Assembly (NCBI RefSeq): GCF_016904885.1
Contig: NZ_JADWYI010000001.1
Span: forward strand, 124,001 to 188,000
Reading direction: 5' to 3'
DNA length: 64,000 nucleotides
Source: Archangium primigenium
GTDB lineage: Bacteria > Myxococcota > Myxococcia > Myxococcales > Myxococcaceae
A model generated the notes under the pieces. It made no database searches, was not told the DNA's origin, and saw only the letters and a program-made list of their open reading frames with translations. Positions 1 to 64,000 of this stretch are shown here, in pieces (positions within the stretch are counted from its first letter, which is position 1; the number at the start of each line of letters is the position of its first letter). The position numbers and the translations under genes were made by a program.

Positions 1-498
1 ACCAACGCCAGCAGCCCCGCGGGGGGCACCACCGGCAACCATGGCCAGGCCCACGCCGTCTGCACCCGGATGGCCCGCGCCGACTACTGCGGCAACGGCG
101 GCACCCAGACCCAGGAGGGCACCCCCATCCTCTTCTGGGACGAGCAGGTGTCACCCGCCAACCTCGCCCGCCCCACCCCGAGCGTCATTCCCGCCGAGGC
201 CCCCTTCGAGGCCGGGTGGAACACCTTGGGCGCCGTGTGCCTGAGCCACGCCCGCTGGAAGACCCTGCCCCCGCCCCCCACCCAGTGCCAGCTCATCGCC
301 CCGTCGCTGCTCGCCGACGGAAGCATCGCGGGGGACTGCGCGCCCGGCCAGGTCTGGGTCGGGCCCAGCAGCCCCAACACCCTGTGCCCCACCGTCTGCA
401 ACACACCGGAAGAGGCCCTGAACTACTCGAACTACAACAACCCCCTCCTGCTGTTCAACCACTCGGCCCTCCACGGGGAGGACGCGGGAACCCCCTGA
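1..498 (+). CDS. ADYC domain protein, C-terminal part (5' end outside window)
   Basis: The open frame runs in from the left edge with no start; 165 residues are visible. The motif RADYCGNGG (near residues 25-33 of the visible part) is the signature that names the ADYC domain, a family found mostly in Myxococcota exported proteins. The rest is rich in Cys and Pro, with spaced Cys residues (ADYC, GAVC, TQC, GDC, TLC, TVC) that fit disulphides in an exported protein. It ends in TGA at 496-498, 85 bases before the next gene. Molecular function is unknown; family assignment is from the motif and memory of the family, not a search. Confidence 0.75.
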   Translation, partial: TNASSPAGGTTGNHGQAHAVCTRMARADYCGNGGTQTQEGTPILFWDEQVSPANLARPTPSVIPAEAPFEAGWNTLGAVCLSHARWKTLPPPPTQCQLIAPSLLADGSIAGDCAPGQVWVGPSSPNTLCPTVCNTPEEALNYSNYNNPLLLFNHSALHGEDAGTP

Positions 499-583
499 GG
501 CCCGTCCGCAGGGCGGCCGAGCACGCCGACCCGCCGCCCCCGGTCGCCGGGGGTTAGACTCCTCCCGCCCAGGAGGAGCACCC

Positions 584-2955
<2,372 letters not shown>

Positions 2956-2959
<4 letters not shown>

Positions 2960-3342
2960 AGACCGTGAAGACCCTGGGCGCCGCCGCCCTGCTGCTCGCC
3001 GGCTGCGCCACGACGTCCCCGAAGCCCGCGCCCGCCCCCACGCCCGTGACCGCGCCCACGGGCTTCGTCAACAAGGTCTGGAAGGTGGAGGCCTCGCCCC
3101 AAATCCAGAAGGGCCAGCTCTACGTGTTCCTCTCCGAGGGCACGCTGGTCATCGCCTCGGAGACGGGCACGCCCGCCCTGGGCACGTGGCGCTACGAGAA
3201 GGGCGCGCTCACGATGGTGGAGGAGTCGCGCCCCTACCCCACGGACATCCTGGAGCTGACGGCGAATACCTTCAGACTCCGGATGCACAACCCGGGCGAG
3301 CCCGTGGAGATGACGCTCGTCCCGGCGCACGGGGCGCCCTGA
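2956..3342 (+). CDS. small putative lipoprotein coupled to the YdeP-type oxidoreductase
   Basis: 128 residues. Starts MKTVKTLGAAALLLAGC, a short type II signal peptide with lipobox LAGC (Cys17), followed by a Pro/Ala linker and a roughly 90-residue beta-rich domain (FVNKVWKVEAS... to ...VEMTLVPA). The layout resembles small META/lipocalin-like envelope lipoproteins, but no family is certain. Start ATG at 2956 sits inside the preceding stop codon, so expression is likely coupled to the oxidoreductase. It converges on the MBL-fold gene with only 9 bases between the stops. Confidence 0.75.
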
Positions 3343-3351
3343 CGCACGGCC

Positions 3352-4773
3352 TCAGAGCTTCTTGAGCGTCTTGAGCACATCCGCCTTGTCCATCATGCCG
3401 TGGAGGGCGGACTTGGCGAACGCGTTGGACGCCCACTCCTCGCGCGCATCGATCGCGGCCTGATTGTAGATGCGCTTGGCGATCCGGATGAGCTGAGCGC
3501 CCACGTCGAGGTCCGCGAGGTCCACCTGGGGCGCATCGCCGAGCTTCGTCGCGAGCGCGGAGCGCAGCGTGGCGAGGATGTCCTTCAGACGATCCTCTTG
3601 CCGCATCTTCGCCGCGCGCTCGCCTTCCTCGGTCTGCTTCCTCTTTCCCGACACCCGGTGTTCCTCCAGCTTGACGGAAGAGGAGAGAGGTTGGCGTGTC
3701 CCGCACTGGAGAACCTGCTCGGCGGACTTCTTGGAGCGCACGGAGAACATGTGTGCATTCGCCTGGGTCTCCGTGACCGAGATCACGATGGGACCATGCC
3801 CGTCGGAGCCATGGCCCCCGGACGGAATCTGTCCGATGGGAAAGCCCATTCCCGTCTCGGGAACGATCTTCGCCGTCGCCATGTAGTTGCAGACCTCGTG
3901 TTTGCTCAGCTCCTCCAGCCGGAGCAGTGTTCCGGGCGCCGGGTGACCGAACACATTGTCCGCGCCGCAGGAAATCACCCCCAGGCGAGGCACCATCAGA
4001 CGCAGGACATCCTGGCTGCTCGCCTCGTTCGCCCCGTGGTGGCCCAGCTTCCAGGCACAGACGTGGGAGCTGTCCTTCAGGAAGTAGGGGTGGAGGAAGT
4101 GGACGACCCCCTCCTCATAGAACCCGCAGAGGTCTCCCGCCGTGAAGTATCTGAACGAACCGAACTCGAGCAGCAGCGCCACGCTGGTGGCGTTCTTGTC
4201 CAGGGGCGGGATGTGCTGCGAGGGCGCCACCTCGCCGCCCGCGTCGAAAGACCAGACCCGCTTCGCGTTCGAGCCCGCCATGGCGGCGTTCCGCGCGAGA
4301 CACGTCAGCGTGATGCCAGACAGTTCCAGGATCGGCCCGAACGGAATGCGCTGGCGATGCTCCTGGAGCCAGACGAGGTTCTCATAGTTCTGGTAGTCGG
4401 TGTCCGCGTTGGCTGGCCGTCCCAGGTCGTAGAAGATCACGTCGTCCTGGACGTACTTCTCGTCCCCGAACAGCAGGGCGAAGCCCCCAATATGGTCGGA
4501 GTCGTAGTGCGACGTGATGACCATGTCGAGCTTGCGAAACCCGCCCGTGCGCTTCTTGAGTTCCTCGAAATAGGCAATCACCTGCAAGCCCGTCCTGCCG
4601 GCATCGATGAGGATGGAGCGGGTGAGGCCGCCATCCGCTCCCCGGACGAGCAGGAGCGTGGCGTCGCCTTGCCCCACGTCGATGTGGTGGATCTCCAGCG
4701 AGACCTCACCCGAGGACGTCTCCTTGCCCTTCGTCGACGGATGTCCCGAGGACATCCCCTTGAAACCCATCAT
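3352..4773 (-). CDS. MBL-fold (ComEC/Rec2-like) metallo-hydrolase
   Basis: 473 residues. HHIDVGQGDATLL (about 28-40) followed by a conserved ILIDAGRTG and the metal-binding SHYDSDHIGG (about 89-98) define the competence-type metallo-beta-lactamase fold; a further HHGANEAS and a GHPAPGT segment supply later metal-site elements. No membrane segments, so this is a soluble stand-alone hydrolase rather than ComEC itself. After about residue 340 comes a different, helical, charged tail (KRKQTEEGERAAKMRQ...) of about 130 residues with no recognised family. Base composition is a little lower in GC than its neighbours. Substrate unknown; a nuclease or phosphoesterase role is possible. Confidence 0.85.
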   Translation of the reverse strand: MMGFKGMSSGHPSTKGKETSSGEVSLEIHHIDVGQGDATLLLVRGADGGLTRSILIDAGRTGLQVIAYFEELKKRTGGFRKLDMVITSHYDSDHIGGFALLFGDEKYVQDDVIFYDLGRPANADTDYQNYENLVWLQEHRQRIPFGPILELSGITLTCLARNAAMAGSNAKRVWSFDAGGEVAPSQHIPPLDKNATSVALLLEFGSFRYFTAGDLCGFYEEGVVHFLHPYFLKDSSHVCAWKLGHHGANEASSQDVLRLMVPRLGVISCGADNVFGHPAPGTLLRLEELSKHEVCNYMATAKIVPETGMGFPIGQIPSGGHGSDGHGPIVISVTETQANAHMFSVRSKKSAEQVLQCGTRQPLSSSVKLEEHRVSGKRKQTEEGERAAKMRQEDRLKDILATLRSALATKLGDAPQVDLADLDVGAQLIRIAKRIYNQAAIDAREEWASNAFAKSALHGMMDKADVLKTLKKL

Positions 4774-4840
4774 CGCGCACCCCGTACGGTGGACCCCTCA
4801 CGGCATCCGCGGACGAGTGTAGCGCGTTGCGCCGTGCGGC

Positions 4841-6115
4841 TCAGGGCGAGGGCGTGAAGCGCACATCCACCCAGTAGTTGGTGTCCTTGTAGGAGTTCGT
4901 CGGGAAGCTGCCCGGGGCGTAGACATACACCCCGCCGCCCACGGGCACAGTCAGGTCCCCACTGACGAACGCGCTCGCGAAGCCATCCACGTCCCGCGCG
5001 AACTGGCCGTTGGACGAGGAGTAGGACACCACATACGTCGTGCCCGCGGTGAGGCGCACCGGCGTGGACAGAATGCCCTCCTGCCAGCCGGGAAGCCTGA
5101 CATCGCGGACGGGGATCTGGGCCAGCAGGGTGCCCGAGGACGTCCACAGGCGCGCCACGTAACCACTGGCATTGCCCGTGCCCCGGTAGAAGCGCAGCGC
5201 GGTGACACTGCCCGCGACCCGGCTCTGGAAGCGCACGCCCACCTCCACGGGCTTCGTATCGGCCTGGACGGGCGTGCCGGGCACCCGGTCTCCGAGCAGC
5301 GTCTGGCTCCACGGCGGAATGACGGTGGCCACCACGGGGCGGTGGTCCGACTGGCTCGACGCCCCGGGCACGCTGGCCACTACTGGCGAGGTCCACGCCG
5401 CGCCGAGCATCAGGTAGTCGATGCGCCGCGTGGGCAGGCCCGCCGAGCTGGTGTAGCCATTGCCCGAGCCGCCCCGGCGCCACGCGTCGGAGAACTGCTG
5501 CGTCAGGCTGGAGATGCTGGCCTCGGAGGGCGTGGCGTTGAAGTCTCCGCCGAGCAGCGCCCAGGGCTTGCCCGCGAGCGCCGCCTTGAGGTCCGCGACC
5601 TGCTCGAGCCGCTCGGTGGCGCTGGTGGTACCCAGGTGCGTGACGCCCACGGGCAGCACCCGCCCGGCCTCCAGTTCCACCGTGTAGAGCGCGAGGACGC
5701 GCTGCTCGGAAGCCGAGCGCAGGGCGATGCGCTGCGAGGAGCGGATGGGGTAGCGCGACAGGAGCGCCAGGCCGTACTGCCCGCCGTCGAAGCTGAGCAG
5801 CGAGGGGATGAACACGGCAGACATGCCCGTGAGCTGGCCGAGTCGCGCCGCCTGGTCCACCTTGCCCGAGCGCGTGGTGAGGACATCCACCTCCTGGAGC
5901 GCGACGAGGTCCGGCGCCTGCGCGGTGATGACGCCCGCGATGGCCTCGAGGCTGCTCAGCTCCCCGTGCTTGATGTTGTACGTCATGAACCGCAAGCCCC
6001 CGCCCGGCGTGAGCGCCTGGGTGGCCTCCCCGGCCGGATCGGCTTCGGGAGCGTCGGGGGGAGCACAGCCAGGGAGGACCAGGGCGAGCAGGACGGCGAG
6101 GACGCGGAGACGCAT
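4841..6115 (-). CDS. exported endonuclease/exonuclease/phosphatase-fold protein with C-terminal DUF4082
   Basis: 424 residues from ATG at 6115. MRLRVLAVLLALVLPGC is a lipoprotein-type signal (Cys17). The EEP fold follows: RFMTYNIKHGE (Asn metal ligand), VALQEVD (catalytic Glu), GGDFNATP and SQSDHRPVVA (terminal Asp-His). After about residue 300 a separate beta-sandwich begins (VGVRFQSRVAGSVTALRFYRG...) matching DUF4082, often found attached to surface carbohydrate-related proteins. An upstream in-frame extension to 6256 exists but would bury the signal peptide; GGAG lies just before the chosen ATG. Likely hydrolyses a phosphodiester (nucleic acid, lipid or inositol phosphate) outside the cytoplasm; which one is not visible. 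Confidence 0.88.
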   Translation of the reverse strand: MRLRVLAVLLALVLPGCAPPDAPEADPAGEATQALTPGGGLRFMTYNIKHGELSSLEAIAGVITAQAPDLVALQEVDVLTTRSGKVDQAARLGQLTGMSAVFIPSLLSFDGGQYGLALLSRYPIRSSQRIALRSASEQRVLALYTVELEAGRVLPVGVTHLGTTSATERLEQVADLKAALAGKPWALLGGDFNATPSEASISSLTQQFSDAWRRGGSGNGYTSSAGLPTRRIDYLMLGAAWTSPVVASVPGASSQSDHRPVVATVIPPWSQTLLGDRVPGTPVQADTKPVEVGVRFQSRVAGSVTALRFYRGTGNASGYVARLWTSSGTLLAQIPVRDVRLPGWQEGILSTPVRLTAGTTYVVSYSSSNGQFARDVDGFASAFVSGDLTVPVGGGVYVYAPGSFPTNSYKDTNYWVDVRFTPSP

Positions 6116-6250
6116 GACACACTCCAGGGACGGCGCGAGAGGTATCCGCGATTCTCGTGAAAGACCGGGAGCGGGTTGCCTCTCCGCGACGTGACGCGCA
6201 GTGACCTGGCTCACAGCGGCGGCCGCGCGCCCGCGCCTAGGCTGAGCAAC

Positions 6251-6772
6251 ATGCACTCGCTCCCGCTGCGCTGTCTGTCGTTGCTGCTGGTGATGCTCGC
6301 CAGTTGCGGTCCGTCCACGCCTTCGCCTTCACCTGAGAGTCCCGCTGGAACCCTGTCCCTCACCGTCACCGCGCACGCCCTGGGCGATCCGAGCGGCATC
6401 CGGAGCATCGTCGCGACCATCTCGGCGGACGACCTGGCGCCCCTCTCCACCGAGTTGCACGAGGGGAGGGAGGGTTGGGCGGGCGTGCTCACGGGCATCC
6501 CGGTCGGCACGGACCGCGTCCTCCGGGCCGAGGCCCTCGATGAGCACGGGACGGTCCGATACAAGGGCGAGGCGAAGAACCTCACCATCATGGCGGGCGC
6601 CATGACCCTCGTCACCCTGAACCTCCAGGACCTGGAGCGCCCCCAAGGTGAAGGAGGACTGGAGGTGGGGGCGACGTTCAACACCGCGCCGCGGGTGGGC
6701 TATCTTGAGACCACGCAGTCCCGGCTGGACGTGGGCCAGTCCACGGAGCTGTCCGTCAGGACCGAGGACTGA
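6251..6772 (+). CDS. putative lipoprotein, probably cut short by an in-frame stop
   Basis: 173 residues from ATG 6251. Signal MHSLPLRCLSLLLVMLASC (lipobox LASC), then a Ser/Pro linker and a beta-sandwich-like region. The frame meets TGA at 6770, but the same frame continues with convincing protein sequence (SSTCAGTFTGNGTATARFTP, then a CN pair) until about 6900. That continuation resembles the PKD/cadherin-like tail seen in related myxobacterial lipoproteins of the form (V)GQSTELSV...SSTCAGTF. The gene is therefore likely a nonsense-interrupted remnant whose end was also lost against the phosphatase gene; a short functional product cannot be excluded. Divergent from the EEP gene. Confidence 0.6.
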   Translation: MHSLPLRCLSLLLVMLASCGPSTPSPSPESPAGTLSLTVTAHALGDPSGIRSIVATISADDLAPLSTELHEGREGWAGVLTGIPVGTDRVLRAEALDEHGTVRYKGEAKNLTIMAGAMTLVTLNLQDLERPQGEGGLEVGATFNTAPRVGYLETTQSRLDVGQSTELSVRTED

Positions 6773-6929
6773 GACAGCAACATCCTGGACGACCCGTGGA
6801 GCAGCACCTGCGCGGGCACGTTCACGGGCAACGGCACGGCGACGGCGCGCTTCACGCCCACCGTGCTGCCCGCGGACTCCTGCAACAGAGTCCGCCTGGA
6901 GGGCCCCCCGAGTCGCCTCGCGCCCTCCG

Positions 6930-7709
6930 CTACAGCAGCCGCAGCACGATGCCGGTGATGTTGTCCGTGCCACCCCGGTCATAGGCGCGGGTGACGAGCC
7001 GCTCGATGGACTCCTGGGCCGAGCCGCCCTCGGCCAGCACTTCCAGCATCAGCGCCGGGGGCACGGGCTCGTACAGCCCATCGCTGCACAAGAGCAGCAC
7101 GTCGCCCGGGCGCACCGCCACGCGGCCACACTCCGGCTCCACGCTCTCCTCCATGCCCACCGCGCCCGTGAGCGAGTTGCGGTGGCGCAGCGCGAAGGGC
7201 GTCTTGATGTCCAGCCCCGCCGCCTCCATCTCCGCGAGCACCGTGTGGTCCTTGGTGAGCCGGCGCACCTCGCCGTCGCGCACGAGGAAGCTGCGGCTGT
7301 CGCCCAGGTTGCACACCACCACCTCGTCCTCCACGAACAGCAGCGCGGTGAGCGTGGAGGCCATCATGTGCAGCTTGCCCTTCTGCTGCGCGCGCACCTC
7401 GTGGTGCGCGAGCCGCACCGCCTCGCGCAGCATGCGCTCGGTGGCGCCCTCCTCCGGAAGGGGCTCGGCGTCCGGGTGGGGCGTGAGGAGCGCGGGCGCC
7501 GAGGGCGCGGTGTGCTCGTCGGTGGAGAGGAACTCCAGCACGGTGCGCAGCACGAGGTGGCTCGCCACCTCGCCGCCCTCATGCCCGCCCAGGCCGTCCG
7601 CGACCGCGAAGAAGCCCACCTCCGGCTTCTGGCAGAAGGCATCCTCGTTGTTCGAACGGCGGCCGATGTGGGTGGCCGCTCCGCTGTCGATTCGTGACCA
7701 GGCAGGCAT
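6930..7709 (-). CDS. PP2C-family Ser/Thr protein phosphatase
   Basis: 259 residues, typical of bacterial Stp1/PrpC phosphatases. Motifs in order: IGRRSNNEDAF (metal-binding Glu-Asp), FFAVADGLGGHEGGE (DG metal site), ALLFVEDEVVVCNLGDSRSFL, LLLCSDGLYEPV, and GGTDNITGIVL near the C-terminus, so all metal ligands expected for activity are present. No membrane segment: cytoplasmic. It would reverse phosphorylation by the Hanks-type kinases common in this group, such as the one at 18210-19544. It abuts the truncated lipoprotein remnant at its 3' end and is followed upstream by the C69 peptidase gene 34 bases away in the same direction. Confidence 0.92.
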   Translation of the reverse strand: MPAWSRIDSGAATHIGRRSNNEDAFCQKPEVGFFAVADGLGGHEGGEVASHLVLRTVLEFLSTDEHTAPSAPALLTPHPDAEPLPEEGATERMLREAVRLAHHEVRAQQKGKLHMMASTLTALLFVEDEVVVCNLGDSRSFLVRDGEVRRLTKDHTVLAEMEAAGLDIKTPFALRHRNSLTGAVGMEESVEPECGRVAVRPGDVLLLCSDGLYEPVPPALMLEVLAEGGSAQESIERLVTRAYDRGGTDNITGIVLRLL

Positions 7710-7743
7710 GAAGCCCCTTTTTAGGGCGCGAGGCTGACGCGGC

Positions 7744-9444
7744 TCAAGGAGCGGGTGCGACCGTGGGCGAAGAAGCGGGGGGCGCGGCGGGTTTGGCCGG
7801 GGTGGGCTTGACCTCGGGGGTCGCCTGGGCCGGGGGCGCGGCCAGGCGCGGACCGGCGTCCTGGACGATGGTGCGGTACCAGGAGGCGGGGTAGGCGGGG
7901 TGGTTCACCTTGCCCTGGGCGTCGCGCACGTTGCCGTCGATGTACTTGACGAGCAGCTGCTCGCCCAGCTTGCGCCACCGGGCGTGGACCTTGTCGCCCT
8001 GCTGGGCCGAGTAGTCCGTGAGGTAGGCGCGCGCCTGCTCCGGCGAGCGCTTGTAGAGCTCCAGCGCCGCCTTCTCGATGTCCGGCTGATCCGCGAGGAA
8101 CTGGCCCTCCAGCTCGCCCTGGGCGCGCTGCACGTCGACGATCATGTCGCTCCAGCGCGCGTAGGCCTGGTTGGACACCCAGTTGAACACCCAGAAGGCC
8201 GAGTCCCAGGAGAACTCGCCGCGGCTGGCCACCCCTTGCGCGAAGTGGGCGGGGGCGCGGCGGATGCCCGCGTACATGGGGGTGTAGACGGTGGTGAAGG
8301 TGTCATCCACGCCGAACCACAGGACGCCGCCCACCGGGGCCGGCATCCACGCGCGCATCTGCGCCACGAAGGAGAAGCCCGTCTGCTGGGTGGAGATGGC
8401 GCGCTCGTGCACGTAGTCCTTGCCATCCACACTCCAGGTCATGGGGCGCCAGCGGTAGGGGGCGGCGTAGGGCCCCGCGCCCACGTCCCGGGTCATGTCC
8501 AGGGGCGTGCCCTCGAAGTGGTCGCGCATCAGGCCCATGACGTCCTGCACCGCGAGCTTCTTGTCCGGCTTGACCCACAAGGGCAGGCGCTTGGCCGGCG
8601 CCGAGCCATCCGCGTACTCCACGCCCAGCCCGAGCGAGGGCGCGGCGCGGCGGAAGATGCTCCACACGCGGCCCTCGGCGAAGCGCGTGCCCTCGAAGTC
8701 CAGCGGGTGGTAGGTGTCCGCGAAGCTGAAGTCCTTGTCCGCCCCGGTGAACCAGCCCTTCTCGCGCGCGAAGGCGACGACGTCCTTCGAGTAGAGCGTG
8801 GTGGAGGGCTCGTTGAGGGGGAACTGGCGGATGCGCGCCTGATTGGCGTGGGCGGACAGGGTGCCCTCGGGCAGCTTGCGCGCCACCCACACCGCGCCCT
8901 TCTGGCCCTCGCCCTTGCCGATCATCTCCAGGATCCACGCCTCCTGCGGGTCGGCGATGGAGAAGGACTCGCCGGTGGAGGCGTAGCCGTGCTCGGCCAC
9001 CAGGCCCGTCATGACCTGGATGGCCTCGCGCGCCGTCTTCGCGCGCTCCAGGGCGAGCTGCATGAGCGAGCCGTAGTCGATGAGGCCCGAGGGCCCGGCG
9101 AGCTCCTTGCGGCCGGTGAACGTGGACTCGCCCACGGACAGCTGGTGCTCGTTCATGTTGCCCACCACCGAGTAGGTGACGGGCACCTCGGGGATGCGGC
9201 CGAGGAACTTGCCCGTGTCCCACTCGATGATGTCGCGCCAGGCGCCGGGCGCGTTGCGGCGCGCCGGGGTGTGCGTCAGGTCGCCGTACAACTCATGCGA
9301 GTCAGCGGAATAAGTGATGAGCGTGGAGCCATCCGCGGAGGCCCCCTTGTTCACCAGGAGGCTGGTACACGCGAGCGCCGAGGGCGCCACCAGTCCCGCC
9401 GAGACGGCCAGGGCCGGCAGGAACTTCGAGATGGGCTGGGTCAT
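7744..9444 (-). CDS. C69-family dipeptidase (PepD-like Ntn hydrolase), exported
   Basis: 566 residues from ATG 9444. The N-terminus [25 protein letters not shown] is a signal peptide ending right before C26[14 protein letters not shown]; in family C69 the Cys becomes the N-terminal nucleophile after processing, so signal cleavage and activation may be the same event. Family landmarks follow ([42 protein letters not shown]). The last 40 residues form a Pro/Ala/Thr tail of unknown role. The frame stays open upstream to 9645 but that part has no signal character. Divergent from fumarase. Probably degrades peptides in the periplasm. Confidence 0.9.
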
Positions 9445-9604
9445 GGCGGGGGATGCTACCAAGGGGACGCGGGAATGCACCCATCCCGGACCCCGCGTGC
9501 AGGGGGCGGCTTCCCTGGCGGAGGAGCGGGCACACGGGGCGCGCCAAGCCGCCCGCCTTCCCCCTACAATCGCGCGCCGACCCCCGGACGAAGAAAGGCC
9601 CGAG

Positions 9605-11233
9605 ATGAACGAGTTCCAGTTCCAGGAGATGCTGCCGCTCGGCAAGGACGAGACGCCCTACCGGCTGCTCACGAAGGACGGCGTGTCCACGCTGGAGGCC
9701 GGTGGCAAGACGTTCCTCCAGGTGGAACCCGAGGCCCTGTCGCTGCTCACGCGCGAGGCCATGAAGGACATCTCGCACCTGCTCCGGCCCGGACACCTGG
9801 CCCAGCTCGCCCACATCCTGAAGGATCCCGAGGCCTCGCCCAACGACCGGTTCGTGGCGGTGGAGCTGCTCAAGAACGCCAACATCGCCGCGGGCGGGGT
9901 GCTGCCCAGCTGCCAGGACACGGGCACGGCGATCATCATGGGCAAGAAGGGCCAGTACGTGCTCACGCGCGGCGGCGACGAGGAGGCCCTCTCCCGGGGC
10001 GTGTTCGACACGTACCGCACCGCCAACCTGCGCTACTCACAGATGGCCGCGCTGGACATGTACAAGGAGGTCAACACCGGCAACAACCTGCCCGCGCAGA
10101 TCGAGCTCTACGCGACGGACGGTGACGCCTACAAGTTCCTCTTCATGGCCAAGGGCGGCGGCTCGGCGAACAAGAGCTACCTCTTCCAGGAGACCAAGGC
10201 GGTGCTCAACGAGAAGAGCCTGCTCGCCTTCCTGGACGCGAAGATCCGCGCGCTGGGCACCGCCGCGTGTCCGCCCTACCACCTGGCCATCGTGGTGGGC
10301 GGCACCTCGGCCGAGTACGCGCTCAAGACGGCCAAGTACGCCTCCGCGCGCTACCTGGACACGCTGCCCACCGAGGGCAACGCCCTGGGCCGCGGCTTCC
10401 GGGACGTGGCGCTGGAGCAGCAGGTGCTCGCGCTCACCCAGCGCACGGGCATTGGCGCCCAGTTCGGCGGCAAGTACTTCTGCCATGACGTGCGCGTCAT
10501 CCGCCTGCCCCGCCACGGCGCCTCGTGCCCGGTGGCCATCGCCGTGTCGTGCTCGGCGGACCGGCAGGCGCTCGGGAAGATCACGAAGGACGGCGTCTTC
10601 CTGGAGCAGCTGGAGGCGGATCCGGCCAAGTACCTGCCGGAGACGACCGAGGCGGACCTGGCGGGCGAGGTGGTGAAGATCGACCTGCGCCGCCCCATGG
10701 CGGACATCCGCGCCGAGCTGTCGCGCTACCCCATCAAGACGCGCCTGTCGCTCACCGGCCCGCTGGTGGTGGCGCGCGACATCGCCCACGCCACGATCAA
10801 GGAGCGCCTGGACAAGGGCGAGGGCCTGCCGCAGTACCTCAAGGACTACATGGTGTACTACGCGGGCCCGGCCAAGACGCCGGAGGGCTACGCCTCGGGC
10901 TCGTTCGGCCCCACCACCGCGGGCCGCATGGACGCGTACGTGGACCAGTTCCAGGCGGCCGGGGGCAGCTTCGTGATGCTGGCCAAGGGCAACCGCTCGC
11001 CCGCCGTCACCGAGGCCTGCAAGAAGCACGGCGGCTTCTACCTGGGCTCCATCGGCGGCCCGGCGGCCCGGCTCGCCAAGGACTGCATCACGAAGGTGGA
11101 GGTGCTCGAGTACCCGGAGCTCGGGATGGAGGCCGTCTGGAAGATCGAGGTGGTGGACTTCCCCGCCTTCATCGTCGTGGACGACAAGGGCAACGACTTC
11201 TTCGCGAACATCAACAAGCCCACGAAGAAGTAG
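9605..11233 (+). CDS. fumA: class I fumarate hydratase (4Fe-4S)
   Basis: 542 residues, close to the E. coli FumA/FumB length. N-terminal alpha domain (to about 290) has [31 protein letters not shown] and [26 protein letters not shown] supplies another cluster Cys and [13 protein letters not shown] the third. The C-terminal beta domain begins around [17 protein letters not shown] and includes [11 protein letters not shown] and the [12 protein letters not shown] block. Catalyses reversible hydration of fumarate to L-malate in the citric acid cycle, in the cytoplasm; the cluster makes the enzyme oxygen-sensitive. Start chosen at ATG 9605, with a GAAAGG site about 8 bases upstream; the longer frame from 9314 overlaps the divergent peptidase gene. 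Confidence 0.93.
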
Positions 11234-11249
11234 GGCACCGCGGGCCTCG

Positions 11250-11642
11250 TCAGTGCTTGAGGCCCGCCACGTGCGGGGTGGGCATGTTCTCCAGCCCGTG
11301 CGCGAGCTGGAAGGTGTAGCGCACCCGGGGCGCGGACTTGGTGCCGCCATACACCTTGAAGAGGAAGGCGCCGCGCTCCACGTTCTCCGGATCCGGCAGC
11401 ACCTGCACGTGCATCAGGTCCGAGGTCTCCAGCACCAGCTCGCCCACCAGGCGCTTGCCCAGGATGAGCTGCACCACGGGCGTGCCGCTCTCCTCGGAGA
11501 AGAGGACCCAGTGCAGGGCCTCCGCGTCGTACAGCCAGCCATCCTCGGTGCCCACCCCGAGGATGCAGTTGGTGTGGTCCAGGACCCAGTCCCAGAAGCG
11601 CTCGAAGGGGAGCGTCGCTCCCGATTCCGTCTCGATCGACAT
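11250..11642 (-). CDS. conserved hypothetical protein, about 130 aa
   Basis: 130 residues from ATG 11642 (GGGAAG about 6 bases upstream). Begins MSIETESGATLPFERFWDWV and contains LDHTNCILGVGTEDG, VQLILGKRLVGELV and VLPDPENVERGAFLFKVYGG. No signal peptide or membrane segment and no family recognised. It follows the hybrid kinase gene by 44 bases in the same direction, so it may be the last gene of the stressosome/kinase operon. The much longer frame to 11993 is antisense shadow of the kinase and was rejected. Confidence 0.7.
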   Translation of the reverse strand: MSIETESGATLPFERFWDWVLDHTNCILGVGTEDGWLYDAEALHWVLFSEESGTPVVQLILGKRLVGELVLETSDLMHVQVLPDPENVERGAFLFKVYGGTKSAPRVRYTFQLAHGLENMPTPHVAGLKH

Positions 11643-11686
11643 CTTCCCGACATACCGCAAGTCGGGCCCGGGAGGGCACGGCCAAT

Positions 11687-13603
11687 TCAGGACGCGGGGC
11701 GGCGCTCGGGCAGGTTTTGCAGCAGCCGCTCCAGCTCGTCCGGGCGCACGGGTTTGACCAGATGCAGGTCGAAGCCCGCCTCCACGGCCCGGGTGCGATG
11801 CTCGCCGCTGTAGCCCGTGAGCGCCACCAGGTAGACGTCCTGGCCGCCCTCGCTCTCGCGGATCTTCCGGGCCACCTGGAAGCCATCCATGCCGGGCAGC
11901 CCCAGGTCCACCAGCGCCACGTGGGGCCGCTGCGAGGGGAAGCGCTCCACGCCCTTGAAGCCGTCCTCGGCCACCGCCACCTCGTGGCCCCACATCTCCA
12001 ACAGCTCGCGCAGCACCTCGCGCGTGTCCTCGTTGTCCTCCACCAGGAGCACCCGCCGCGCACCCGTGCGCACCGGCGCCGCGCCCTTGCTCTCCGCCTT
12101 CACCACCGGCGCGTCCTCGGCCGCCAGCGGCAGCGTCACGAGAATCTCACTGCCCTTGCCCTCGCCCTCGCTGTGCGCCGAGACGGAGCCGCCGTGCAGC
12201 TCCACCAGCCGACGCACCAGCGTCAGGCCGATGCCGAGACCGCCCCGGGAGCGGTCCAGCTGCTGCTCGCCCTGGACGAAGAGGTCGAAGACGCGCGAGA
12301 GCAGCGTGGGCGTCATGCCGATGCCCGAGTCGCGCACGCGCAAGAGCGCCCGGCGGCCTCGCGCGTCGCGCTCCACGGCGACGCCCACGAAGACGAAGCC
12401 GCCCTCGGGGGTGTACTTGCGCGCGTTGTCGAGCAGGTTGGACACCACCTGCTCCAGCCGCGTGACGTCGCCGTTGAGCCACAGGCTCTCGGTCTCGGGC
12501 AGCTCCACGTCCAGCGTGAGGCGCTTGTCCTCGAGCGCCTGACGGCGCGCCTCCAGGCTGTGCTGCACCACCTGCTTGAGGTCCACCCGCGCGCGCCGCA
12601 GCTCGATGTGGCCGCGGTTGAAGCGCGACACGTCCAGCAGGTCGTCCACCATGCGCGCCATGTGCTGGCTCTGCCGCGCCATGACCCTCAAGGCCTTGGA
12701 CTCCGAGCCCGGCGAGCGCGTGGTCTCCGCCAGGTGCAGCGAGTTGACGATGGCGGCCAGGGGGTTGCGCAGCTCGTGGGCGAGCATGGCGAGGAACTCG
12801 TCCTTGCGCCGGTCCGCCTCGGCCAGGTCCGCGGCGCGCTGGCGCAGCACGTCCTGCAGCTCGCGGTGGGGGGTGATGTCCGTGAGGATGCGCACCGCGC
12901 CCGTCACCGCGCTGCCCTCGCCCTGCACGGGCGTGGCGGCCACGCGGTACCAGCGCGCGTCCAGGCACACCGTGGCCTCGTCGCGGCAGTCCAGGGTGTC
13001 CGTGCAGCTGGCCGGCAGACTGTCCCCGGCGCCCGCCTCGCGCATGAGCACCGCGAAGGAGCGGCCGAGCACCTGCTCCGCGGAAAGCGCCACGAGCGCG
13101 AGGAAGGCGCGGTTGGCGCGCATCACCCGGCCGCCCTCGTCCAGCAGGCACACGCCGTCGCCCAGCGAGTCGAAGGTGGACTGCCACTGCATGGAGGCGA
13201 CGCGCGACTCCTCCTCGGCCCGGCGCATGCGCAAGAGCGAGCGCACCGTGGCGAGCAGCTCCGAGGCGTCCACCGGCTGCACGAGGTAGCCATCCGCGCC
13301 GCTCTCCAACCCCTCCACCTTGTTCTCGATGCGGATGTAGTTGGCCGACAGGTGCATCACGGCGATGCCCGAGGTGCGCGGGTCCGCCTTGAGGCGCCGG
13401 CACACCTCGATGCCATTGAGGTCCGGCAGCTTCACGTCGAGGATGGCCAGGTCCGGGCTCACCTCGGAGGCCAGCCGCAGCGCATCGGCGCCCGTTCCGC
13501 CCTCCATCACCCGGAAGCCCGCGGCGCGCAGCATGCGCGTCACGACGTAACGGTTGGCCTCGTTGTCGTTGATATTGAGGAGGATCGGTTCACGTTGAGA
13601 CAC
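11687..13603 (-). CDS. hybrid histidine kinase (REC-PAS-HisKA-HATPase-REC)
   Basis: 638 residues, GTG start (CAC on the plus strand at 13601-13603) with GAGGAG upstream. An N-terminal receiver (residues 6-125, phosphoacceptor D56 in AILDVKLPD) is followed by a PAS-like domain (about 138-250), dimerisation/phosphoacceptor helix with H276 in MLAHELRNPL, ATPase with N-box DNARKY, G1 DSGIGM and G2 GGLGIGL, and a second receiver (516-635, D566 in ALVDLGLPG). No membrane segment, so it senses a cytoplasmic input or receives phosphate from another kinase. It lies 39 bases downstream of the second hybrid kinase and belongs to the same minus-strand operon as the Rsb genes. Confidence 0.92.
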   Translation of the reverse strand: MSQREPILLNINDNEANRYVVTRMLRAAGFRVMEGGTGADALRLASEVSPDLAILDVKLPDLNGIEVCRRLKADPRTSGIAVMHLSANYIRIENKVEGLESGADGYLVQPVDASELLATVRSLLRMRRAEEESRVASMQWQSTFDSLGDGVCLLDEGGRVMRANRAFLALVALSAEQVLGRSFAVLMREAGAGDSLPASCTDTLDCRDEATVCLDARWYRVAATPVQGEGSAVTGAVRILTDITPHRELQDVLRQRAADLAEADRRKDEFLAMLAHELRNPLAAIVNSLHLAETTRSPGSESKALRVMARQSQHMARMVDDLLDVSRFNRGHIELRRARVDLKQVVQHSLEARRQALEDKRLTLDVELPETESLWLNGDVTRLEQVVSNLLDNARKYTPEGGFVFVGVAVERDARGRRALLRVRDSGIGMTPTLLSRVFDLFVQGEQQLDRSRGGLGIGLTLVRRLVELHGGSVSAHSEGEGKGSEILVTLPLAAEDAPVVKAESKGAAPVRTGARRVLLVEDNEDTREVLRELLEMWGHEVAVAEDGFKGVERFPSQRPHVALVDLGLPGMDGFQVARKIRESEGGQDVYLVALTGYSGEHRTRAVEAGFDLHLVKPVRPDELERLLQNLPERRPAS

Positions 13604-13642
13604 GCAGATGTACTCCTCGGAAGCGTCGCGACGGGGACCGCG

Positions 13643-15400
13643 TCAGGCCCGCCGGTCGTTTCCTGACAAGGCGCGATGAAGAAGCTCCGAAGCCGCGTCC
13701 CGCGTCAAGCCCGCCTTTGACAGGATGCCCACCGCGTTGGGGAGCAAGCGTCCGCGCTCCTGCTCGGTCAGGGAGCGGCTCGTGTGGATGATGACGGGAA
13801 TGTCCCGGGTCTTCGGCTCGTGGCGGAGCGCGTCCAGGACGTCGAAGCCATTCATGCCCGGCAACGACAGGTCGAGGATGATGACCGAGGGCCGCACCTG
13901 CTCGGCCAGGCGCAGGCCATCCAGGCCCGTCTCCGCCTCGCGGAAGTCCAGGTGGGGCTCGGCCAGCATGCGCTGCAAGAGGTAGCGCACCACCTCGTCG
14001 TCCTCGATGAGCAGCACCGTCCGGGACGGGGCGGACCCCGGGGGGAAGGGCGGGGAGGACGGGTCCTTGCCGCCCTCGGAGTCCGGCGGGTTCGTGTAGT
14101 CGATGGCCACCACCGCGCGGAACGTGCTGCCCTGGCCCGGCTGGCTCTCCACGGTGAGCGAGCCGCCGAGCAGCTCCGCCATGCGGCGCGACAGGGGCAG
14201 CCCGAGCCCCGTGCCCTTGACGCCCTGCTGGTGGGGGCCCTCCACCTGCACGAACTCCTCGAAGATGCGCTCCTGGTCCTCGGGCGCGATGCCCACCCCG
14301 GAGTCCCGCACGGCGAACACCACCGTGCCCGGGCGGCCCGGCGCCGCCGACACCCGCACCTCGCCCTGGCGGGTGAACTTGAGCGCGTTGGACACGAGGT
14401 TGCGCAGGATCTGCGACAGCTTGCGCTCGTCGGTGTGCAGCTCCGGCAGCTCGCCGCTCTCCTCGAAGACGAGCGACACGCCCTCGTGGACCCGCAGGGG
14501 CCGGAGCATGCCACGCAGCGAGCCGAACAGCTCCGCCACGGAGAAGTACGAGGGCAGCACTTCCGAGCGGCCCGACTCGATCTTCGCCAGGTCGAGCAGG
14601 TCGTCGATGAGCTCCTGCAGGGCCTCGCCGGACTTGCGGATGAAGACGACCTGCTTTTCCTGCTCGGTGTTGAGCGGTCCGTCCAGCCGCTCGATCAACA
14701 GCCGCGACAGGTTCACCACGGAGCTGATGGGCGTGCGCAGCTCGTGGCTGATGTTGGAGATGAAGCGCGTCTTCATGTCCGAGGCGCGCCGCAGGGCCTC
14801 GGCCTTCTCTTCCAGTTCGGCGTAGAGCGCCACCACGCCGCGGTTGGTCTCCTCCAGCTCGCGGTTGAGCCGTTCCACGTCGGCCTTGCGCGACTGGAGC
14901 TCGTCCAGGATGCGCACCAGCTCCTCGTTCTGGCGGGCCAGCTCGTCGGACACGGTGGCGCGCTGCTGCTGCTCCAGCGCGCCGCGCAGGGCCTGCAGCG
15001 CGGCGGGGGACAAGGCCTGCGGCAGGCGCTGGGCGAGCTCCAGCATGAGCCAGCCGTCGGCGTCCAGGCGCACCACCACCCGATCCATCAGCCGCTGGGC
15101 GGGCACGAGCGCGGGCCCGGGGCGGGGCTGGGAGGCGGAGCCGGCCATCAGGCCCGGCGTCGACGCGGGGGCGCGCACGCGCACGAGCAGCGAGTGCGGC
15201 TGGGAGTCCTCGACGAGGAACCAGATGTGGCCATTGGACTGGGCGGCGGCGAGCCGGGCCACCTCGGAGATGGCGGTGGCGATGCGCACCTGATCCTGCG
15301 CGTCGAAGCCCATCTCCTGGGCGATGTGGCGCCCGCGCTGCCGCGTGTTGACCACGTCCCGGCCCGTGCGCAGCTCGGACTGGAAGAGCGGAGCGTTCAT
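13643..15400 (-). CDS. hybrid histidine kinase with degenerate RsbT-like N-terminal domain
   Basis: 585 residues from ATG 15400, which overlaps the stop of the upstream RsbT/X fusion (ATGA). Residues about 8-125 look like a switch-kinase ATPase fold (GRDVVNTRQRGRHIAQEMGF, then ATAISEVARLAA) but the N-box Asn is Leu and no G-boxes follow, so this part probably cannot bind ATP. A coiled coil (about 140-210) leads to the HisKA helix with H219 (ISNISHELRTP), ATPase (N-box NLVSNALKF, DSGVGI, GTGLGLP) and a C-terminal receiver (460-580, D510 in IILDLSLPG). The cytoplasmic location and coupling to rsb genes suggest it is a stressosome output; the partner is inferred. Confidence 0.9.
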   Translation of the reverse strand: MNAPLFQSELRTGRDVVNTRQRGRHIAQEMGFDAQDQVRIATAISEVARLAAAQSNGHIWFLVEDSQPHSLLVRVRAPASTPGLMAGSASQPRPGPALVPAQRLMDRVVVRLDADGWLMLELAQRLPQALSPAALQALRGALEQQQRATVSDELARQNEELVRILDELQSRKADVERLNRELEETNRGVVALYAELEEKAEALRRASDMKTRFISNISHELRTPISSVVNLSRLLIERLDGPLNTEQEKQVVFIRKSGEALQELIDDLLDLAKIESGRSEVLPSYFSVAELFGSLRGMLRPLRVHEGVSLVFEESGELPELHTDERKLSQILRNLVSNALKFTRQGEVRVSAAPGRPGTVVFAVRDSGVGIAPEDQERIFEEFVQVEGPHQQGVKGTGLGLPLSRRMAELLGGSLTVESQPGQGSTFRAVVAIDYTNPPDSEGGKDPSSPPFPPGSAPSRTVLLIEDDEVVRYLLQRMLAEPHLDFREAETGLDGLRLAEQVRPSVIILDLSLPGMNGFDVLDALRHEPKTRDIPVIIHTSRSLTEQERGRLLPNAVGILSKAGLTRDAASELLHRALSGNDRRA

Positions 15401-16422
15401 GGGCGCGCCGTCCCGGCGGCCGGCGCCGCCACCAGCACCGTCGCGTCGTCCCGGCCCCGGCAGAAGTCCCGATAGAGCACCCCGGCCAGGAGCGCGGGGT
15501 GGTGGGCGAGCAGCCCGGGGTAGCGGTCCACGCGCCACTGGGTGGCGAGCCCGTCCGAGCACATCACCAGCCGTGCGTCGGGGCTCCAGGTGTAGCTGAA
15601 GGACTGCAGGCGCATCATCTGGTGCCCGAGCGTGCCGTTCATGGACACCATGCGCTGGATGCCCGTGGGCGTCACGACGGCCGCGGTGATGTTGCCCACG
15701 CCCACGAACTCGAGCCGCCCGTCCCGGGGGTGCAGCTCGGCGAGCGCCACCGCGGCCCCCCGGGTGCTGCGCAGCTCCTCGTGCGCGCCCCGGATGAGCG
15801 AGGCGGCGTCCTGGCCCGTCAACTCCCGGAAGGACACCACCGCCGCGCGCGAGGCCCGGGCGGCGTCCGGCCCGTGGCCCAGCCCGTCCGCCACGAAGAA
15901 GCGGTAGCGCGGCGAGGCCCCTTCCGTCAGGTCCAGGCTCCAGGCGTCTCCACACACCTCCTCGCCCGGCAGGGGCACGCACACCGCGCCCACCTCCATG
16001 CTGTCGGCGGGGGCGGGCTTGTCGGCCCAGACCTGGGCGAGCACCGCGGTGCCCACCCCGACCTGGGAGTAGATGTCGAAGGTGGAGGACATGCGCCGCA
16101 TGGCCCCCAGCCCCGAGCCCCCCGTGCCCGCCGTGGTGTAGCCATCCTGCATGCAGCGCGCCACGTCCGCCATGCCCGGTCCCTTGTCCAGCGCGAGCAC
16201 CTCCACGCCCACGTGGCCGTCCGTCTGGAGCCGCCGCAGGAGGATGACGCCCTCGCGGGCATGGGCCACGAGGTTCTTGGCCGCCTCGCTCGTCACCAGC
16301 GCCACGCGGCCCGCGGCTTCTTCCTTGAACCCCAGGCGCTCGGCCAGGGCGGCGGCCGTACGACGGGCGTGGCCCGCCTGACTGCTCTCCGTGACGGCGA
16401 GGGCCGTGGTGCTCATTTCCAT
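15397..16422 (-). CDS. fused RsbT-like ATPase and RsbX/SpoIIE-type PP2C phosphatase
   Basis: 341 residues. The N-terminal half (about 10-140) is a GHKL switch-kinase domain with N-box VTSEAAKNLVAHA, G1 DKGPGMADVARCMQDG and G2 GGSGLGAMRRM. The C-terminal half (about 145-335) is a PP2C-like SpoIIE/RsbX phosphatase: EEVCGDAW, FFVADGLGHGPDA, LVMCSDGLATQW and GRDDATVLVA. In stressosome systems RsbX resets RsbR and RsbS by dephosphorylation; here the same chain also has a kinase-like half. Overlaps RsbT upstream by 10 bases and the hybrid kinase downstream by 4. An alternative ATG six bases in (16416) is possible. Confidence 0.9.
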   Translation of the reverse strand: MEMSTTALAVTESSQAGHARRTAAALAERLGFKEEAAGRVALVTSEAAKNLVAHAREGVILLRRLQTDGHVGVEVLALDKGPGMADVARCMQDGYTTAGTGGSGLGAMRRMSSTFDIYSQVGVGTAVLAQVWADKPAPADSMEVGAVCVPLPGEEVCGDAWSLDLTEGASPRYRFFVADGLGHGPDAARASRAAVVSFRELTGQDAASLIRGAHEELRSTRGAAVALAELHPRDGRLEFVGVGNITAAVVTPTGIQRMVSMNGTLGHQMMRLQSFSYTWSPDARLVMCSDGLATQWRVDRYPGLLAHHPALLAGVLYRDFCRGRDDATVLVAAPAAGTARP

Positions 16423-16793
16423 CGTGTCACCGTCACCCGTGTGCCCTCGCCCACTTTGCTGACGATCTCGAACTCATTGACCAGCCGCTTGGAGCCACTC
16501 AGTCCCAGGCCCATGCCGCCCCCTGTGGTGTAGCCATCGCGCAGCGCGAGATCCAGGTCCGGGATGCCCGGCCCCTTGTCCTCGAACGACAGCCGCAGGC
16601 CCTTGCGCAGACCATCCTGGAGCATCTGGAGGGTGACTTCCCCGCCGCCCCCGTAATCCAGGGTGTTGCGGGCCAGCTCGCTCGCGGCGGTCACCATCTT
16701 GGTCTGCTCCACGAGGCTGAACTTGAGTTCCGCCGACCACGTTCTCACCGCCTGGCGCACGAGTACCAGGTCCTGGGACGAGCGGATGGGCAT
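16413..16793 (-). CDS. rsbT: RsbT-like anti-sigma/switch Ser-Thr kinase
   Basis: 126 residues, within a few residues of classical RsbT. Motifs: N-box MVTAASELARNTLDYG, G1 FEDKGPGIPDLDLALRDGYTT, and G2 GGGMGLGLSGSKRLV, the last two typical of RsbT rather than RsbW. By family knowledge it is held by the RsbR-RsbS stressosome, phosphorylates both when signalled, then leaves to activate an output. No sigma-B cascade is visible nearby, so the output is probably one of the adjacent kinases. Start at ATG 16793, 4 bases after rsbS; longer frame to 16979 is shadow. Confidence 0.92.
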   Translation of the reverse strand: MPIRSSQDLVLVRQAVRTWSAELKFSLVEQTKMVTAASELARNTLDYGGGGEVTLQMLQDGLRKGLRLSFEDKGPGIPDLDLALRDGYTTGGGMGLGLSGSKRLVNEFEIVSKVGEGTRVTVTRWK

Positions 16794-16797
16794 CACC

Positions 16798-17199
16798 TCA
16801 CTCCTCAAGGTTTGCATCCGAGACCTCGATCCCAGCCTCGTCCGCATCGATGGACGCGTGGAGCAGCGCCATGCCCTTCTCGAGGTTGAGCGCGGTGCGA
16901 ATGCCGGGCAGCGACATGCCCAGTTCCACCAGGGTGATGGCCACCGCGGGCTGCATGCCCACCACGACCGTCTGGGCATCCAGCACGCGGGACATGGTGG
17001 CGATGTTGCCGAGGATGCGGCCGATGAAGGAGTCCACGACCTCGAGCGCGGAGATGTCGATGAGCACGCCGCGCGCCTGCGTCTCGACGATCTTCGCCGT
17101 CAGATCGTCCTGCAGGGACATCGCCACCTGGTCGTGCATGTCGACCTGGATGGTGACGATGAGGATGCGGCCCATGCGGAGGATGGCAATTCGCTCCAT
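16798..17199 (-). CDS. rsbS: RsbS-like STAS protein (stressosome core)
   Basis: 133 residues forming one STAS domain. GVLIDISALEVVDSFIGRIL contains the Ser (DSF) that RsbT phosphorylates in B. subtilis RsbS, and VVVGMQPAVAITLVELGM is the matching second half. In known systems RsbS and RsbR co-assemble into a large icosahedral cytoplasmic complex that traps RsbT. The gene lies between rsbR (15 bases upstream) and rsbT (4 bases downstream). The C-terminal tail (DADEAGIEVSDANLEE) is acidic and a little longer than usual. Confidence 0.92.
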   Translation of the reverse strand: MERIAILRMGRILIVTIQVDMHDQVAMSLQDDLTAKIVETQARGVLIDISALEVVDSFIGRILGNIATMSRVLDAQTVVVGMQPAVAITLVELGMSLPGIRTALNLEKGMALLHASIDADEAGIEVSDANLEE

Positions 17200-17214
17200 A
17201 GGACAGGCCTCCCG

Positions 17215-18096
17215 CTAACCCTTGCCCGCCGGCGTGGCGCGCGGGGAAGGAGGCGTGTGCACGCTCTGGTTGAGCCGCTTGAGCGCCCAGCTGAAGGCCC
17301 CCGCGAGGCTCGACTTGGTCACCACGCCGGACAGGTCCACGCCCAGGTGGACGATGGTCTGGGCGATCTGCGGACGGATGCCGCTGATGACGCACTCGGC
17401 GCCCATCAGGCGCGTGGCGGTGACGGTCTTGATGAGGTGCTGGGCGGTCAGCGTGTCCACGGTGGGCACGCCCGTGATGTCCAGGATGGCGATCTCCGCG
17501 CTCGTCTCCACGATGCGCTGCAGGAGCGTCTCCATCACCGTCTGGGTGCGGCCGCTGTCCAGCGTGCCGATGAGCGGCAGCGCCACGATGCGATCCCACA
17601 GCTGCACCACGGGGGTGGACAGCTCCATCATCTCCTGCTGCTGGCGGTGGATGACCTCCTCGCGCGTGCGCTGATGGACCTCGGTGGTGAACAGGCCGAG
17701 CTTGTCGAGCAGCAGCGTGGCGTTCCACAGCTCGTCGCCCAGCACCTGCGGATCCCGCGTCCACTCGCGGCGCAGCGCGTTGAACAGGGGATGCTTGAAG
17801 CTGAAGATGAAGGTGGCCGTCTCGGACGGCGAGTGGCCCTGGAGACTGCGCGCGCGCGACATGCGCTCGAGCAGCTCGCGCACCGGGGTGTACACCGAGG
17901 CGTTGATGTCGAAGGAGGTCCCCTGCCGGGTCGCCTCCATCAACAGCCGGAGGAACTCGGCGCACTGCTCGCGCAGCTCCGCGTCCTTCGTCAGGGAGTC
18001 GCGGCGTCCCCCCTGACTCGCCATGGTGGCGAACCACTCGGTTTGCAACTCAGAGAGATGATTCTTGAGAATGTCGTGGATCCGGGTGCTCAACAT
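17215..18096 (-). CDS. rsbR: RsbR-type stressosome sensor (RsbRD N-terminal domain + STAS)
   Basis: 293 residues. The N-terminal half (about 1-150) is helical and matches the RsbRD-type sensor (HDILKNHLSELQTEWFATM..., FIFSFKHPLFNALRREW) rather than the globin-like RsbRA form. A linker helix leads to a STAS domain (about 160-275) with LDITGVPTVDTLTAQHLIKT and CVISGIRPQIAQTIVHLG; both Thr positions phosphorylated in B. subtilis RsbRA (VDT and AQT) are conserved. First gene of the operon RsbR-S-T-T/X-kinase-kinase, with a purine-rich GGAGGGG just before the ATG. Signal sensed is unknown. The last 20 residues are a Ser/Pro tail. Confidence 0.92.
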   Translation of the reverse strand: MLSTRIHDILKNHLSELQTEWFATMASQGGRRDSLTKDAELREQCAEFLRLLMEATRQGTSFDINASVYTPVRELLERMSRARSLQGHSPSETATFIFSFKHPLFNALRREWTRDPQVLGDELWNATLLLDKLGLFTTEVHQRTREEVIHRQQQEMMELSTPVVQLWDRIVALPLIGTLDSGRTQTVMETLLQRIVETSAEIAILDITGVPTVDTLTAQHLIKTVTATRLMGAECVISGIRPQIAQTIVHLGVDLSGVVTKSSLAGAFSWALKRLNQSVHTPPSPRATPAGKG

Positions 18097-18209
18097 GCCC
18101 CTCCTGTCGAGCAGGCTCTACCATACGGCCACATCCCGCGTGTCCGGCCGAGCGCCCACCCCTCCCGGGTCTCCCGCGACTGTTCAATGAACGATAAGGG
18201 CGTGAGATT

Positions 18210-19544
18210 TCATCCCCACCACCACATCAGCGCGAAGCCCGAGGCGAGCGCGGCGAGGAACAGGCCGAGGGCGAGCCACCCCGTCCGCGCGGGCGGCTCG
18301 GACACCTCGGGCACCTCCTCCGAGAAGACCCCCCGGGCCTCCTCGGGCGCGCGCACCAGGCCCGAGCCCGGACTGCGCTCGGCGAGGGCCGTCTCGTGGG
18401 TGGTGAGGTCCACGTCGAAGGCGACCCGCACCTCGCGTGAAGTGGCGGCCTCGGGGGGAGCGGGCTCCACCAGCTCCACCTGGGAGGAGGGCAGGAAGTC
18501 GCCGGGCGCGTCGAGCGCGCGGTGCTCGAAGGCGAGCGCGGTGGGGGGCGCGAAGGCGGGCAGCTCGCGCTCGGTGAGGGGGCGGCGCAGGGTGGGCCGG
18601 CCGCGCACGAGCTCGGCGAGCACCGCGTCCTCCACGGTCTTCTCGCGCGCGAAGGCCTCGCGCATGAGCCGCGCCAGGTCCGCGTCCGTGAGGCCGGGCG
18701 CCAGGGACTCGCGCACCGCGCAGAGGGCCTGGGCGAAGGCGTGGGCGTCCTGGAAGCGCGCCTCGGGCTCGGTGGACAGCGCCTTCATCACCACCGCGTC
18801 CAGGGCCGGGGGCAGGCCGGCGCGGTGCGCGCTCGGGGGCGTCCACTGGGGGTAGGCCGCGCGCCGCCAGCGCTCGACGACGTCCCCCTGCTGCGCGAGC
18901 GGCTGCCAGGCGAGCAGTTCCCAGAGCACCACGCCCGTGGCGTACACGTCCGCGCGCCGGTCCACACGCTGCTTGCGCGCGTGCTCGGGGGCCATGTACG
19001 CGAGGCTGCCCATCACCACGCTGGGGGCCGTCTGGGCCTCCTTGAGGGAGGACTGCGCGGCGCCGAAGTCGATGATCTTCACCTCGCCCGCGTAGGAGAT
19101 GCACACGTTGGCGGTGGACAGGTCGCGGTGCACCAGGTGCAGGGGGTGGCCCTGCTCGTCCGTGACGGCGTGGGCGTGGGCGAGCCCCTGGCACATGCGC
19201 TCGGCCACGAGCAGCGCGAGCCCCGGGGACAGCACCCGCCCGAGCTTGCGCAGGCGCCACATGAGGCGGTTGAGCGTCTTGCCCGCCACGTACTCCATGG
19301 CCAGGTAGAGCTCGCCCTGCACCTCGCCCATGTCCCAGACGCGGGCGATGTTGGGGTGGGACAGGCGGCGCACCACGCGCGCCTCGTCGCGAAAGCGCGC
19401 GAGGAAGTTCGCGTTGCCCGCCAGGCCCGGCAGCACCTTCTTCACCACGCAGGCGCGGCCGGGCGCCTCCTCGCGCGCGAGGAATACCTCGCCCATGCCC
19501 CCATACCCGATGCGGCGCACCAGGGTGTAGGGGCCAAAGGACAC
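18210..19544 (-). CDS. Hanks-type Ser/Thr protein kinase with single C-terminal membrane anchor
   Basis: About 444 residues if started at GTG 19544 (VSFGPYTLVRRIG). Kinase domain order: glycine loop IGYGGMGEVFLA, Lys in CVVKKVLPG, HRDLSTANVCI (catalytic loop), IDFGAAQSSL (DFG), SLAYMAPEHARKQ (APE) and DVYATGVVLWELL. The Lys-Asp-Asn equivalents are all present (HRDLSTAN has Thr/Ala where Lys/Pro are common, as in many myxobacterial kinases). Residues about 300-420 are a disordered Pro/Glu region; the end WLALGLFLAALASGFALMWW is one membrane helix, so the kinase faces the cytoplasm. The frame continues upstream through hemL, so the start is uncertain; no ATG was found between. Confidence 0.85.
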   Translation of the reverse strand: MSFGPYTLVRRIGYGGMGEVFLAREEAPGRACVVKKVLPGLAGNANFLARFRDEARVVRRLSHPNIARVWDMGEVQGELYLAMEYVAGKTLNRLMWRLRKLGRVLSPGLALLVAERMCQGLAHAHAVTDEQGHPLHLVHRDLSTANVCISYAGEVKIIDFGAAQSSLKEAQTAPSVVMGSLAYMAPEHARKQRVDRRADVYATGVVLWELLAWQPLAQQGDVVERWRRAAYPQWTPPSAHRAGLPPALDAVVMKALSTEPEARFQDAHAFAQALCAVRESLAPGLTDADLARLMREAFAREKTVEDAVLAELVRGRPTLRRPLTERELPAFAPPTALAFEHRALDAPGDFLPSSQVELVEPAPPEAATSREVRVAFDVDLTTHETALAERSPGSGLVRAPEEARGVFSEEVPEVSEPPARTGWLALGLFLAALASGFALMWWWG

Positions 19545-19575
19545 GGCCCCGGGGGACGGGGCCGGGCGGGGGGCG

Positions 19576-20871
19576 TCAGGCGGCGGTGCCAAGCGCGCGC
19601 AGCGCACGGCGAGCGGCCCGGAGGATGTGCGCCACCTCGGGCTCGTTGATGGACAGGGACAGGAAGGCGGACTCGAACTGGCTGGGCGGCAGGTACACCC
19701 CCTCGCGCAACATCTCGTGGAAGAAGCGGCCGTAGCGCGCGGTGTCGCTCTTCTTCGCGCTCGCGTAGTCGAACACCGGCCCCTCGGTGAAGAAGACGGT
19801 GAACATGCTGCCCACGCGGTTGATGGTGACGGGCACCCGCGCCTCCTCGGCCTCCGCGCGCAGGCCCGCCTCCAGCTCGCGGCCGATGGCGTCCAGCCGC
19901 TCGTACACGCCCGGCGCGCGCAGGGCCTGCAGCGCCGCCATGCCCGCGGCCACCGCCACGGGATTCCCGGAGAGCGTGCCGGACTGGTACACGGGCCCCT
20001 CGGGCGCCACCTTGGACATGATGTCGCGCCGGCCGCCGTAGGCCGCCAGGGGCATGCCGCCACCAATCACCTTGCCGAAGGTGCTCAGGTCCGGCCTCAG
20101 GCCGTACACCTCCTGGGCGCCGCCGCGCGCGAGCCGGAAGCCCGTCATCACCTCGTCCAGCACGAAGAGCACCCCGTGCGCCCGGCACAGCGCCTGGAGC
20201 CCCTGGAGGTAGCCCTCCTCGGGGATGAGCACGCCCATGTTGCCCACCACCGGCTCGATGATGGCGCAGGCGATGTCCTTGCCGCGCTCGGTGAACAGGC
20301 GCTCCACCGCGCCCAGGTCGTTGTAGGGCGCGGTGAGCGTGAGGCTCGCCACCGCCGCGGGCACGCCCGGCGAGTCCGGCAGGCCCAGCGTCTCCACGCC
20401 GCTGCCCGCCTTCACCAGGAAGGGGTCCCCCGCGCCGTGGAAACAGCCCTCGAACTTGAGGATGAACTCACGCCCCGTGAAGCCTCGCGCCAGCCGGATG
20501 GCCGCCACCGTGGCCTCGGTGCCGCTGGAGACCAGGCGCACCTTCTCCACGCTGGGCACCGTGGCGCAGAGCATTTCCGCGAAGCGCACCTCCGCCTCCG
20601 TGGGCGCGCCGAACGTCGAGCCGCGGCGCGCCGCCTCGGTGATGGCCTCCACCACCGGCGGCCACGCGTGGCCGAGGATGAGCGGACCCCAGCTGCCCAC
20701 CAGGTCCACGTACCGGTTGTTGTCCACGTCCGTCAGCCATGCGCCCGCGCCTTCCTTGAAGAAGACGGGCTCACCACCGACACCACGAAACGCGCGCACC
20801 GGCGAGTTCACCCCGCCCGGGATGGTCTCCTGCGCGCGGGAGAAGAGGGCCCTGCTCTGGGAGTGGTTCAT
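19576..20871 (-). CDS. hemL: glutamate-1-semialdehyde 2,1-aminomutase
   Basis: 431 residues from ATG 20871 (a TTG two codons earlier, 20877, is the alternative). Class III PLP aminotransferase: PGGVNSPVRAFRGVGG at the N-terminus, VSSGTEATVAAIRLARGFTGR, VLDEVMTGFRLA (PLP-contacting Asp), and FGKVIGGGMPLAAYGG with the Schiff-base Lys. Converts glutamate-1-semialdehyde to 5-aminolevulinate, the committed step of C5-pathway haem synthesis, in the cytoplasm. Followed in the same direction by the Ser/Thr kinase gene with about 31 bases between, so they may share a transcript. No clear Shine-Dalgarno precedes the start. Confidence 0.95.
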   Translation of the reverse strand: MNHSQSRALFSRAQETIPGGVNSPVRAFRGVGGEPVFFKEGAGAWLTDVDNNRYVDLVGSWGPLILGHAWPPVVEAITEAARRGSTFGAPTEAEVRFAEMLCATVPSVEKVRLVSSGTEATVAAIRLARGFTGREFILKFEGCFHGAGDPFLVKAGSGVETLGLPDSPGVPAAVASLTLTAPYNDLGAVERLFTERGKDIACAIIEPVVGNMGVLIPEEGYLQGLQALCRAHGVLFVLDEVMTGFRLARGGAQEVYGLRPDLSTFGKVIGGGMPLAAYGGRRDIMSKVAPEGPVYQSGTLSGNPVAVAAGMAALQALRAPGVYERLDAIGRELEAGLRAEAEEARVPVTINRVGSMFTVFFTEGPVFDYASAKKSDTARYGRFFHEMLREGVYLPPSQFESAFLSLSINEPEVAHILRAARRALRALGTAA

Positions 20872-20966
20872 GCTCAATCCATAACACGCCGCCCCCGCCC
20901 CCCTCCTCCCGTCCCGGGGCCCCGTGAATGGCTTGCTTCTCCGCGTGCACTCGTCTACACATTATG

Positions 20967-20996
20967 TTCACTTACAGTGCTGGCTGTCGTTATAAG
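20967..20996 (+). promoter_or_regulatory. candidate sigma70-type promoter
   Basis: TTCACT at 20967-20972 and TATAAG at 20991-20996 are separated by 18 bases in the only A/T-rich patch of the intergenic region. A transcript would begin near 21003 and have a leader of about 240 bases before the ATG at 21244, including the hairpin at 21155-21197. Matches are moderate; no experimental support. Confidence 0.35.
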
Positions 20997-21154
20997 GCCA
21001 GAAGAAAATTTTCACCGCATTGGGCAGCGCCGGTGGCCCCACCGCTCATTTTCCGGACCCCGGGTGGCGATTCAGAGGCCCCCCGGCGAGCACCGAGCGA
21101 GGGCACCCGTCTCCACCGATCATCCCAGGGGACCGGACCGGAAGGCTGATGGAG

Positions 21155-21197
21155 GACCGGAGCGGGGGCATCCGGGGGGAAGGCCCCCGCTCCGGTC
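21155..21197. repeat. 15-bp perfect inverted repeat (stem-loop)
   Basis: Left arm 21155-21169 and right arm 21183-21197 are exact reverse complements (GACCGGAGCGGGGGC and its complement) around a 13-base loop, and pairing can extend past a small bulge (ATGG...CCAT). It lies 46 bases before the ATG at 21244. No T-run follows on either strand, so it is not a classical intrinsic terminator; it could be a leader structure, a transcript end helped by other factors, or a protein site. Confidence 0.7.
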
Positions 21198-21243
21198 TTC
21201 TCCCATCATGGAGCGCCGGGCCCGGGTAGGCTCGCGGCCCACC

Positions 21244-22164
21244 ATGCTCACCCTCACCCCGCGTCGCACCCTCACCCTGCGCGCGCCCGAGACCCCGGGC
21301 GGCCCCGCGCACGTGGCCGCCGCCAGTGGCCTCGTGCGCGCGGGCGACTGGCTGCACGTGGTCGCGGACGACTCGCTGCTCTTGGCCACCTTCCCCCTGG
21401 AGGGTGACGCGCCCGGGGACACGTGGCGCCTCCTGCCCGGCGCGCTGCCGCTCGAGCCCGGGGCGCGCAAGGCGCTCAAGCCGGACCTGGAGGCGCTCTG
21501 CCTCCTGCCGGGGGTGGCGGACGCGCCCCACGGGGTGCTCCTGGCGGTGCCCTCGGGCAGCGCGCGCACGCGGCACCAGGGCGCCCGGGTGGCCCTGGGC
21601 GCGGACGGCCGGCCCGCGGGGCCCGCGCTCGGCGTGGACTGGCGCCCGGTGCACGAGCACCTCACGCGGGAGCTGGGGCCGCTGAACATCGAGGGCGCGG
21701 CGGTGTCGGGCGGGCGCCTGCGCCTGCTCAACCGGGGCAACGGGGACGCGGGCACGGACGCGGTGGTGGACCTGGACCTGGGCCGGGTGCTGCGCGCGCT
21801 GGAGGCCGGACAGCCCCTGGGAGGTGACGCGGTGCGCACCGTGCGCCGCTGGGAGCTGGGCCGCACGGGCGCGGTGCGCTTGAGCTTCACGGACGCCTCG
21901 CCCCTGCCGGACGGGCGCATCGTCTTCACCGCCGCGGCCGAGGACACGCGCGATGCGTACCAGGACGGCGCCGTGCTGGGCTCGGCGGTGGGCCTGCTCG
22001 CGCCGGACGGCACCCCGCTGTTCCTCGACGGCGTGGACGCGAAGGTGAAGCTGGAGGGCGTGGACGCGCGCGTGGAGGGCGGGCGCATCCGCCTGCTGCT
22101 CGTGGCGGACGCGGATGATCCGGCCCGGGCCGCGCCCCTGTTCGAGACGTGGCTGCCGGGCTAG
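21244..22164 (+). CDS. hypothetical protein, probable beta-propeller-like repeats
   Basis: 306 residues from ATG 21244; an in-frame ATG at 21208 would add 12 residues. No signal peptide. The sequence is a run of short strand-turn units (LVRAGDWLHVVADDSLLLATFPL, LEALCLLPG...GVLLAVPSG, LNIEGAAVSGGRLRLLNRGNG, DASPLPDGRIVFTAAAED, VEGGRIRLLLVADAD) that read like blades of a small beta-propeller. I recall similar proteins grouped as a domain of unknown function but did not verify the number. Next gene converges 9 bases away. Cytoplasmic role unknown. Confidence 0.75.
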   Translation: MLTLTPRRTLTLRAPETPGGPAHVAAASGLVRAGDWLHVVADDSLLLATFPLEGDAPGDTWRLLPGALPLEPGARKALKPDLEALCLLPGVADAPHGVLLAVPSGSARTRHQGARVALGADGRPAGPALGVDWRPVHEHLTRELGPLNIEGAAVSGGRLRLLNRGNGDAGTDAVVDLDLGRVLRALEAGQPLGGDAVRTVRRWELGRTGAVRLSFTDASPLPDGRIVFTAAAEDTRDAYQDGAVLGSAVGLLAPDGTPLFLDGVDAKVKLEGVDARVEGGRIRLLLVADADDPARAAPLFETWLPG

Positions 22165-22173
22165 TCCCCGGAG

Positions 22174-23121
22174 TCAGTCCCCGTGGTCGCGCGCGGCTTC
22201 CTCGGCCGAGCCGCCCGCGGCTTCCACGGAGTTGCGCGGCGGGCGCGTCGGGCCCTTGGCGAACGCCGCCACGCGCGAGCCGATCTCCTGGGGCGTGGTG
22301 GCGGCGAGCCGACGGCGCGCCCGGGCGATGGCGTCCTGCACCATGCCGGGCTCCGGGTGGTGCTTGAGCGCCTGCACCCACAGCTCGATGGCCTTCTCGT
22401 TCTCGCCCGCCTCGGCCTTGAGCTTGCCCGACTCGAAGACGGCGTGCGGCGCCAGCTCCGAGTCCGGGAAGCGCGCGAGCAGGTCCGCGTAGGTGCGCGA
22501 CGACTCCTGGCGGTAGCGCGAGCCCTCGGGCGTGCCCGCGGCGCCGCCCTGCAGCGCCTGCATGTGCAGCGCCTGCGCCTGCAGGAAGAGGGCGTCGTCC
22601 ACGAAGACGCTGGTGGGGAAGCGCTCGGACAGCTTGCGCGCCTCCAGCACGCACTGCTGGTAGTCCTGCAGCTCGAAGTACAGCTTGGACACCTGGTAGT
22701 GCAGCTCGGCGCCCTGCGGCGGGTTGCGCGCGAGCGCGGCGGTGAGCTGATCGATGGCGCCGCGGGGGTCGCGGAAGTGCACGCGCAACAGCTCGGCGAG
22801 CACCACCCGGGCCTCCTGGGACTCGGGCGCCTCGGGGCACTGGGCGATGAGCTCCTTGTAGACGCTCACCGCCTCCTTCACCTTGCGCAGCTCCAGCCAG
22901 TACACGTCCGCGGCGCCCTTGAGCGCGCGCGCCCGGAGCACCGGCGCCTGGGGCGAGTCCTCCAGCCGCAGCGCATCCAGCGCCTTGCGGTACTCCACGA
23001 GCGCCTCGTCGGGGCGCTTCTCGAAGATGGCGTCCCGGGCGCGCTGCATGTGCTCGGGAGCACCGTCCCGGGTACACCCCGGCGCGAGCAGCAGGGACAC
23101 GAGCAGCAGCGATCGCCTCAT
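22174..23121 (-). CDS. TPR-containing lipoprotein (BamD/YbgF-like architecture)
   Basis: 315 residues from ATG 23121. Signal MRRSLLLVSLLLAPGC with lipobox-like APGC (Cys16). The rest is a helical solenoid of tetratricopeptide-like pairs (ARDAIFEKRPDEALVEYRKAL, EAVSVYKELIAQCPEAPES, GAIDQLTAALARNPPQ, QQCVLEARKLSERFPTS, SRTYADLLARFPDSELAPHA, KAIELWVQALKHHPEPGM), ending with a Pro/Glu tail. Proteins of this shape act as periplasmic scaffolds; no specific complex can be assigned. Its ATG overlaps the stop of the upstream 85-residue lipoprotein gene by 4 bases, suggesting coupled production. Confidence 0.82.
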   Translation of the reverse strand: MRRSLLLVSLLLAPGCTRDGAPEHMQRARDAIFEKRPDEALVEYRKALDALRLEDSPQAPVLRARALKGAADVYWLELRKVKEAVSVYKELIAQCPEAPESQEARVVLAELLRVHFRDPRGAIDQLTAALARNPPQGAELHYQVSKLYFELQDYQQCVLEARKLSERFPTSVFVDDALFLQAQALHMQALQGGAAGTPEGSRYRQESSRTYADLLARFPDSELAPHAVFESGKLKAEAGENEKAIELWVQALKHHPEPGMVQDAIARARRRLAATTPQEIGSRVAAFAKGPTRPPRNSVEAAGGSAEEAARDHGD

Positions 23122-23375
23122 GACGGGCAGGCCTCCTCCGCGGGCGTCACGCGGATGCAGTAGGTCTCCTGGCACCGGATGCACTCCAGCAGGGAGCCCG
23201 TGTCCGTGACGCACAGCGTCTCGTTGGCCGAGCGCGGACAGTCCTCCGAGGCGATGCACCGGTAGGGCTCGCCCTGGGGATTGAGCACCCGCGAGGGGCA
23301 CTCGTAGCGCGTGGCCCCACACCCGGCGAGCCCGGTCACGGCGGCGAGGAGGAGGGAGGCGGACCAGATTCTCAC
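23118..23375 (-). CDS. small Cys-rich lipoprotein
   Basis: 85 residues. Signal MRIWSASLLLAAVTGLAGC (lipobox LAGC, Cys19) followed by a compact domain with eight further Cys residues (YEC, YRC, EDC, TLC, LEC, IRC, TYC, EAC), which fits a disulphide-bonded exported domain. No family recognised. Immediately upstream of, and overlapping, the TPR lipoprotein gene, so the two products probably act together at the envelope. Confidence 0.75.
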   Translation of the reverse strand: MRIWSASLLLAAVTGLAGCGATRYECPSRVLNPQGEPYRCIASEDCPRSANETLCVTDTGSLLECIRCQETYCIRVTPAEEACPS

Positions 23376-23433
23376 GGAGCAGGGTTTCTATCCGGATTCC
23401 GCCCCCACGTCACGCGGGGGCCCGCCCGCCCGC

Positions 23434-23817
23434 CTAGTTGTTCAGGGGCGTGGGGCCGCCCGCGCTCAGCACGGTGTCCGCTGACGCCACGTGTCGACGC
23501 CGGAATTGGTCCAGGGCCTTCTCCTGCTGGCGCGCCAGCAGCGTGGCGATGCCGCGCAGGTGCCCGTCCGACACCCGGCACTGGATGGCGGACACCTCGC
23601 CGTGACGCCGCTCCAGTTCCCGCCACAGGTGCACCCGGGCCTGATTGCCGAGCAGCCGCGTCTCCACCTCGTCGAAGGCCGCGTCCATGAGCGCCTCGTC
23701 CGACGCCAGGGTCGCCAGACGCGCCTCGGCCTCCGCCGACGGCGCGGCGCACCCGGCCCCCAGGGCCAGGGTCACCACCGCCAGGCCCAGCCTTCCGCGC
23801 CGCGTCCCTCCCGCCAT
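23434..23817 (-). CDS. small putative lipoprotein of unknown function
   Basis: 127 residues from ATG 23817. Starts MAGGTRRGRLGLAVVTLALGAGC (Cys23 in an AGC context), then a mostly helical, charged domain (ATLASDEALMDAAFDEVETRLLGNQARVHLWRELERRH...). One further Cys (IQC). No family recognised. The start was chosen for the signal peptide; the open frame continues to 24012 without one. 58 bases separate it from the 85-residue lipoprotein gene downstream. Confidence 0.65.
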   Translation of the reverse strand: MAGGTRRGRLGLAVVTLALGAGCAAPSAEAEARLATLASDEALMDAAFDEVETRLLGNQARVHLWRELERRHGEVSAIQCRVSDGHLRGIATLLARQQEKALDQFRRRHVASADTVLSAGGPTPLNN

Positions 23818-23975
23818 CGCCCGCTCCTCCGTTGGTCCGTCATGAGCGCACGGCTTTTTTCCGCCCGCCATGCGAGCGGCCAACCTAGGAAGGCCCCGTC
23901 CCCTGCACAACCGGCCTGGAGGGCAGCACGCGGCCAGCGAACGTCGCGGCCATCCACTACCCAACGTCTCCGGGC

Positions 23976-24485
23976 TCAGGGGCGCGCGCGGTGGCGCAGG
24001 ATGAACTCGCACACCTCACGCGCCGCGCCAAAACCCGCGGCCCGTTGTGCCACGTAGTGCACGCCCGCGCGCACCTCGTCGGGGGACTCGGGCGGCGCGG
24101 CGGAGAAGCCCACCGCGCGCAGCAGCGGCAGGTCCACCACCTCGTCGCCCATGTAGCCACAGTGCTCGGCGGACACCTGGAGCAGCTCGAGCAGCTTCTC
24201 GAAGTGCGCCACCTTGTCCTGACTGCCGAAGTGCACGTGCTTGATGCCCAGCGACTGCATGCGCATCTGCGCCGAGAGGCTGTCGCCGCCGGAGATGGCC
24301 GCCACCTCCAGCCCCGCCTCCTGCAGCCGCTTGATGCCCATGCCGTCGCGCACGCTGTACATCTGCGTCCAGCCGGAGCCGGGCACCCAGAAGATGCGCC
24401 CGTCGGTGAGCGTGCCGTCGATGTCGAAGATCATCACCGACAGGCGCGCCACGCGGGCCTTGAGGGACTCCAGATCGTGGTTCAT
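23976..24485 (-). CDS. kdsC: 3-deoxy-D-manno-octulosonate 8-phosphate phosphatase (HAD)
   Basis: 169 residues, standard KdsC length. HAD motif I FDIDGTLTDG (nucleophile Asp at about 20, acid Asp at 22), SVRDGMGIKRLQEAG, motif II AAISGGDS, and motif III/IV YMGDEVVDLPLL. It has no cap domain, as in this tetrameric family. Removes phosphate from KDO-8-P in lipopolysaccharide inner-core synthesis, in the cytoplasm. Six bases separate it from the upstream gene of unknown function at 24492, so they form an operon. Confidence 0.92.
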   Translation of the reverse strand: MNHDLESLKARVARLSVMIFDIDGTLTDGRIFWVPGSGWTQMYSVRDGMGIKRLQEAGLEVAAISGGDSLSAQMRMQSLGIKHVHFGSQDKVAHFEKLLELLQVSAEHCGYMGDEVVDLPLLRAVGFSAAPPESPDEVRAGVHYVAQRAAGFGAAREVCEFILRHRARP

Positions 24486-24491
24486 GGCGCG

Positions 24492-25538
24492 CTACTTCGG
24501 CACGGCCTTGAGCACGGCCTTGCCGTCCTTGATGACGACCTTGAACTCCACCGCCTTGGCGTTGTGCTGCTTCATCAACTCCGGCACCTGCTTGCGCAGC
24601 GACGCGGCGATGTTGTCGTAGCTCATCTTCGACGTGTCTTCCTTGTTGCGGCGCTTGGCCGCCACATACGCGTCGTACACGGTCTTGAGCTTGTCGTCCG
24701 ACAGGTCCCCCGCGCCCGAGGCCGACGGCGCACGCCCCGCGGGGGGCGCGGCGGCCCGGGGCGGCGCGGCGACGGGCGGACGGGCCGCCAGGGGGCGCAC
24801 CGCGGGGATGGCCGGCGCCACCGAGGGGATGCCCGGCGCCAGGGGGCGCACCGCCGGAATGGCCGGTGCCACCGAGGGGATGCCCGGCGCCAGGGGGCGC
24901 ACCGCGGGGACGAGCGGCGCCACCGCCGGAATGGCCGGCGCCACCGAGGGGATGCTCGGCGCCACCGCCGGGATGACCGGCGCCACCGAGGGCAGGTGGT
25001 GCGGCTGCGGCTTGCTCGGCGACGCGGAGAGCGGCATCACCTCGTCCATGTCCTCGTCCGCCAGCTCCATCGGCTCCTGGGGACGGCCCTGGGCGGGCTT
25101 CTTCGCCTTCTCCACGCGGCGGCGCGCCTTGGCGATGTCGCGCTTGTACGTGCCGTTCTCGATCTCCTGCATCGTGCGCTGCCACAGCCGATCGTAGGTG
25201 ACGAACTTGCCGTGGATGGACTGCACGCGGAACTTGGCCGACGTGTTGCGCACGAAGCTCGTCTTGAGCCGGTCCACGCGCTTCTTGAGATCCTCGTGCT
25301 GCTTGGTGGGCGGCATCCGCTCGGCGCCCAGGAAGTAGTGCTCGTAGGCCACCTTGAGCGACGCGAGCTCCGCCTCGATGGCGTCGCATTCGTGGAACGT
25401 CGTCTCACTGCCCGACATGGTGGGCAGACCGGACTTCGTGTCTCCCGAGTTGGCGGCCAGCTTGGCCGAGGACTTGGCCGAGGTGCCGGGCTTCAGGCTC
25501 TGGTTCTTCGTGGACGACTTCGAGGACTCGTACGCCAT
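24492..25538 (-). CDS. hypothetical protein with Pro/Ala repeat linker (MXAN_5187-like)
   Basis: 348 residues. An N-terminal Ser/Lys-rich leader, then a helical domain (about 50-145: ECDAIEAELASLKVAYEHYF...TSFVRNTSAKFRVQSIHGKF...YDRLWQRTMQEIENG), a linker of about 100 residues made of SVAP/AIPAV/RPLAPGI repeats (about 180-280), and a C-terminal helical domain (DLSDDKLKTVYDAYVAAKRRNKEDTSKMSYDNIAASLRKQ). This end resembles what I recall as the MXAN_5187 C-terminal domain; not verified. No signal or membrane segment. Precedes kdsC by 6 bases and follows lgt by 36 bases in the same direction. Function unknown. Confidence 0.75.
   Translation of the reverse strand: MAYESSKSSTKNQSLKPGTSAKSSAKLAANSGDTKSGLPTMSGSETTFHECDAIEAELASLKVAYEHYFLGAERMPPTKQHEDLKKRVDRLKTSFVRNTSAKFRVQSIHGKFVTYDRLWQRTMQEIENGTYKRDIAKARRRVEKAKKPAQGRPQEPMELADEDMDEVMPLSASPSKPQPHHLPSVAPVIPAVAPSIPSVAPAIPAVAPLVPAVRPLAPGIPSVAPAIPAVRPLAPGIPSVAPAIPAVRPLAARPPVAAPPRAAAPPAGRAPSASGAGDLSDDKLKTVYDAYVAAKRRNKEDTSKMSYDNIAASLRKQVPELMKQHNAKAVEFKVVIKDGKAVLKAVPK
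24789..24996 (-). repeat. 51-bp tandem repeats encoding a Pro-rich linker
   Basis: Two near-identical 51-base units (24789-24839 and 24840-24890) are followed by a third, partial unit from 24891 and then 15- to 24-base sub-repeats to about 24996. Each 51-base unit encodes the 17-residue block APGIPSVAPAIPAVRPL. Copy number could vary by slippage or recombination without shifting frame, since the unit is a multiple of three. Confidence 0.85.
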
Positions 25539-25574
25539 GGGCGACCCTGAGTGTCCCCAAGACGCGGCCCCATA

Positions 25575-26870
25575 TCAACCTCCCGTACCACCCACCGTCG
25601 GCGACATGCCCGCCGCCTCGCCTGCCTGCCGGATCCGCCGGTACAGCAAAGTCGCGCCGAAGGTGAACATGCACAGGGAGATGAACTGGCTGGTCGAAAT
25701 ATTGAACCAGGCCTCCAGGGGCACGGCCTCGGCCAGCCCGGAGGCCCCCAGGGAGCGCAGCAGCCCGTGCAGGGTGCCGCGCTCGGTGTCCCCCCGGAAG
25801 AGCTCCACCGAGGTGCGCAGCACCGCGTAGCACATGAGCCACAGGCAGAAGATCTGCCCGTGGAAGCGCCGGAAGCGCCGCGCGTAGAGGAGCGCCACGA
25901 AGAGCACGAGCTGCCCCACCGACTCGTAGAGCTGCGTGGGGTAGACGGGCAGGGTGGAGCCGTGCTGGGCCACCCAGTCGGAGATGCGCACCGCGCCCGG
26001 GGCCGCCTGGTGGAGGATTTGCCCCGTGCCCTCCACCACGTAGCGCGGATCATGCGCCTGGGACTGGTAGGCGAGGCTCGCCGAGCCGGTGAGCCGCCCG
26101 AACAGGTCCTGCGCCCGCTCGCCCCCGGGAAAGCGCGCCACGAAGCGCGCCCCCGCCGCGCACACATCCCCCCAGCAGCACCCCGCCGAGAAGCACCCCA
26201 GCCGACCCAGGCACTGGCCGAGCGACACCGTGGGCAGCGCCAGGTCCGCCAGCCGCAGGAAGTCCATGTCGTTTTGACGCGCGAAGACATACGCCGCCAG
26301 CGCCGCGCCGATGAGGCCCCCGTAGAAGACGAGCCCCCCGCCCAGGGAGAACACCTGCGTCCAATCGCGCGCGTAGTCCTTCCAGTTGACGAGCACGTAG
26401 AGCACCCGGCTGCCCACCAACCCCCCCACGAGCACGTAGAAGGCCAGGTCCAGCACCGCCTCGCGCTTGCGCGGGCCCTCCGTGTCCACCCACCTTCCCC
26501 CGCCCTGTGCGTCCGCCACCCACGTGAGCCGCCGCCACTCGTCCTCGGCCAGCCGAGAGGCCACCGTCACCGCCATGAGGAAGCCCGTGGCGAGCATCAC
26601 CCCGTAGGTGTGGATGGGGATGCCCTCGCCCCGGCCGCCGGGGATGGCGCCCGGGGGCAGGGCGTAGCGCAGGCCGAAGCCCGCGAGCACGAGCGCGAGC
26701 ACGCCATAGCCGAGCGCCCGCTGCCAGCGATCACGGGACGAGGACGCCGCGCCAGGCACGCCCCGCCAGCCGTTGAAGGCGATGCCCCCCACGACCGCGA
26801 GCGCCACGGCGTAGAGCAGCACCTGGCTCCAGAGCGGGGTGAAGGTGAAGTGGACGATGACGGGGAGCAT
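25575..26870 (-). CDS. lgt: prolipoprotein diacylglyceryl transferase
   Basis: 431 residues, longer than the usual 270-300. Lgt landmarks: YGVMLATGFLMAV in the N-terminal half, VGGLVGSRVLYVLVNW, GGLVFYGGLIGAAL (the segment carrying the catalytic His in E. coli; here Tyr at that position), and LGQCLGRLGCFSAGCCWG, the signature Arg-Gly motif. Seven or more hydrophobic helices place it in the inner membrane. It transfers diacylglyceryl from phosphatidylglycerol to the lipobox Cys of prelipoproteins. An N-terminal extension of about 70 residues adds two hydrophobic segments. Followed upstream by lspA 12 bases away: this is a lipoprotein-maturation operon. Confidence 0.9.
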   Translation of the reverse strand: MLPVIVHFTFTPLWSQVLLYAVALAVVGGIAFNGWRGVPGAASSSRDRWQRALGYGVLALVLAGFGLRYALPPGAIPGGRGEGIPIHTYGVMLATGFLMAVTVASRLAEDEWRRLTWVADAQGGGRWVDTEGPRKREAVLDLAFYVLVGGLVGSRVLYVLVNWKDYARDWTQVFSLGGGLVFYGGLIGAALAAYVFARQNDMDFLRLADLALPTVSLGQCLGRLGCFSAGCCWGDVCAAGARFVARFPGGERAQDLFGRLTGSASLAYQSQAHDPRYVVEGTGQILHQAAPGAVRISDWVAQHGSTLPVYPTQLYESVGQLVLFVALLYARRFRRFHGQIFCLWLMCYAVLRTSVELFRGDTERGTLHGLLRSLGASGLAEAVPLEAWFNISTSQFISLCMFTFGATLLYRRIRQAGEAAGMSPTVGGTGG

Positions 26871-26882
26871 GGGCCGCCTCGG

Positions 26883-27512
26883 TCAGGAGCGCGCGTCCGC
26901 CGCGCCCGGCGCGTCCTTCTTGGGCTTGGGCTCTTCCTTGCGCACGAAGGCGTCCACCATGAGCAGGCCCACGCCCACCACGATGGCCGAGTCGGCGATG
27001 TTGAAGGAAGGCCAGGCCACCTTGTCGTGCCAGTGCGCCTCGAGGAAGTCGATGACGAAGGCCCGGGCGATGCGGTCGATGTAGTTGCCGATGGCGCCCC
27101 CGAGCACGAGCGGCAGCCCCCACAAGGCCCAGCGCTCCTGCGGATCCTTCCCGCCGAGCTTGCTGAAGTACCAGGTGATGAACACCACCGCGGCCAGGCT
27201 CACCACGTGGAAGAGCGGCCCGCGCACGTTCGGCGGCAGTGTGCGGAACAGGCCCCAGGCCGCGCCCGGGTTCTCCGCGTAGCGCAGCCGGAAGAACTCG
27301 GGCAGCACCTCGATGGCGCGCTTGGGCCGGTAGTGCAGGTTGTAGAGGCCCGGCGCGGGCGGCTCGCCGTACAGGGCCGACAGGCGCTCGCCCAGCGTGG
27401 GGCGGTCATCGAAGCGCGTGGTGAGCTCGCGCACGACGAGGTACTTCGTCCACTGATCGAGGACGATGACGCCGAGCGCCACCGTCAGGAGGAGGAGGTA
27501 TTTGCGGGGCAC
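26883..27512 (-). CDS. lspA: lipoprotein signal peptidase (type II), copy 1
   Basis: 209 residues with a GTG start (27510-27512). MPRKYLLLLTVALGVIVLDQWTKYLV opens the first helix; conserved YAENPGAAWGLF, GGAIGNYIDRIARAFVIDF (catalytic Asp in YIDR) and WPSFNIADSAIVVG (second Asp in NIAD) complete the aspartyl protease core. About 40 residues longer than E. coli LspA owing to an insert between helix 1 and NPGAAWG (residues about 45-70). Cleaves the signal peptide ahead of the lipidated Cys in the inner membrane. 10 bases from a second lspA. Confidence 0.92.
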   Translation of the reverse strand: MPRKYLLLLTVALGVIVLDQWTKYLVVRELTTRFDDRPTLGERLSALYGEPPAPGLYNLHYRPKRAIEVLPEFFRLRYAENPGAAWGLFRTLPPNVRGPLFHVVSLAAVVFITWYFSKLGGKDPQERWALWGLPLVLGGAIGNYIDRIARAFVIDFLEAHWHDKVAWPSFNIADSAIVVGVGLLMVDAFVRKEEPKPKKDAPGAADARS

Positions 27513-27522
27513 GGCTGGCGGC

Positions 27523-28143
27523 TTACACCACCTGCCCCCCTGGCGTCACGGATTCCACGGTTCGGCGGGGCTGGAACGAGTCCAGCAAGAGCAGGCCCAC
27601 CCCCACGCAGATGGCCACGTCCGCCACGTTGAAGGTCGGCCAGCGCATGCCGGGCTGGTTGCGCCAGTGCCAGTCGATGAAGTCGATGACGTAGCCGCGC
27701 ACCAGCCGGTCCACGAAGTTGCCCAGCGCCCCGCCCGTGACGAGCGCCAGCGCCCAGCGCGCCGCCCGCTGCCCCGGCTCCAGTTGCCGGTACATGGAGA
27801 AGATGAAGCCCAGGGCCACCACGCTCACCAGGTGGAAGAAGGGCCGCCGGACGTTCTCCGGCAGGGTGGAGAACAAGCCCCACGCCGCGCCCGGGTTCTC
27901 CACGTAGCGAAAGTGCCAGTAGTCCTCGATGAAGCGGTAGGGCCGCGTGGAGCGCCGCCAGGCCCCCTCCACCGGCGGATCATTGTCGAGGTTGCGCTCG
28001 GACAAGAAGCCCTCGACCCGCGCCAGTCCCGAGCGCCCGTCCAGGGCCTCGGTGAGCCGGGACACCGCCAGATATTTGGTCACCTGGTCGACGGCGAGCG
28101 TCGCGAGGCTCACGAGGAGGAGGACACGAAAGCGGTTCGCCAT
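27523..28143 (-). CDS. lspA: lipoprotein signal peptidase (type II), copy 2
   Basis: 206 residues from ATG 28143. MANRFRVLLLVSLATLAVDQVTKYLAV, YVENPGAAWGLFSTLP, GGALGNFVDRLVRGYVIDFIDW and WPTFNVADVAICVG show the same core and both catalytic Asp residues as copy 1, but overall similarity is only moderate (perhaps 45% by eye), so this is an old paralogue, not a recent duplication. The extracytoplasmic insert differs most (SERNLDNDPPVEGAWRRSTR). First gene of lspA-lspA-lgt. Duplicate LspA genes in myxobacteria are known to give self-resistance to the LspA inhibitor myxovirescin (antibiotic TA), so substrate preference or inhibitor tolerance may differ. Confidence 0.9.
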   Translation of the reverse strand: MANRFRVLLLVSLATLAVDQVTKYLAVSRLTEALDGRSGLARVEGFLSERNLDNDPPVEGAWRRSTRPYRFIEDYWHFRYVENPGAAWGLFSTLPENVRRPFFHLVSVVALGFIFSMYRQLEPGQRAARWALALVTGGALGNFVDRLVRGYVIDFIDWHWRNQPGMRWPTFNVADVAICVGVGLLLLDSFQPRRTVESVTPGGQVV

Positions 28144-28257
28144 AGAGGCCCCCACCTCTACCCCGCCCGCCTGGATCCTGACAATCCGCCCCGGGGGTGG
28201 CCGCAGGGCGAGCGGCCTGACTCGCCCGTCCGCCCGAAGTGCGGCATGGTGGGCCCA

Positions 28258-28620
28258 ATGGAGACTGTTGAGCCCCCCGTGACACCGACTCCCAACGAGC
28301 CTTCCAACCGCAGCCTCACGCTCCGCGAGCGCTACGAGCGCTACATGGCGCGCTTCAAGGAATTCATCGCGCGCTACGGCAGGCTGGCCATCGTCGTGCA
28401 CGTGGTGTCCTGCGCCGTGTTCTTCCTGTGCTTCATGGCGCTCATCCGCGCGGGCTTCAAGATCGACAGCGCCGAGGGCTCCGTGGGCGCGTTCGCGGGC
28501 GCCTACGTCATCTACAAGGCCACCCAGATTCCCCGCGCGGCCCTCACCTTCGTCATCACCCCCTTCATCGATCGGCTCATCCGCCGGATCCGGCACCAGG
28601 CACCGCCGCCCGCCCCGTGA
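28258..28620 (+). CDS. DUF1279/FAM210-like membrane protein
   Basis: About 120 residues from ATG 28258 (an ATG at 28246 would add four). SLTLRERYERYMARFKEFIARYGRLAIVVHVVSCAVFFLCFMALIRAG is a charged helix running into one transmembrane helix; a second hydrophobic patch GAFAGAYVIYKATQIPRAALTFVITPFIDRLIRR follows. The YGRLAIVVHVV...SCAVF / YKATQIPRAALTF pattern matches the DUF1279 domain known from FAM210 mitochondrial proteins. Function in bacteria unknown. Its stop codon overlaps the GTG start of the Mut7-C gene (GTGA), indicating coupled translation. Confidence 0.75.
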   Translation: METVEPPVTPTPNEPSNRSLTLRERYERYMARFKEFIARYGRLAIVVHVVSCAVFFLCFMALIRAGFKIDSAEGSVGAFAGAYVIYKATQIPRAALTFVITPFIDRLIRRIRHQAPPPAP

Positions 28621-29360
28621 GCCTCGTCACGCTGCGCTTTCACGGGCCCCTCAACGACTTCCTGTCCCCCGAGCGGCGCGGCACGGCCTTCCCCCACCCC
28701 CTGCCGGGCCCGTGCTCGGTGAAAGATCTCGTCGAGTCGCTCGGTCCCCCCCACCCCGAGGTGGATGCCGTGTGCGTGGACGGCCAGCCCGTGGGCTTCG
28801 GCCACCGCGTGCGGCCCGGGGAGTGGCTCGACGTGCACCCCGCCCCCGCGCCGCCCGAGGTGCCCCCCGAGGCCCGCCTGGGTCCCCCGCCCCTTCCCGA
28901 GCCCCGCTTCCTGCTCGACGTGGGGCTCGGACGGCTCGCGGGCCTGTTGCGCATGCTCGGCTTCGACACCGTGTGGCGCAACGACTTCGCGGACGCGGAG
29001 CTCGCCCGGCGCTCGCACGACGAGCGGCGCATCCTGCTCACCCGGGACCTGGGCGTGCTCAAGCGCGCCGAGGTCGCGTACGGCTACTTCCCCCGCGAGA
29101 CGGACCCGTCGCGGCAGCTCGTGGAGGTGGCGCGGCGCCACGGGCTCACCGCGTGCATGCGGCCCTTCTCGCGCTGCATGGCCTGCAACGCGCCGCTCGT
29201 GGAGGCCCCGCTCGCGGAGGTGCACGAGCGCGTGCCCGAGCACGTCCGGGCCACGCACACCCGCTTCCAGCGGTGCACCGGCTGCCCGCGCGTCTTCTGG
29301 GCCGGCTCGCACCACACGCGCATGCTCGCCGTGATCGACGCGCTGCGCGCCGCCGTCTAG
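28617..29360 (+). CDS. Mut7-C RNase-domain protein with ThiS/ubiquitin-like N-terminus
   Basis: 247 residues from GTG 28617. Residues 1-80 are a beta-grasp domain (SLVTLRFHGPLNDFLSPERRG...VDAVCVDGQPVGFGHRVRPGEWLDVHP). After a Pro linker comes the Mut7-C domain: FLLDVGLGRLAGLLRMLGFDTVWRNDF (PIN-like Asp), RILLTRDLGVLKR, and a zinc ribbon with two Cys pairs (SRCMACN and QRCTGCPRVFW). This family is predicted to be an RNA-cleaving PIN-type nuclease; targets are unknown. Soluble, probably cytoplasmic. Ends tail-to-tail with the LysR gene with a 4-base overlap. Confidence 0.88.
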   Translation: MSLVTLRFHGPLNDFLSPERRGTAFPHPLPGPCSVKDLVESLGPPHPEVDAVCVDGQPVGFGHRVRPGEWLDVHPAPAPPEVPPEARLGPPPLPEPRFLLDVGLGRLAGLLRMLGFDTVWRNDFADAELARRSHDERRILLTRDLGVLKRAEVAYGYFPRETDPSRQLVEVARRHGLTACMRPFSRCMACNAPLVEAPLAEVHERVPEHVRATHTRFQRCTGCPRVFWAGSHHTRMLAVIDALRAAV

Positions 29361-30256
29361 CCCTCCAGCAGCCAGTCGCGCACCGCGAGGAAGCGCGCCG
29401 TGGGGGCCGCCGCCTTGCGCCACGCCACCCACAGCGTGCCCCGGGGCCGCCGCGAGGAGCGCCGCTCCGGCTCGAGCACCTCCACGCGCCCCGCGCGCAC
29501 CGCGGGCTCCACCAGGTAGTCCGGCAGCACCGCGATGCCCATGCCCGCCTCCGCCAGCGCCAGCATCTCGTCCAGGTTCGCGATGCGGCACACCACCCGC
29601 TCCGGCGCCCGCTCCCGCGCCCCGAACGCCGCGCGCCACCACGGCGCCAGCATCGCCAGGTCCGCGTCGAACGCGATGAAGCGGTGCGCCTGGAAGTCCC
29701 GCGCGCTCCGGGGCACGCCCCACCGCTCCACGTAGGCCGGCGCCGCCACCGCCACGAAGCCCTCCTGCGCCACCGGCCGCGTCTCCAGCCCCGGCGCCTC
29801 CGGCAACAGGCCGAGGATGCCCAGGTCCAGCTCCCCGTCCAGGAGCCGCCGCGCCACCCGGCTCGGCACGTCGAAGCGCACGTCCAGCCGCAGTTCCGGA
29901 TGGCGCTCCAACAGGCCCGGCAGCCGCGGCCGCAGCCAGTAGCGGAAGAAGGGCCACGGGCCCCCGAGCGACACCTCACCCCGCACCGCGCGCTGGGCCT
30001 CGCCCGCCGCCTCCAGCGCCGCGTCCAGCGCCGGCAAGTGCTCGCCCAGGCGGGCCACCAGCGCCTCCCCCGCCGCCGTGAGCCGCGCCCGCCGCCCCAC
30101 CCGCTCGAACAGCACCACGCCCAGCCGCGCCTCCAGCGCCTTGAGCTGCTGCCCCACCGCCGAGGCCGTGATGCCCAACCGCGCCGCCGCCGCGGCGTGC
30201 GTCCCCGCCCGGCTCACCTCCCACAGCGTCCACAGGGCCTCGCGATTGCCAAGCAT
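29357..30256 (-). CDS. LysR-family transcriptional regulator
   Basis: 299 residues. N-terminal winged helix-turn-helix (about 5-62: LWTLWEVSRAGTHAAAAARLGITASAVGQQLKALEARLGVVLFER) and a C-terminal periplasmic-binding-fold effector domain (about 90-290: LPGLLERHPELRLDVRFDV, GELDLGILGLLPEAPG, LALAEAGMGIAVLPDYLV). Cytoplasmic DNA-binding regulator. Divergent from the DJ-1/PfpI gene with 103 bases between starts, the usual layout for a LysR protein and its target; effector unknown. Confidence 0.9.
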   Translation of the reverse strand: MLGNREALWTLWEVSRAGTHAAAAARLGITASAVGQQLKALEARLGVVLFERVGRRARLTAAGEALVARLGEHLPALDAALEAAGEAQRAVRGEVSLGGPWPFFRYWLRPRLPGLLERHPELRLDVRFDVPSRVARRLLDGELDLGILGLLPEAPGLETRPVAQEGFVAVAAPAYVERWGVPRSARDFQAHRFIAFDADLAMLAPWWRAAFGARERAPERVVCRIANLDEMLALAEAGMGIAVLPDYLVEPAVRAGRVEVLEPERRSSRRPRGTLWVAWRKAAAPTARFLAVRDWLLEG

Positions 30257-30274
30257 GGCTTCACTTTATGGCAA
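30246..30274. promoter_or_regulatory. candidate LysR-family operator dyad
   Basis: TTGCCA (30246-30251) and TGGCAA (30269-30274) are inverted copies separated by 17 bases, straddling the lysR start codon in the divergent lysR/DJ-1 region. Spacing is wider than the classical T-N11-A box, so the match is suggestive only. Confidence 0.3.
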
Positions 30275-30359
30275 GAGCCCCTCGGTTTTCTTGGGAACGG
30301 GCCCGGGGTACTTCTTCGTCCATCGCAGCGCCCCACCCCGGGGCACGAGGGAGAAACCC

Positions 30360-31085
30360 ATGAAGATCCTGGCCGCCATGAAGATCCTGCTCATCGTCAC
30401 CAGCCACTCGCAGTTCGGCAACACCGGGGAGCCCACCGGCTACTGGCTGGAGGAGCTCGCCGCCCCCTACGAGGCCTTCGTCGAGGCGGGCGCCCAGGTG
30501 GACATCGCCTCGCCCGAGGGCGGCAAGGCCCCCGTGGACCCGCGCAGCCAGCAGGAGCCCACCGACGCCACGAAGGCCTTCCTCGCGGACGGCGCGGCCC
30601 AGAAGAAGGCCGCCCAGACGCTGAAGATCTCCGACGTGAAGGAGCGCTACGACGCCTACTTCGTGGTGGGCGGCCACGGCGTGATGTGGGACCTGGCCAC
30701 GTCCGCGCCCGTGCACACGCTCCTGTCCAAGGGCTACGCGCGGGGCTCGGTGGTGGCGGCGGTGTGCCACGGCCCGGCGGCGCTGGTGGGCGTGAAGGGC
30801 CCGGACGGCGAGCCGCTCGTGAAGGGCAAGCGCGTGGCGGCCTTCAGCAACGCCGAGGAGACGGCGGCCAAGTTCGACACCGTCGTCCCCTTCGCCCTGG
30901 AGACGCGCATCCGGGAGCTGGGCGCGCGCTACGAGTCCGGCCCGATGTGGCAGAGCTTCGCGGTGCGGGATGGTCGGCTCGTCACCGGGCAGAACCCCGC
31001 CTCGTCCGCCGCCGCCGCGCGTGAGGTCATCGCGGCATTGACCGAGAAGGCGGGCGAGAAGAAGGCCGAGGCGAAGAAGAAGTAA
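30360..31085 (+). CDS. DJ-1/PfpI family protein (type 1 glutamine amidotransferase-like)
   Basis: 241 residues from ATG 30360 (GAGGGAG about 10 bases upstream; ATG 30378 is an alternative). Alpha/beta core with KILLIVTSHSQFGNTGEPTG, DIASPEGGKAPVDPRS, YDAYFVVGGHGVMWDL and nucleophile elbow VVAAVCHGPAALVGV with the catalytic Cys in CHG. The GGHG/CHGP pair matches Hsp31-like DJ-1 members, reported as glyoxalases/deglycases or chaperones; which applies is not visible. Ends in a Lys/Glu-rich tail (EKAGEKKAEAKKK). Probably controlled by the divergent LysR gene. Confidence 0.88.
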   Translation: MKILAAMKILLIVTSHSQFGNTGEPTGYWLEELAAPYEAFVEAGAQVDIASPEGGKAPVDPRSQQEPTDATKAFLADGAAQKKAAQTLKISDVKERYDAYFVVGGHGVMWDLATSAPVHTLLSKGYARGSVVAAVCHGPAALVGVKGPDGEPLVKGKRVAAFSNAEETAAKFDTVVPFALETRIRELGARYESGPMWQSFAVRDGRLVTGQNPASSAAAAREVIAALTEKAGEKKAEAKKK

Positions 31086-31157
31086 GGGCCCCTCTCCGGG
31101 GCGGGGACGATGACGCACCGTTCCGCGAGCCCTTCTCGCGTAACATCCCCGCCCCCC

Positions 31158-32321
31158 ATGAGACGACCCCTCCTCCTGCTGTCCCTGTTGCCCCTGTTGG
31201 CTGGCTGCGAATGGGTGGCCAACCCCATGAAGTACACCCGGGAGGACGTGCCGCGCTTCAAGGCCCACGCGGCGCACCCCGAGCCCAATCCCCGTCCCAC
31301 CGCGCTCAAGGTGATGACGTGGAACGTGAAGTACGGCGCGTGCCGGATCGACTTCTGGTTCGACTTCTGGGGCGACCGCGTGCAGATGACGCCCACCGAG
31401 GTGGATGACTGCCTCACCCGCGTGGCCGCGCTCATCCGCGAGTACGACCCGGACCTGCTCATGCTGGAGGAGATCGAGGTCGACTCGCGCCGCAGCGCCT
31501 ACGTGGACCAGGTGCGCTACCTCCTGGAGAACACGAACCTGCGCTACGGGGCCTACATGTCCACGTGGAACGCGCGCTACGTGCCCTCCGAGGGCGTGGG
31601 CCGCATGGACCTGGGCAACGCCATCCTCTCGCGCTACCCCATCACCCGCGCCGAGCGCATCCGCCAGAAGGACCGCACGGATCAGGATCCGCTCACGGAG
31701 ACCTTCTACCTCAAGCGCGGCATCGGCCGCGTCGAGGTGGACGTGGGCGAGGGCCGCACGCTCGCCGCCTACGTGGTGCACACCGAGGCCTATGACCAGG
31801 ACGGCACCAAGCAGCAGCACATCCAGCAGATCCACGACGTGGTGCGCGCGGAGACGCTGCCCTGGGTGCTCGGAGGCGACCTCAACGAGCTGCCCCCGGT
31901 GTGCGACGAGCGCGCGGCGCCCGGCACGCCGGACTCCTGCGAGGGCAAGCTCAAGCTGTCCGGCTTCCTCGACGAGCGCGCGAGCAGCATCGGCACCGAC
32001 TTCGAGCAGCCGCCCTACACGCCCAGCGTCATGAAGCAGTACTACGACGACTTCGAGCCCTCCATCCCCCTGAGCCGCTACGGCGTGGGCGAGGAGAACC
32101 AGCGGCGCTACTTCACGCACTCCACCCTCGGCCCGGACGTGGTCAACGAGCAGGGCGAGCCCGGCGACTGGAACCGCACGCTCGACTACCTCTTCGTGCG
32201 CAAGGGCGAGACGTGGACAGACACGGGCGTGCTCCAGAGACCCAACGACATGGGCATCCAGTCCGACCCCCTGCGCCTGTCCGACCACGCCCCCGTGGTG
32301 GGCACCTGGAGGCTGCCATGA
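31158..32321 (+). CDS. lipoprotein with endonuclease/exonuclease/phosphatase fold
   Basis: 387 residues from ATG 31158. MRRPLLLLSLLPLLAGC is a clear lipoprotein signal (Cys17). EEP motifs: KVMTWNVKYGA (Asn), LLMLEEIEVDS (Glu), GNAILSRYPI, AYVVHTEAYD, VLGGDLNELPP (Asp-Leu-Asn) and LRLSDHAPVVG (terminal Asp-His). All catalytic positions are present, so it should be an active, membrane-tethered, extracytoplasmic phosphodiesterase or nuclease. It is unrelated in detail to the EEP gene at 4841 (no DUF4082). Coupled by ATGA overlap to the following gene. Confidence 0.88.
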   Translation: MRRPLLLLSLLPLLAGCEWVANPMKYTREDVPRFKAHAAHPEPNPRPTALKVMTWNVKYGACRIDFWFDFWGDRVQMTPTEVDDCLTRVAALIREYDPDLLMLEEIEVDSRRSAYVDQVRYLLENTNLRYGAYMSTWNARYVPSEGVGRMDLGNAILSRYPITRAERIRQKDRTDQDPLTETFYLKRGIGRVEVDVGEGRTLAAYVVHTEAYDQDGTKQQHIQQIHDVVRAETLPWVLGGDLNELPPVCDERAAPGTPDSCEGKLKLSGFLDERASSIGTDFEQPPYTPSVMKQYYDDFEPSIPLSRYGVGEENQRRYFTHSTLGPDVVNEQGEPGDWNRTLDYLFVRKGETWTDTGVLQRPNDMGIQSDPLRLSDHAPVVGTWRLP

Positions 32322-33160
32322 AGGCCGCGCTGCTGGCCGTGCTGCTCACCGCGGGCCTCGCCTCCGCGCAGACCCTGCCCGCGCGGAATACCGCGGACGT
32401 GGGCCCCCGGGGCTCGTGGAGCGTGGGCGTGTTCAACCCCCTGCGCTTCTCCCCGCTGGACGGCGTGGAGTTCGAGACCCACCCGCTCACCTTCTTCGTG
32501 GCGCCCAACGTGGACGCCCGCGTGGCGCTGCTGCGCTCCTCGCTGCGCCTGACGGCCGAGGCCGGTCTGAGCCTGCCCACCTTCGGGCTGCGCCTGACCA
32601 AGGGCTACCTCTTCCCGCTGTGGGCCACGAGCGACAACGACATCGGCTGGATGCTCATCCCCCGCCTGGGCCTCGTGCTCTCCGGGGATGCCTCGCCGCG
32701 CGGGGTGTGGACCGTCACGGCGGACGCGGCCTTCCGGGTGAAGCTCGGCCCCAACAGCGCCGCGCCCCTCAACACCTACGCGCCCCTGGAGGTGCTGCTC
32801 GCCGCGCCCCTCACCGGCCTGTGCACGCGCGTGGGCGGCGCCTACGACCATGCCCTCACCCGGCGCCTGCGCCTGCGCGGCGAGGTGAACCTCTACCTCA
32901 CCGGCTCCCAGGGAGACCTCTTCGTGTCGGGCCGGGACGTGGGCGCGCTCGCGTCCGTCTCCCCGCTCATCGCCACCGCCCACGTGGGCCTGGACCTGGC
33001 CGTCTTCCGTCACAGCCGCGTGACGCTCGGAGTGTTGTGGGCCAACTCCGACCAGGGCGCCACCCGCCTCACGGTGGGCGCGGATGGCTACAGTGAGCGC
33101 CAGCGCGTGCGCAGCAACGACTTCCTCCCCACCCTGGACTTCATCTGGGCGGGGCTCTGA
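32318..33160 (+). CDS. exported protein, probable outer-membrane beta-barrel
   Basis: 280 residues. MKAALLAVLLTAGLASAQ is a type I signal peptide (cleavage about ASA-Q). The body alternates short amphipathic strands and turns (RSSLRLTAEAGLSLPTFGLRL, GWMLIPRLGLVLSG, RRLRLRGEVNLYLTG, HVGLDLAVFRHSRVTLGVLW) and ends TLDFIWAGL with a terminal aromatic pattern, which suggests a barrel. No family recognised. ATG overlaps the stop of the EEP lipoprotein, so the pair is probably co-expressed. Confidence 0.7.
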   Translation: MKAALLAVLLTAGLASAQTLPARNTADVGPRGSWSVGVFNPLRFSPLDGVEFETHPLTFFVAPNVDARVALLRSSLRLTAEAGLSLPTFGLRLTKGYLFPLWATSDNDIGWMLIPRLGLVLSGDASPRGVWTVTADAAFRVKLGPNSAAPLNTYAPLEVLLAAPLTGLCTRVGGAYDHALTRRLRLRGEVNLYLTGSQGDLFVSGRDVGALASVSPLIATAHVGLDLAVFRHSRVTLGVLWANSDQGATRLTVGADGYSERQRVRSNDFLPTLDFIWAGL

Positions 33161-33190
33161 CGCCGCGGCACACCCTCCCGGAGACAGCCC

Positions 33191-34438
33191 ATGAGCACCC
33201 AGTCCCAGCCGCACCGCACGTTCGGTCCCGACTTCGTCCTCGATCTGGAAGACCCCGCCTACATCCAGAACCCCTACCCCACCTACCAGTGGCTCCGGGA
33301 GCACGCGCCCGCCTACCGCTGGCGCGCCCATGCCGACGCCGTGGTCTTCACCCGGCACCCGGACGTGCGGGCGCTCGTCTTCGACCGCCGCTTCACCAAT
33401 GACTACCGGCAGTGGGAGTTCGCCCAGGAGGCGCGCTGGCCGGCCGAGCACGCCGAGTACAAGGCGGTCATCGACCACGGGCTGTTCGCGCTGTCGGACG
33501 AGAACCACCTCCGGGTGCGCAAGCTCGTCAGTGGCGCCTTCACCCCCCGCGCCGCCGAGCGGATGCGCGGGGAGGTGCAGGCCACGGTGGACCACCTCAT
33601 CGACACCCACGCGCGGGGGCCTCGCTTCAACCTCACCGCCATCACCGAGTCGCTGCCCATCACCGTCATCAGCGACATGCTCAAGATTCCCACGGAGCTG
33701 CGCGCGGACTTCCGCGAGTTCGGCCTCGCCGTGGTGCGCAGCTCCATCCTCTTCAACAACGCCGAGCGGATGTTCGAGCTCATCGCGCCCATGCCGCGCT
33801 GGCTGGGCATGCTCCGGGGCGTCATCGAGGCGCGCCGGGCCCAACCGCTCGAGAATGATCTGCTCAGCACGCTCATCGCCGCGCAGGAGGAGGGCCACAA
33901 GCTCTCGGAGATCGAGCTCATCTCCATCGTCCAGGCGATGATCGCCGCGGGCTCGGACACCACGGTGCACGCGGCCAACTGGGCCTTCCACACCCTGCTC
34001 ACGCACCCGGACCAGCTCGCGCTCCTGCGCGCCGAGCCCACGCTGCTGCGCAACGCCGTCGAGGAGTGTCTGCGCTACGACCTGTTCGGCAAGACGGGGG
34101 TGCCGCGCTTCGCCAAGGAGGCCCTGGAGTTCGCGGGCGTGGCGCTGCGCAAGGGCCAGATGGTCATCCCGCACATCCCCGCCGCGCTGCGCGACGGCGA
34201 GGTCTTCGCCGAGCCGGACCGGTTCGACATCCGCCGCGACGTGAGCCAGACCATCGCCTTCGGAGGCGGCCAGCACTTCTGCCTGGGCGCCGCCGTGGCC
34301 CGGATGCAGTTGGACACCGTCATCGGCACGATCGTGCGGCGCTTCCCCACGATGAAGCTCGCGGACAAGCCCGAGTTCCAGCCCCACCCGCTCATGCGCG
34401 CCATGAGCCGGTTGGACGTCACGGTGGACGGCGCGTGA
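33191..34438 (+). CDS. cytochrome P450 (bacterial soluble type)
   Basis: 415 residues, typical soluble class I length. I-helix MIAAGSDTTVHA, K-helix EECLR, and heme loop FGGGQHFCLGAAVARMQ with the axial Cys. N-terminus PDFVLDLEDPAYIQNPYPTYQWLREHAP is the usual opening; no membrane segment. Uses electrons from a ferredoxin partner not encoded nearby. Substrate unknown; distinct from the P450 at 35749. Its stop overlaps the GTG start of the YjbR-like gene. Confidence 0.93.
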   Translation: MSTQSQPHRTFGPDFVLDLEDPAYIQNPYPTYQWLREHAPAYRWRAHADAVVFTRHPDVRALVFDRRFTNDYRQWEFAQEARWPAEHAEYKAVIDHGLFALSDENHLRVRKLVSGAFTPRAAERMRGEVQATVDHLIDTHARGPRFNLTAITESLPITVISDMLKIPTELRADFREFGLAVVRSSILFNNAERMFELIAPMPRWLGMLRGVIEARRAQPLENDLLSTLIAAQEEGHKLSEIELISIVQAMIAAGSDTTVHAANWAFHTLLTHPDQLALLRAEPTLLRNAVEECLRYDLFGKTGVPRFAKEALEFAGVALRKGQMVIPHIPAALRDGEVFAEPDRFDIRRDVSQTIAFGGGQHFCLGAAVARMQLDTVIGTIVRRFPTMKLADKPEFQPHPLMRAMSRLDVTVDGA

Positions 34439-34803
34439 CCCCCGCGCTCGAGCGCGTCCGGGCGCTCTGCCTCGCGCTGCCGGAGACCACGGAGCGGCCG
34501 AGCCACGGCGCGCCCACGTTCTTCATCCGCGACAAGAAGACGTTCGTGAGCTTCCTGGACCACCACCACGACGATGGGCGGCTGGCGCTATGGTGCGCCG
34601 CGCCGCCCGGGCTCCAGGCGGACCTGGTGCGCTCGGACCCCGAGCGCTTCTTCGTGCCGCCCTACGTGGGGCACCGCGGCTGGATCGGCGTGCGGCTGGA
34701 CCGGGGCGAGCACTGGGACACCGTGGCCAACCTCATCCGCGAGGCCTGGCTCACGGTGGCGCCCAAGACCCTGCGCGCGAAGCTGCCGCCCCGGACGGGG
34801 TAA
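34435..34803 (+). CDS. MmcQ/YjbR family protein
   Basis: 122 residues from GTG 34435 inside the P450 stop (GTGA). TPALERVRALCLALPETTERPSHGAPTFFI is the family opening, followed by FVSFLDHHHDDGRLALWCAAPPG and FFVPPYVGHRGWIGVRLD, and a helical end. A small cytoplasmic DNA-binding-like fold of unknown function. Coupled translation with P450 is the only clue to role. Confidence 0.85.
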   Translation: MTPALERVRALCLALPETTERPSHGAPTFFIRDKKTFVSFLDHHHDDGRLALWCAAPPGLQADLVRSDPERFFVPPYVGHRGWIGVRLDRGEHWDTVANLIREAWLTVAPKTLRAKLPPRTG

Positions 34804-34828
34804 CGCCCGATCCGGGGAGGCGGGCCGC

Positions 34829-35065
34829 TCACAGGTCGTAACACACGATGCACTGCGCCCAGGTGTCACACGCCGCCTGGTCGCGAATCGGATCCTGGCA
34901 GCTCCGGTTGGCCATCTGGCACCGGGCGGGCGTCGGACACGTCACGCCGACCAATGGCTCCAGGGGAGCCGCCGGGGCCAGATCGGCGCCAGTCGCCGCG
35001 CCCGACATCACCCCCACCACCAACGCCAGGACCATCGACCCCTTCTTCGTCCAGAAGCTCTTCAT
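34829..35065 (-). CDS. small exported Cys-rich protein
   Basis: 78 residues from ATG 35065, preceded by a good GGGAGG site (35072-35077). MKSFWTKKGSMVLALVVGVMSGAATGA is a signal peptide, then a domain of about 50 residues with six Cys (VTC, ARC, RSC, AAC, QCIVC) and a C-terminal YDL. Several similar small Cys-rich exported proteins are common in myxobacteria; function unknown. The 24-base longer frame to 35089 lacks a site. Confidence 0.7.
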   Translation of the reverse strand: MKSFWTKKGSMVLALVVGVMSGAATGADLAPAAPLEPLVGVTCPTPARCQMANRSCQDPIRDQAACDTWAQCIVCYDL

Positions 35066-35071
35066 GATGTA

Positions 35072-35077
35072 CCTCCC
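35072..35077 (-). promoter_or_regulatory. Shine-Dalgarno GGGAGG setting the start at 35065
   Basis: GGGAGG read on the minus strand lies 6 bases before the ATG at 35065 and nowhere near the earlier ATG at 35089, so it decides between the two candidate starts of the small Cys-rich gene. Confidence 0.7.
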
Positions 35078-35161
35078 AAGATGGACCACGCCCGCCCCAC
35101 TCCGTGCGGGGACGGTGGACGCACCATGCGGGAGCAGGCGTGACGGGAGCGTGACGGGCCG

Positions 35162-35752
35162 CTAACCGGTGGCGCGGTCCGTGCGCAGCCCGTCCAGCAG
35201 GACGTCCATCATGTGGGTGAAGATGCGCTCGGTGGACAGGTCCAGCTCCGCCTGGACGTCGGGCCGCAGGAGCTGGTCCACCAGGGTGAGCATCATGCGC
35301 AAGAGCAGCCGCGGCTCCACGTCCGAGCGGAAGGCGCCCGCGCGCACGCCCAGGGTGACCAGCGCGCCGAAGTTGTCCTGCACCGCGCGCCGCCGCACCT
35401 CCAGCAGCGTCTTCCAGAGCGCGGGGGCCTCGCGCTGCAGCTCCTCGAGCGCCCGGGCCCCCCGGTGGTAGTGCCCGGCGATCGTCTTCACGTACAGCCG
35501 CAGCCGCGCGTCGAAGTCCAGGTCCTCGCGATGCCGCAGGCCCGCCAGCTCCTCGCCCACGTCGGCGAAGTACGCGGCGATGACGGCCTCCCCCAGCGCC
35601 TCCTTGCTGGGGAAGACCCGGTAGAGCGTCTTCTTGCTCATGCGCAGCTCGCCGCCCAGGGCCTCCATGGTCATCTGGGAGTAGCCCCGGGTGAGCAACA
35701 GCTCGCGGGCCTTGTCCAGGATGCGGGCGCGCACGTCCTCCACGTCCGTCAT
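35162..35752 (-). CDS. TetR-family transcriptional regulator
   Basis: 196 residues from ATG 35752. N-terminal helix-turn-helix (ILDKARELLLTRGYSQMTMEALGGELRMSKKTLYRVFPSKEALG), then a helical ligand domain (to 190) with no recognisable signature. It is the second gene of a two-gene operon with a P450: P450 stop and this start overlap (ATGA). The long palindrome at 37106-37144 ahead of the P450 is the likely operator, so it should control itself and the P450. Confidence 0.9.
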   Translation of the reverse strand: MTDVEDVRARILDKARELLLTRGYSQMTMEALGGELRMSKKTLYRVFPSKEALGEAVIAAYFADVGEELAGLRHREDLDFDARLRLYVKTIAGHYHRGARALEELQREAPALWKTLLEVRRRAVQDNFGALVTLGVRAGAFRSDVEPRLLLRMMLTLVDQLLRPDVQAELDLSTERIFTHMMDVLLDGLRTDRATG

Positions 35753-37080
35753 GCGGGCACGGGGCCTTCGTAGACCAGGGGCGCGCCCCCCCGCGGTCCG
35801 ATGGTGACGTTGCGGCGCTGGGGCCGCTCGTCGGCGGCGTGGGGCGGCGAGGAGAAGCGGTGCGCGGCGAGCAACGAGCCGAGCACCACCCGCATCTCGT
35901 ACTGCGCGAACGCCGCGCCGATGCAGCGCCGGGCCCCGCCTCCGAAGGGCAGGTACTCGAACGGCGAGTACTTGCGCTCGAGGAAGCGCTCGGGCCGGAA
36001 GCGCTCCGGCTCGGGGTAGAGTTCCGGGCTCGCGTGCGCCAGGCAGATGGAGGCCATGACGGCGGTGCCCACGGGCAGCTCCCGCCCGAGCAGCGTGAAG
36101 GGCGCGAGCGTGCGGCGCCCCACCACCGGCACCACCGGGTGGATGCGCAGCGCCTCGTCGCACACCGCGCCCAGGTAGGGCAGCCGGGCGAGCGCCTCCG
36201 GCTCGGGCGAGGGGCCCAGGGCCGCGAGCTCCTCGCGCAGGCGCGCCAGGGTCTCCGGCTGGCGGTGCACGTAGTGGAGGGCCCACGCCATGCCGATGGC
36301 CGTGGTCTCGTGGCCGGCGAGCAGCAGCGTGCGCAGCTCGTCGCTCAGCTCCTCGTCCGTCATGCCCTGGCCGTCCTCGTCCCGCGCGGACAGCAGCAGG
36401 CTGAGGATGTCCGTGTGCCCCGCCTCGTGCCCGCGCCGGTTCGTCATCTCCTCGTGGAGCAGGGCATTCACCCGCGCCAGGTGGTGCTGGAAGCGCGCCC
36501 AGGGCCCCACCCCGCCGAAGGAGCGGCGCAGCGGAATGGCCATCATCAAGAGCGGCGTGTACGTCTCCAGGGCGGGCACGATCTCCTCGCGGAAGCGCCG
36601 CACGCGCGCGGGCTCCTGCACCCCGAAGACGATCTGGATGATGGCCTCAAGGGAGATGTCCTGGGTGAGGTCCTGCGCGCGCAGGCCCTCGCCGGGACGC
36701 AAGCCCGCCGCCGCGCGCAGGGCGAGCTCGCGCAGGGTCTGCCCATACGCGCGCATGCGCTCGCCATGGAACGGGGGCATGAGCAGCTTGCGCTCCCGCT
36801 TGTGCCGCGCGCCGCCGAGCAGCAGCATCGACCGGGGCCCCACCACCGGCCCCAGCGGCAGGCCGCCCAGGGGCTCGAACACCGAGGGGTCCGCGCTGAA
36901 AATTTCCCGGAGCCCCTCGGGCTTGCCCGTCATCACCACCTGGCCCACCGGCAAGGGCGCGGTGAAGGGGTCGCCGTGCCGCGCCCGCGCCTCGAGTCCG
37001 AAACGGGTGGGATCCCTCAAGAACCGCCACGTCTGCACGGGCTTGAAGCGTGGACCCGGCGGCAAGGACTGGGGCTGCAT
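35749..37080 (-). CDS. cytochrome P450 (fatty-acid/CYP110-like type)
   Basis: 443 residues. PPGPRFKPVQTWRFLRDPTRF opening, I-helix LLLAGHETTAIGMAW, K-helix EALR, PERF motif FRPERFLERKYSPFEYLP, and heme loop FGGGARRCIGAAFAQYEMR with axial Cys. The PERF plus RRCIG pattern is typical of CYP110/CYP4-like enzymes acting on lipids; the substrate is inferred only loosely. No membrane helix. Operon with TetR below; ATG preceded by GGAGG (GAGGAGGCTCCC on the minus strand) within 10 bases. Confidence 0.93.
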   Translation of the reverse strand: MQPQSLPPGPRFKPVQTWRFLRDPTRFGLEARARHGDPFTAPLPVGQVVMTGKPEGLREIFSADPSVFEPLGGLPLGPVVGPRSMLLLGGARHKRERKLLMPPFHGERMRAYGQTLRELALRAAAGLRPGEGLRAQDLTQDISLEAIIQIVFGVQEPARVRRFREEIVPALETYTPLLMMAIPLRRSFGGVGPWARFQHHLARVNALLHEEMTNRRGHEAGHTDILSLLLSARDEDGQGMTDEELSDELRTLLLAGHETTAIGMAWALHYVHRQPETLARLREELAALGPSPEPEALARLPYLGAVCDEALRIHPVVPVVGRRTLAPFTLLGRELPVGTAVMASICLAHASPELYPEPERFRPERFLERKYSPFEYLPFGGGARRCIGAAFAQYEMRVVLGSLLAAHRFSSPPHAADERPQRRNVTIGPRGGAPLVYEGPVPA

Positions 37081-37105
37081 GGGAGCCTCCTCGGAAGAAG
37101 TGGGA

Positions 37106-37144
37106 CGGAAACTCGGGAAACCCTAAACGTTTCCCGAGTTTCCG
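37106..37144. promoter_or_regulatory. perfect 15-bp inverted repeat, candidate TetR operator
   Basis: Arms CGGAAACTCGGGAAA (37106-37120) and its exact complement (37130-37144) flank a 9-base centre. It lies 26 bases before the P450 start codon and 28 bases after the ileS stop, where the P450-TetR promoter must be. Perfect long dyads beside TetR-family operons are usually their operators. The alternative, an ileS terminator, is weaker because no T-run follows on the minus strand. Confidence 0.65.
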
Positions 37145-37171
37145 GCAAGCTCCCCCCGGGAGGCGGGCGGC

Positions 37172-40063
37172 TCAGGCGAGCGCGTCCTGGCACTTGCCGC
37201 AGACAGGCGCGCCCTCGGCCACCGCCTCCGCGTAGGTCCAGCAGCGGGGGCACTTGGCACCCCGGGCGGACAGCACCTCGGCGGAGACGTCGCCGCCCAG
37301 CGCCTGGGTCACGTCGAGCGCCCGGGCCTTGTCCCCCGCCGCGTCCGCCAGGTCCACCTGGCTCACGATGAGCAGGCCGGGCAGCTCCGCCGCGTGGGCC
37401 TGGAGGAAGTCGCGCGCCGCGCCGCGCGCGGAGAGCACCACGCGGGCCTCCAGCGAGGCGCCGATCATCTTCTCGCGCCGCGCGGCCTCCAAGAGGCCCT
37501 GCACCGCCGAGCGCACCGCGAAGAGCTTCGTGTAGCGCTCGGCCAGGGCCGGGTCGGGCTGCACGCCGGGCTCGGGGAAGTCGGTGAGGAAGATGCTCTC
37601 GGTCTTGTCCCCGGGCAGGTACTGCCAGGCCTCCTCGGCGGTGAAGCTCATGATGGGGGAGAGCACCCGCAGGAGCACCGAGGCCACCTCGTACAGCACC
37701 GTCTGGGCGGCGCGTCGGGCCGGCCCCGAGGCGCGCGACGTGTAGAGCCGGTCCTTGAGGATGTCGAAGTACACCGCCGACAGGTCGCCCGCGCAGAAGT
37801 CCACCACCGTGGCGTACACGAGGTGGAACTCGTAGGCCTCGTAGGCCCGCTTCACGCGCGTCACCACCTCCGCGAGCCGGCCACGCGCCCACTGGTCCAG
37901 CGCGGGCAAGGCCTCCGGGGCCACCGCGTCCTTCACCGGGTCGAAGTCGTACAGGTTGCTCAGCGCGTAGCGCAGGGTGTTGCGGATCTTCCGGTAGCCC
38001 TCGCTCAGGCCCTTGAGGATCTGATCCGACAGGCGCACGTCGTTGCGGTAGTCGCTGCTGGCCACCCACAGGCGCAGCACCTCGGCGCCGTACTGCTGGA
38101 TGATCTTGTCCGGGGCCACCACGTTGCCCTTGCTCTTGGACATCTTCTCGCCCTGGCCATCCACCACGAAGCCGTGGGTGAGGCAGGCCTTGTAGGGCGA
38201 CACGTCGCGCGTGCCCACGGACACGAGGATGGAGGAGTGGAACCAGCCGCGGTGCTGATCGCTGCCCTCGAGGAACAGGTCCGCGGGGATGCGCTGGCGC
38301 CGGTCCAGCACGGCGCTGAACATGCACGCCGAGTCGAACCACACGTCCAGGATGTCCGTCTCGCGGCGGAACTCCGCCCCGCCGCACTTGCCGCACACGT
38401 GGCCCGGGGGCAGGAAGTCCTTCACCGGGGTGCGGTACCACACGCCCGCGCCCTCCTTCTCCACGGCCGCGGCCACCTTCTCCATCAGCTCGGGGGAGAT
38501 GACGGCGTCCTCGCAGCCCGCGCAGTAGGCGATGGGGATGGGCACGCCCCAGGTGCGCTGACGGCTGATGCACCAGTCCGGACGCGTCTCGAGCATGCCC
38601 CGGATGCGGCTCTGGCCCCAGCCGGGCACCCACTGTACGCGGTCCACCTCGTCGAGCACGCGCTCGCGGAACGTGCGGCCCTGGGTGAGCGGCTGGTCGA
38701 GCGGGATGAACCACTGGTAGGTGGCGCTCAGGATGACGGGGTGGTGGCAGCGCCAGCAGTGCGGGTAGCTGTGGGCCACGGTGTCCGTGCGGGCGTTGAG
38801 CAGCACGCCGCGCTCGACGAGCCGGTCGATGACGAGCGGGTTGGCCTCGAAGACCTTCTTGCCCGCGAGCCCCTCGCCCACGCTGTCGTCGTAGCGGCCG
38901 TCGTGGCGCACGGGGTTGTAGATGTCGAGCCCGTACTTCAGGCCCACCTCGTAGTCCTCCTGGCCGTGGCCCGGCGCGGTGTGCACCAGGCCCGTACCGG
39001 CATCCAGGGTGACGTGCTCGCCCAGGAGGATCTTCCCCGTGCGCGGGTAGAAGACGTGCTGGTAGGTGCAGCCCTCCAGCTCGTCGCCGCGCGCGTAGGC
39101 GATGATGCGCTCGGGGTCCACCAGGGCCGCGGCGGCGACTTCTCCGCCCGGCACCTTCACCGTCTTCACCTGGAGCTCGTCCGCCTTCACCTCGGCGAGC
39201 ACCTTGGGCAGCAGGTCCTTGGCCACGCAGATGACGCGCTCGCCCAGGGCGTAGAAGACGTACTCGTAGTCGGCGTTGACCGCGATGGCGAGGTTGGCCG
39301 GCAGCGTCCAGGGCGTGGTGGTCCAGATGACGAAGGAGACGGTCTGGCCCTTCAGGGCGGGCACGCGCTCGGCGAGCTCGGGGCCAGCCGGGAAGGCCAC
39401 GTAGACGGACGGGCTCTCGTGCTCCTCGTACTCCACCTCGGCCTCGGCGAGCGCCGTCTGGTCGGTGAGGCAGAAGTACACGGGCTTCTTGCGCCGGTAG
39501 AGCATGCCGCGCCGGGCGAAGGTGGCCAGCTCGCGGATCTCCTGGGCCTCGTAGGGGAAGTCCAGGGTGCGGTAGGGGTTGTCCCAGTCACCGAGCACGC
39601 CCAGGCGCTTGAACTCGGCGCGCTGGATCTCCACGAACTCCAGGGCGTAGGCGCGGCACTGCTCCAGGAAGGTGTCCCGGTCCAGGGTGCGCTTGTCGAT
39701 CTTCTTGTCCTTGAGCCGCTTCTCCACGGCCTGCTCGATGGGCAGCCCGTGCGTGTCCCAGCCGGGGATGAAGTCCACCTGGTGGCCGGCGAGGCCGCGG
39801 TACTTCACGACGATGTCCTTAAGGACCTTGTTGAGCGCGTGGCCCGCGTGCAGGTGGCCGTTGGCGTACGGGGGGCCGTCCGCGATGACGAAGGGCGGGG
39901 CGCCCACGCGCCGCCGCAGCATCTTGGCCCAGATGTCCCGGTCCCCCCACCGCTCGAGCATGCGCGGCTCGAGCTGGGCGAGGTTGCCCTTCATGGGGAA
40001 GTCCGTCTTGGGAAGGTTGACCGAGTCCTTGTAGTCCTGGGGGGGCGCCGCCGGGTCACTCAT
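37172..40063 (-). CDS. ileS: isoleucyl-tRNA synthetase
   Basis: 963 residues, bacterial type 1 form. HIGH-type motif ANGHLHAGHALNKV near residue 66, editing domain (CP1) about 180-390 with WTTTPWTLPANLAIAV, tRNA-binding core with the KMSKS motif GEKMSKSKGNVVAPD near residue 640, and C-terminal zinc ribbon CPRCWTY...CGKC. Charges tRNA(Ile) with isoleucine in the cytoplasm and clears mis-acylated valine. Located 55 bases from the FHA-sigma54 activator, same direction. Confidence 0.97.
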   Translation of the reverse strand: MSDPAAPPQDYKDSVNLPKTDFPMKGNLAQLEPRMLERWGDRDIWAKMLRRRVGAPPFVIADGPPYANGHLHAGHALNKVLKDIVVKYRGLAGHQVDFIPGWDTHGLPIEQAVEKRLKDKKIDKRTLDRDTFLEQCRAYALEFVEIQRAEFKRLGVLGDWDNPYRTLDFPYEAQEIRELATFARRGMLYRRKKPVYFCLTDQTALAEAEVEYEEHESPSVYVAFPAGPELAERVPALKGQTVSFVIWTTTPWTLPANLAIAVNADYEYVFYALGERVICVAKDLLPKVLAEVKADELQVKTVKVPGGEVAAAALVDPERIIAYARGDELEGCTYQHVFYPRTGKILLGEHVTLDAGTGLVHTAPGHGQEDYEVGLKYGLDIYNPVRHDGRYDDSVGEGLAGKKVFEANPLVIDRLVERGVLLNARTDTVAHSYPHCWRCHHPVILSATYQWFIPLDQPLTQGRTFRERVLDEVDRVQWVPGWGQSRIRGMLETRPDWCISRQRTWGVPIPIAYCAGCEDAVISPELMEKVAAAVEKEGAGVWYRTPVKDFLPPGHVCGKCGGAEFRRETDILDVWFDSACMFSAVLDRRQRIPADLFLEGSDQHRGWFHSSILVSVGTRDVSPYKACLTHGFVVDGQGEKMSKSKGNVVAPDKIIQQYGAEVLRLWVASSDYRNDVRLSDQILKGLSEGYRKIRNTLRYALSNLYDFDPVKDAVAPEALPALDQWARGRLAEVVTRVKRAYEAYEFHLVYATVVDFCAGDLSAVYFDILKDRLYTSRASGPARRAAQTVLYEVASVLLRVLSPIMSFTAEEAWQYLPGDKTESIFLTDFPEPGVQPDPALAERYTKLFAVRSAVQGLLEAARREKMIGASLEARVVLSARGAARDFLQAHAAELPGLLIVSQVDLADAAGDKARALDVTQALGGDVSAEVLSARGAKCPRCWTYAEAVAEGAPVCGKCQDALA

Positions 40064-40118
40064 GCCTGGGCGCGTAGCATGGCCCCCACCGGGGCTTCAA
40101 TGGGCCCCGCCCGGCGGC

Positions 40119-41567
<1,449 letters not shown>

Positions 41568-41588
41568 GCGAGATGGATGATAGCAAAC

Positions 41589-41619
41589 ACCACGGACGCG
41601 GCCCGGAGCGGGCCGTGGT
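41589..41619. repeat. imperfect dyad in the divergent region between the FHA activator and the rimK-like gene
   Basis: ACCAC (41589-41593) pairs with GTGGT (41615-41619), and GGCCC (41600-41604) pairs with GGGCC (41610-41614), leaving a 5-base loop and a 6-base bulge. It lies between two divergent starts, so could be a regulatory site or leader structure; support is only the dyad. Confidence 0.3.
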
Positions 41620-41635
41620 AGGGTCCCGCCCCCCC

Positions 41636-42667
41636 ATGCCCGCCAAGAAGGTATCGACCAAGAAGGCGTCCGTCCGGGAACCCGGTCCGGCCCCGATACA
41701 CGCGGCGCAGCCCCGGGCCCCGGCCGAGCCGCCCCCGCGCCGCCCGAGGGCCAAGAAGACCGTGGTCATCCTCTCGCGCAAGCGCTCGCTGTACTCCACG
41801 CGCCGGCTGGTGGAGGCCATCAAGCAGCGCGGAGAGCGGCCCCTGGTGCTCGACACCCTGCGCTGCACCATGGTGCTCGCCCCGAGCCAGCCGCGCATGC
41901 TCTACCGGGGCGTGGACATCAAGGGCGTGGACGTGGTGATTCCGCGCATCGGCGCGTCCATCACCGGCTACGGGCTGGCGGTGGTGCACCACTTCGAGAT
42001 GATGGGGGTGCCGGTGCTCAACAGCGCCGCGGCCATCTCGCAGAGCCGCGACAAGCTCCGGGCGCTCCAGCTCCTGTGCCGCGCGGGCATGGACGTGCCC
42101 CGCTCGGTGATGGCGCATGATCGCGGCAATGTCCGCACGCTCGTGCGGGAGGTGGGCGGGCTGCCCATCATCATCAAGCTGTTGCGCGGCACCCAGGGCG
42201 TGGGGGTGATGATCGCCCACTCCCTCCAGGAGGTGCAGACCATCGTCAACACCTTCTGGGACCTGGGGCAGGAGGTGGTGCTCCAGGAGTTCGTGGCCGA
42301 GAGCAAGGGCCGGGACGTGCGCGCGCTGGTGGTGGGGGACCGGGTGGTGGGCGCCATGCGGCGGCGGGCCAAGAAGGGCGAGTTCCGCTCCAACCTGCAC
42401 CGCGGGGGCGAGGGCACGCCGGTGGACCTGCCGGACGCGTACACCGAGGTGGCGGTGAAGGCCGCGCGGCTGCTCGGCCTGGAGATCGCCGGCGTGGACA
42501 TGCTGGAGGGCCACCGGGGCCCGCGCCTCATGGAGCTCAACTCCAGCCCCGGCTTCGAGGGCCTGGAGAAGGCGACGAAGAAGGACATCGCGGGCGGGAT
42601 GATCGACCACGCGCTGCTGTTGTCCGAGCGCGGCGCGCCGCCCGCCACCGCCCGGCCCACGCTGTAG
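41636..42667 (+). CDS. rimK: RimK-like ATP-grasp ligase (30S S6 glutamate ligase type)
   Basis: 343 residues from ATG 41636. A Lys/Pro-rich tail of about 45 residues precedes the RimK core: VVILSRKRSLYSTRRLVEAIKQRG, DVVIPRIGASITGYGLAVVHHFEMMGVPVLNSA, SRDKLRALQLL, GLPIIIKLLRGTQGVGVM (ATP-grasp Lys), GRDVRALVVGDRVVGAMRR, and MELNSSPGFEGLE (Mg-binding Glu/Asn). Members add glutamate to the S6 C-terminus or make other peptide-bonded products. The N-terminal extension is unusual; target thus not certain. Confidence 0.88.
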   Translation: MPAKKVSTKKASVREPGPAPIHAAQPRAPAEPPPRRPRAKKTVVILSRKRSLYSTRRLVEAIKQRGERPLVLDTLRCTMVLAPSQPRMLYRGVDIKGVDVVIPRIGASITGYGLAVVHHFEMMGVPVLNSAAAISQSRDKLRALQLLCRAGMDVPRSVMAHDRGNVRTLVREVGGLPIIIKLLRGTQGVGVMIAHSLQEVQTIVNTFWDLGQEVVLQEFVAESKGRDVRALVVGDRVVGAMRRRAKKGEFRSNLHRGGEGTPVDLPDAYTEVAVKAARLLGLEIAGVDMLEGHRGPRLMELNSSPGFEGLEKATKKDIAGGMIDHALLLSERGAPPATARPTL

Positions 42668-42818
42668 ACAGGGCATGGCCCACGGCTTTGTAAAGGCGCA
42701 CGAAGGCAGGCGGGCGGCCAAGCCCCATGCCTGGCCCTCCTGGGAATGGGCACGGAGCGGCCCGACCGGGGGGATTGGCAAGTGGAGCGCGGCCTTCGTA
42801 GTCTGGGCGCCCTCGCCC

Positions 42819-43490
42819 ATGAAGCCCGCCCCCAAACCCCTGCAAATCACCGTCTACCAGGATGTGTTGTGCTCCTGGTGCTACCTGGCCGACCTGCGGC
42901 TGGAGACCCTCAAGCATGAGTTCGGCGACATCATCCGCTGGCGCGTGAGGCCCTACCCGCTGCGCGTGCACGACAAGCGGCCCACGGAGAAGGAGCTGCG
43001 CGGCCTGAGTCAGGAGGTGCAGCGGGCGCAGGAGGAGCCGGAGCCCGCGGCGCGGCTGCTCACGACGGAGCTGTGGCGCGGAGGCGACGCGCCGCGCTCG
43101 AGCATCCCCGCCCTGGCGGCCTTGGAGGCCGCGCGGCTGCAGAGCCCCTCGGCGCGCACGCAGCTCGCGCGGATGATGCAGCGCGCGGCGCTGGAGCAGG
43201 GCATCAACGTGACGCGCACGGACGTCATCTTCGAGCTGGCCAGCCGCGCGGGCCTGGACATGGGCCCCTTCTCGGTGGCGTACCACTCGGAGGACACGCG
43301 CAAGCTCATCCTCGAGGAGCACGAGCTGGCGTCGAGCCGGGGCGTGCGCGGCGTGCCCACGCTCGTCATCGCCGGCCGGTGGATGGTGTGCGGCCTGCGC
43401 GAGGTGAGCGAGTACCGCGAGCACATCCTCGCGTGCCTGGGCAAGCTGTACACCCCGCGCCCTGGCGCCGCGGACCGCGTGGTGCACTGA
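42819..43490 (+). CDS. DsbA-family (FrnE-like) oxidoreductase
   Basis: 223 residues from ATG 42819. ITVYQDVLCSWCYLADLRLETLKHEFG gives the thioredoxin strand and CSWC motif of FrnE-type DsbA members; a helical insert (about 60-150) and the cis-Pro loop RGVRGVPTLVIAGRWMVCGL follow. No signal peptide, so cytoplasmic; FrnE-type proteins act as thiol-disulphide oxidoreductases or isomerases. Stand-alone, same direction as rimK with 151 bases between. Confidence 0.88.
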   Translation: MKPAPKPLQITVYQDVLCSWCYLADLRLETLKHEFGDIIRWRVRPYPLRVHDKRPTEKELRGLSQEVQRAQEEPEPAARLLTTELWRGGDAPRSSIPALAALEAARLQSPSARTQLARMMQRAALEQGINVTRTDVIFELASRAGLDMGPFSVAYHSEDTRKLILEEHELASSRGVRGVPTLVIAGRWMVCGLREVSEYREHILACLGKLYTPRPGAADRVVH

Positions 43491-43595
43491 GTCCTCTGCG
43501 CCCGGGTTGAATTTCCCCGCCCGGAGCGCGTCCCAGTGCACGTTGACTCGATGAAATCGTGCCGGGCGGGTCCGCCGCCAGCCGTGGAGAACCTC

Positions 43596-44654
43596 ATGCG
43601 TCCCCTGCTCGTCCTCGCCCTGCCGACCGCCCTGCTCATGGGTTCGGGCTGTGTCGTCCACGCCCACCACCGCCCCGCCTCCTACGCGGTGAGCACCTAC
43701 GAGTACCGCTACATGGGCGAGCACCCCGACTCCTACGGGGGTTGGTGCACGCTGTCCTACGATCACGTGCACGACTACCTGCCCGTGGACGTCACCACGT
43801 ACAACTACTCCAACTCGGTGTACGTGTACCGGGGCCCGCGCCAGGTCTGGTACTACGACTACCACCCGGGGGCGAGCGGCGACACGTGCTACCTCAACGG
43901 TCGGCACCACCACGACTACTTCCCGCGCACCTACGCGGGCAGCACGTACAACTGGGACCGCGGCCGCTCGGTGTACGTCTACAACAACTACCGGCCCGCG
44001 CCCCGGCCGAGCAACTACACCCCGCCCCCGTCGCGGCCCCGGGATCGGGACTGGGACTCCCACGACTCCCGGCCCGCGCCCCCGCCCCGGGGTGGCGGCT
44101 ACACCCCGCCCCCCTCGCGGCCCAACGACCGGCCCAACGACGGCGGCGGCTACCGTCCGCCCCCCTCGCGTCCGAGCGACCGGCCCAACGACGGTGGCTG
44201 GGGCCAGGGCCCCGTGAACCGTCCGCCCCCCGGCGCGGGCGAGCCGCGTCCGTCCCCGGGCCATGACTCGGGCGGCTGGGGCTCGCCGCCTCCGGGCACG
44301 GGCACCGGCACGCGGCCTCCGGGCGGCGGCTGGGGCGGCAACACCAATCCCCCGCCCTCCTCGCCTCCGGGCGGTGGCGGTGGCCCCGTCACCCCGCCCC
44401 CGAGCACCCCGGGCAACCCCAACACGGACCCGCCCGGACGCCGTCCGGACCGCGGCTCGTCGTCCCCGGCGCCGGGCCAGGGCGGCGGCTGGGGCCAGAG
44501 TGGCGGGGGCCAGAGTGGTGGGGGTGTCTCCTCGCCTCCGTCCCGCGGCGGTGACCGGGGAGGCGACCGGGGCGGTGACCGCGGCGGCTCCTCCCGGGGC
44601 GGCGGCGAGCGGGCCCCCCGGAGCAGCGACCGCGGCCCGCGCTCCGGCCGCTAG
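43596..44654 (+). CDS. putative lipoprotein with long Pro/Gly-rich low-complexity tail
   Basis: 352 residues from ATG 43596 (GTGGAG about 9 bases upstream). Signal MRPLLVLALPTALLMGSGC (Cys19). A Tyr/His-rich domain (about 25-130: YEYRYMGEHPDSYGGWCTLSYDHVHDYLPVDVTTYNYSNSVYVYRG...) is followed by more than 200 residues of PPPSRP, NDRPNDGG, GGGWGQ and DRGGDRGG repeats, which cannot fold and probably span the envelope or coat the surface. Repeats explain the many false frames here. Function unknown. Confidence 0.75.
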   Translation: MRPLLVLALPTALLMGSGCVVHAHHRPASYAVSTYEYRYMGEHPDSYGGWCTLSYDHVHDYLPVDVTTYNYSNSVYVYRGPRQVWYYDYHPGASGDTCYLNGRHHHDYFPRTYAGSTYNWDRGRSVYVYNNYRPAPRPSNYTPPPSRPRDRDWDSHDSRPAPPPRGGGYTPPPSRPNDRPNDGGGYRPPPSRPSDRPNDGGWGQGPVNRPPPGAGEPRPSPGHDSGGWGSPPPGTGTGTRPPGGGWGGNTNPPPSSPPGGGGGPVTPPPSTPGNPNTDPPGRRPDRGSSSPAPGQGGGWGQSGGGQSGGGVSSPPSRGGDRGGDRGGDRGGSSRGGGERAPRSSDRGPRSGR

Positions 44655-44667
44655 TCCGCGCGGGACG

Positions 44668-44701
44668 TCCACCCCAGGACAGTGCGGACCCCTGGGGTGG
44701 A
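44668..44701. terminator. stem-loop after the Pro/Gly-rich gene
   Basis: 11-bp perfect arms TCCACCCCAGG (44668-44678) and CCTGGGGTGGA (44691-44701) with a 12-base loop, starting 13 bases after the stop at 44654. No T-run follows, so an intrinsic terminator is plausible but not classical. Confidence 0.5.
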
Positions 44702-44741
44702 TTGCCAACGCGCCAGGGCATGGAGAGCTTGGCTCTCAGCC

Positions 44742-45593
44742 ATGAAACGTCCGAATGTCTTCTTCTGTTGTGTGCTCCTGGGACTCGCCCCGGCCGCGTG
44801 CGGCCCCGGGTTGGAGCCGGAGTCCGACGGCTCGGGCACGGCGATCGATCCGGACAATCCGACCATCACCGTCTCCGGCCGCGCCGAGGTGTTCCCCGAG
44901 GCCACGCGCCTGCTCGCGACCCAGGGCCAGGCGGCCCCCGCGCTCGACGGCTTCGGCCTCACGCTGGAGGAGCCCCTGGGCGTGGGCGTCAATGACGCGC
45001 ACGCGGTGCTCGGCCAGGGCCGGGTGGAGGCCGGGGGCGGCTTCACCGTGCCGGACGTGGCCGTCAAGGGCATCCACCTGAGCCTGGCCGCGCGCGTGGA
45101 GCACGAGGGCTTCGTGCCCAGCTCCACCATCCTCTTCGACACCGTCTTCACGCGCACGCGGCCCACGCTGGACCTGGTGGACACGCGCGTGTGGGCCCTG
45201 CCCAATGCCTTCCATGACGCGCTCACGCGCGCGGTGGGCGAGCAGGCCATCCGCGCCCAGACGGGCGGCGCGGCGGGGACCTTGAAGGACGCGGGCTTCC
45301 TGCTCGGCCGCGTGGTGGACGCCAAGGGCGCCCCGCGCGCGGGCGTGCGGGTGGTGGGCGAGAACAACGACGTCACCGCCCACATCTACTACCCCAGCGC
45401 GGACTTCCAGGGCGCCAACCAGAAGCTCACGAGCGAGACGGGCCTCTTCGTCTACGTGCACTCGGGAGGAGCGCCGGACGTGTTCGGGCTCGCGGTGAAG
45501 GGCGAGAAGGCCTACCTGACGCGCAACGTGGGCGCCAGCCAGGGCTCGGCGCTCATCGTCACCTTCTACCCGGCGGACCCGGCGGCGCCCTAG
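44742..45593 (+). CDS. putative lipoprotein of unknown function
   Basis: 283 residues from ATG 44742. [20 protein letters not shown] is a lipoprotein-type signal (Cys20). A Gly/Glu linker is followed by two beta-sandwich-like parts: [21 protein letters not shown]...[22 protein letters not shown] and [35 protein letters not shown], the latter like a carboxypeptidase-regulatory-like (CarboxypepD_reg) strand pattern. No catalytic motif. Ends with a 4-base tail-to-tail overlap with the TolB-like gene. Confidence 0.75.
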
Positions 45594-46693
45594 CCGCCCC
45601 GGGGCACGAACCAGCGCGGCAGCCAGTCCGCGCCCGGCGACGCGGTGAGCCGGGTCTGGCCGCTGCCATCCGCGCGCATCAGGAACAGCTCCACGTCCCC
45701 GAGCCGGTCCGAGACGAACACCAGGTGCTTGCCGTCCGGGCTCCACGCCGGCTGGTCATCCACGGCCTTGCCGTCCGTGAGCGCCACGGGCTCGCCGCCC
45801 GCCGCCACGTCCGCCACCCAGATGCGCGCCTTGGTGCCCGGCGAGGGCGCCACGAAGACGAGCTTGCGCCCGTCCGGGCTCCACGCGGGCTCGCGCTCCT
45901 CGCCGAGCTTGCCGCTCCCGGACACCGCGCGCAGCGTCGTGCCGTCCGGCTTGAGCACGAACAGCCGCACCCGGCCCTCGCGGTCGCTCAGGAAGGACAA
46001 CCACTGGCCATCCGGGCTCCACTGGGGCGCCATGTCCTCCTTGTGGAAGGTGGTCAGCCGGCGCACGTCCGAGCCATCCGCCTTCATCACGAAGACTTCC
46101 GGGTCGCCCTCGCGGCTGGACACGAACGCCACCTGGGTGCCGTCCGGGGACACGCTCGGCTCGAAGTTGCCCTCGCGCGCCGTGGCCAGCCGCGCCACCT
46201 CCGCGCCCGCGCGCGGCGCCTGCCGCACCACGTCGCTGAAGCCCTCCGCGTCCGACTCGGCCACGAACCAGCCGCCGTCCGGGGACCAGCTCGGGTTGCG
46301 CGCCCGGCCCCGCGGCGCCGTCACGTCCACCGGAGCGCCGCCGCCCAAGGGCACCAGCCGCAGCTGCTCCACGTGCTGCCCCTGGGTGTCCGACGCGGCC
46401 ACCACCAACAGCGCCGAGCCGTCCGGAGACGGCGCGGCGGGGTACTCGTCCTCCGGGCCCCGCGTGAGCTGGGTCTGCTCGCCCGTGGCGGGCCGCACCA
46501 GCCAGACATCCTTCTGGGGCGCCCGCTCCGACACGAACGCGATGACGCCGGGCAGCCCTCGGCGCTCCGACTCGGACAGGGGGCCCGTGGAGGCACCACA
46601 CCCGCCCGCCCTGCACCCGGCCAGGGCCAGGGCGCACACGGCCCATCGCCGCGCGCCTCCCCGTCCCCGACCCTTCCGCTGCTCACGCGTCAT
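45590..46693 (-). CDS. TolB-like WD40/PD40 beta-propeller lipoprotein
   Basis: 367 residues from ATG 46693 (GTG 46696 also possible). Signal [11 protein letters not shown] gives a lipobox-like LAGC. Six PD40/WD40-like blades each end in [76 protein letters not shown] and [15 protein letters not shown], with D-(I/V)-W/F-L strand pairs between. TolB and similar proteins are periplasmic interaction platforms, but there is no tol cluster here, so role is open. Confidence 0.85.
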
Positions 46694-46705
46694 CACGCCC
46701 CACCA

Positions 46706-48337
46706 CTACCGCACGCGGATGGCGTCCGCGATGACGACGTAGCCGTCCGCGGCCCAGCGGCTCACCTGCACCTTGTTCCAGCCCGCGGTGACGGGGAAGG
46801 AGCCCACGGTGTTCCAGGTGCCGCCGTTGGCCTGCTGGTTCACCTTGAAGTCACCCACCTTGGTGCCCGAGGCGTTGAAGAACACGAAGGGCGCCGCGGC
46901 CGAGCGGTTGGTGCCCGCCGTCCACCAGGCGTCGATCGTCTTGGTGCCCGCGCTGGCCGCGTACACGTAGAACGTCGCCGCGTCCGACACCGGCGCCGTG
47001 TTGGCGAAGAAGTAGCCCGAGCCGTAGTAGCCCGGCGTCGAGGTGGCCGACACCCAGTTGGCCGACACCTCGATGTAGCCCTGCGCCGTGTCGTTGTTGC
47101 TGTTGTTGCTGTCGATGATGAGGCCGCCCGTGGACGGCGGAGGCGTGGTGCCGCCCGAGCCGCAGTAGCCCTTCACCTTGGAGAGGTAGGAGCTCCAGGG
47201 CCAGTTGGCGCCCGGGTCCGTGCGGCTCGCGGGCTGCAGCTTGCCGTGCGCCACGATGTGGTAGCTGTCGACGGGGACGCCGTTGTCCTTGGTGATGTTG
47301 CAGGTGAGCTTGGCCGAGGCCTCGATCTGCCCCGACGGGAAGCTCGACTGGCTCGCCGAGCCGCCGTGCTCGATGCCCACCGAGAAGTTGTTCACCGACG
47401 TGCCCTTGAGCCCGGCCTCCGCCCCGCCGTTGAGGCTCGGGTCGTACGTGGCGCCCACGTGCCAGCCGCGGCTCGCCTCGCGCACCAGCTGGGAGATCTC
47501 CGAGCCGCTCTCGTTCACCACGTAGTGCGCGCTCACGCCCGAGGCCGTGTTGGTCAGCCAGCTCCAGCAGCTCGAGTAGGTGCCCTCGCAGGTGTGGATG
47601 ACCACCATCTGCACGCCGCCGCCCGAGCCCGTGGGGCGGGCGTTGTAGTTGGGCGAGGCGCGCCAGATGGACGCCGCGTAGTCCGGGCCCGCCGCCATGG
47701 CGTGCACGCTCGGCGAGGCGAACTTCGCCTGCACCGCGCTGGGCATCAGCGACACCGCCACGTCACCGGCCGGCGTCTGGGCCACCACGCCCTCGCGCAT
47801 CACCCCGTACACGCTGCGGTGCACGTACTGCGCCTGGGCCTCGGGGTTCGAGATGCCGCTGAGCTTCACCACCACCGGCGCCCACGCGCCCACGTCCTCA
47901 CGCGCGATGCCCTCGGCCTGCGCCCACGAGCCCAGCAGCGCCGCGGCCGCCCGGATGTTCGCCTCGGGCTCGGTGCGCGCCTGCTCCACGCTCACGCCCG
48001 CCAGACGCGCGCCCTCCACCAGGTTCTCCCCGCGCAGCGCCATCAGGCCCGAGGCCGCCGGCATGCCGGGGAACTCCTCGTGGCCCTGGATCATCTCGAA
48101 GCGCGTCTCGGCGTGGGCGATGGCCTTGAGCAGGTCCGCCGGCACCCCGAAGTCCTGTCCCGCGCGGGCGAACGCCGCGTCCAGCTCGTACGGCGTGCGC
48201 TGGGCCTCGATCTGCGCGGGCGTGCGCGCGTCCTCGACGGCGGCGGGAGCAGCGGTTTCCTTGGACTCCTGCGGACCACAGGCGGCCAGGGACAAGGCCA
48301 GGGTGGCGGCCACGAGTGGCTGACGGAACGGGCGCAT
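46706..48337 (-). CDS. N-acetylmuramoyl-L-alanine amidase lipoprotein with golvesin-like C-terminal domain, copy 1
   Basis: 543 residues from ATG 48337 (AGAGGAG upstream). Signal [20 protein letters not shown] (Cys20). A helical lysozyme/transglycosylase-like region (about 50-150: [31 protein letters not shown]) precedes an amidase_2 domain (about 225-390: [15 protein letters not shown] with the first zinc His, [35 protein letters not shown] with the second His and Asp/Cys region). The last 130 residues are a golvesin/xanthan-lyase-like beta-sandwich ending [22 protein letters not shown]. Cleaves the peptide from the glycan in peptidoglycan. Tandem paralogue follows. Confidence 0.9.
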
Positions 48338-48472
48338 ACGAGCACTCCTCTGGGGGATTGGACGGCGGCTCGGCCCCCTCCTGGGGGCGAGAGGAGCTCA
48401 AAATGCCTTGTCCGAGATCCCAAGGGAAGCCAGTTTTTCTCGGAAAGTGATTTTTGGAGAGGAAAATGACAA

Positions 48473-48512
48473 CGGGGCGGTTCGCCCTCGGACCCCGAGG
48501 AGAACCGCCCCG
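48473..48512 (-). terminator. intrinsic terminator after amidase copy 2
   Basis: On the minus strand an 11-bp perfect outer stem (CGGGGCGGTTC with GAACCGCCCCG, arms 48473-48483 and 48502-48512) encloses a 6-bp inner stem (CCTCGG/CCGAGG). The minus-strand continuation is TTGTCATTTTCC, a fair T-rich tail. It begins 26 bases past the stop of the gene at 48538 and separates the two amidase copies. Confidence 0.75.
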
Positions 48513-48537
48513 CGTGAGCGTCACCGCGTGTGGGGAA

Positions 48538-50142
48538 CTAGCGCACGCGGATGGCGTCGGCCATGACCACGAAGCCCGTGGTGGTGTTGCGGCTCAGGCG
48601 CACCTTGTTCCAGCCCACGGTGACGGTGAACGTCCCCAGGGTGTTCCAGACGCCGCCGCCGGTCTGCTGGTTGGCCTTCACGGTCTTCACGAGCGTGCCC
48701 GCGGCGTTGACGAACTCGAACGGGGCCGCCGCCGAGCGGTTGGTGCCCTGGGTCCACCAGGCGTCGATCGTCTTGGTGCCCGCGGTGGCCGAGTAGAAGG
48801 AGAACACGGCCGGGTCCGTGGCGCCGCTCGCGGTGTTGCCGAAGAAGTAGCCCGAGCCGTAGTAGCCCGCCGTGCCGGAGGAGCCCGTCCAGGTGGACGG
48901 CACGGTGAAGCTGGCGCGGGCGGCGTCGTTGAAGGCGTTGTCGCTGTCGACGATGAGCGGATCACCACAGATTTCCTTCACCCGCGCGATGTACTGCGTC
49001 CAGGGCCAGTTGGCGCCCGGGTCCGTGCGGTTGTAGGGCTGCAGCTTGCCGTGGCCCACGATGTGGAAGGCGTCGCGCGGCACGGCGTTGTCCCGGGTGA
49101 TGTCGCAGGTGAGCTTGGCCGAGGCCTCGATCTGTCCCGCCGGGAAGCTCGTCTGGCTCGCCGAGCCGCCGTGCTCGATGCCCACGGCGAAGTTGTTCAC
49201 CGACGTGCCCTCCAGGTGCGTCATCTGGTCGCCGTTGAGCGAGCTCACGTAGGTGGCGCCCACGTGCCAGCCACGGCTCGCCTCGCTCACCAGCTGGGAG
49301 ATCTCCGAGCCGCTCTCGTTCACCACGTAGTGCGCGCTCACCCCCGAGTCCTTGTTGACCAGCCAGCTCCAGCAGCTCGCGTAGCTGCTCTCGCAGGTGT
49401 GGATGACCACGACCTGCACGCCGCCGCCCGCGCCCGTGGGGCGGGCGTTGTAGTTGAGCGACTCGCGCCAGATGGCCGCCGCGTAGTCCGGGCCCGCCGC
49501 CTGGGCGCGCACGCTCGGCGAGGCGAACTGGGCCTGCACCTGGCTGGGCATCAGCGACACCGCCACGTCACCGGCCGGCGTCTGGGCCACCACGCCCTCG
49601 CGCATCACCCCGTACACGTTGCGGTGCACGTACTGCGCCTGGGCCTCGGGGTGGGTGATGCCACTGAGCCGCACCACCACCGGCGCCCACGCGCCCACGT
49701 CCTCGCGCGCGATGCCCTCGGCCTGGGCCCACGCGCCTAGCAGCGCCGCGGCCGCCCGGATGTTCGCCTCGGGCTCGGTGCGCGCCGCCTCCACGCTCAC
49801 GCCCGCCAGGCGCGCGCCCTCCACCAGGTTCTCCCCGCGCAGCGCCATCAGGCCCGAGGCCGCCGGCATACCGGGAAACTCCTCGTGCCCCTGGATCATC
49901 TCGAAGCGCGTCTCGGCGTGGGCGATGGCCTTGAGCAGGTCCGCCGGCACCCCGAAGTCCTGGCCCGCGCGGGCGAACGCCGCGTCCAGCGCGTACGGCG
50001 TGCGCTCGGCCTCGCGCTGCGCGGGGGTGCGCGTGTCCTCCACGGGGGCGGACACGGCGGGCTGCGAGGTCTCCTGCGGACCACAGGCGGCCAGGGACAG
50101 GGCCAGGGTGGCGGCCACCAACGGTTGACGGAACGGACGCAT
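48538..50142 (-). CDS. N-acetylmuramoyl-L-alanine amidase lipoprotein with golvesin-like C-terminal domain, copy 2
   Basis: 534 residues from ATG 50142 (AAGGAG about 8-13 bases upstream). Same order as copy 1: lipoprotein signal (identical [20 protein letters not shown]), transglycosylase-like helices, amidase_2 ([49 protein letters not shown]) and golvesin-like end. The first 350 residues are nearly identical to copy 1 (about 85% by eye); the linker between amidase and C-terminal domain and the C-terminal domain itself differ more. A recent tandem duplication with divergence in the binding domain. Confidence 0.9.
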
Positions 50143-50199
50143 GGGAGACTCCTTGCTCGGCGGGGGGACAGCGGAGGGAATGAAACGCGACACCATACA

Positions 50200-50220
50200 T
50201 TTTCTGTCACTACAGGAAAA
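50200..50220. promoter_or_regulatory. candidate operator dyad in divergent region
   Basis: TTTTCTGT (50200-50207) and ACAGGAAAA (50212-50220) form an imperfect inverted repeat around CACT, in an A/T-rich patch of the 171-base gap between amidase copy 2 (leftward) and the metallophosphoesterase (rightward). A promoter region with a possible regulator site; weak evidence. Confidence 0.35.
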
Positions 50221-50313
50221 GTCCGCCTTAATTGGAATGCCAAGCAGTCAGGGGAGAGCCCGGAAAAGGCGACCGGGCCACCGCGCGAGGACGGGTTGGG
50301 TTAGGAGGAGGGC

Positions 50314-51054
50314 ATGCGTCTCTTCGCCATCGGCGACACCCACCTGCCCTCCACCCGCAACAAGGACATGCACCGCTTCGGCTGGACGGAGCACCCGCTG
50401 CCGCTGCAGCGCGCCTGGGACGAGAAGGTGCGCCCCGAGGACGTGGTGCTGGTGGTGGGCGACATCTCCTGGGCCACCCGGCCCAACGAGGTGCTGGAGG
50501 ACCTCAAGTGGCTGGACGAGCGGCCGGGGCGCAAGGTGCTCGTGCGCGGCAACCACGACTACTGGTGGGGGGACTCGGCCGCCAAGCTGCGTCGGCTGCT
50601 CGAGCCGTACAAGACGATCGAGAACTTCCTGCACAACAGCGCCGTCGTCATCGGCCGGTGGGTGATCGCCGGCACGCGGCTGTGGACGGCTCCCGAGGCG
50701 CCCCCCATGCCCGGCGGGGAGATGGGCGACGAGGGCGGGGACGCGGGCTACGTGGAGCGCGAGACGCGGCGGCTGGCCACCTCCATCGCCGACGCGGAGA
50801 AGAAGGAAAAGGAGAGCCCGACGCCGCTCACCCGCGTGGTGGCCGTGCATTTCCCCCCCCTGTACGCCAACGAGAAGCCCACCGCCTTCACCGGGCCCAT
50901 CGAGGCGTGGAACCCCAAGGTCTGTGTCTACGGACACCTGCACGCCGGCGGCATCCCGGCGGGCTTCACCGGGGAGCGCGCCGGCATCCGCTACGTGCTC
51001 GCCTCGTGCGACGCGGCGGGCTTCACCCCGCTGCTGCTCGACGGCGAGCCCTGA
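50314..51054 (+). CDS. metallophosphoesterase
   Basis: 246 residues; AGGAGG seven bases before ATG 50314. Calcineurin-like motifs in order: FAIGDTHLP, LVVGDISWAT, VLVRGNHDYWWG, VVAVHFPPLY and VYGHLHAGG, with all dinuclear metal ligands present. No signal peptide, so cytoplasmic. This clade includes small phosphohydrolases of uncertain substrate (related to YmdB/YfcE-type), not cAMP-specific by sight. Divergent from amidase copy 2. Confidence 0.92.
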   Translation: MRLFAIGDTHLPSTRNKDMHRFGWTEHPLPLQRAWDEKVRPEDVVLVVGDISWATRPNEVLEDLKWLDERPGRKVLVRGNHDYWWGDSAAKLRRLLEPYKTIENFLHNSAVVIGRWVIAGTRLWTAPEAPPMPGGEMGDEGGDAGYVERETRRLATSIADAEKKEKESPTPLTRVVAVHFPPLYANEKPTAFTGPIEAWNPKVCVYGHLHAGGIPAGFTGERAGIRYVLASCDAAGFTPLLLDGEP

Positions 51055-51084
51055 GGCCCTGAGTCCCCCGGGCGGGGGCCCGTC

Positions 51085-53337
51085 TCACGGCCCCCGCGAC
51101 AGCACGGGCTTCCAGGCGCGCGTGGCGTCGTCCGCGCCCAGGCAGGTGCGCCACTGCTCGCCGCTGTCGGTCGCGGGCGCGCCGCGCTCCACCGGCACCC
51201 CCACCGGGCAGATGCCCCGGGTGCGGTTGCCCGCCGCGTCCTGCACCTCGAAGTGCAGCGAGTACACCCGGCCATTGCCCGCGGCGGCCCGGTCCACCTT
51301 CACCTTCACGGTGGTGGCGTCCAGGAAGACGATGTCCGGCGCGCCCGCGCCCTGGGCCTCGTCCGAGGCCACGCAGGAGATGGACGCCGAGGCGCCCGTC
51401 TGGGTGAGCCCGCCGCTGCACCGGTCGTACACGGTGATGCAGTCCTCGAGCCGCACCGTGTGGTAGTCGCCGCTCACCGGCCACAGGGGCGCGGGCGGCG
51501 TGAGGGTGACGGCGGGCGGCGTCACGTCCACCACCTGGATGGTGGAGGTGCACGTGGACGCGTTGCCCGAGGCGTCCCGGGCCGTGTAGCTCACGGTGCT
51601 CGTGCCCAGCGGGTAGAAGTCCGCCGCGGGGCCCGCGAGCGTCACCGGGGAGCACGTGTCCGAGCCCTTCGCCGCGCCGGGCGTCACCCAGGCGGAGTTG
51701 CGGCCGGTGCACTCGGCCAGGACGGACTCCGGGCACGACACGGCGGGCGCCTTGGTGTCCACCACCACGGCCTGGGTCGAGCACGTGGCGGTGTTGCCGG
51801 ACGCATCCGTCGCCGTATAGGTGAGCGTGTGCGAGCCCACCGGCAGCGCGCCCGCCTTGGGCGGCGCCACCGGGGCCGCGCCGCAGTTGTCCCGGGCCGT
51901 CGCCTCGGGCGGCTGCACCAGCGCGACGCCCTCGGACGTGCACTCCACCTGGAAGGACGCGGGGCACGTGAGCGCCGGGGCCTCGCAGTCGCGCACCGTC
52001 ACGTTGGACCAGCACGAGTCCTGCTTCCGGCCATCCGACGCGGTGACGCAGACGCCGTGCGTGCCCGGCGCGTAGGGGCCCACCGGGTGCGCGTCCCAGG
52101 AGATGGAGTCCCCGTCCGGGTCCACCGCCGTGGCCATGCCGCTCGGGCTCGTGGCCACGCACACGCCCGGGTCCGTGCACACCGAGACGTCCTGGCACGT
52201 GGCCACCGGCGCCCGGTTCTCCTGGGTGCACGTGGCGCTGCAGCCATCCCCGCTCACCGTGTTGCCGTCGTCACACGCCTCGCCCGGGTCCACGTGCCCG
52301 TTGCCGCACACGTGGCAGTCCGTGTCGTCCCAGTCCACCTGGCCATCGCCATCGTTGTCCTTGCCGTCCGCGCAGTCCTCGGCCGAGAGCACCACCGAGG
52401 TGCCACCGAGCATCACCGGCTGGCCCACGTGCGGGTGGTAGGCCTCGTCGTTGACGGCGAGCACCTGCAGGCCCGAGTAGCCGCTCGGACCGGTGAAGAC
52501 GTTGTGGAAGGACTTGTGGCTCAAGTCCACCGCCGTCAGCGTGGGCACGAAGGCCTGGAGCGCCGCAGTGGGCTCGGCGATGTCGAAGGAAGTGTCCACG
52601 GTGGTGAGCGGCACCGGCAGGAAGCCCCAGCCGCCCTCCACGCCCGCCTGGGTGAGAGCGAGCAGCGAGCCGCCCTTCTCGTTGACGAAGCGCGCCAGGT
52701 CCGCCTGGCGCTCGTTGAGGGTGGCGATCTGCCGCACGGACAGGCCGCCCAGGGTGTGCTCCCCCGCCGAGGGCAGGTAGACGAAGGCGTACTGGGCGAA
52801 GTCCACCCGGGAGATGTCCTCGGTGGAGCGCGCGTGGGTGACCTGGGCGCCGGGGCCGCCCTGGGCCGGGTCGTTCCAACTGTTGAAGGCGATGAGCGCC
52901 TGGCGGTCGTTCACGCCGATGGCGAGGATGCCCTTGCCCCCCGAGCGCGAGCGCTTGAGCGCGTCCTTGAACAGCGCGGGGTAGAGGCCGCCACACAGCG
53001 CGCCCTCGCAGTGCCAGAGGTCGTCCGCGTCATCGCCCGTCACCACCACGAAGCCGCCGCGCGCGGGCGTCGTCGGCGGGGTCGTGGGGGGCGTCGTCGG
53101 CGGGGTCGTGGGCGTCGTGGGACCGGGACGGCCGCCCGAGGAGGTCCCATCGTCCTTGCCCGGCACCGGCGAGTGCCCATGGCCCGGGGGCTTCGAGGGG
53201 TACACCTCGGTGGGCTCGTCGTAATAGTAGTAGCCCCCGCAGCCGCTCGCGGTGCTCACGAATGTCAGCAGGGACACCGACATCCCCAGCCAGGGGCGGA
53301 GACGCGGAGAACGGGCGGGCGGAGTCGGTCGGAGCAT
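51085..53337 (-). CDS. surface lipoprotein with Cys-rich DUF4215-type and HYR domains
   Basis: 750 residues from ATG 53337. Signal PWLGMSVSLLTFVSTASGC (Cys33), then a Thr-Pro-rich linker (about 65-95: PTTPPTTPPTTP), an N-terminal domain (95-330: VVTGDDADDLWHCEGALCGG...LLALTQAGVEGGWGFLPV), a DUF4215-type Cys-rich unit (CGNGHVDPGEACDDGNTVSGDGCSATC, about 400-430), and then several immunoglobulin-like units (HYR: LTYTATDASGNTATC, VSYTARDASGNASTC). It ends VYSLHFEVQDAAGNRTRGICPVGVP. Architecture fits an outer-surface adhesin-like lipoprotein; function inferred. Leader has a hairpin (53344-53380). Confidence 0.85.
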   Translation of the reverse strand: MLRPTPPARSPRLRPWLGMSVSLLTFVSTASGCGGYYYYDEPTEVYPSKPPGHGHSPVPGKDDGTSSGGRPGPTTPTTPPTTPPTTPPTTPARGGFVVVTGDDADDLWHCEGALCGGLYPALFKDALKRSRSGGKGILAIGVNDRQALIAFNSWNDPAQGGPGAQVTHARSTEDISRVDFAQYAFVYLPSAGEHTLGGLSVRQIATLNERQADLARFVNEKGGSLLALTQAGVEGGWGFLPVPLTTVDTSFDIAEPTAALQAFVPTLTAVDLSHKSFHNVFTGPSGYSGLQVLAVNDEAYHPHVGQPVMLGGTSVVLSAEDCADGKDNDGDGQVDWDDTDCHVCGNGHVDPGEACDDGNTVSGDGCSATCTQENRAPVATCQDVSVCTDPGVCVATSPSGMATAVDPDGDSISWDAHPVGPYAPGTHGVCVTASDGRKQDSCWSNVTVRDCEAPALTCPASFQVECTSEGVALVQPPEATARDNCGAAPVAPPKAGALPVGSHTLTYTATDASGNTATCSTQAVVVDTKAPAVSCPESVLAECTGRNSAWVTPGAAKGSDTCSPVTLAGPAADFYPLGTSTVSYTARDASGNASTCTSTIQVVDVTPPAVTLTPPAPLWPVSGDYHTVRLEDCITVYDRCSGGLTQTGASASISCVASDEAQGAGAPDIVFLDATTVKVKVDRAAAGNGRVYSLHFEVQDAAGNRTRGICPVGVPVERGAPATDSGEQWRTCLGADDATRAWKPVLSRGP

Positions 53338-53343
53338 GGTTTT

Positions 53344-53380
53344 CCCCAACGTGGGCAAACAAATGCCCACGGGCTGGGGG
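53344..53380. promoter_or_regulatory. leader hairpin before the HYR-domain gene
   Basis: Perfect 8-bp arms CGTGGGCA (53350-53357) and TGCCCACG (53364-53371) with a 6-base A-rich loop, extendable by an outer CCCCA/TGGGG pair. It sits directly before the ribosome-binding site of the gene starting at 53337, so could influence its translation or mark an operator. The 235-base gap to the next gene (53338-53572) also holds a short dyad at 53512-53528 after the stop of the 53573 gene; no other signal was seen. Confidence 0.4.
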
Positions 53381-53572
53381 CCATCAGTAGGAACTCCCGA
53401 CCCGCCCGGCGAGGGGGCGAGCGCTGATTCTTCCCGAGAACCATCCGCTATCCGACAGATACTGACACAACACGGTCGAGGGAGCGCGCGGCAGTCGTCA
53501 AGACAACGGCGGCTCCTCCGGGAGGAGCTAGGGTCCCGGAGGGGCACGCCTACTTCGCGAGTACTCCGATGC

Positions 53573-56500
53573 TTACCGGCAAATGTCCCGCTCGCGCAGC
53601 GGGTTGAGATGGCCCGAGGCGTTGTCTCCCGTGAGGGAACGCGCGTAGAGACCGCCCTCCCAGACACCATCCGTGAAGGACACATCCGCCGTGGGCGCAA
53701 GCACGGTGCCCTGGAAGCTGTAACTCGAGGTGGTCAACGATGTTGCCTCCGGGAAGTTGAAGAGAACGCCCTTCGCATCGATCCCTCCCACCAGATCCTG
53801 TCCCAGGTTGGAAAAGGACACCGCCGTTCCCCGAACGTTGATGACCGCCAGCGAGCCCGCCGGCGCTTCAATACGAATCAATGTCGAGCCTGGAAGCAGA
53901 GTGCCCTCCAGGTTGAAGACGTTGACCTCGGAGGAGGTTCCCTTCAACAAGATGGCACCCCAGGAGAGTTCCACCGTCCCGTTCACGGAGAGCGCGGAGA
54001 GACGAGATGAGAGAGTCTTCAACAACGTCTCCCTGGCCTCGAAGTCAACTGGCCTTCCTGACGAGACCGTACCGCGAAGGAAGTTGACCGAGTCATTCGC
54101 GGAGAAACGGCCGCCATACCGGACATCTCCCCACACACCACCGCGTGAGAGCGAGATGTCTCCGCCCCCGACCAGTACATTGGAGATGTCCGTATCCGGA
54201 AGCGATCTACCCACGGAGAAGTCATCGAGAACGATGTTGCCGCCCGCCGCGACCCGGCCCTGGACATAGTGCCCCTGAAGAAAGTCCTTGAGGACAAACA
54301 GGTTGTAGTCGCCGAGGCGGATCTGAATGCATTCGCCATCACCGTCCCCGCCGCCCTCGGGAACATCGTGTGCCTCGACGTACACCGAGATGCTCGTGAA
54401 GACCGCACCATTGCGAATGGCAATCGTTGCGACCCCAGGGCGCTCCCCGCGCACAATGCCATCGCCCGTCACCGCTACGACCTCCGTATTGGAACTAGAA
54501 TACACAGTTCCATGAATAGGAGAAGAGATGTCTCGACGGACGCCATCCGCATAGACGCCAAGCACGCGCAGTCGTCGCTCAGCTTTGGGTAAAAGGAGCA
54601 CGTCTTTGTTGAGCACCTCGACGGCCACCAACGGCGTCTTGAGGTCCACAGAAAGGGAGATTCGCTCCGACCTTAACAACTCGCCCCCATCACCAATGCC
54701 CACCGCGACAAGATCAGCAGCACCAACTACCGACGAAGGAACCACCCATTCGAAAACAAAAGGTGCCTGTTCGAGGTAGAGCGTTTGTCCCGCCGCCACG
54801 ATGTACACCAGCGAAGGATTGAATCCTCCAGTCGGAGTCACGGAGATCGTCACACGCTCACCGGGAGCAACAGGCGCCCTCACCGATGGCGTGCTGATGG
54901 CCAAGCCGCGACGCAGCAAAGACTGAAACGCACTGATTCCGCTTCCGACATCAGCCGAAGACCTCAAGCCCTCATGACCCAAAACGGGAAGACCACCCCG
55001 CTGTGAACCATTTGCCGACGACAGAACCGGAGCGCCCTTCGTCTTGAAACAACCATAGTCCACGCTCACACGAGCCGGGCTCTCGAGGAACGGAGTGAAC
55101 TGATTGCCCCCCGCCTGACTGTTCAACAATTCGACGAACCGCGAGGTATGAGCCCGCTCGAACGGAGCCAAATGGTGGGCCGTGAGGCTGTTGCGCGGTG
55201 TCGCCAAATTGAATGTCTCGATGAAATTGCTGAACTTGTCAGCCGTATTTCCACCCTTCTGCTCAGACTCGGACACGAACATGTCGAAATCGTCATCACA
55301 AAAGACCTTGCTCTTCAGGCCAAAAACGAAATCGCTGTCCTTCACCCCCAACTCGGACTTGGCGTAGGGGTGGTAGACACTCATGCTGGCATACAAGGGC
55401 TTCAGCCGGTCCGGGACATAGCCCCACTGCAGAGCATTATCGAACGAAAGCGATCCCACTTTGCCCTTCGTGCTCACCATCAAGTGAGAAGGGATACTCG
55501 TCTGGCCAATGCTTCTGACATAAGCGCTCCCCAACGCCAGATCATCTACCGCCGACCCCTCCTCGATACCGATCCTAGAGATGACCAAACCATCCCGAAT
55601 GTCTTCCCAGTCAACCAAATCCTCCACCCCCCGCCTGTCAGCATCTTGAACCGCATTGCGCATATCCACGATCGCGCTGGCTAATCGCATCCCCAAGTGC
55701 GGCGTGTTCACGGAAATGAACCGATTCACATACCCCGTCTTGAAATTATCGCGCGCACGGTACTCCTCGGAGTCAACAAACTTTCGGACGAGCAAACCTC
55801 CAGCACCATGAGCGATGACGTCCACCTGACTCACCGCGGCCCCCGCCAAGCGCATGTCCAACAACGCATCCCGTATCGCATCGCGGACAACGGATTGGTT
55901 CAAGGGCGAGTGCAGACTTTCGGAATTGTCCTCACGATAGTCCGCGCAAGACACCGCGAAGCGATTGTGCTCGTCCACGAAAAGAGGAAAAACATTCTTC
56001 CACGAGACGCAGCCCGCCCAGACATCAGGAACGATGACCACCGGAGGACGAATCACGGACAAAGCCAAGACGCCTTCGAAAGCCATTACCGTGGGAGGCT
56101 CCGCATCGAAGTACCGCGCCACGATGTTCACGTCCCGCCTCGACTTCTGCGCGCACTCTCCTTCCGGGCTATTACAGAAGTCCTCGGGACTGGTGTACAC
56201 CGCGAACGCAAAGTACTGGGCCCCCACTGGAGTGGCAGGCACGTTCACCCGAGTGTCCGCGGGACTGGTCCTGCCGACATCGACAAGCGTCCCACTCTGC
56301 GTGCCTCCGATTTCGGGCAAGGAGAACTCGACTAGGCCAGGGCCTGGAACCTCGACGCGAAGAAGTATTTCCGACACTCCATCGGCTGCGACCTCGCTCA
56401 CGGGCTTGCCCTTTCCCACCAGACGCCTCACATCTGAAAAAGTGTGTCCCGTCGTGACATCAATCAGTTCCGGATTCGGATTCACGGCTTCAATGACCGA

Positions 56501-57349
56501 GAGGGTGAAGTTATCGAGCACCACCGTGGAATCCAGGAGTCCGTCACCCGAGTCGCGGATATCGAAAACCAGCGTGACGACACCGGTGCTCTCGACCTTG
56601 AAGTTTGCCTTCTGCAAACCCGTCATCCCCGCGTCCGCGAAGATCTGGATTTGAGGTAGATAATTTGGAGGAAACGAGTCAAGACCTTGAGGATCATCAG
56701 CCATCAAGAACTCGAACCCGGTTCCCCCTGCTCTTGTCTCGGAAACATCATAGAAAAATGAACTGTCCACCGAGGCATACGCGACTTGCCTGCGCCCATT
56801 CGCATCCGTCAGATTCACACTGAACGCGTCATTATAGTCAGATCCGACGTATTCGGGAGATTCCGCGCTCAAGAAGTGGTAGTCGAAAGAAATGCGGTGA
56901 CTCCCCTTGGGCACATTGAGCTTGAGTTCGAGCGTCACGGCATCGCCATCGAACCCACTGGGCGCGAAGTCCGTTCCTGGTTCGGGTAGTGCTCCGTCAT
57001 TCATGACGAGGCCTGTACTCAGCACGGCCAATGACGTCCCCTTGCGCGGCTTGATGACACCGTAATTATCAGCAATGATTGTCGCTCGCGCGTCCGAGCT
57101 CACGAGCCGCGCACTGGCAATCAGTTCCTTCGGAATGTCCAAGGCCGCGGCCACGTTCAGAGCATCTACCGCCGTCCGCGAGGCACCGTCCGCCTCGACG
57201 ACCAGGTTGTTGCTTGCAAAAGCCCTCCGCTTGGAGACGGCAGCGGTATTGGATCCACTACGCGCTCCCGGCTCCGAACGGCCTGGGCTGTCACATGCGG
57301 CTACCGCGCACAACGCAATCCAGAAAACAGTCAGTCTTGTCGACTTCAT
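53573..57349 (-). CDS. large lipoprotein: choice-of-anchor L + inactive lipase-like + Big_2-like + choice-of-anchor A
   Basis: 1258 residues from ATG 57349 (GGAG upstream). Signal FWIALCAVAAC (Cys19). Residues about 45-285 match the choice-of-anchor L pattern (SNNLVVEADGASRTAVDALNV...SAESPEYVGSDYNDAFSV...VVLDNFTLS). About 435-740 is an alpha/beta-hydrolase fold (RPPVVIVPDVWAGCVSW, VDVIAHGAGGLLVRKF, RFISVNTPHLGM) where the nucleophile Ser of the usual HSxGG elbow is Gly515, so lipase activity is unlikely. About 960-1040 is Big_2-like (LRVLGVYADGVRRDIS...VVAVTGDGIVRG). The rest (about 1045-1250) is choice-of-anchor A (LGDYNLFVLKDFLQGHYVQGRVAAGGNI). Low GC here marks possible transfer. Probably exported and surface-attached. 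Confidence 0.85.
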   Translation of the reverse strand: MKSTRLTVFWIALCAVAACDSPGRSEPGARSGSNTAAVSKRRAFASNNLVVEADGASRTAVDALNVAAALDIPKELIASARLVSSDARATIIADNYGVIKPRKGTSLAVLSTGLVMNDGALPEPGTDFAPSGFDGDAVTLELKLNVPKGSHRISFDYHFLSAESPEYVGSDYNDAFSVNLTDANGRRQVAYASVDSSFFYDVSETRAGGTGFEFLMADDPQGLDSFPPNYLPQIQIFADAGMTGLQKANFKVESTGVVTLVFDIRDSGDGLLDSTVVLDNFTLSVIEAVNPNPELIDVTTGHTFSDVRRLVGKGKPVSEVAADGVSEILLRVEVPGPGLVEFSLPEIGGTQSGTLVDVGRTSPADTRVNVPATPVGAQYFAFAVYTSPEDFCNSPEGECAQKSRRDVNIVARYFDAEPPTVMAFEGVLALSVIRPPVVIVPDVWAGCVSWKNVFPLFVDEHNRFAVSCADYREDNSESLHSPLNQSVVRDAIRDALLDMRLAGAAVSQVDVIAHGAGGLLVRKFVDSEEYRARDNFKTGYVNRFISVNTPHLGMRLASAIVDMRNAVQDADRRGVEDLVDWEDIRDGLVISRIGIEEGSAVDDLALGSAYVRSIGQTSIPSHLMVSTKGKVGSLSFDNALQWGYVPDRLKPLYASMSVYHPYAKSELGVKDSDFVFGLKSKVFCDDDFDMFVSESEQKGGNTADKFSNFIETFNLATPRNSLTAHHLAPFERAHTSRFVELLNSQAGGNQFTPFLESPARVSVDYGCFKTKGAPVLSSANGSQRGGLPVLGHEGLRSSADVGSGISAFQSLLRRGLAISTPSVRAPVAPGERVTISVTPTGGFNPSLVYIVAAGQTLYLEQAPFVFEWVVPSSVVGAADLVAVGIGDGGELLRSERISLSVDLKTPLVAVEVLNKDVLLLPKAERRLRVLGVYADGVRRDISSPIHGTVYSSSNTEVVAVTGDGIVRGERPGVATIAIRNGAVFTSISVYVEAHDVPEGGGDGDGECIQIRLGDYNLFVLKDFLQGHYVQGRVAAGGNIVLDDFSVGRSLPDTDISNVLVGGGDISLSRGGVWGDVRYGGRFSANDSVNFLRGTVSSGRPVDFEARETLLKTLSSRLSALSVNGTVELSWGAILLKGTSSEVNVFNLEGTLLPGSTLIRIEAPAGSLAVINVRGTAVSFSNLGQDLVGGIDAKGVLFNFPEATSLTTSSYSFQGTVLAPTADVSFTDGVWEGGLYARSLTGDNASGHLNPLRERDICR

Positions 57350-57415
57350 CGTCTCGACTCCATGACAACCAAACACTCAGGACGGCTTGAGCGAAGAGCG
57401 TGAATAGAAATAAAA

Positions 57416-57449
57416 TTGGCCATCCGGCAGGACAGCACCGGATGGCCAA
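57416..57449 (-). terminator. intrinsic terminator after the Hint-domain gene
   Basis: Perfect 12-bp arms TTGGCCATCCGG and CCGGATGGCCAA (57416-57427 and 57438-57449), 10-base loop. On the minus strand the stem is followed by TTTTATTTCTATT, a proper T-tail. A second weaker hairpin (GGAGCGC/GCGCTCC, 57468-57474 and 57485-57491) lies just after the stop codon at 57499. Ends the transcript before the 53573 gene. Confidence 0.88.
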
Positions 57450-57498
57450 ACGGTTTTCTTGAGGACCGGAGCGCCCACGGATGAGCGCTCCCGGTGGC

Positions 57499-59367
57499 CT
57501 ACCGCTTCCCGACAGACAACAGGTAGTCCCGATGCCACTTCGCGGGCAGCAAGGCCAGCACGTCACCTTGCGTACGGGGCGATTGCGCCATGAACTCGTA
57601 CTTCGTCTGGATTTGACTATCGCCCACCAGGAAGCCATTGGCGTACATCACGGTCTGCTCGTCCGAGAGGGCCTTCTTCTCGTCGGCGGTCCCCAACCTG
57701 AGATTGAACACCTTGCCGGTGTACGCATGACGCTCCACAAGCACCAGCTTACTGGGCCCGGTCTTCGTCATGACAACGTCCCCCTTGCGCAGATCCTTGG
57801 CCTGAACCATTCCACGGGCCACGACCTGGATGGGATGCATCTCGGTCATCGAAAGGACGCGCGCAGCCTCGTCCTTGATACGAACCATAGGGGAGCGCTC
57901 TATACCGCTCGACTTGTCCATGACCGTCAGCGAGGACCGCGCCGAGTTGGAGATCAACGCGCCTGACTGCACAGACTCGATGGCCGCCGCCTCCCCTGAG
58001 GCCAGCTCAATCATCGTGCCTTCGGCGAGACAGCTGTTGAGGATGGCCATCTTCTTGAACGAATAATCCCGACGAATCAGGGCATCGTTGGACAAGGTAA
58101 TGGACGAACTGTACTCCGTGCTTGAGTTCGTCGCCCCGACGAATGGCAGTTTGATAATCGCCACCATCTTGATGTCTTCGCCCGTCAGGCGGCAGCCCTT
58201 GCCAAAATACACGGGATTGATGCCCGAAAGGTCCCACGAGAACCGACTTTGTCCCTCGTCCACACGAACACTATTCCAAAACTGCTTCATGCCCGCGTGC
58301 AGGGTATTGGGCTCGATGAATTCACACCCCCCCCCCGTCGGAGTGAAGATCAGCCGGATGGATCCTGCGTCATCCCGATGACGGTTCGCGTTCAGATCGT
58401 CTCGAATCGCCTGGATCTTCCGTACATCGAACAGGTGCTCCTTCTGCACCCGCACCGAGCCCTTGAAAGGCATCACCACCATGTGAGCCTCCGTAGGAGG
58501 CACACGGTAGTCGCAATCGTCCCCTCCCCGGTCCAGACACACAAAAATGGTGTTCTTGTTGTCGAGGTTCTTGAGATCGACGGGGTGATCGACGATCAGA
58601 TCATACCATTTCGGAGGACCAACGGAGGGGGCGGCGCTTCCAATCTCGGAGTAGACGAACGAGTCCGTGAAGCCAGTCACCGAGTCCTCCATCTTGTAGG
58701 ACGAAACTCGATACAGACGACCACGGGTCCGGTCCAAATAGCTAACGGCATTCGCCACAGTATTCTTGCCGTTGTTGAAATCCTCCGTCTGAGATAGGTC
58801 GCCCAGGGGAAAACCGCCAGCGTCGGTATAGCTCACGTCCACGTACGTGTAATATGCGCCGCGTGGGTAGGTGGAACTCGCGGAGCCCGCGCCCTCGTTC
58901 GGACGGCTCGGATCACTCCCCGCGCTTGCCGCCGAAATGAAGTGCATCTCTTGAAGATCCGATGCTTGGGAGAGCCCCTGGTCCTGCTGGGGCAGGAGGC
59001 CCGTCTTGTAACCTTTGGCCAAGTGGAGTTGGCGCCGCTCCTCCACGGACTGGAACAATTGTGGTGAGTTCTCTGGCGTCTTACCCGCGAGCTTGAGCCG
59101 AGCCATGGCGAACCGGTGCTGTTGGGGGTCCGCGAAGTTCAAACGAATACGCACGTCCGGCCGGGTCAGTGAATGCACGTAGCGCTGATCAGCCATGTAC
59201 AGCGAGTATTCCGACGGAGTCAGTCGGCCATAATCGCCGAGTGATTTCTCGCTGTAGCCCTGAGCCGCAGATTGCGCCGCCTCATCCGTATTTGCTCGAC
59301 AGGAAGCAAGCAGACTCAAACACGTGACACCTACCGCGCCCAACAGGTAGCTCCGATTTCGCATCAT
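57499..59367 (-). CDS. lipoprotein with C-terminal Hint (self-processing) domain
   Basis: 622 residues from ATG 59367 (AGAGG and AAGGGG upstream; ATG 59364 is adjacent). Signal MMRNRSYLLGAVGVTCLSLLASC (lipobox LASC, Cys23). Residues about 24-445 have no recognised family but include SDLQEMHFISAASAGSD and an Asp/Cys-rich middle (VCLDRGGDDCDYRVPPTEAHMVVM). About 446-585 is a Hint domain: nucleophile C446 in NSCLAEGTMIELASGE, TEMH (Thr508/His511), GMVQAKDLRKGDVV, and ANGFLVGD (576-583). No terminal His-Asn-(Ser/Cys) splice pair is seen. Lower GC than the genome. Activity is inferred from motifs. Confidence 0.85.
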   Translation of the reverse strand: MMRNRSYLLGAVGVTCLSLLASCRANTDEAAQSAAQGYSEKSLGDYGRLTPSEYSLYMADQRYVHSLTRPDVRIRLNFADPQQHRFAMARLKLAGKTPENSPQLFQSVEERRQLHLAKGYKTGLLPQQDQGLSQASDLQEMHFISAASAGSDPSRPNEGAGSASSTYPRGAYYTYVDVSYTDAGGFPLGDLSQTEDFNNGKNTVANAVSYLDRTRGRLYRVSSYKMEDSVTGFTDSFVYSEIGSAAPSVGPPKWYDLIVDHPVDLKNLDNKNTIFVCLDRGGDDCDYRVPPTEAHMVVMPFKGSVRVQKEHLFDVRKIQAIRDDLNANRHRDDAGSIRLIFTPTGGGCEFIEPNTLHAGMKQFWNSVRVDEGQSRFSWDLSGINPVYFGKGCRLTGEDIKMVAIIKLPFVGATNSSTEYSSSITLSNDALIRRDYSFKKMAILNSCLAEGTMIELASGEAAAIESVQSGALISNSARSSLTVMDKSSGIERSPMVRIKDEAARVLSMTEMHPIQVVARGMVQAKDLRKGDVVMTKTGPSKLVLVERHAYTGKVFNLRLGTADEKKALSDEQTVMYANGFLVGDSQIQTKYEFMAQSPRTQGDVLALLPAKWHRDYLLSVGKR

Positions 59368-59473
59368 CCCCTTGCCTCTCTTGATCAACAATCAGACGAC
59401 CGTGTTCTCACACCACAATCAACAGCGCGTCCTGATACGCACACAACAAAGCCGCCACATCCAGCACGTGATC

Positions 59474-60739
59474 TCACCAAGACCCAGGCATGCGCTTCTC
59501 CGTGAGTCCGCAGTAGTCATTGCCCTGGCTCAGGTCACTGAAGAGCAATACATTAGGAATTCCCTTGGGGTCACCCACACAGTAAAGGCTGGCAGAATCC
59601 TGGAGTCCGGACCTGACATGAGCAGGAGTCGCGTCCAGGTAGGCACTCAAGTACAGCGCCGAAGTTCCAGCGACGTGTGCGCTCGCCATGGACGTACCAC
59701 TCAGTGACCGAGTAGACGCGGAATCACCAATCCAGGCGCCAAGAATGTCTGTCCCTGGAGCAAAAATGTCTACACAGCTTCCCCAATTCGAGAAGCTGGC
59801 GCGCCTGTCCTCTTCGTCAATGGCGGCGACGGTGATAACGTTCGCCGCGCCCGCAGGCGAGTTCTCGCACGCATCACGGTCCTCGTTACCCGCAGCGGCC
59901 ACAAATGTAACGCCCCGCGTCACCGCATTTTCCAGGGACTGATTCAGTGCAACGCTCACCGCACCGGTCACGCTCATGTTTGCGACGCACAGTCTCTTAG
60001 CCAGACAATCACGATGAACGAAGTCCACTCCAGCAAGGACGCCAGACAAGGAGCCCCTCCCCTGACAGTCCAATACGCGCACTGGATGGACAAGCGTCTG
60101 ATTGGCCATGCCATAAGCCGTTCCCGCCGCGGAACTACTCACGTGCGTGCCATGGCCGTTGCAGTCTTCGACGCCCAGACCGTCGTTGATGGCTGTAAAT
60201 CCTCCATCAAGTCGGCCCGTGAACTCAGTGTGCTTCGTATTGATTCCAGTATCCAAGACATACAGGTGGACGCCAGCGCCAGTCCGGCCGTGATCGTTGT
60301 ACAGTCCATCCCGTCCGCTCCGCTGATCCACCCTGTCTACGCCCCACGCAGGGCTCTCCGACACGGCGGCCAGCTCGAAGAACTGACTTTCCTCGACATA
60401 GGCCACATATGGATTGCGGCGAATCCAATCCAGGGCCATGTCGTCCAGGTGCGTAGCGAAGCCAGACACAACCGCGTACTGGTACAGCAGTCGATTGGGT
60501 CCTCCAGCCTGCGACACCCAATCCGAGACCGACTCCGTGGCGGCCTCCGGCAATCCCGGAACAAAGACGACAATGTACTCGCCTGGAATACGAGTCTTCG
60601 GCGGTGCATTGTGGAGCGGAGCGAAGTAATCGTCCGGTACGGGAGGACGAGGCACCATGGGCGCCTGAATTTCATTACACCCTAGACTCCACCCAAGCGC
60701 CAACACCCCCCACCATGCAAGAGAGTCGTGGCGCCTCAA
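59474..60739 (-). CDS. subtilisin-like serine protease (S8, proteinase K type), exported
   Basis: About 421 residues if started at TTG 60739 ([21 protein letters not shown], a convincing export signal; the last Cys fits a non-standard lipobox). The frame is open upstream to ATG 60946, with ATG 60889 also possible, but that part shows no domain. Inhibitor I9-type propeptide ([27 protein letters not shown]...[25 protein letters not shown]) leads to the catalytic domain with VLDTGINT (Asp163), GHGTHVSS (His196), AAAGNED (oxyanion Asn285) and GTSMAS (Ser350), all intact. Active, extracytoplasmic protease. Confidence 0.85.
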
Positions 60740-61145
60740 TCCCCATGAACGCCATCCTATTGCCCTGATTGGTACGGTCTTGTCCGCTTGTACGTCGATG
60801 GGCCCACCGAAAACCACGGGCAGGAACAGACGGCTCGCCGCACGAACGGCACCCCCAGTCAAACCGCTCCACAACCAGTTCAAAGACATGGGCGCTGAGG
60901 AACCCCTGTCCGCGCAGCGGCTCCATCTTTTCAGTATCGAATTCATCGTTCGCTACTGAAGAGTCGTGCCGCAGGCCCTCTATGCAGTATTTCTCGTCTT
61001 CCAGGATTGCTTCAATTTTGCATTGAGGCGAGGCATCAGCGGAGCGTGCACCCTCGAGCGACAGCCCGGCTCACGCCGGACGCTGCACACCACGCGCAGG
61101 GTGATGTCATGGGCGAGAGCACACAACCCCACGCTAACGCCGAGA
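60740..61145. other. 406-base stretch upstream of the protease, no clear gene
   Basis: Between the chosen protease start and the IS630 transposase end there is no convincing coding sequence. The 60740-60946 part is in frame with the protease and could be an N-terminal extension, but has no recognisable domain. The remaining 200 bases up to the element (61135) have mixed composition and must hold the protease promoter. Confidence 0.45.
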
Positions 61146-61676
61146 TCAGTTGAGCTGAGGGAAGGAAAGGCAGTGGCGGAACCAGGCGGAGAGCTTCGCG
61201 AGGGAAGTTGAGGCGCGAAGCCGCCGCACGGTCTGGCGCAGGTCAGCCAAAGCGCGAGGCTCAAGGCGGCGCAGATGCCGCTTGAGGTCCGCCCACCACA
61301 GCTCGATGGGGTTGAAGTCAGGGCTGTAGGTGGGCAGGTACACCACGCAGGCGCCCACGGCCGCGATGGCCTGGCGTACGCCCCGCACCTTGTGGGCGCC
61401 CAGGTTGTCCATCAGCACGATGTCTCCGGGCCTGAGCCACGGGCAGAGCCGCTCACGCACGAAGCTCAGGAAGACAGCACCGTTGACGGCTCCGCGGTGC
61501 GTCATCAGCTTGGGGCGGCTGTCCAGGCGGATGGCACCTATCAGGGTCAGGCTCGTCCACCAGCCGCCCGGACGCAGACCCACGGCGCGCTCACCCACGG
61601 GGGCCCAGCCGTACTCGCGCGTCATGCAGGTGTTGCAGAAGGACTCGTCCAGGAAGACGAGTCGACGGGCATCCAC
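61146..61676 (-). CDS. IS630 transposase catalytic part (orfB), joined to orfA by frameshift
   Basis: 176 residues if read from GTG 61676; the translated fusion actually enters this frame at the A7 run at 61753-61759 and adds KSLVATERDAPPNLWRRR before LVDARRLVFLDESFC. DDE-type catalytic residues: VFLDESF (first Asp), VLMDNLGAHK (second Asp) and SPDFNPIELWWADLKR (Glu), all intact. Ends FRHCLSFPQLN at the left terminal repeat. Cleaves and joins DNA at TA sites. Not likely translated alone. Confidence 0.85.
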   Translation of the reverse strand: MDARRLVFLDESFCNTCMTREYGWAPVGERAVGLRPGGWWTSLTLIGAIRLDSRPKLMTHRGAVNGAVFLSFVRERLCPWLRPGDIVLMDNLGAHKVRGVRQAIAAVGACVVYLPTYSPDFNPIELWWADLKRHLRRLEPRALADLRQTVRRLRASTSLAKLSAWFRHCLSFPQLN

Positions 61677-62110
61677 GAGGCACAGCAGGGCGGCGATAAT
61701 CCTACGACGCCAGAGGTTGGGGGGCGCGTCACGCTCGGTGGCGACGAGGGACTTTTTTTGTGTGAGAAACCCAGCCGGTGCAGGGCGCGCTGAAGCGAGG
61801 GGCGGCTGGTGACGACGCCCGTGCGCGCCTTCAGCTCGCGGAGCAACTCCCGCACGGTGGCCCCCGGGCGCTCGCGCACCAAGCGCTTGAGTTGCTCGGC
61901 CACCGCCCCTCGCAGAGGCGAGAAATTGCCACCCCCTCGCGGCCGGGGCGTGACGTCGCCCGTCTCCCGATGCAGCCGAAGGACTCGGCTGACCGTGGCT
62001 TGCGCTACGCCCAGCAGGTGGGCGATGCGCGCGTAGCTCATGTCCTCCTCGTGGAAGGCCCGAACAATCGCCTGCCTCAGCTTCTCCGGGGTGGCCTGAC
62101 CGACGCTCAT
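61622..62110 (-). CDS. IS630 transposase DNA-binding part (orfA)
   Basis: 162 residues from ATG 62110 but only the first ~118 are family-like: helix-turn-helix regions AIVRAFHEEDMSYARIAHLLGVAQATVSRVLRLHRETG and GATVRELLRELKARTGVVTSRPSLQRALHRLGFSHKK. The homologous frame then breaks at AAAAAAAG (61753-61759, minus strand) and continues in the -1 frame as orfB; the remaining ~45 residues in this frame are out-of-frame sequence. A -1 slip at the run gives HKKKSLVATERD..., a full-length transposase of about 325 residues. Confidence 0.85.
   Translation of the reverse strand: MSVGQATPEKLRQAIVRAFHEEDMSYARIAHLLGVAQATVSRVLRLHRETGDVTPRPRGGGNFSPLRGAVAEQLKRLVRERPGATVRELLRELKARTGVVTSRPSLQRALHRLGFSHKKSPSSPPSVTRPPTSGVVGLSPPCCASWMPVDSSSWTSPSATPA
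61753..61759 (-). promoter_or_regulatory. A7 slippery site for -1 frameshift in the IS630 transposase
   Basis: On the minus strand CAC AAA AAA AGT: the tRNA on the second AAA can move back one base and still pair with AAA, after which AAG-TCC-CTC is read, joining orfA to orfB. Programmed frameshifting at such A-runs is well known in insertion sequences; transcriptional slippage or a plain inactivating mutation are the alternatives. Confidence 0.7.
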
Positions 62111-62167
62111 CCCCTCAGTTGGACATGACTTCTGAGGTCATGTCAATCGAGCCTTGGGTTAACGGCG

Positions 62168-62195
62168 GCCTCGACCCCGCTCACGCGGGGGAGGC
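62168..62195 (-). terminator. stem-loop downstream of the Kup gene
   Basis: GCCTC-GA-CCCCGC, loop TCAC, GCGGGG-GAGGC: 11 base pairs with a 2-base bulge, starting 38 bases past the kup stop on the minus strand. No T-run follows. It may end kup transcription ahead of the insertion sequence. Confidence 0.45.
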
Positions 62196-62232
62196 TAGGC
62201 GCCGGAGGACGGGGGTTACTCGAAACCGGAGG

Positions 62233-64000
62233 CTACAGTTCCACCTGCGCGCCCAATTCCACCACACGGTTGGGCGGGATGCGGAAATAGGACGTCGCGC
62301 TGCGGGCATTGCGGCTCATCCACGCGAACAGGGCCTCGCGCCACATGGCCATGCCGGGCTTCTTGCTCGGGATGAGCGTCTCGCGGCCCAGGAAGAAGGA
62401 CGTGCTCATCAGGTTGAACTGCAGCCCCTTCTCGCGCCCCCGCTTGAGGATGTCCGGGATGCTCGGGTTCTCCATGAAGCCGTAGCGGCTAATCACCCGC
62501 ACGAAGCCCTCCTCCAGCCGGATGACCTCCACGCGCTCCTCGGGCGGCACGTGCGGCACGTCCTCGGACGCGATGGTCAGCAGCATCACCTGCTCGTGGA
62601 TGACCTTGTTGTGCTTGAGGTTGTGCAGGAGCGCGGGCGGCGTGCCCTCGGGGTTGCCCGTCATGAAGATGGCCGTGCCCGGCACGCGCACCGGCGGATG
62701 GTCCCCGAAGCTGCCGAGCAGCTGCTGCAAGGGCATGCTGCTCGTGCGCAGGCGCGTGGCCAGGATGTCGCGGCCGCGCTTCCACGTCGTCATCAGGGTG
62801 AAGACGCACAGCGCCAGCACCAGCGGGAACCAGCCGCCCGCGGCGATCTTCACCGCGTTGGCTCCGAAGAAGGACAGGTCCACCAGCAGGAACACGCCCG
62901 CGATGGGCAGCGCCACCGCGCGCGACACGTTCCAGCGCTCGCGCGCCACCACGTAGGCGAGCACCGTGGTGATGGTCATGGTCGTCGTCACCGCGATGCC
63001 GTACGCCGCCGCCAGGTTGGTGGAGGACTTGAAGCCCATCACCAGGAGGATGATGCCCACGAGCAAGGCCCAGTTGACGCCCGGCAGGTAGATCTGCCCC
63101 TGGGCCTCGGCCGAGGTGTGCACCACCTCCAGGCGCGGCGTGTAGCCGAGCTGGATGGCCTGCTGGGTGATGGAGAACGCCCCGGAGATGAGCGCCTGGG
63201 CGGCGATCACCGCCGCGCCCGTGGCGAGCACCACCAGCGGGTAGAGCGCCCAGTCCGGCGCCAGGAGGAAGAAGGGATTGCGCGCGGTGTGCGGATCGCG
63301 CAACAGCAGCGCCCCCTGCCCCATGTAGTTGAGCATCAGCGCGGGCAGCACCAGCGAGAACCACGCCCACTTGATGGGCCGCACGCCGAAGTGGCCCATG
63401 TCCGCGTAGAGCGCCTCGCCGCCCGTCACCGACAGGAACACGCCGCCGAGCACCAGGAAGCCATGGCCCCGGTTCTCCAGGAAGAAGCGCACGCCCATGG
63501 TCGGCGACAGCGCGCCGAGCACCGCCGGCGTCTGCACCAGTTCCTTGAGGCCCAGCACCGCGAGCGCCACGAACCACACCACCATGAAGGGCCCGAAGAT
63601 GGCGCCAATGCCCGCCGTGCCCCGGCGCTGCAGCAGGAACAGGCCCACCAGGATGACGATGGCCAGCGGCCGGATGTAGTCCTCGAACAGGGGCGTGGCC
63701 ACGCTCAGGCCCTCCACCGCGCTGAGCACGGAGATGGCCGGGGTGATGAGGCCGTCGCCGTAGAGCAGCGCCGCGCCAAACAGGCCCAGGGTGACGACCA
63801 CCGGGCGCACCTTCACCTCCTCGCCCCGCTTGCGCTGCATGGCGAGCGCCATGAGCGCGAGGATGCCGCCCTCGCCCCGGTTGTCCGCCCGCATCACGAA
63901 CACCACGTACTTCACCGACACCACGACGATGAGCGCCCAGAAGATGAGCGACAGGACCCCGAGCACGTTGTCGTGCGTGGGCGCCACGCCGTGGTCCCCC
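62233..64000 (-). CDS. kup: Kup potassium transporter (N-terminus outside window)
   Basis: About 589 residues visible; the frame is open to the window edge and reads GDHGVAPTHDNVLGVLSLIFWAL, so roughly the first 40 residues (MALAALGVVFGDIG-type start) are missing and the GTG at 63987 is not the true start. KUP features: VKYVVFVMRADNRGEGGILALMALA, LLYGDGLITPAISVLSAVEGL, TGGEALYADMGHFGVRPIK, and about 12 hydrophobic helices followed by a soluble C-terminal domain (from about 430) with VPGTAIFMTGNPEGTPPALLHNLKHNKVIHEQV. Inner-membrane K+ uptake with protons. Downstream ends near the IS element. Confidence 0.95.
   Translation of the reverse strand, partial: GDHGVAPTHDNVLGVLSLIFWALIVVVSVKYVVFVMRADNRGEGGILALMALAMQRKRGEEVKVRPVVVTLGLFGAALLYGDGLITPAISVLSAVEGLSVATPLFEDYIRPLAIVILVGLFLLQRRGTAGIGAIFGPFMVVWFVALAVLGLKELVQTPAVLGALSPTMGVRFFLENRGHGFLVLGGVFLSVTGGEALYADMGHFGVRPIKWAWFSLVLPALMLNYMGQGALLLRDPHTARNPFFLLAPDWALYPLVVLATGAAVIAAQALISGAFSITQQAIQLGYTPRLEVVHTSAEAQGQIYLPGVNWALLVGIILLVMGFKSSTNLAAAYGIAVTTTMTITTVLAYVVARERWNVSRAVALPIAGVFLLVDLSFFGANAVKIAAGGWFPLVLALCVFTLMTTWKRGRDILATRLRTSSMPLQQLLGSFGDHPPVRVPGTAIFMTGNPEGTPPALLHNLKHNKVIHEQVMLLTIASEDVPHVPPEERVEVIRLEEGFVRVISRYGFMENPSIPDILKRGREKGLQFNLMSTSFFLGRETLIPSKKPGMAMWREALFAWMSRNARSATSYFRIPPNRVVELGAQVEL

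Follow-up and report, generated by a model that had tools for sequence, protein, structure and literature searches.

A predicted lipoprotein of Archangium with a C-terminal Hint domain that retains candidate cleavage residues and has no canonical splicing end

The window analyzed here, a 64,000-nucleotide stretch of Archangium primigenium DNA, carries on its minus strand a gene (57499..59367; ATG at 59367, stop at 57499) for a 622-residue lipoprotein with a C-terminal Hint domain, which we call LipHint. An earlier sequence-only reading had picked out this open reading frame; its coordinates hold and its strand is minus, the plus strand being interrupted by stops. An AGAGG motif just 5′ of the ATG favors the start at 59367, and a sigma-70 promoter scan at the locus gave no match above chance. 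The predicted product begins with a signal peptide and an L-A-S-C lipobox (59299..59367, minus; Cys23 codon at 59299-59301), so that its description as a lipoprotein stands, with lipidation as a prediction. A 47-kDa N-terminal half follows (residues 24-445; 58033..59298, minus), the second module of which (residues 262-445; 58033..58584, minus) contains a CLxRxxxDCDY motif, and then the Hint domain itself (residues 446-583; 57619..58032, minus), ending in Gly582-Asp583, and a basic C-terminal tail of 39 residues (57502..57618, minus) with a conserved W611..D614 and a predicted helix. The predicted scissile bond, Ser445-Cys446, lies at the Cys codon 58030-58032, and the TEMH motif is encoded at 57835-57846 (minus). 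Cysteines occupy positions 16, 23, 277, 285, 348, 392 and 446, and of these Cys446 alone falls within the Hint part.

Directly upstream on the same strand lies a gene for an S8 subtilisin-like protease (59474..60946, minus) with an I9 propeptide, an intact Asp/His/Ser triad and a lipobox-like ...SLGC; its real start is probably inside this open reading frame. Four aligned orthologues of the protease carry a Cys-rich C-terminal domain (CxGLCGG...CFC...CC) that the window copy does not have, and two adjacent open reading frames directly upstream of the protease gene (61146-62110) resemble a split IS630-type transposase. On the other side, a gene for a large lipoprotein of 1267 residues (53573..57376, minus) combines choice-of-anchor L, a lipase-like fold without the nucleophile Ser, and choice-of-anchor A. 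Between it and LipHint, just 3′ of the LipHint stop, is a strong terminator-like hairpin of the intrinsic type (57416..57449, minus; 14 pairs and then a T-run), and the downstream gene therefore probably has its own transcript; an operon of the two genes was rejected for the window on this ground, despite their conserved position. An active lipase as partner was likewise discarded: in all five aligned copies of the downstream lipoprotein the nucleophile Ser of G-x-S-x-G is replaced (HGAGG, HGMGG, HGIGG), and to judge by these motifs its lipase-like region is likely a pseudo-enzyme.

The residues by which the Hint domain and the lipobox had been recognized, Cys446, TEMH (Thr508/His511), ANGFLVGD (576-583) and L-A-S-C23, are all present in the translated sequence. 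A search with Hint and Vint families, proposed as a check, succeeded at the level of the family, whereas the matches of the single sequence to Pfam stayed below the curated cut-offs: Vint, the best in the region, scored 21.2 bits against a gathering cut-off of 27, with Hint_2 and PT-HINT weaker, and NCBIfam returned no match. Across 38 relatives, matches rose to 5e-8 for Vint and 2e-7 for Hom_end_hint, and a Hint-only profile built from 18 Hint segments found the solved BIL4 domain 2lwy as its best PDB sequence match (E 3e-11), together with Prp8 inteins (4.5e-9) and PI-SceI (1e-6). The AF2 model has a pLDDT above 90 across most of the domain and deviates from solved inteins, BIL domains and Hedgehog by about 1.5-1.8 Å; alignment scores are Z 19.3 for BIL2 (6y75; 131 residues, 1.5 Å), Z 17-19 for several inteins, Z 18.1 for Drosophila Hedgehog (1at0) and a weaker Z 11.2 for the Vint structure 8r2c. 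Profile matches and fold alignments together put the Hint identity of LipHint beyond chance; on the modeled structure, residues 446-583 are a complete and genuine Hint domain with the horseshoe fold.

Conservation was assessed in 94 long relatives from two genome searches, all within the window's myxobacterial family. Cys446, Thr508, His511, Gly582, Asp583 and Gln587 are identical in every one of them, and five of these residues, all except Thr508, are also invariant in the full-length relatives from Pseudoalteromonas, Tistrella, Azospirillum and Embleya; Thr508 becomes Ser in two of these distant proteins, those of Azospirillum and Embleya. The residue before Cys446 is usually a small one, mostly Ser (79/94), sometimes Ala (6/94) or Gly (4/94), with Asn at −2 in 83/94. 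At the other end of the domain, the His-Asn pair of inteins is replaced by the invariant Gly582-Asp583 (94/94), and the next residue varies freely (L, N, S, G, D, A, K, M or V). The claim that splicing residues are missing thus holds for the His-Asn pair and for a fixed +1 nucleophile, and needs amending at the terminal Asn position, which is occupied by an invariant Asp. Since both the His-Asn pair and the fixed nucleophile are missing, splicing of exteins by LipHint is unlikely, and the alignments support the view that the domain keeps an invariant cleavage apparatus without a canonical splicing end.

The fixed Asp583 raises a further scenario, a double cleavage of the B-type BIL kind, in which a cut at Cys446 would be joined by a second cut after Asp583, freeing the basic 39-residue tail. 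Asp583 sits where inteins end in Asn (the terminal residues of the GyrA, PI-SceI, Ssp DnaE and RecA inteins lie opposite it, as read solely from the ends of the alignment ranges), some inteins are reported to end in Asp, and the tail, marked by W..D, is kept by most members and across class boundaries. The penultimate His, however, is Gly in all members, the residue after Asp583 is unconstrained, one branch of 11 of the 94 relatives has no tail, and a predicted ordered helix speaks more for docking of the tail than for its release as a peptide. We regard a second cut as very improbable.

The family reaches well beyond the myxobacteria. Named records with LipHint relatives come from Myxococcus, Corallococcus, Archangium and Hyalangium, and plasmid and chromid records add Pseudoalteromonas (27% identity over 88% of the length), Tistrella, Azospirillum and Embleya. 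Relatives from Gammaproteobacteria, Alphaproteobacteria and Actinomycetota align along the N-terminal half, the Hint domain and also the tail; the family spans at least four bacterial classes, with identity falling to 20-30%, and many genomes hold several copies. No relative was found among viral contigs or phages, and a viral origin was set aside. Relatives in several Archangium-type genomes (L038, L039, L044, L050, L051, L053 and L054) occur in tandem pairs, some beside a gene for a patatin-like phospholipase; in Azospirillum (L175:5569-8617), genes annotated as tryptophan 7-halogenase and LodA/GoxA family CTQ-dependent oxidase converge tail to tail on the Hint gene.

A second family of secreted Hint proteins, shorter at about 300-480 residues, was seen in loci L062-L070 (for example, L064:5160-6236 and L067:7119-8243). 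It follows the pattern EASCYTPDQ ... T.EHP ... GFLVGSxRFQN and sits in a conserved cluster of its own, alongside genes for beta-propeller and HEAT-repeat proteins and unknown genes; in L065, L067 and L070 an S8 protease is encoded a few kilobases away, and one member (L066:9559-10659) has Phe at the position of the Hint Cys.

The N-terminal half had been said to belong to no known family, and at the sequence level this is borne out by the absence of any match in Pfam, NCBIfam or PDB sequences; it nevertheless accompanies the Hint domain as a conserved unit in several bacterial classes. Cys277 and Cys285 are invariant, and Cys348 and Cys392 nearly so. Modeled alone, this half is predicted with confidence (pTM 0.86) to comprise one short helical segment and two modules rich in beta structure. 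A known fold was sought and rejected: the best structural matches, which fall on beta-sandwich regions in transglutaminases and adhesins, are at about Z 6, the background level, and the Foldseek matches have a query TM near 0.2. In one metagenome-assembled genome, a gene facing a LipHint relative in convergent orientation (L033:2069-4024, the same as L074) joins the second N-half module to a VWA domain that replaces Hint; eukaryotic Vint proteins also pair VWA with Hint.

Where the lipid sits matters for what a cut at Cys446 would yield. The N-terminal half had been proposed to be released, but the anchor is on that half, so cleavage would instead free a 19-kDa C-terminal Hint fragment and leave the N-terminal half attached. 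The anchor is itself variable: the lipobox Cys is present in about 54 of the 94 relatives (one member was re-scored by eye), and in about 40 it is replaced by endings such as SAGW, SAWA or ASALPAGG. The tree shows at least three changes of lipobox state and none of the Hint residues, which argues that Hint function is independent of the N-terminal lipid. Signal peptides are not obvious by eye in the Tistrella, Azospirillum and Embleya proteins, suggesting that even export is not universal in the family. As far as the sequences tell, lipidation is not a defining feature of the family; the catalytic residues are the same without it.

The suggestion that the protease next door might be a partner gains weight from gene order. 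The window LipHint falls in a supported tree branch of 17 members, and in the fetched flanks an S8 gene lies directly upstream on the same strand in all 17, as compared with 0 of the 77 other members; two of the listed S8-LipHint distances are distorted by over-long open reading frame starts. The gene for the 1267-residue lipoprotein is downstream in 16 of the 17 (the contig ends in the 17th) and again in 0 of 77 outside the branch. In Myxococcus and Corallococcus, the three-gene block is embedded in a longer conserved gene order with an M36 protease, and in the window and locus L160 the cassette is kept with flanking genes unlike those of Myxococcus and Corallococcus; a deltaproteobacterial metagenome-assembled genome keeps the last two cassette genes. 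Because most of the 17 loci share this wider synteny, the protease link represents fewer than 17 independent settings. Two Pseudoalteromonas loci have an M4 protease gene, its product bearing PKD and GEVED domains, that stops 10-13 bases upstream of the Hint gene, so a protease lies upstream of the Hint protein with two unrelated protease families. Most LipHint paralogues have no adjoining protease; protease signatures beside them amounted to scattered HExxH motif matches at about 2-4 kb, none adjacent, and were dismissed.

The conserved protease also lends itself to a reading in which the Hint domain does not cleave at all but is a stable binding or shielding fold, cut, if ever, by the S8 enzyme. 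The case for LipHint self-cleavage is built from sequence and model, and the invariance of its residues could also reflect a structural or ligand-binding role. Against this, a purely structural domain would hardly be expected to hold Cys446 and His511 invariant over four classes at 20-30% identity, and we give a non-cleaving domain little credence. By fold and residues, LipHint likely undergoes an N-S acyl shift and is cleaved ahead of Cys446.

We posit, with moderate confidence, that an exported and anchored precursor cuts itself at Ser445-Cys446, autocleavage proceeding mainly by hydrolysis or with an unspecified small nucleophile. The signal peptide would be removed and Cys23 lipidated, as the lipobox implies. 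In the folded Hint domain, Thr508 and His511 would assist an N-S acyl shift that converts the Ser445-Cys446 bond into a thioester, as fold and invariant residues suggest. Once water or an external nucleophile had attacked the thioester, the products would be a 47-kDa anchored N-terminal half and a 19.3-kDa basic Hint fragment. In the window's branch, the S8 protease may act in the same process, as conserved gene order hints, most simply if one partner matures or trims the other.

The identity of the nucleophile separates this self-cutting by hydrolysis from ligation in the Hedgehog manner, whereby a specific alcohol, amine or glycan would resolve the thioester and the C-terminus of the N-terminal half would be joined to a lipid or cell-surface molecule. 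The first step, the N-S acyl shift, is common to inteins and Hedgehog, and the Hint fold aligns closely with 1at0 (Z 18.1). Hedgehog D46 is the active-site Asp that activates sterol; an Asp opposite it in the hhalign alignment is kept in 70 of the 94 relatives, among them each of the 40 that have no lipobox Cys, but the match depends on the alignment, hhalign pointing to D484 and hmmsearch being off by two. Although there are no non-Asp members without a lipobox, the change from Asp to Thr is a single event on the tree, so the link to lipidation is likewise one event, and a tie between Asp loss and the lipobox was rejected as no evidence. LipHint, moreover, is already predicted to bear an N-terminal lipid, and no sterol-recognition region was recognized in a tail of just 39 residues, which 11 relatives do without. 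We consider such ligation rather unlikely. A broader form of the idea, in which a bacterial Hedgehog-like maturation joins the C-terminus of the N-terminal half to a lipid, amine or glycan with a dedicated secreted protease in the pathway (S8 in myxobacteria, M4 in Pseudoalteromonas), strikes us as speculative and likewise rather unlikely.

Hint autoprocessing is well understood for inteins and Hedgehog; to our knowledge, the natural roles of bacterial Hint domains besides inteins and toxins are nearly unknown. With cleavage residues kept throughout the relatives examined, several copies in many genomes, a spread over at least four classes and a gene-order partner, the LipHint family offers a concrete system in which to ask what purpose a self-made C-terminal thioester would serve on a surface protein, whether it would be taken by water, an amine, a lipid or a glycan, and whether Hedgehog-like lipidation occurs in bacteria.

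Each known Hint system shares part of this arrangement. The family does not show the intein hallmarks of a terminal Asn, a penultimate His and a +1 Cys/Ser/Thr, and ends in Gly-Asp where A-type BIL domains end in His-Asn. B-type BIL domains agree with it in motif pattern, having Hint motifs without the canonical C-terminal motif, and N-terminal cleavage would be expected in both. BIL domains, however, are described from hypervariable regions of non-conserved proteins (PMC7765530), unlike the LipHint Hint domain, which invariably closes a protein of conserved architecture at its C-terminus. Hedgehog (1at0) has in common with LipHint the N-terminal Cys, T-x-x-H, the fold and the C-terminal placement in an exported, lipid-anchored protein, and differs in its sterol-recognition region, none having been recognized in LipHint; the position equivalent to D46 is ambiguous and holds Thr, Ser or Ala in 24 of the 94 relatives. 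Vint (PF14623; 8r2c) gave the best, sub-threshold Pfam match, but the VWA-Vwaint-Vint architecture was not found in LipHint, Pfam detecting no VWA. PT-HINT (PF07591) is likewise found in secreted bacterial proteins and has weak profile similarity; in contrast to PT-HINT polymorphic toxins, LipHint has no Pfam domain after residue 583, only the tail. Some relatives already carry the NCBI label "Hint domain-containing protein". Closest in description is a small group of bacterial proteins that carry a Hint-like domain at the C-terminus, "yet another subgroup" in the relevant passage of Buerglin 2008 (PMC2362128), which sets it apart from intein, Hog and BIL and includes Myxococcus xanthus and Stigmatella proteins (MXAN_6253, STIAU_1829) and Photorhabdus plu1731. 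As that passage portrays it, the group shares with LipHint the C-terminal Hint domain, signal peptides in some members, two conserved upstream Cys and a myxobacterial distribution; by description it may correspond to the long LipHint family or to the shorter secreted family of 300-480 residues, and the passage gives no operon, catalytic survey or function for it. The apparently new elements are an architecture shared at full length across classes, the strictly kept Gly-Asp terminus and the cassette with the protease.
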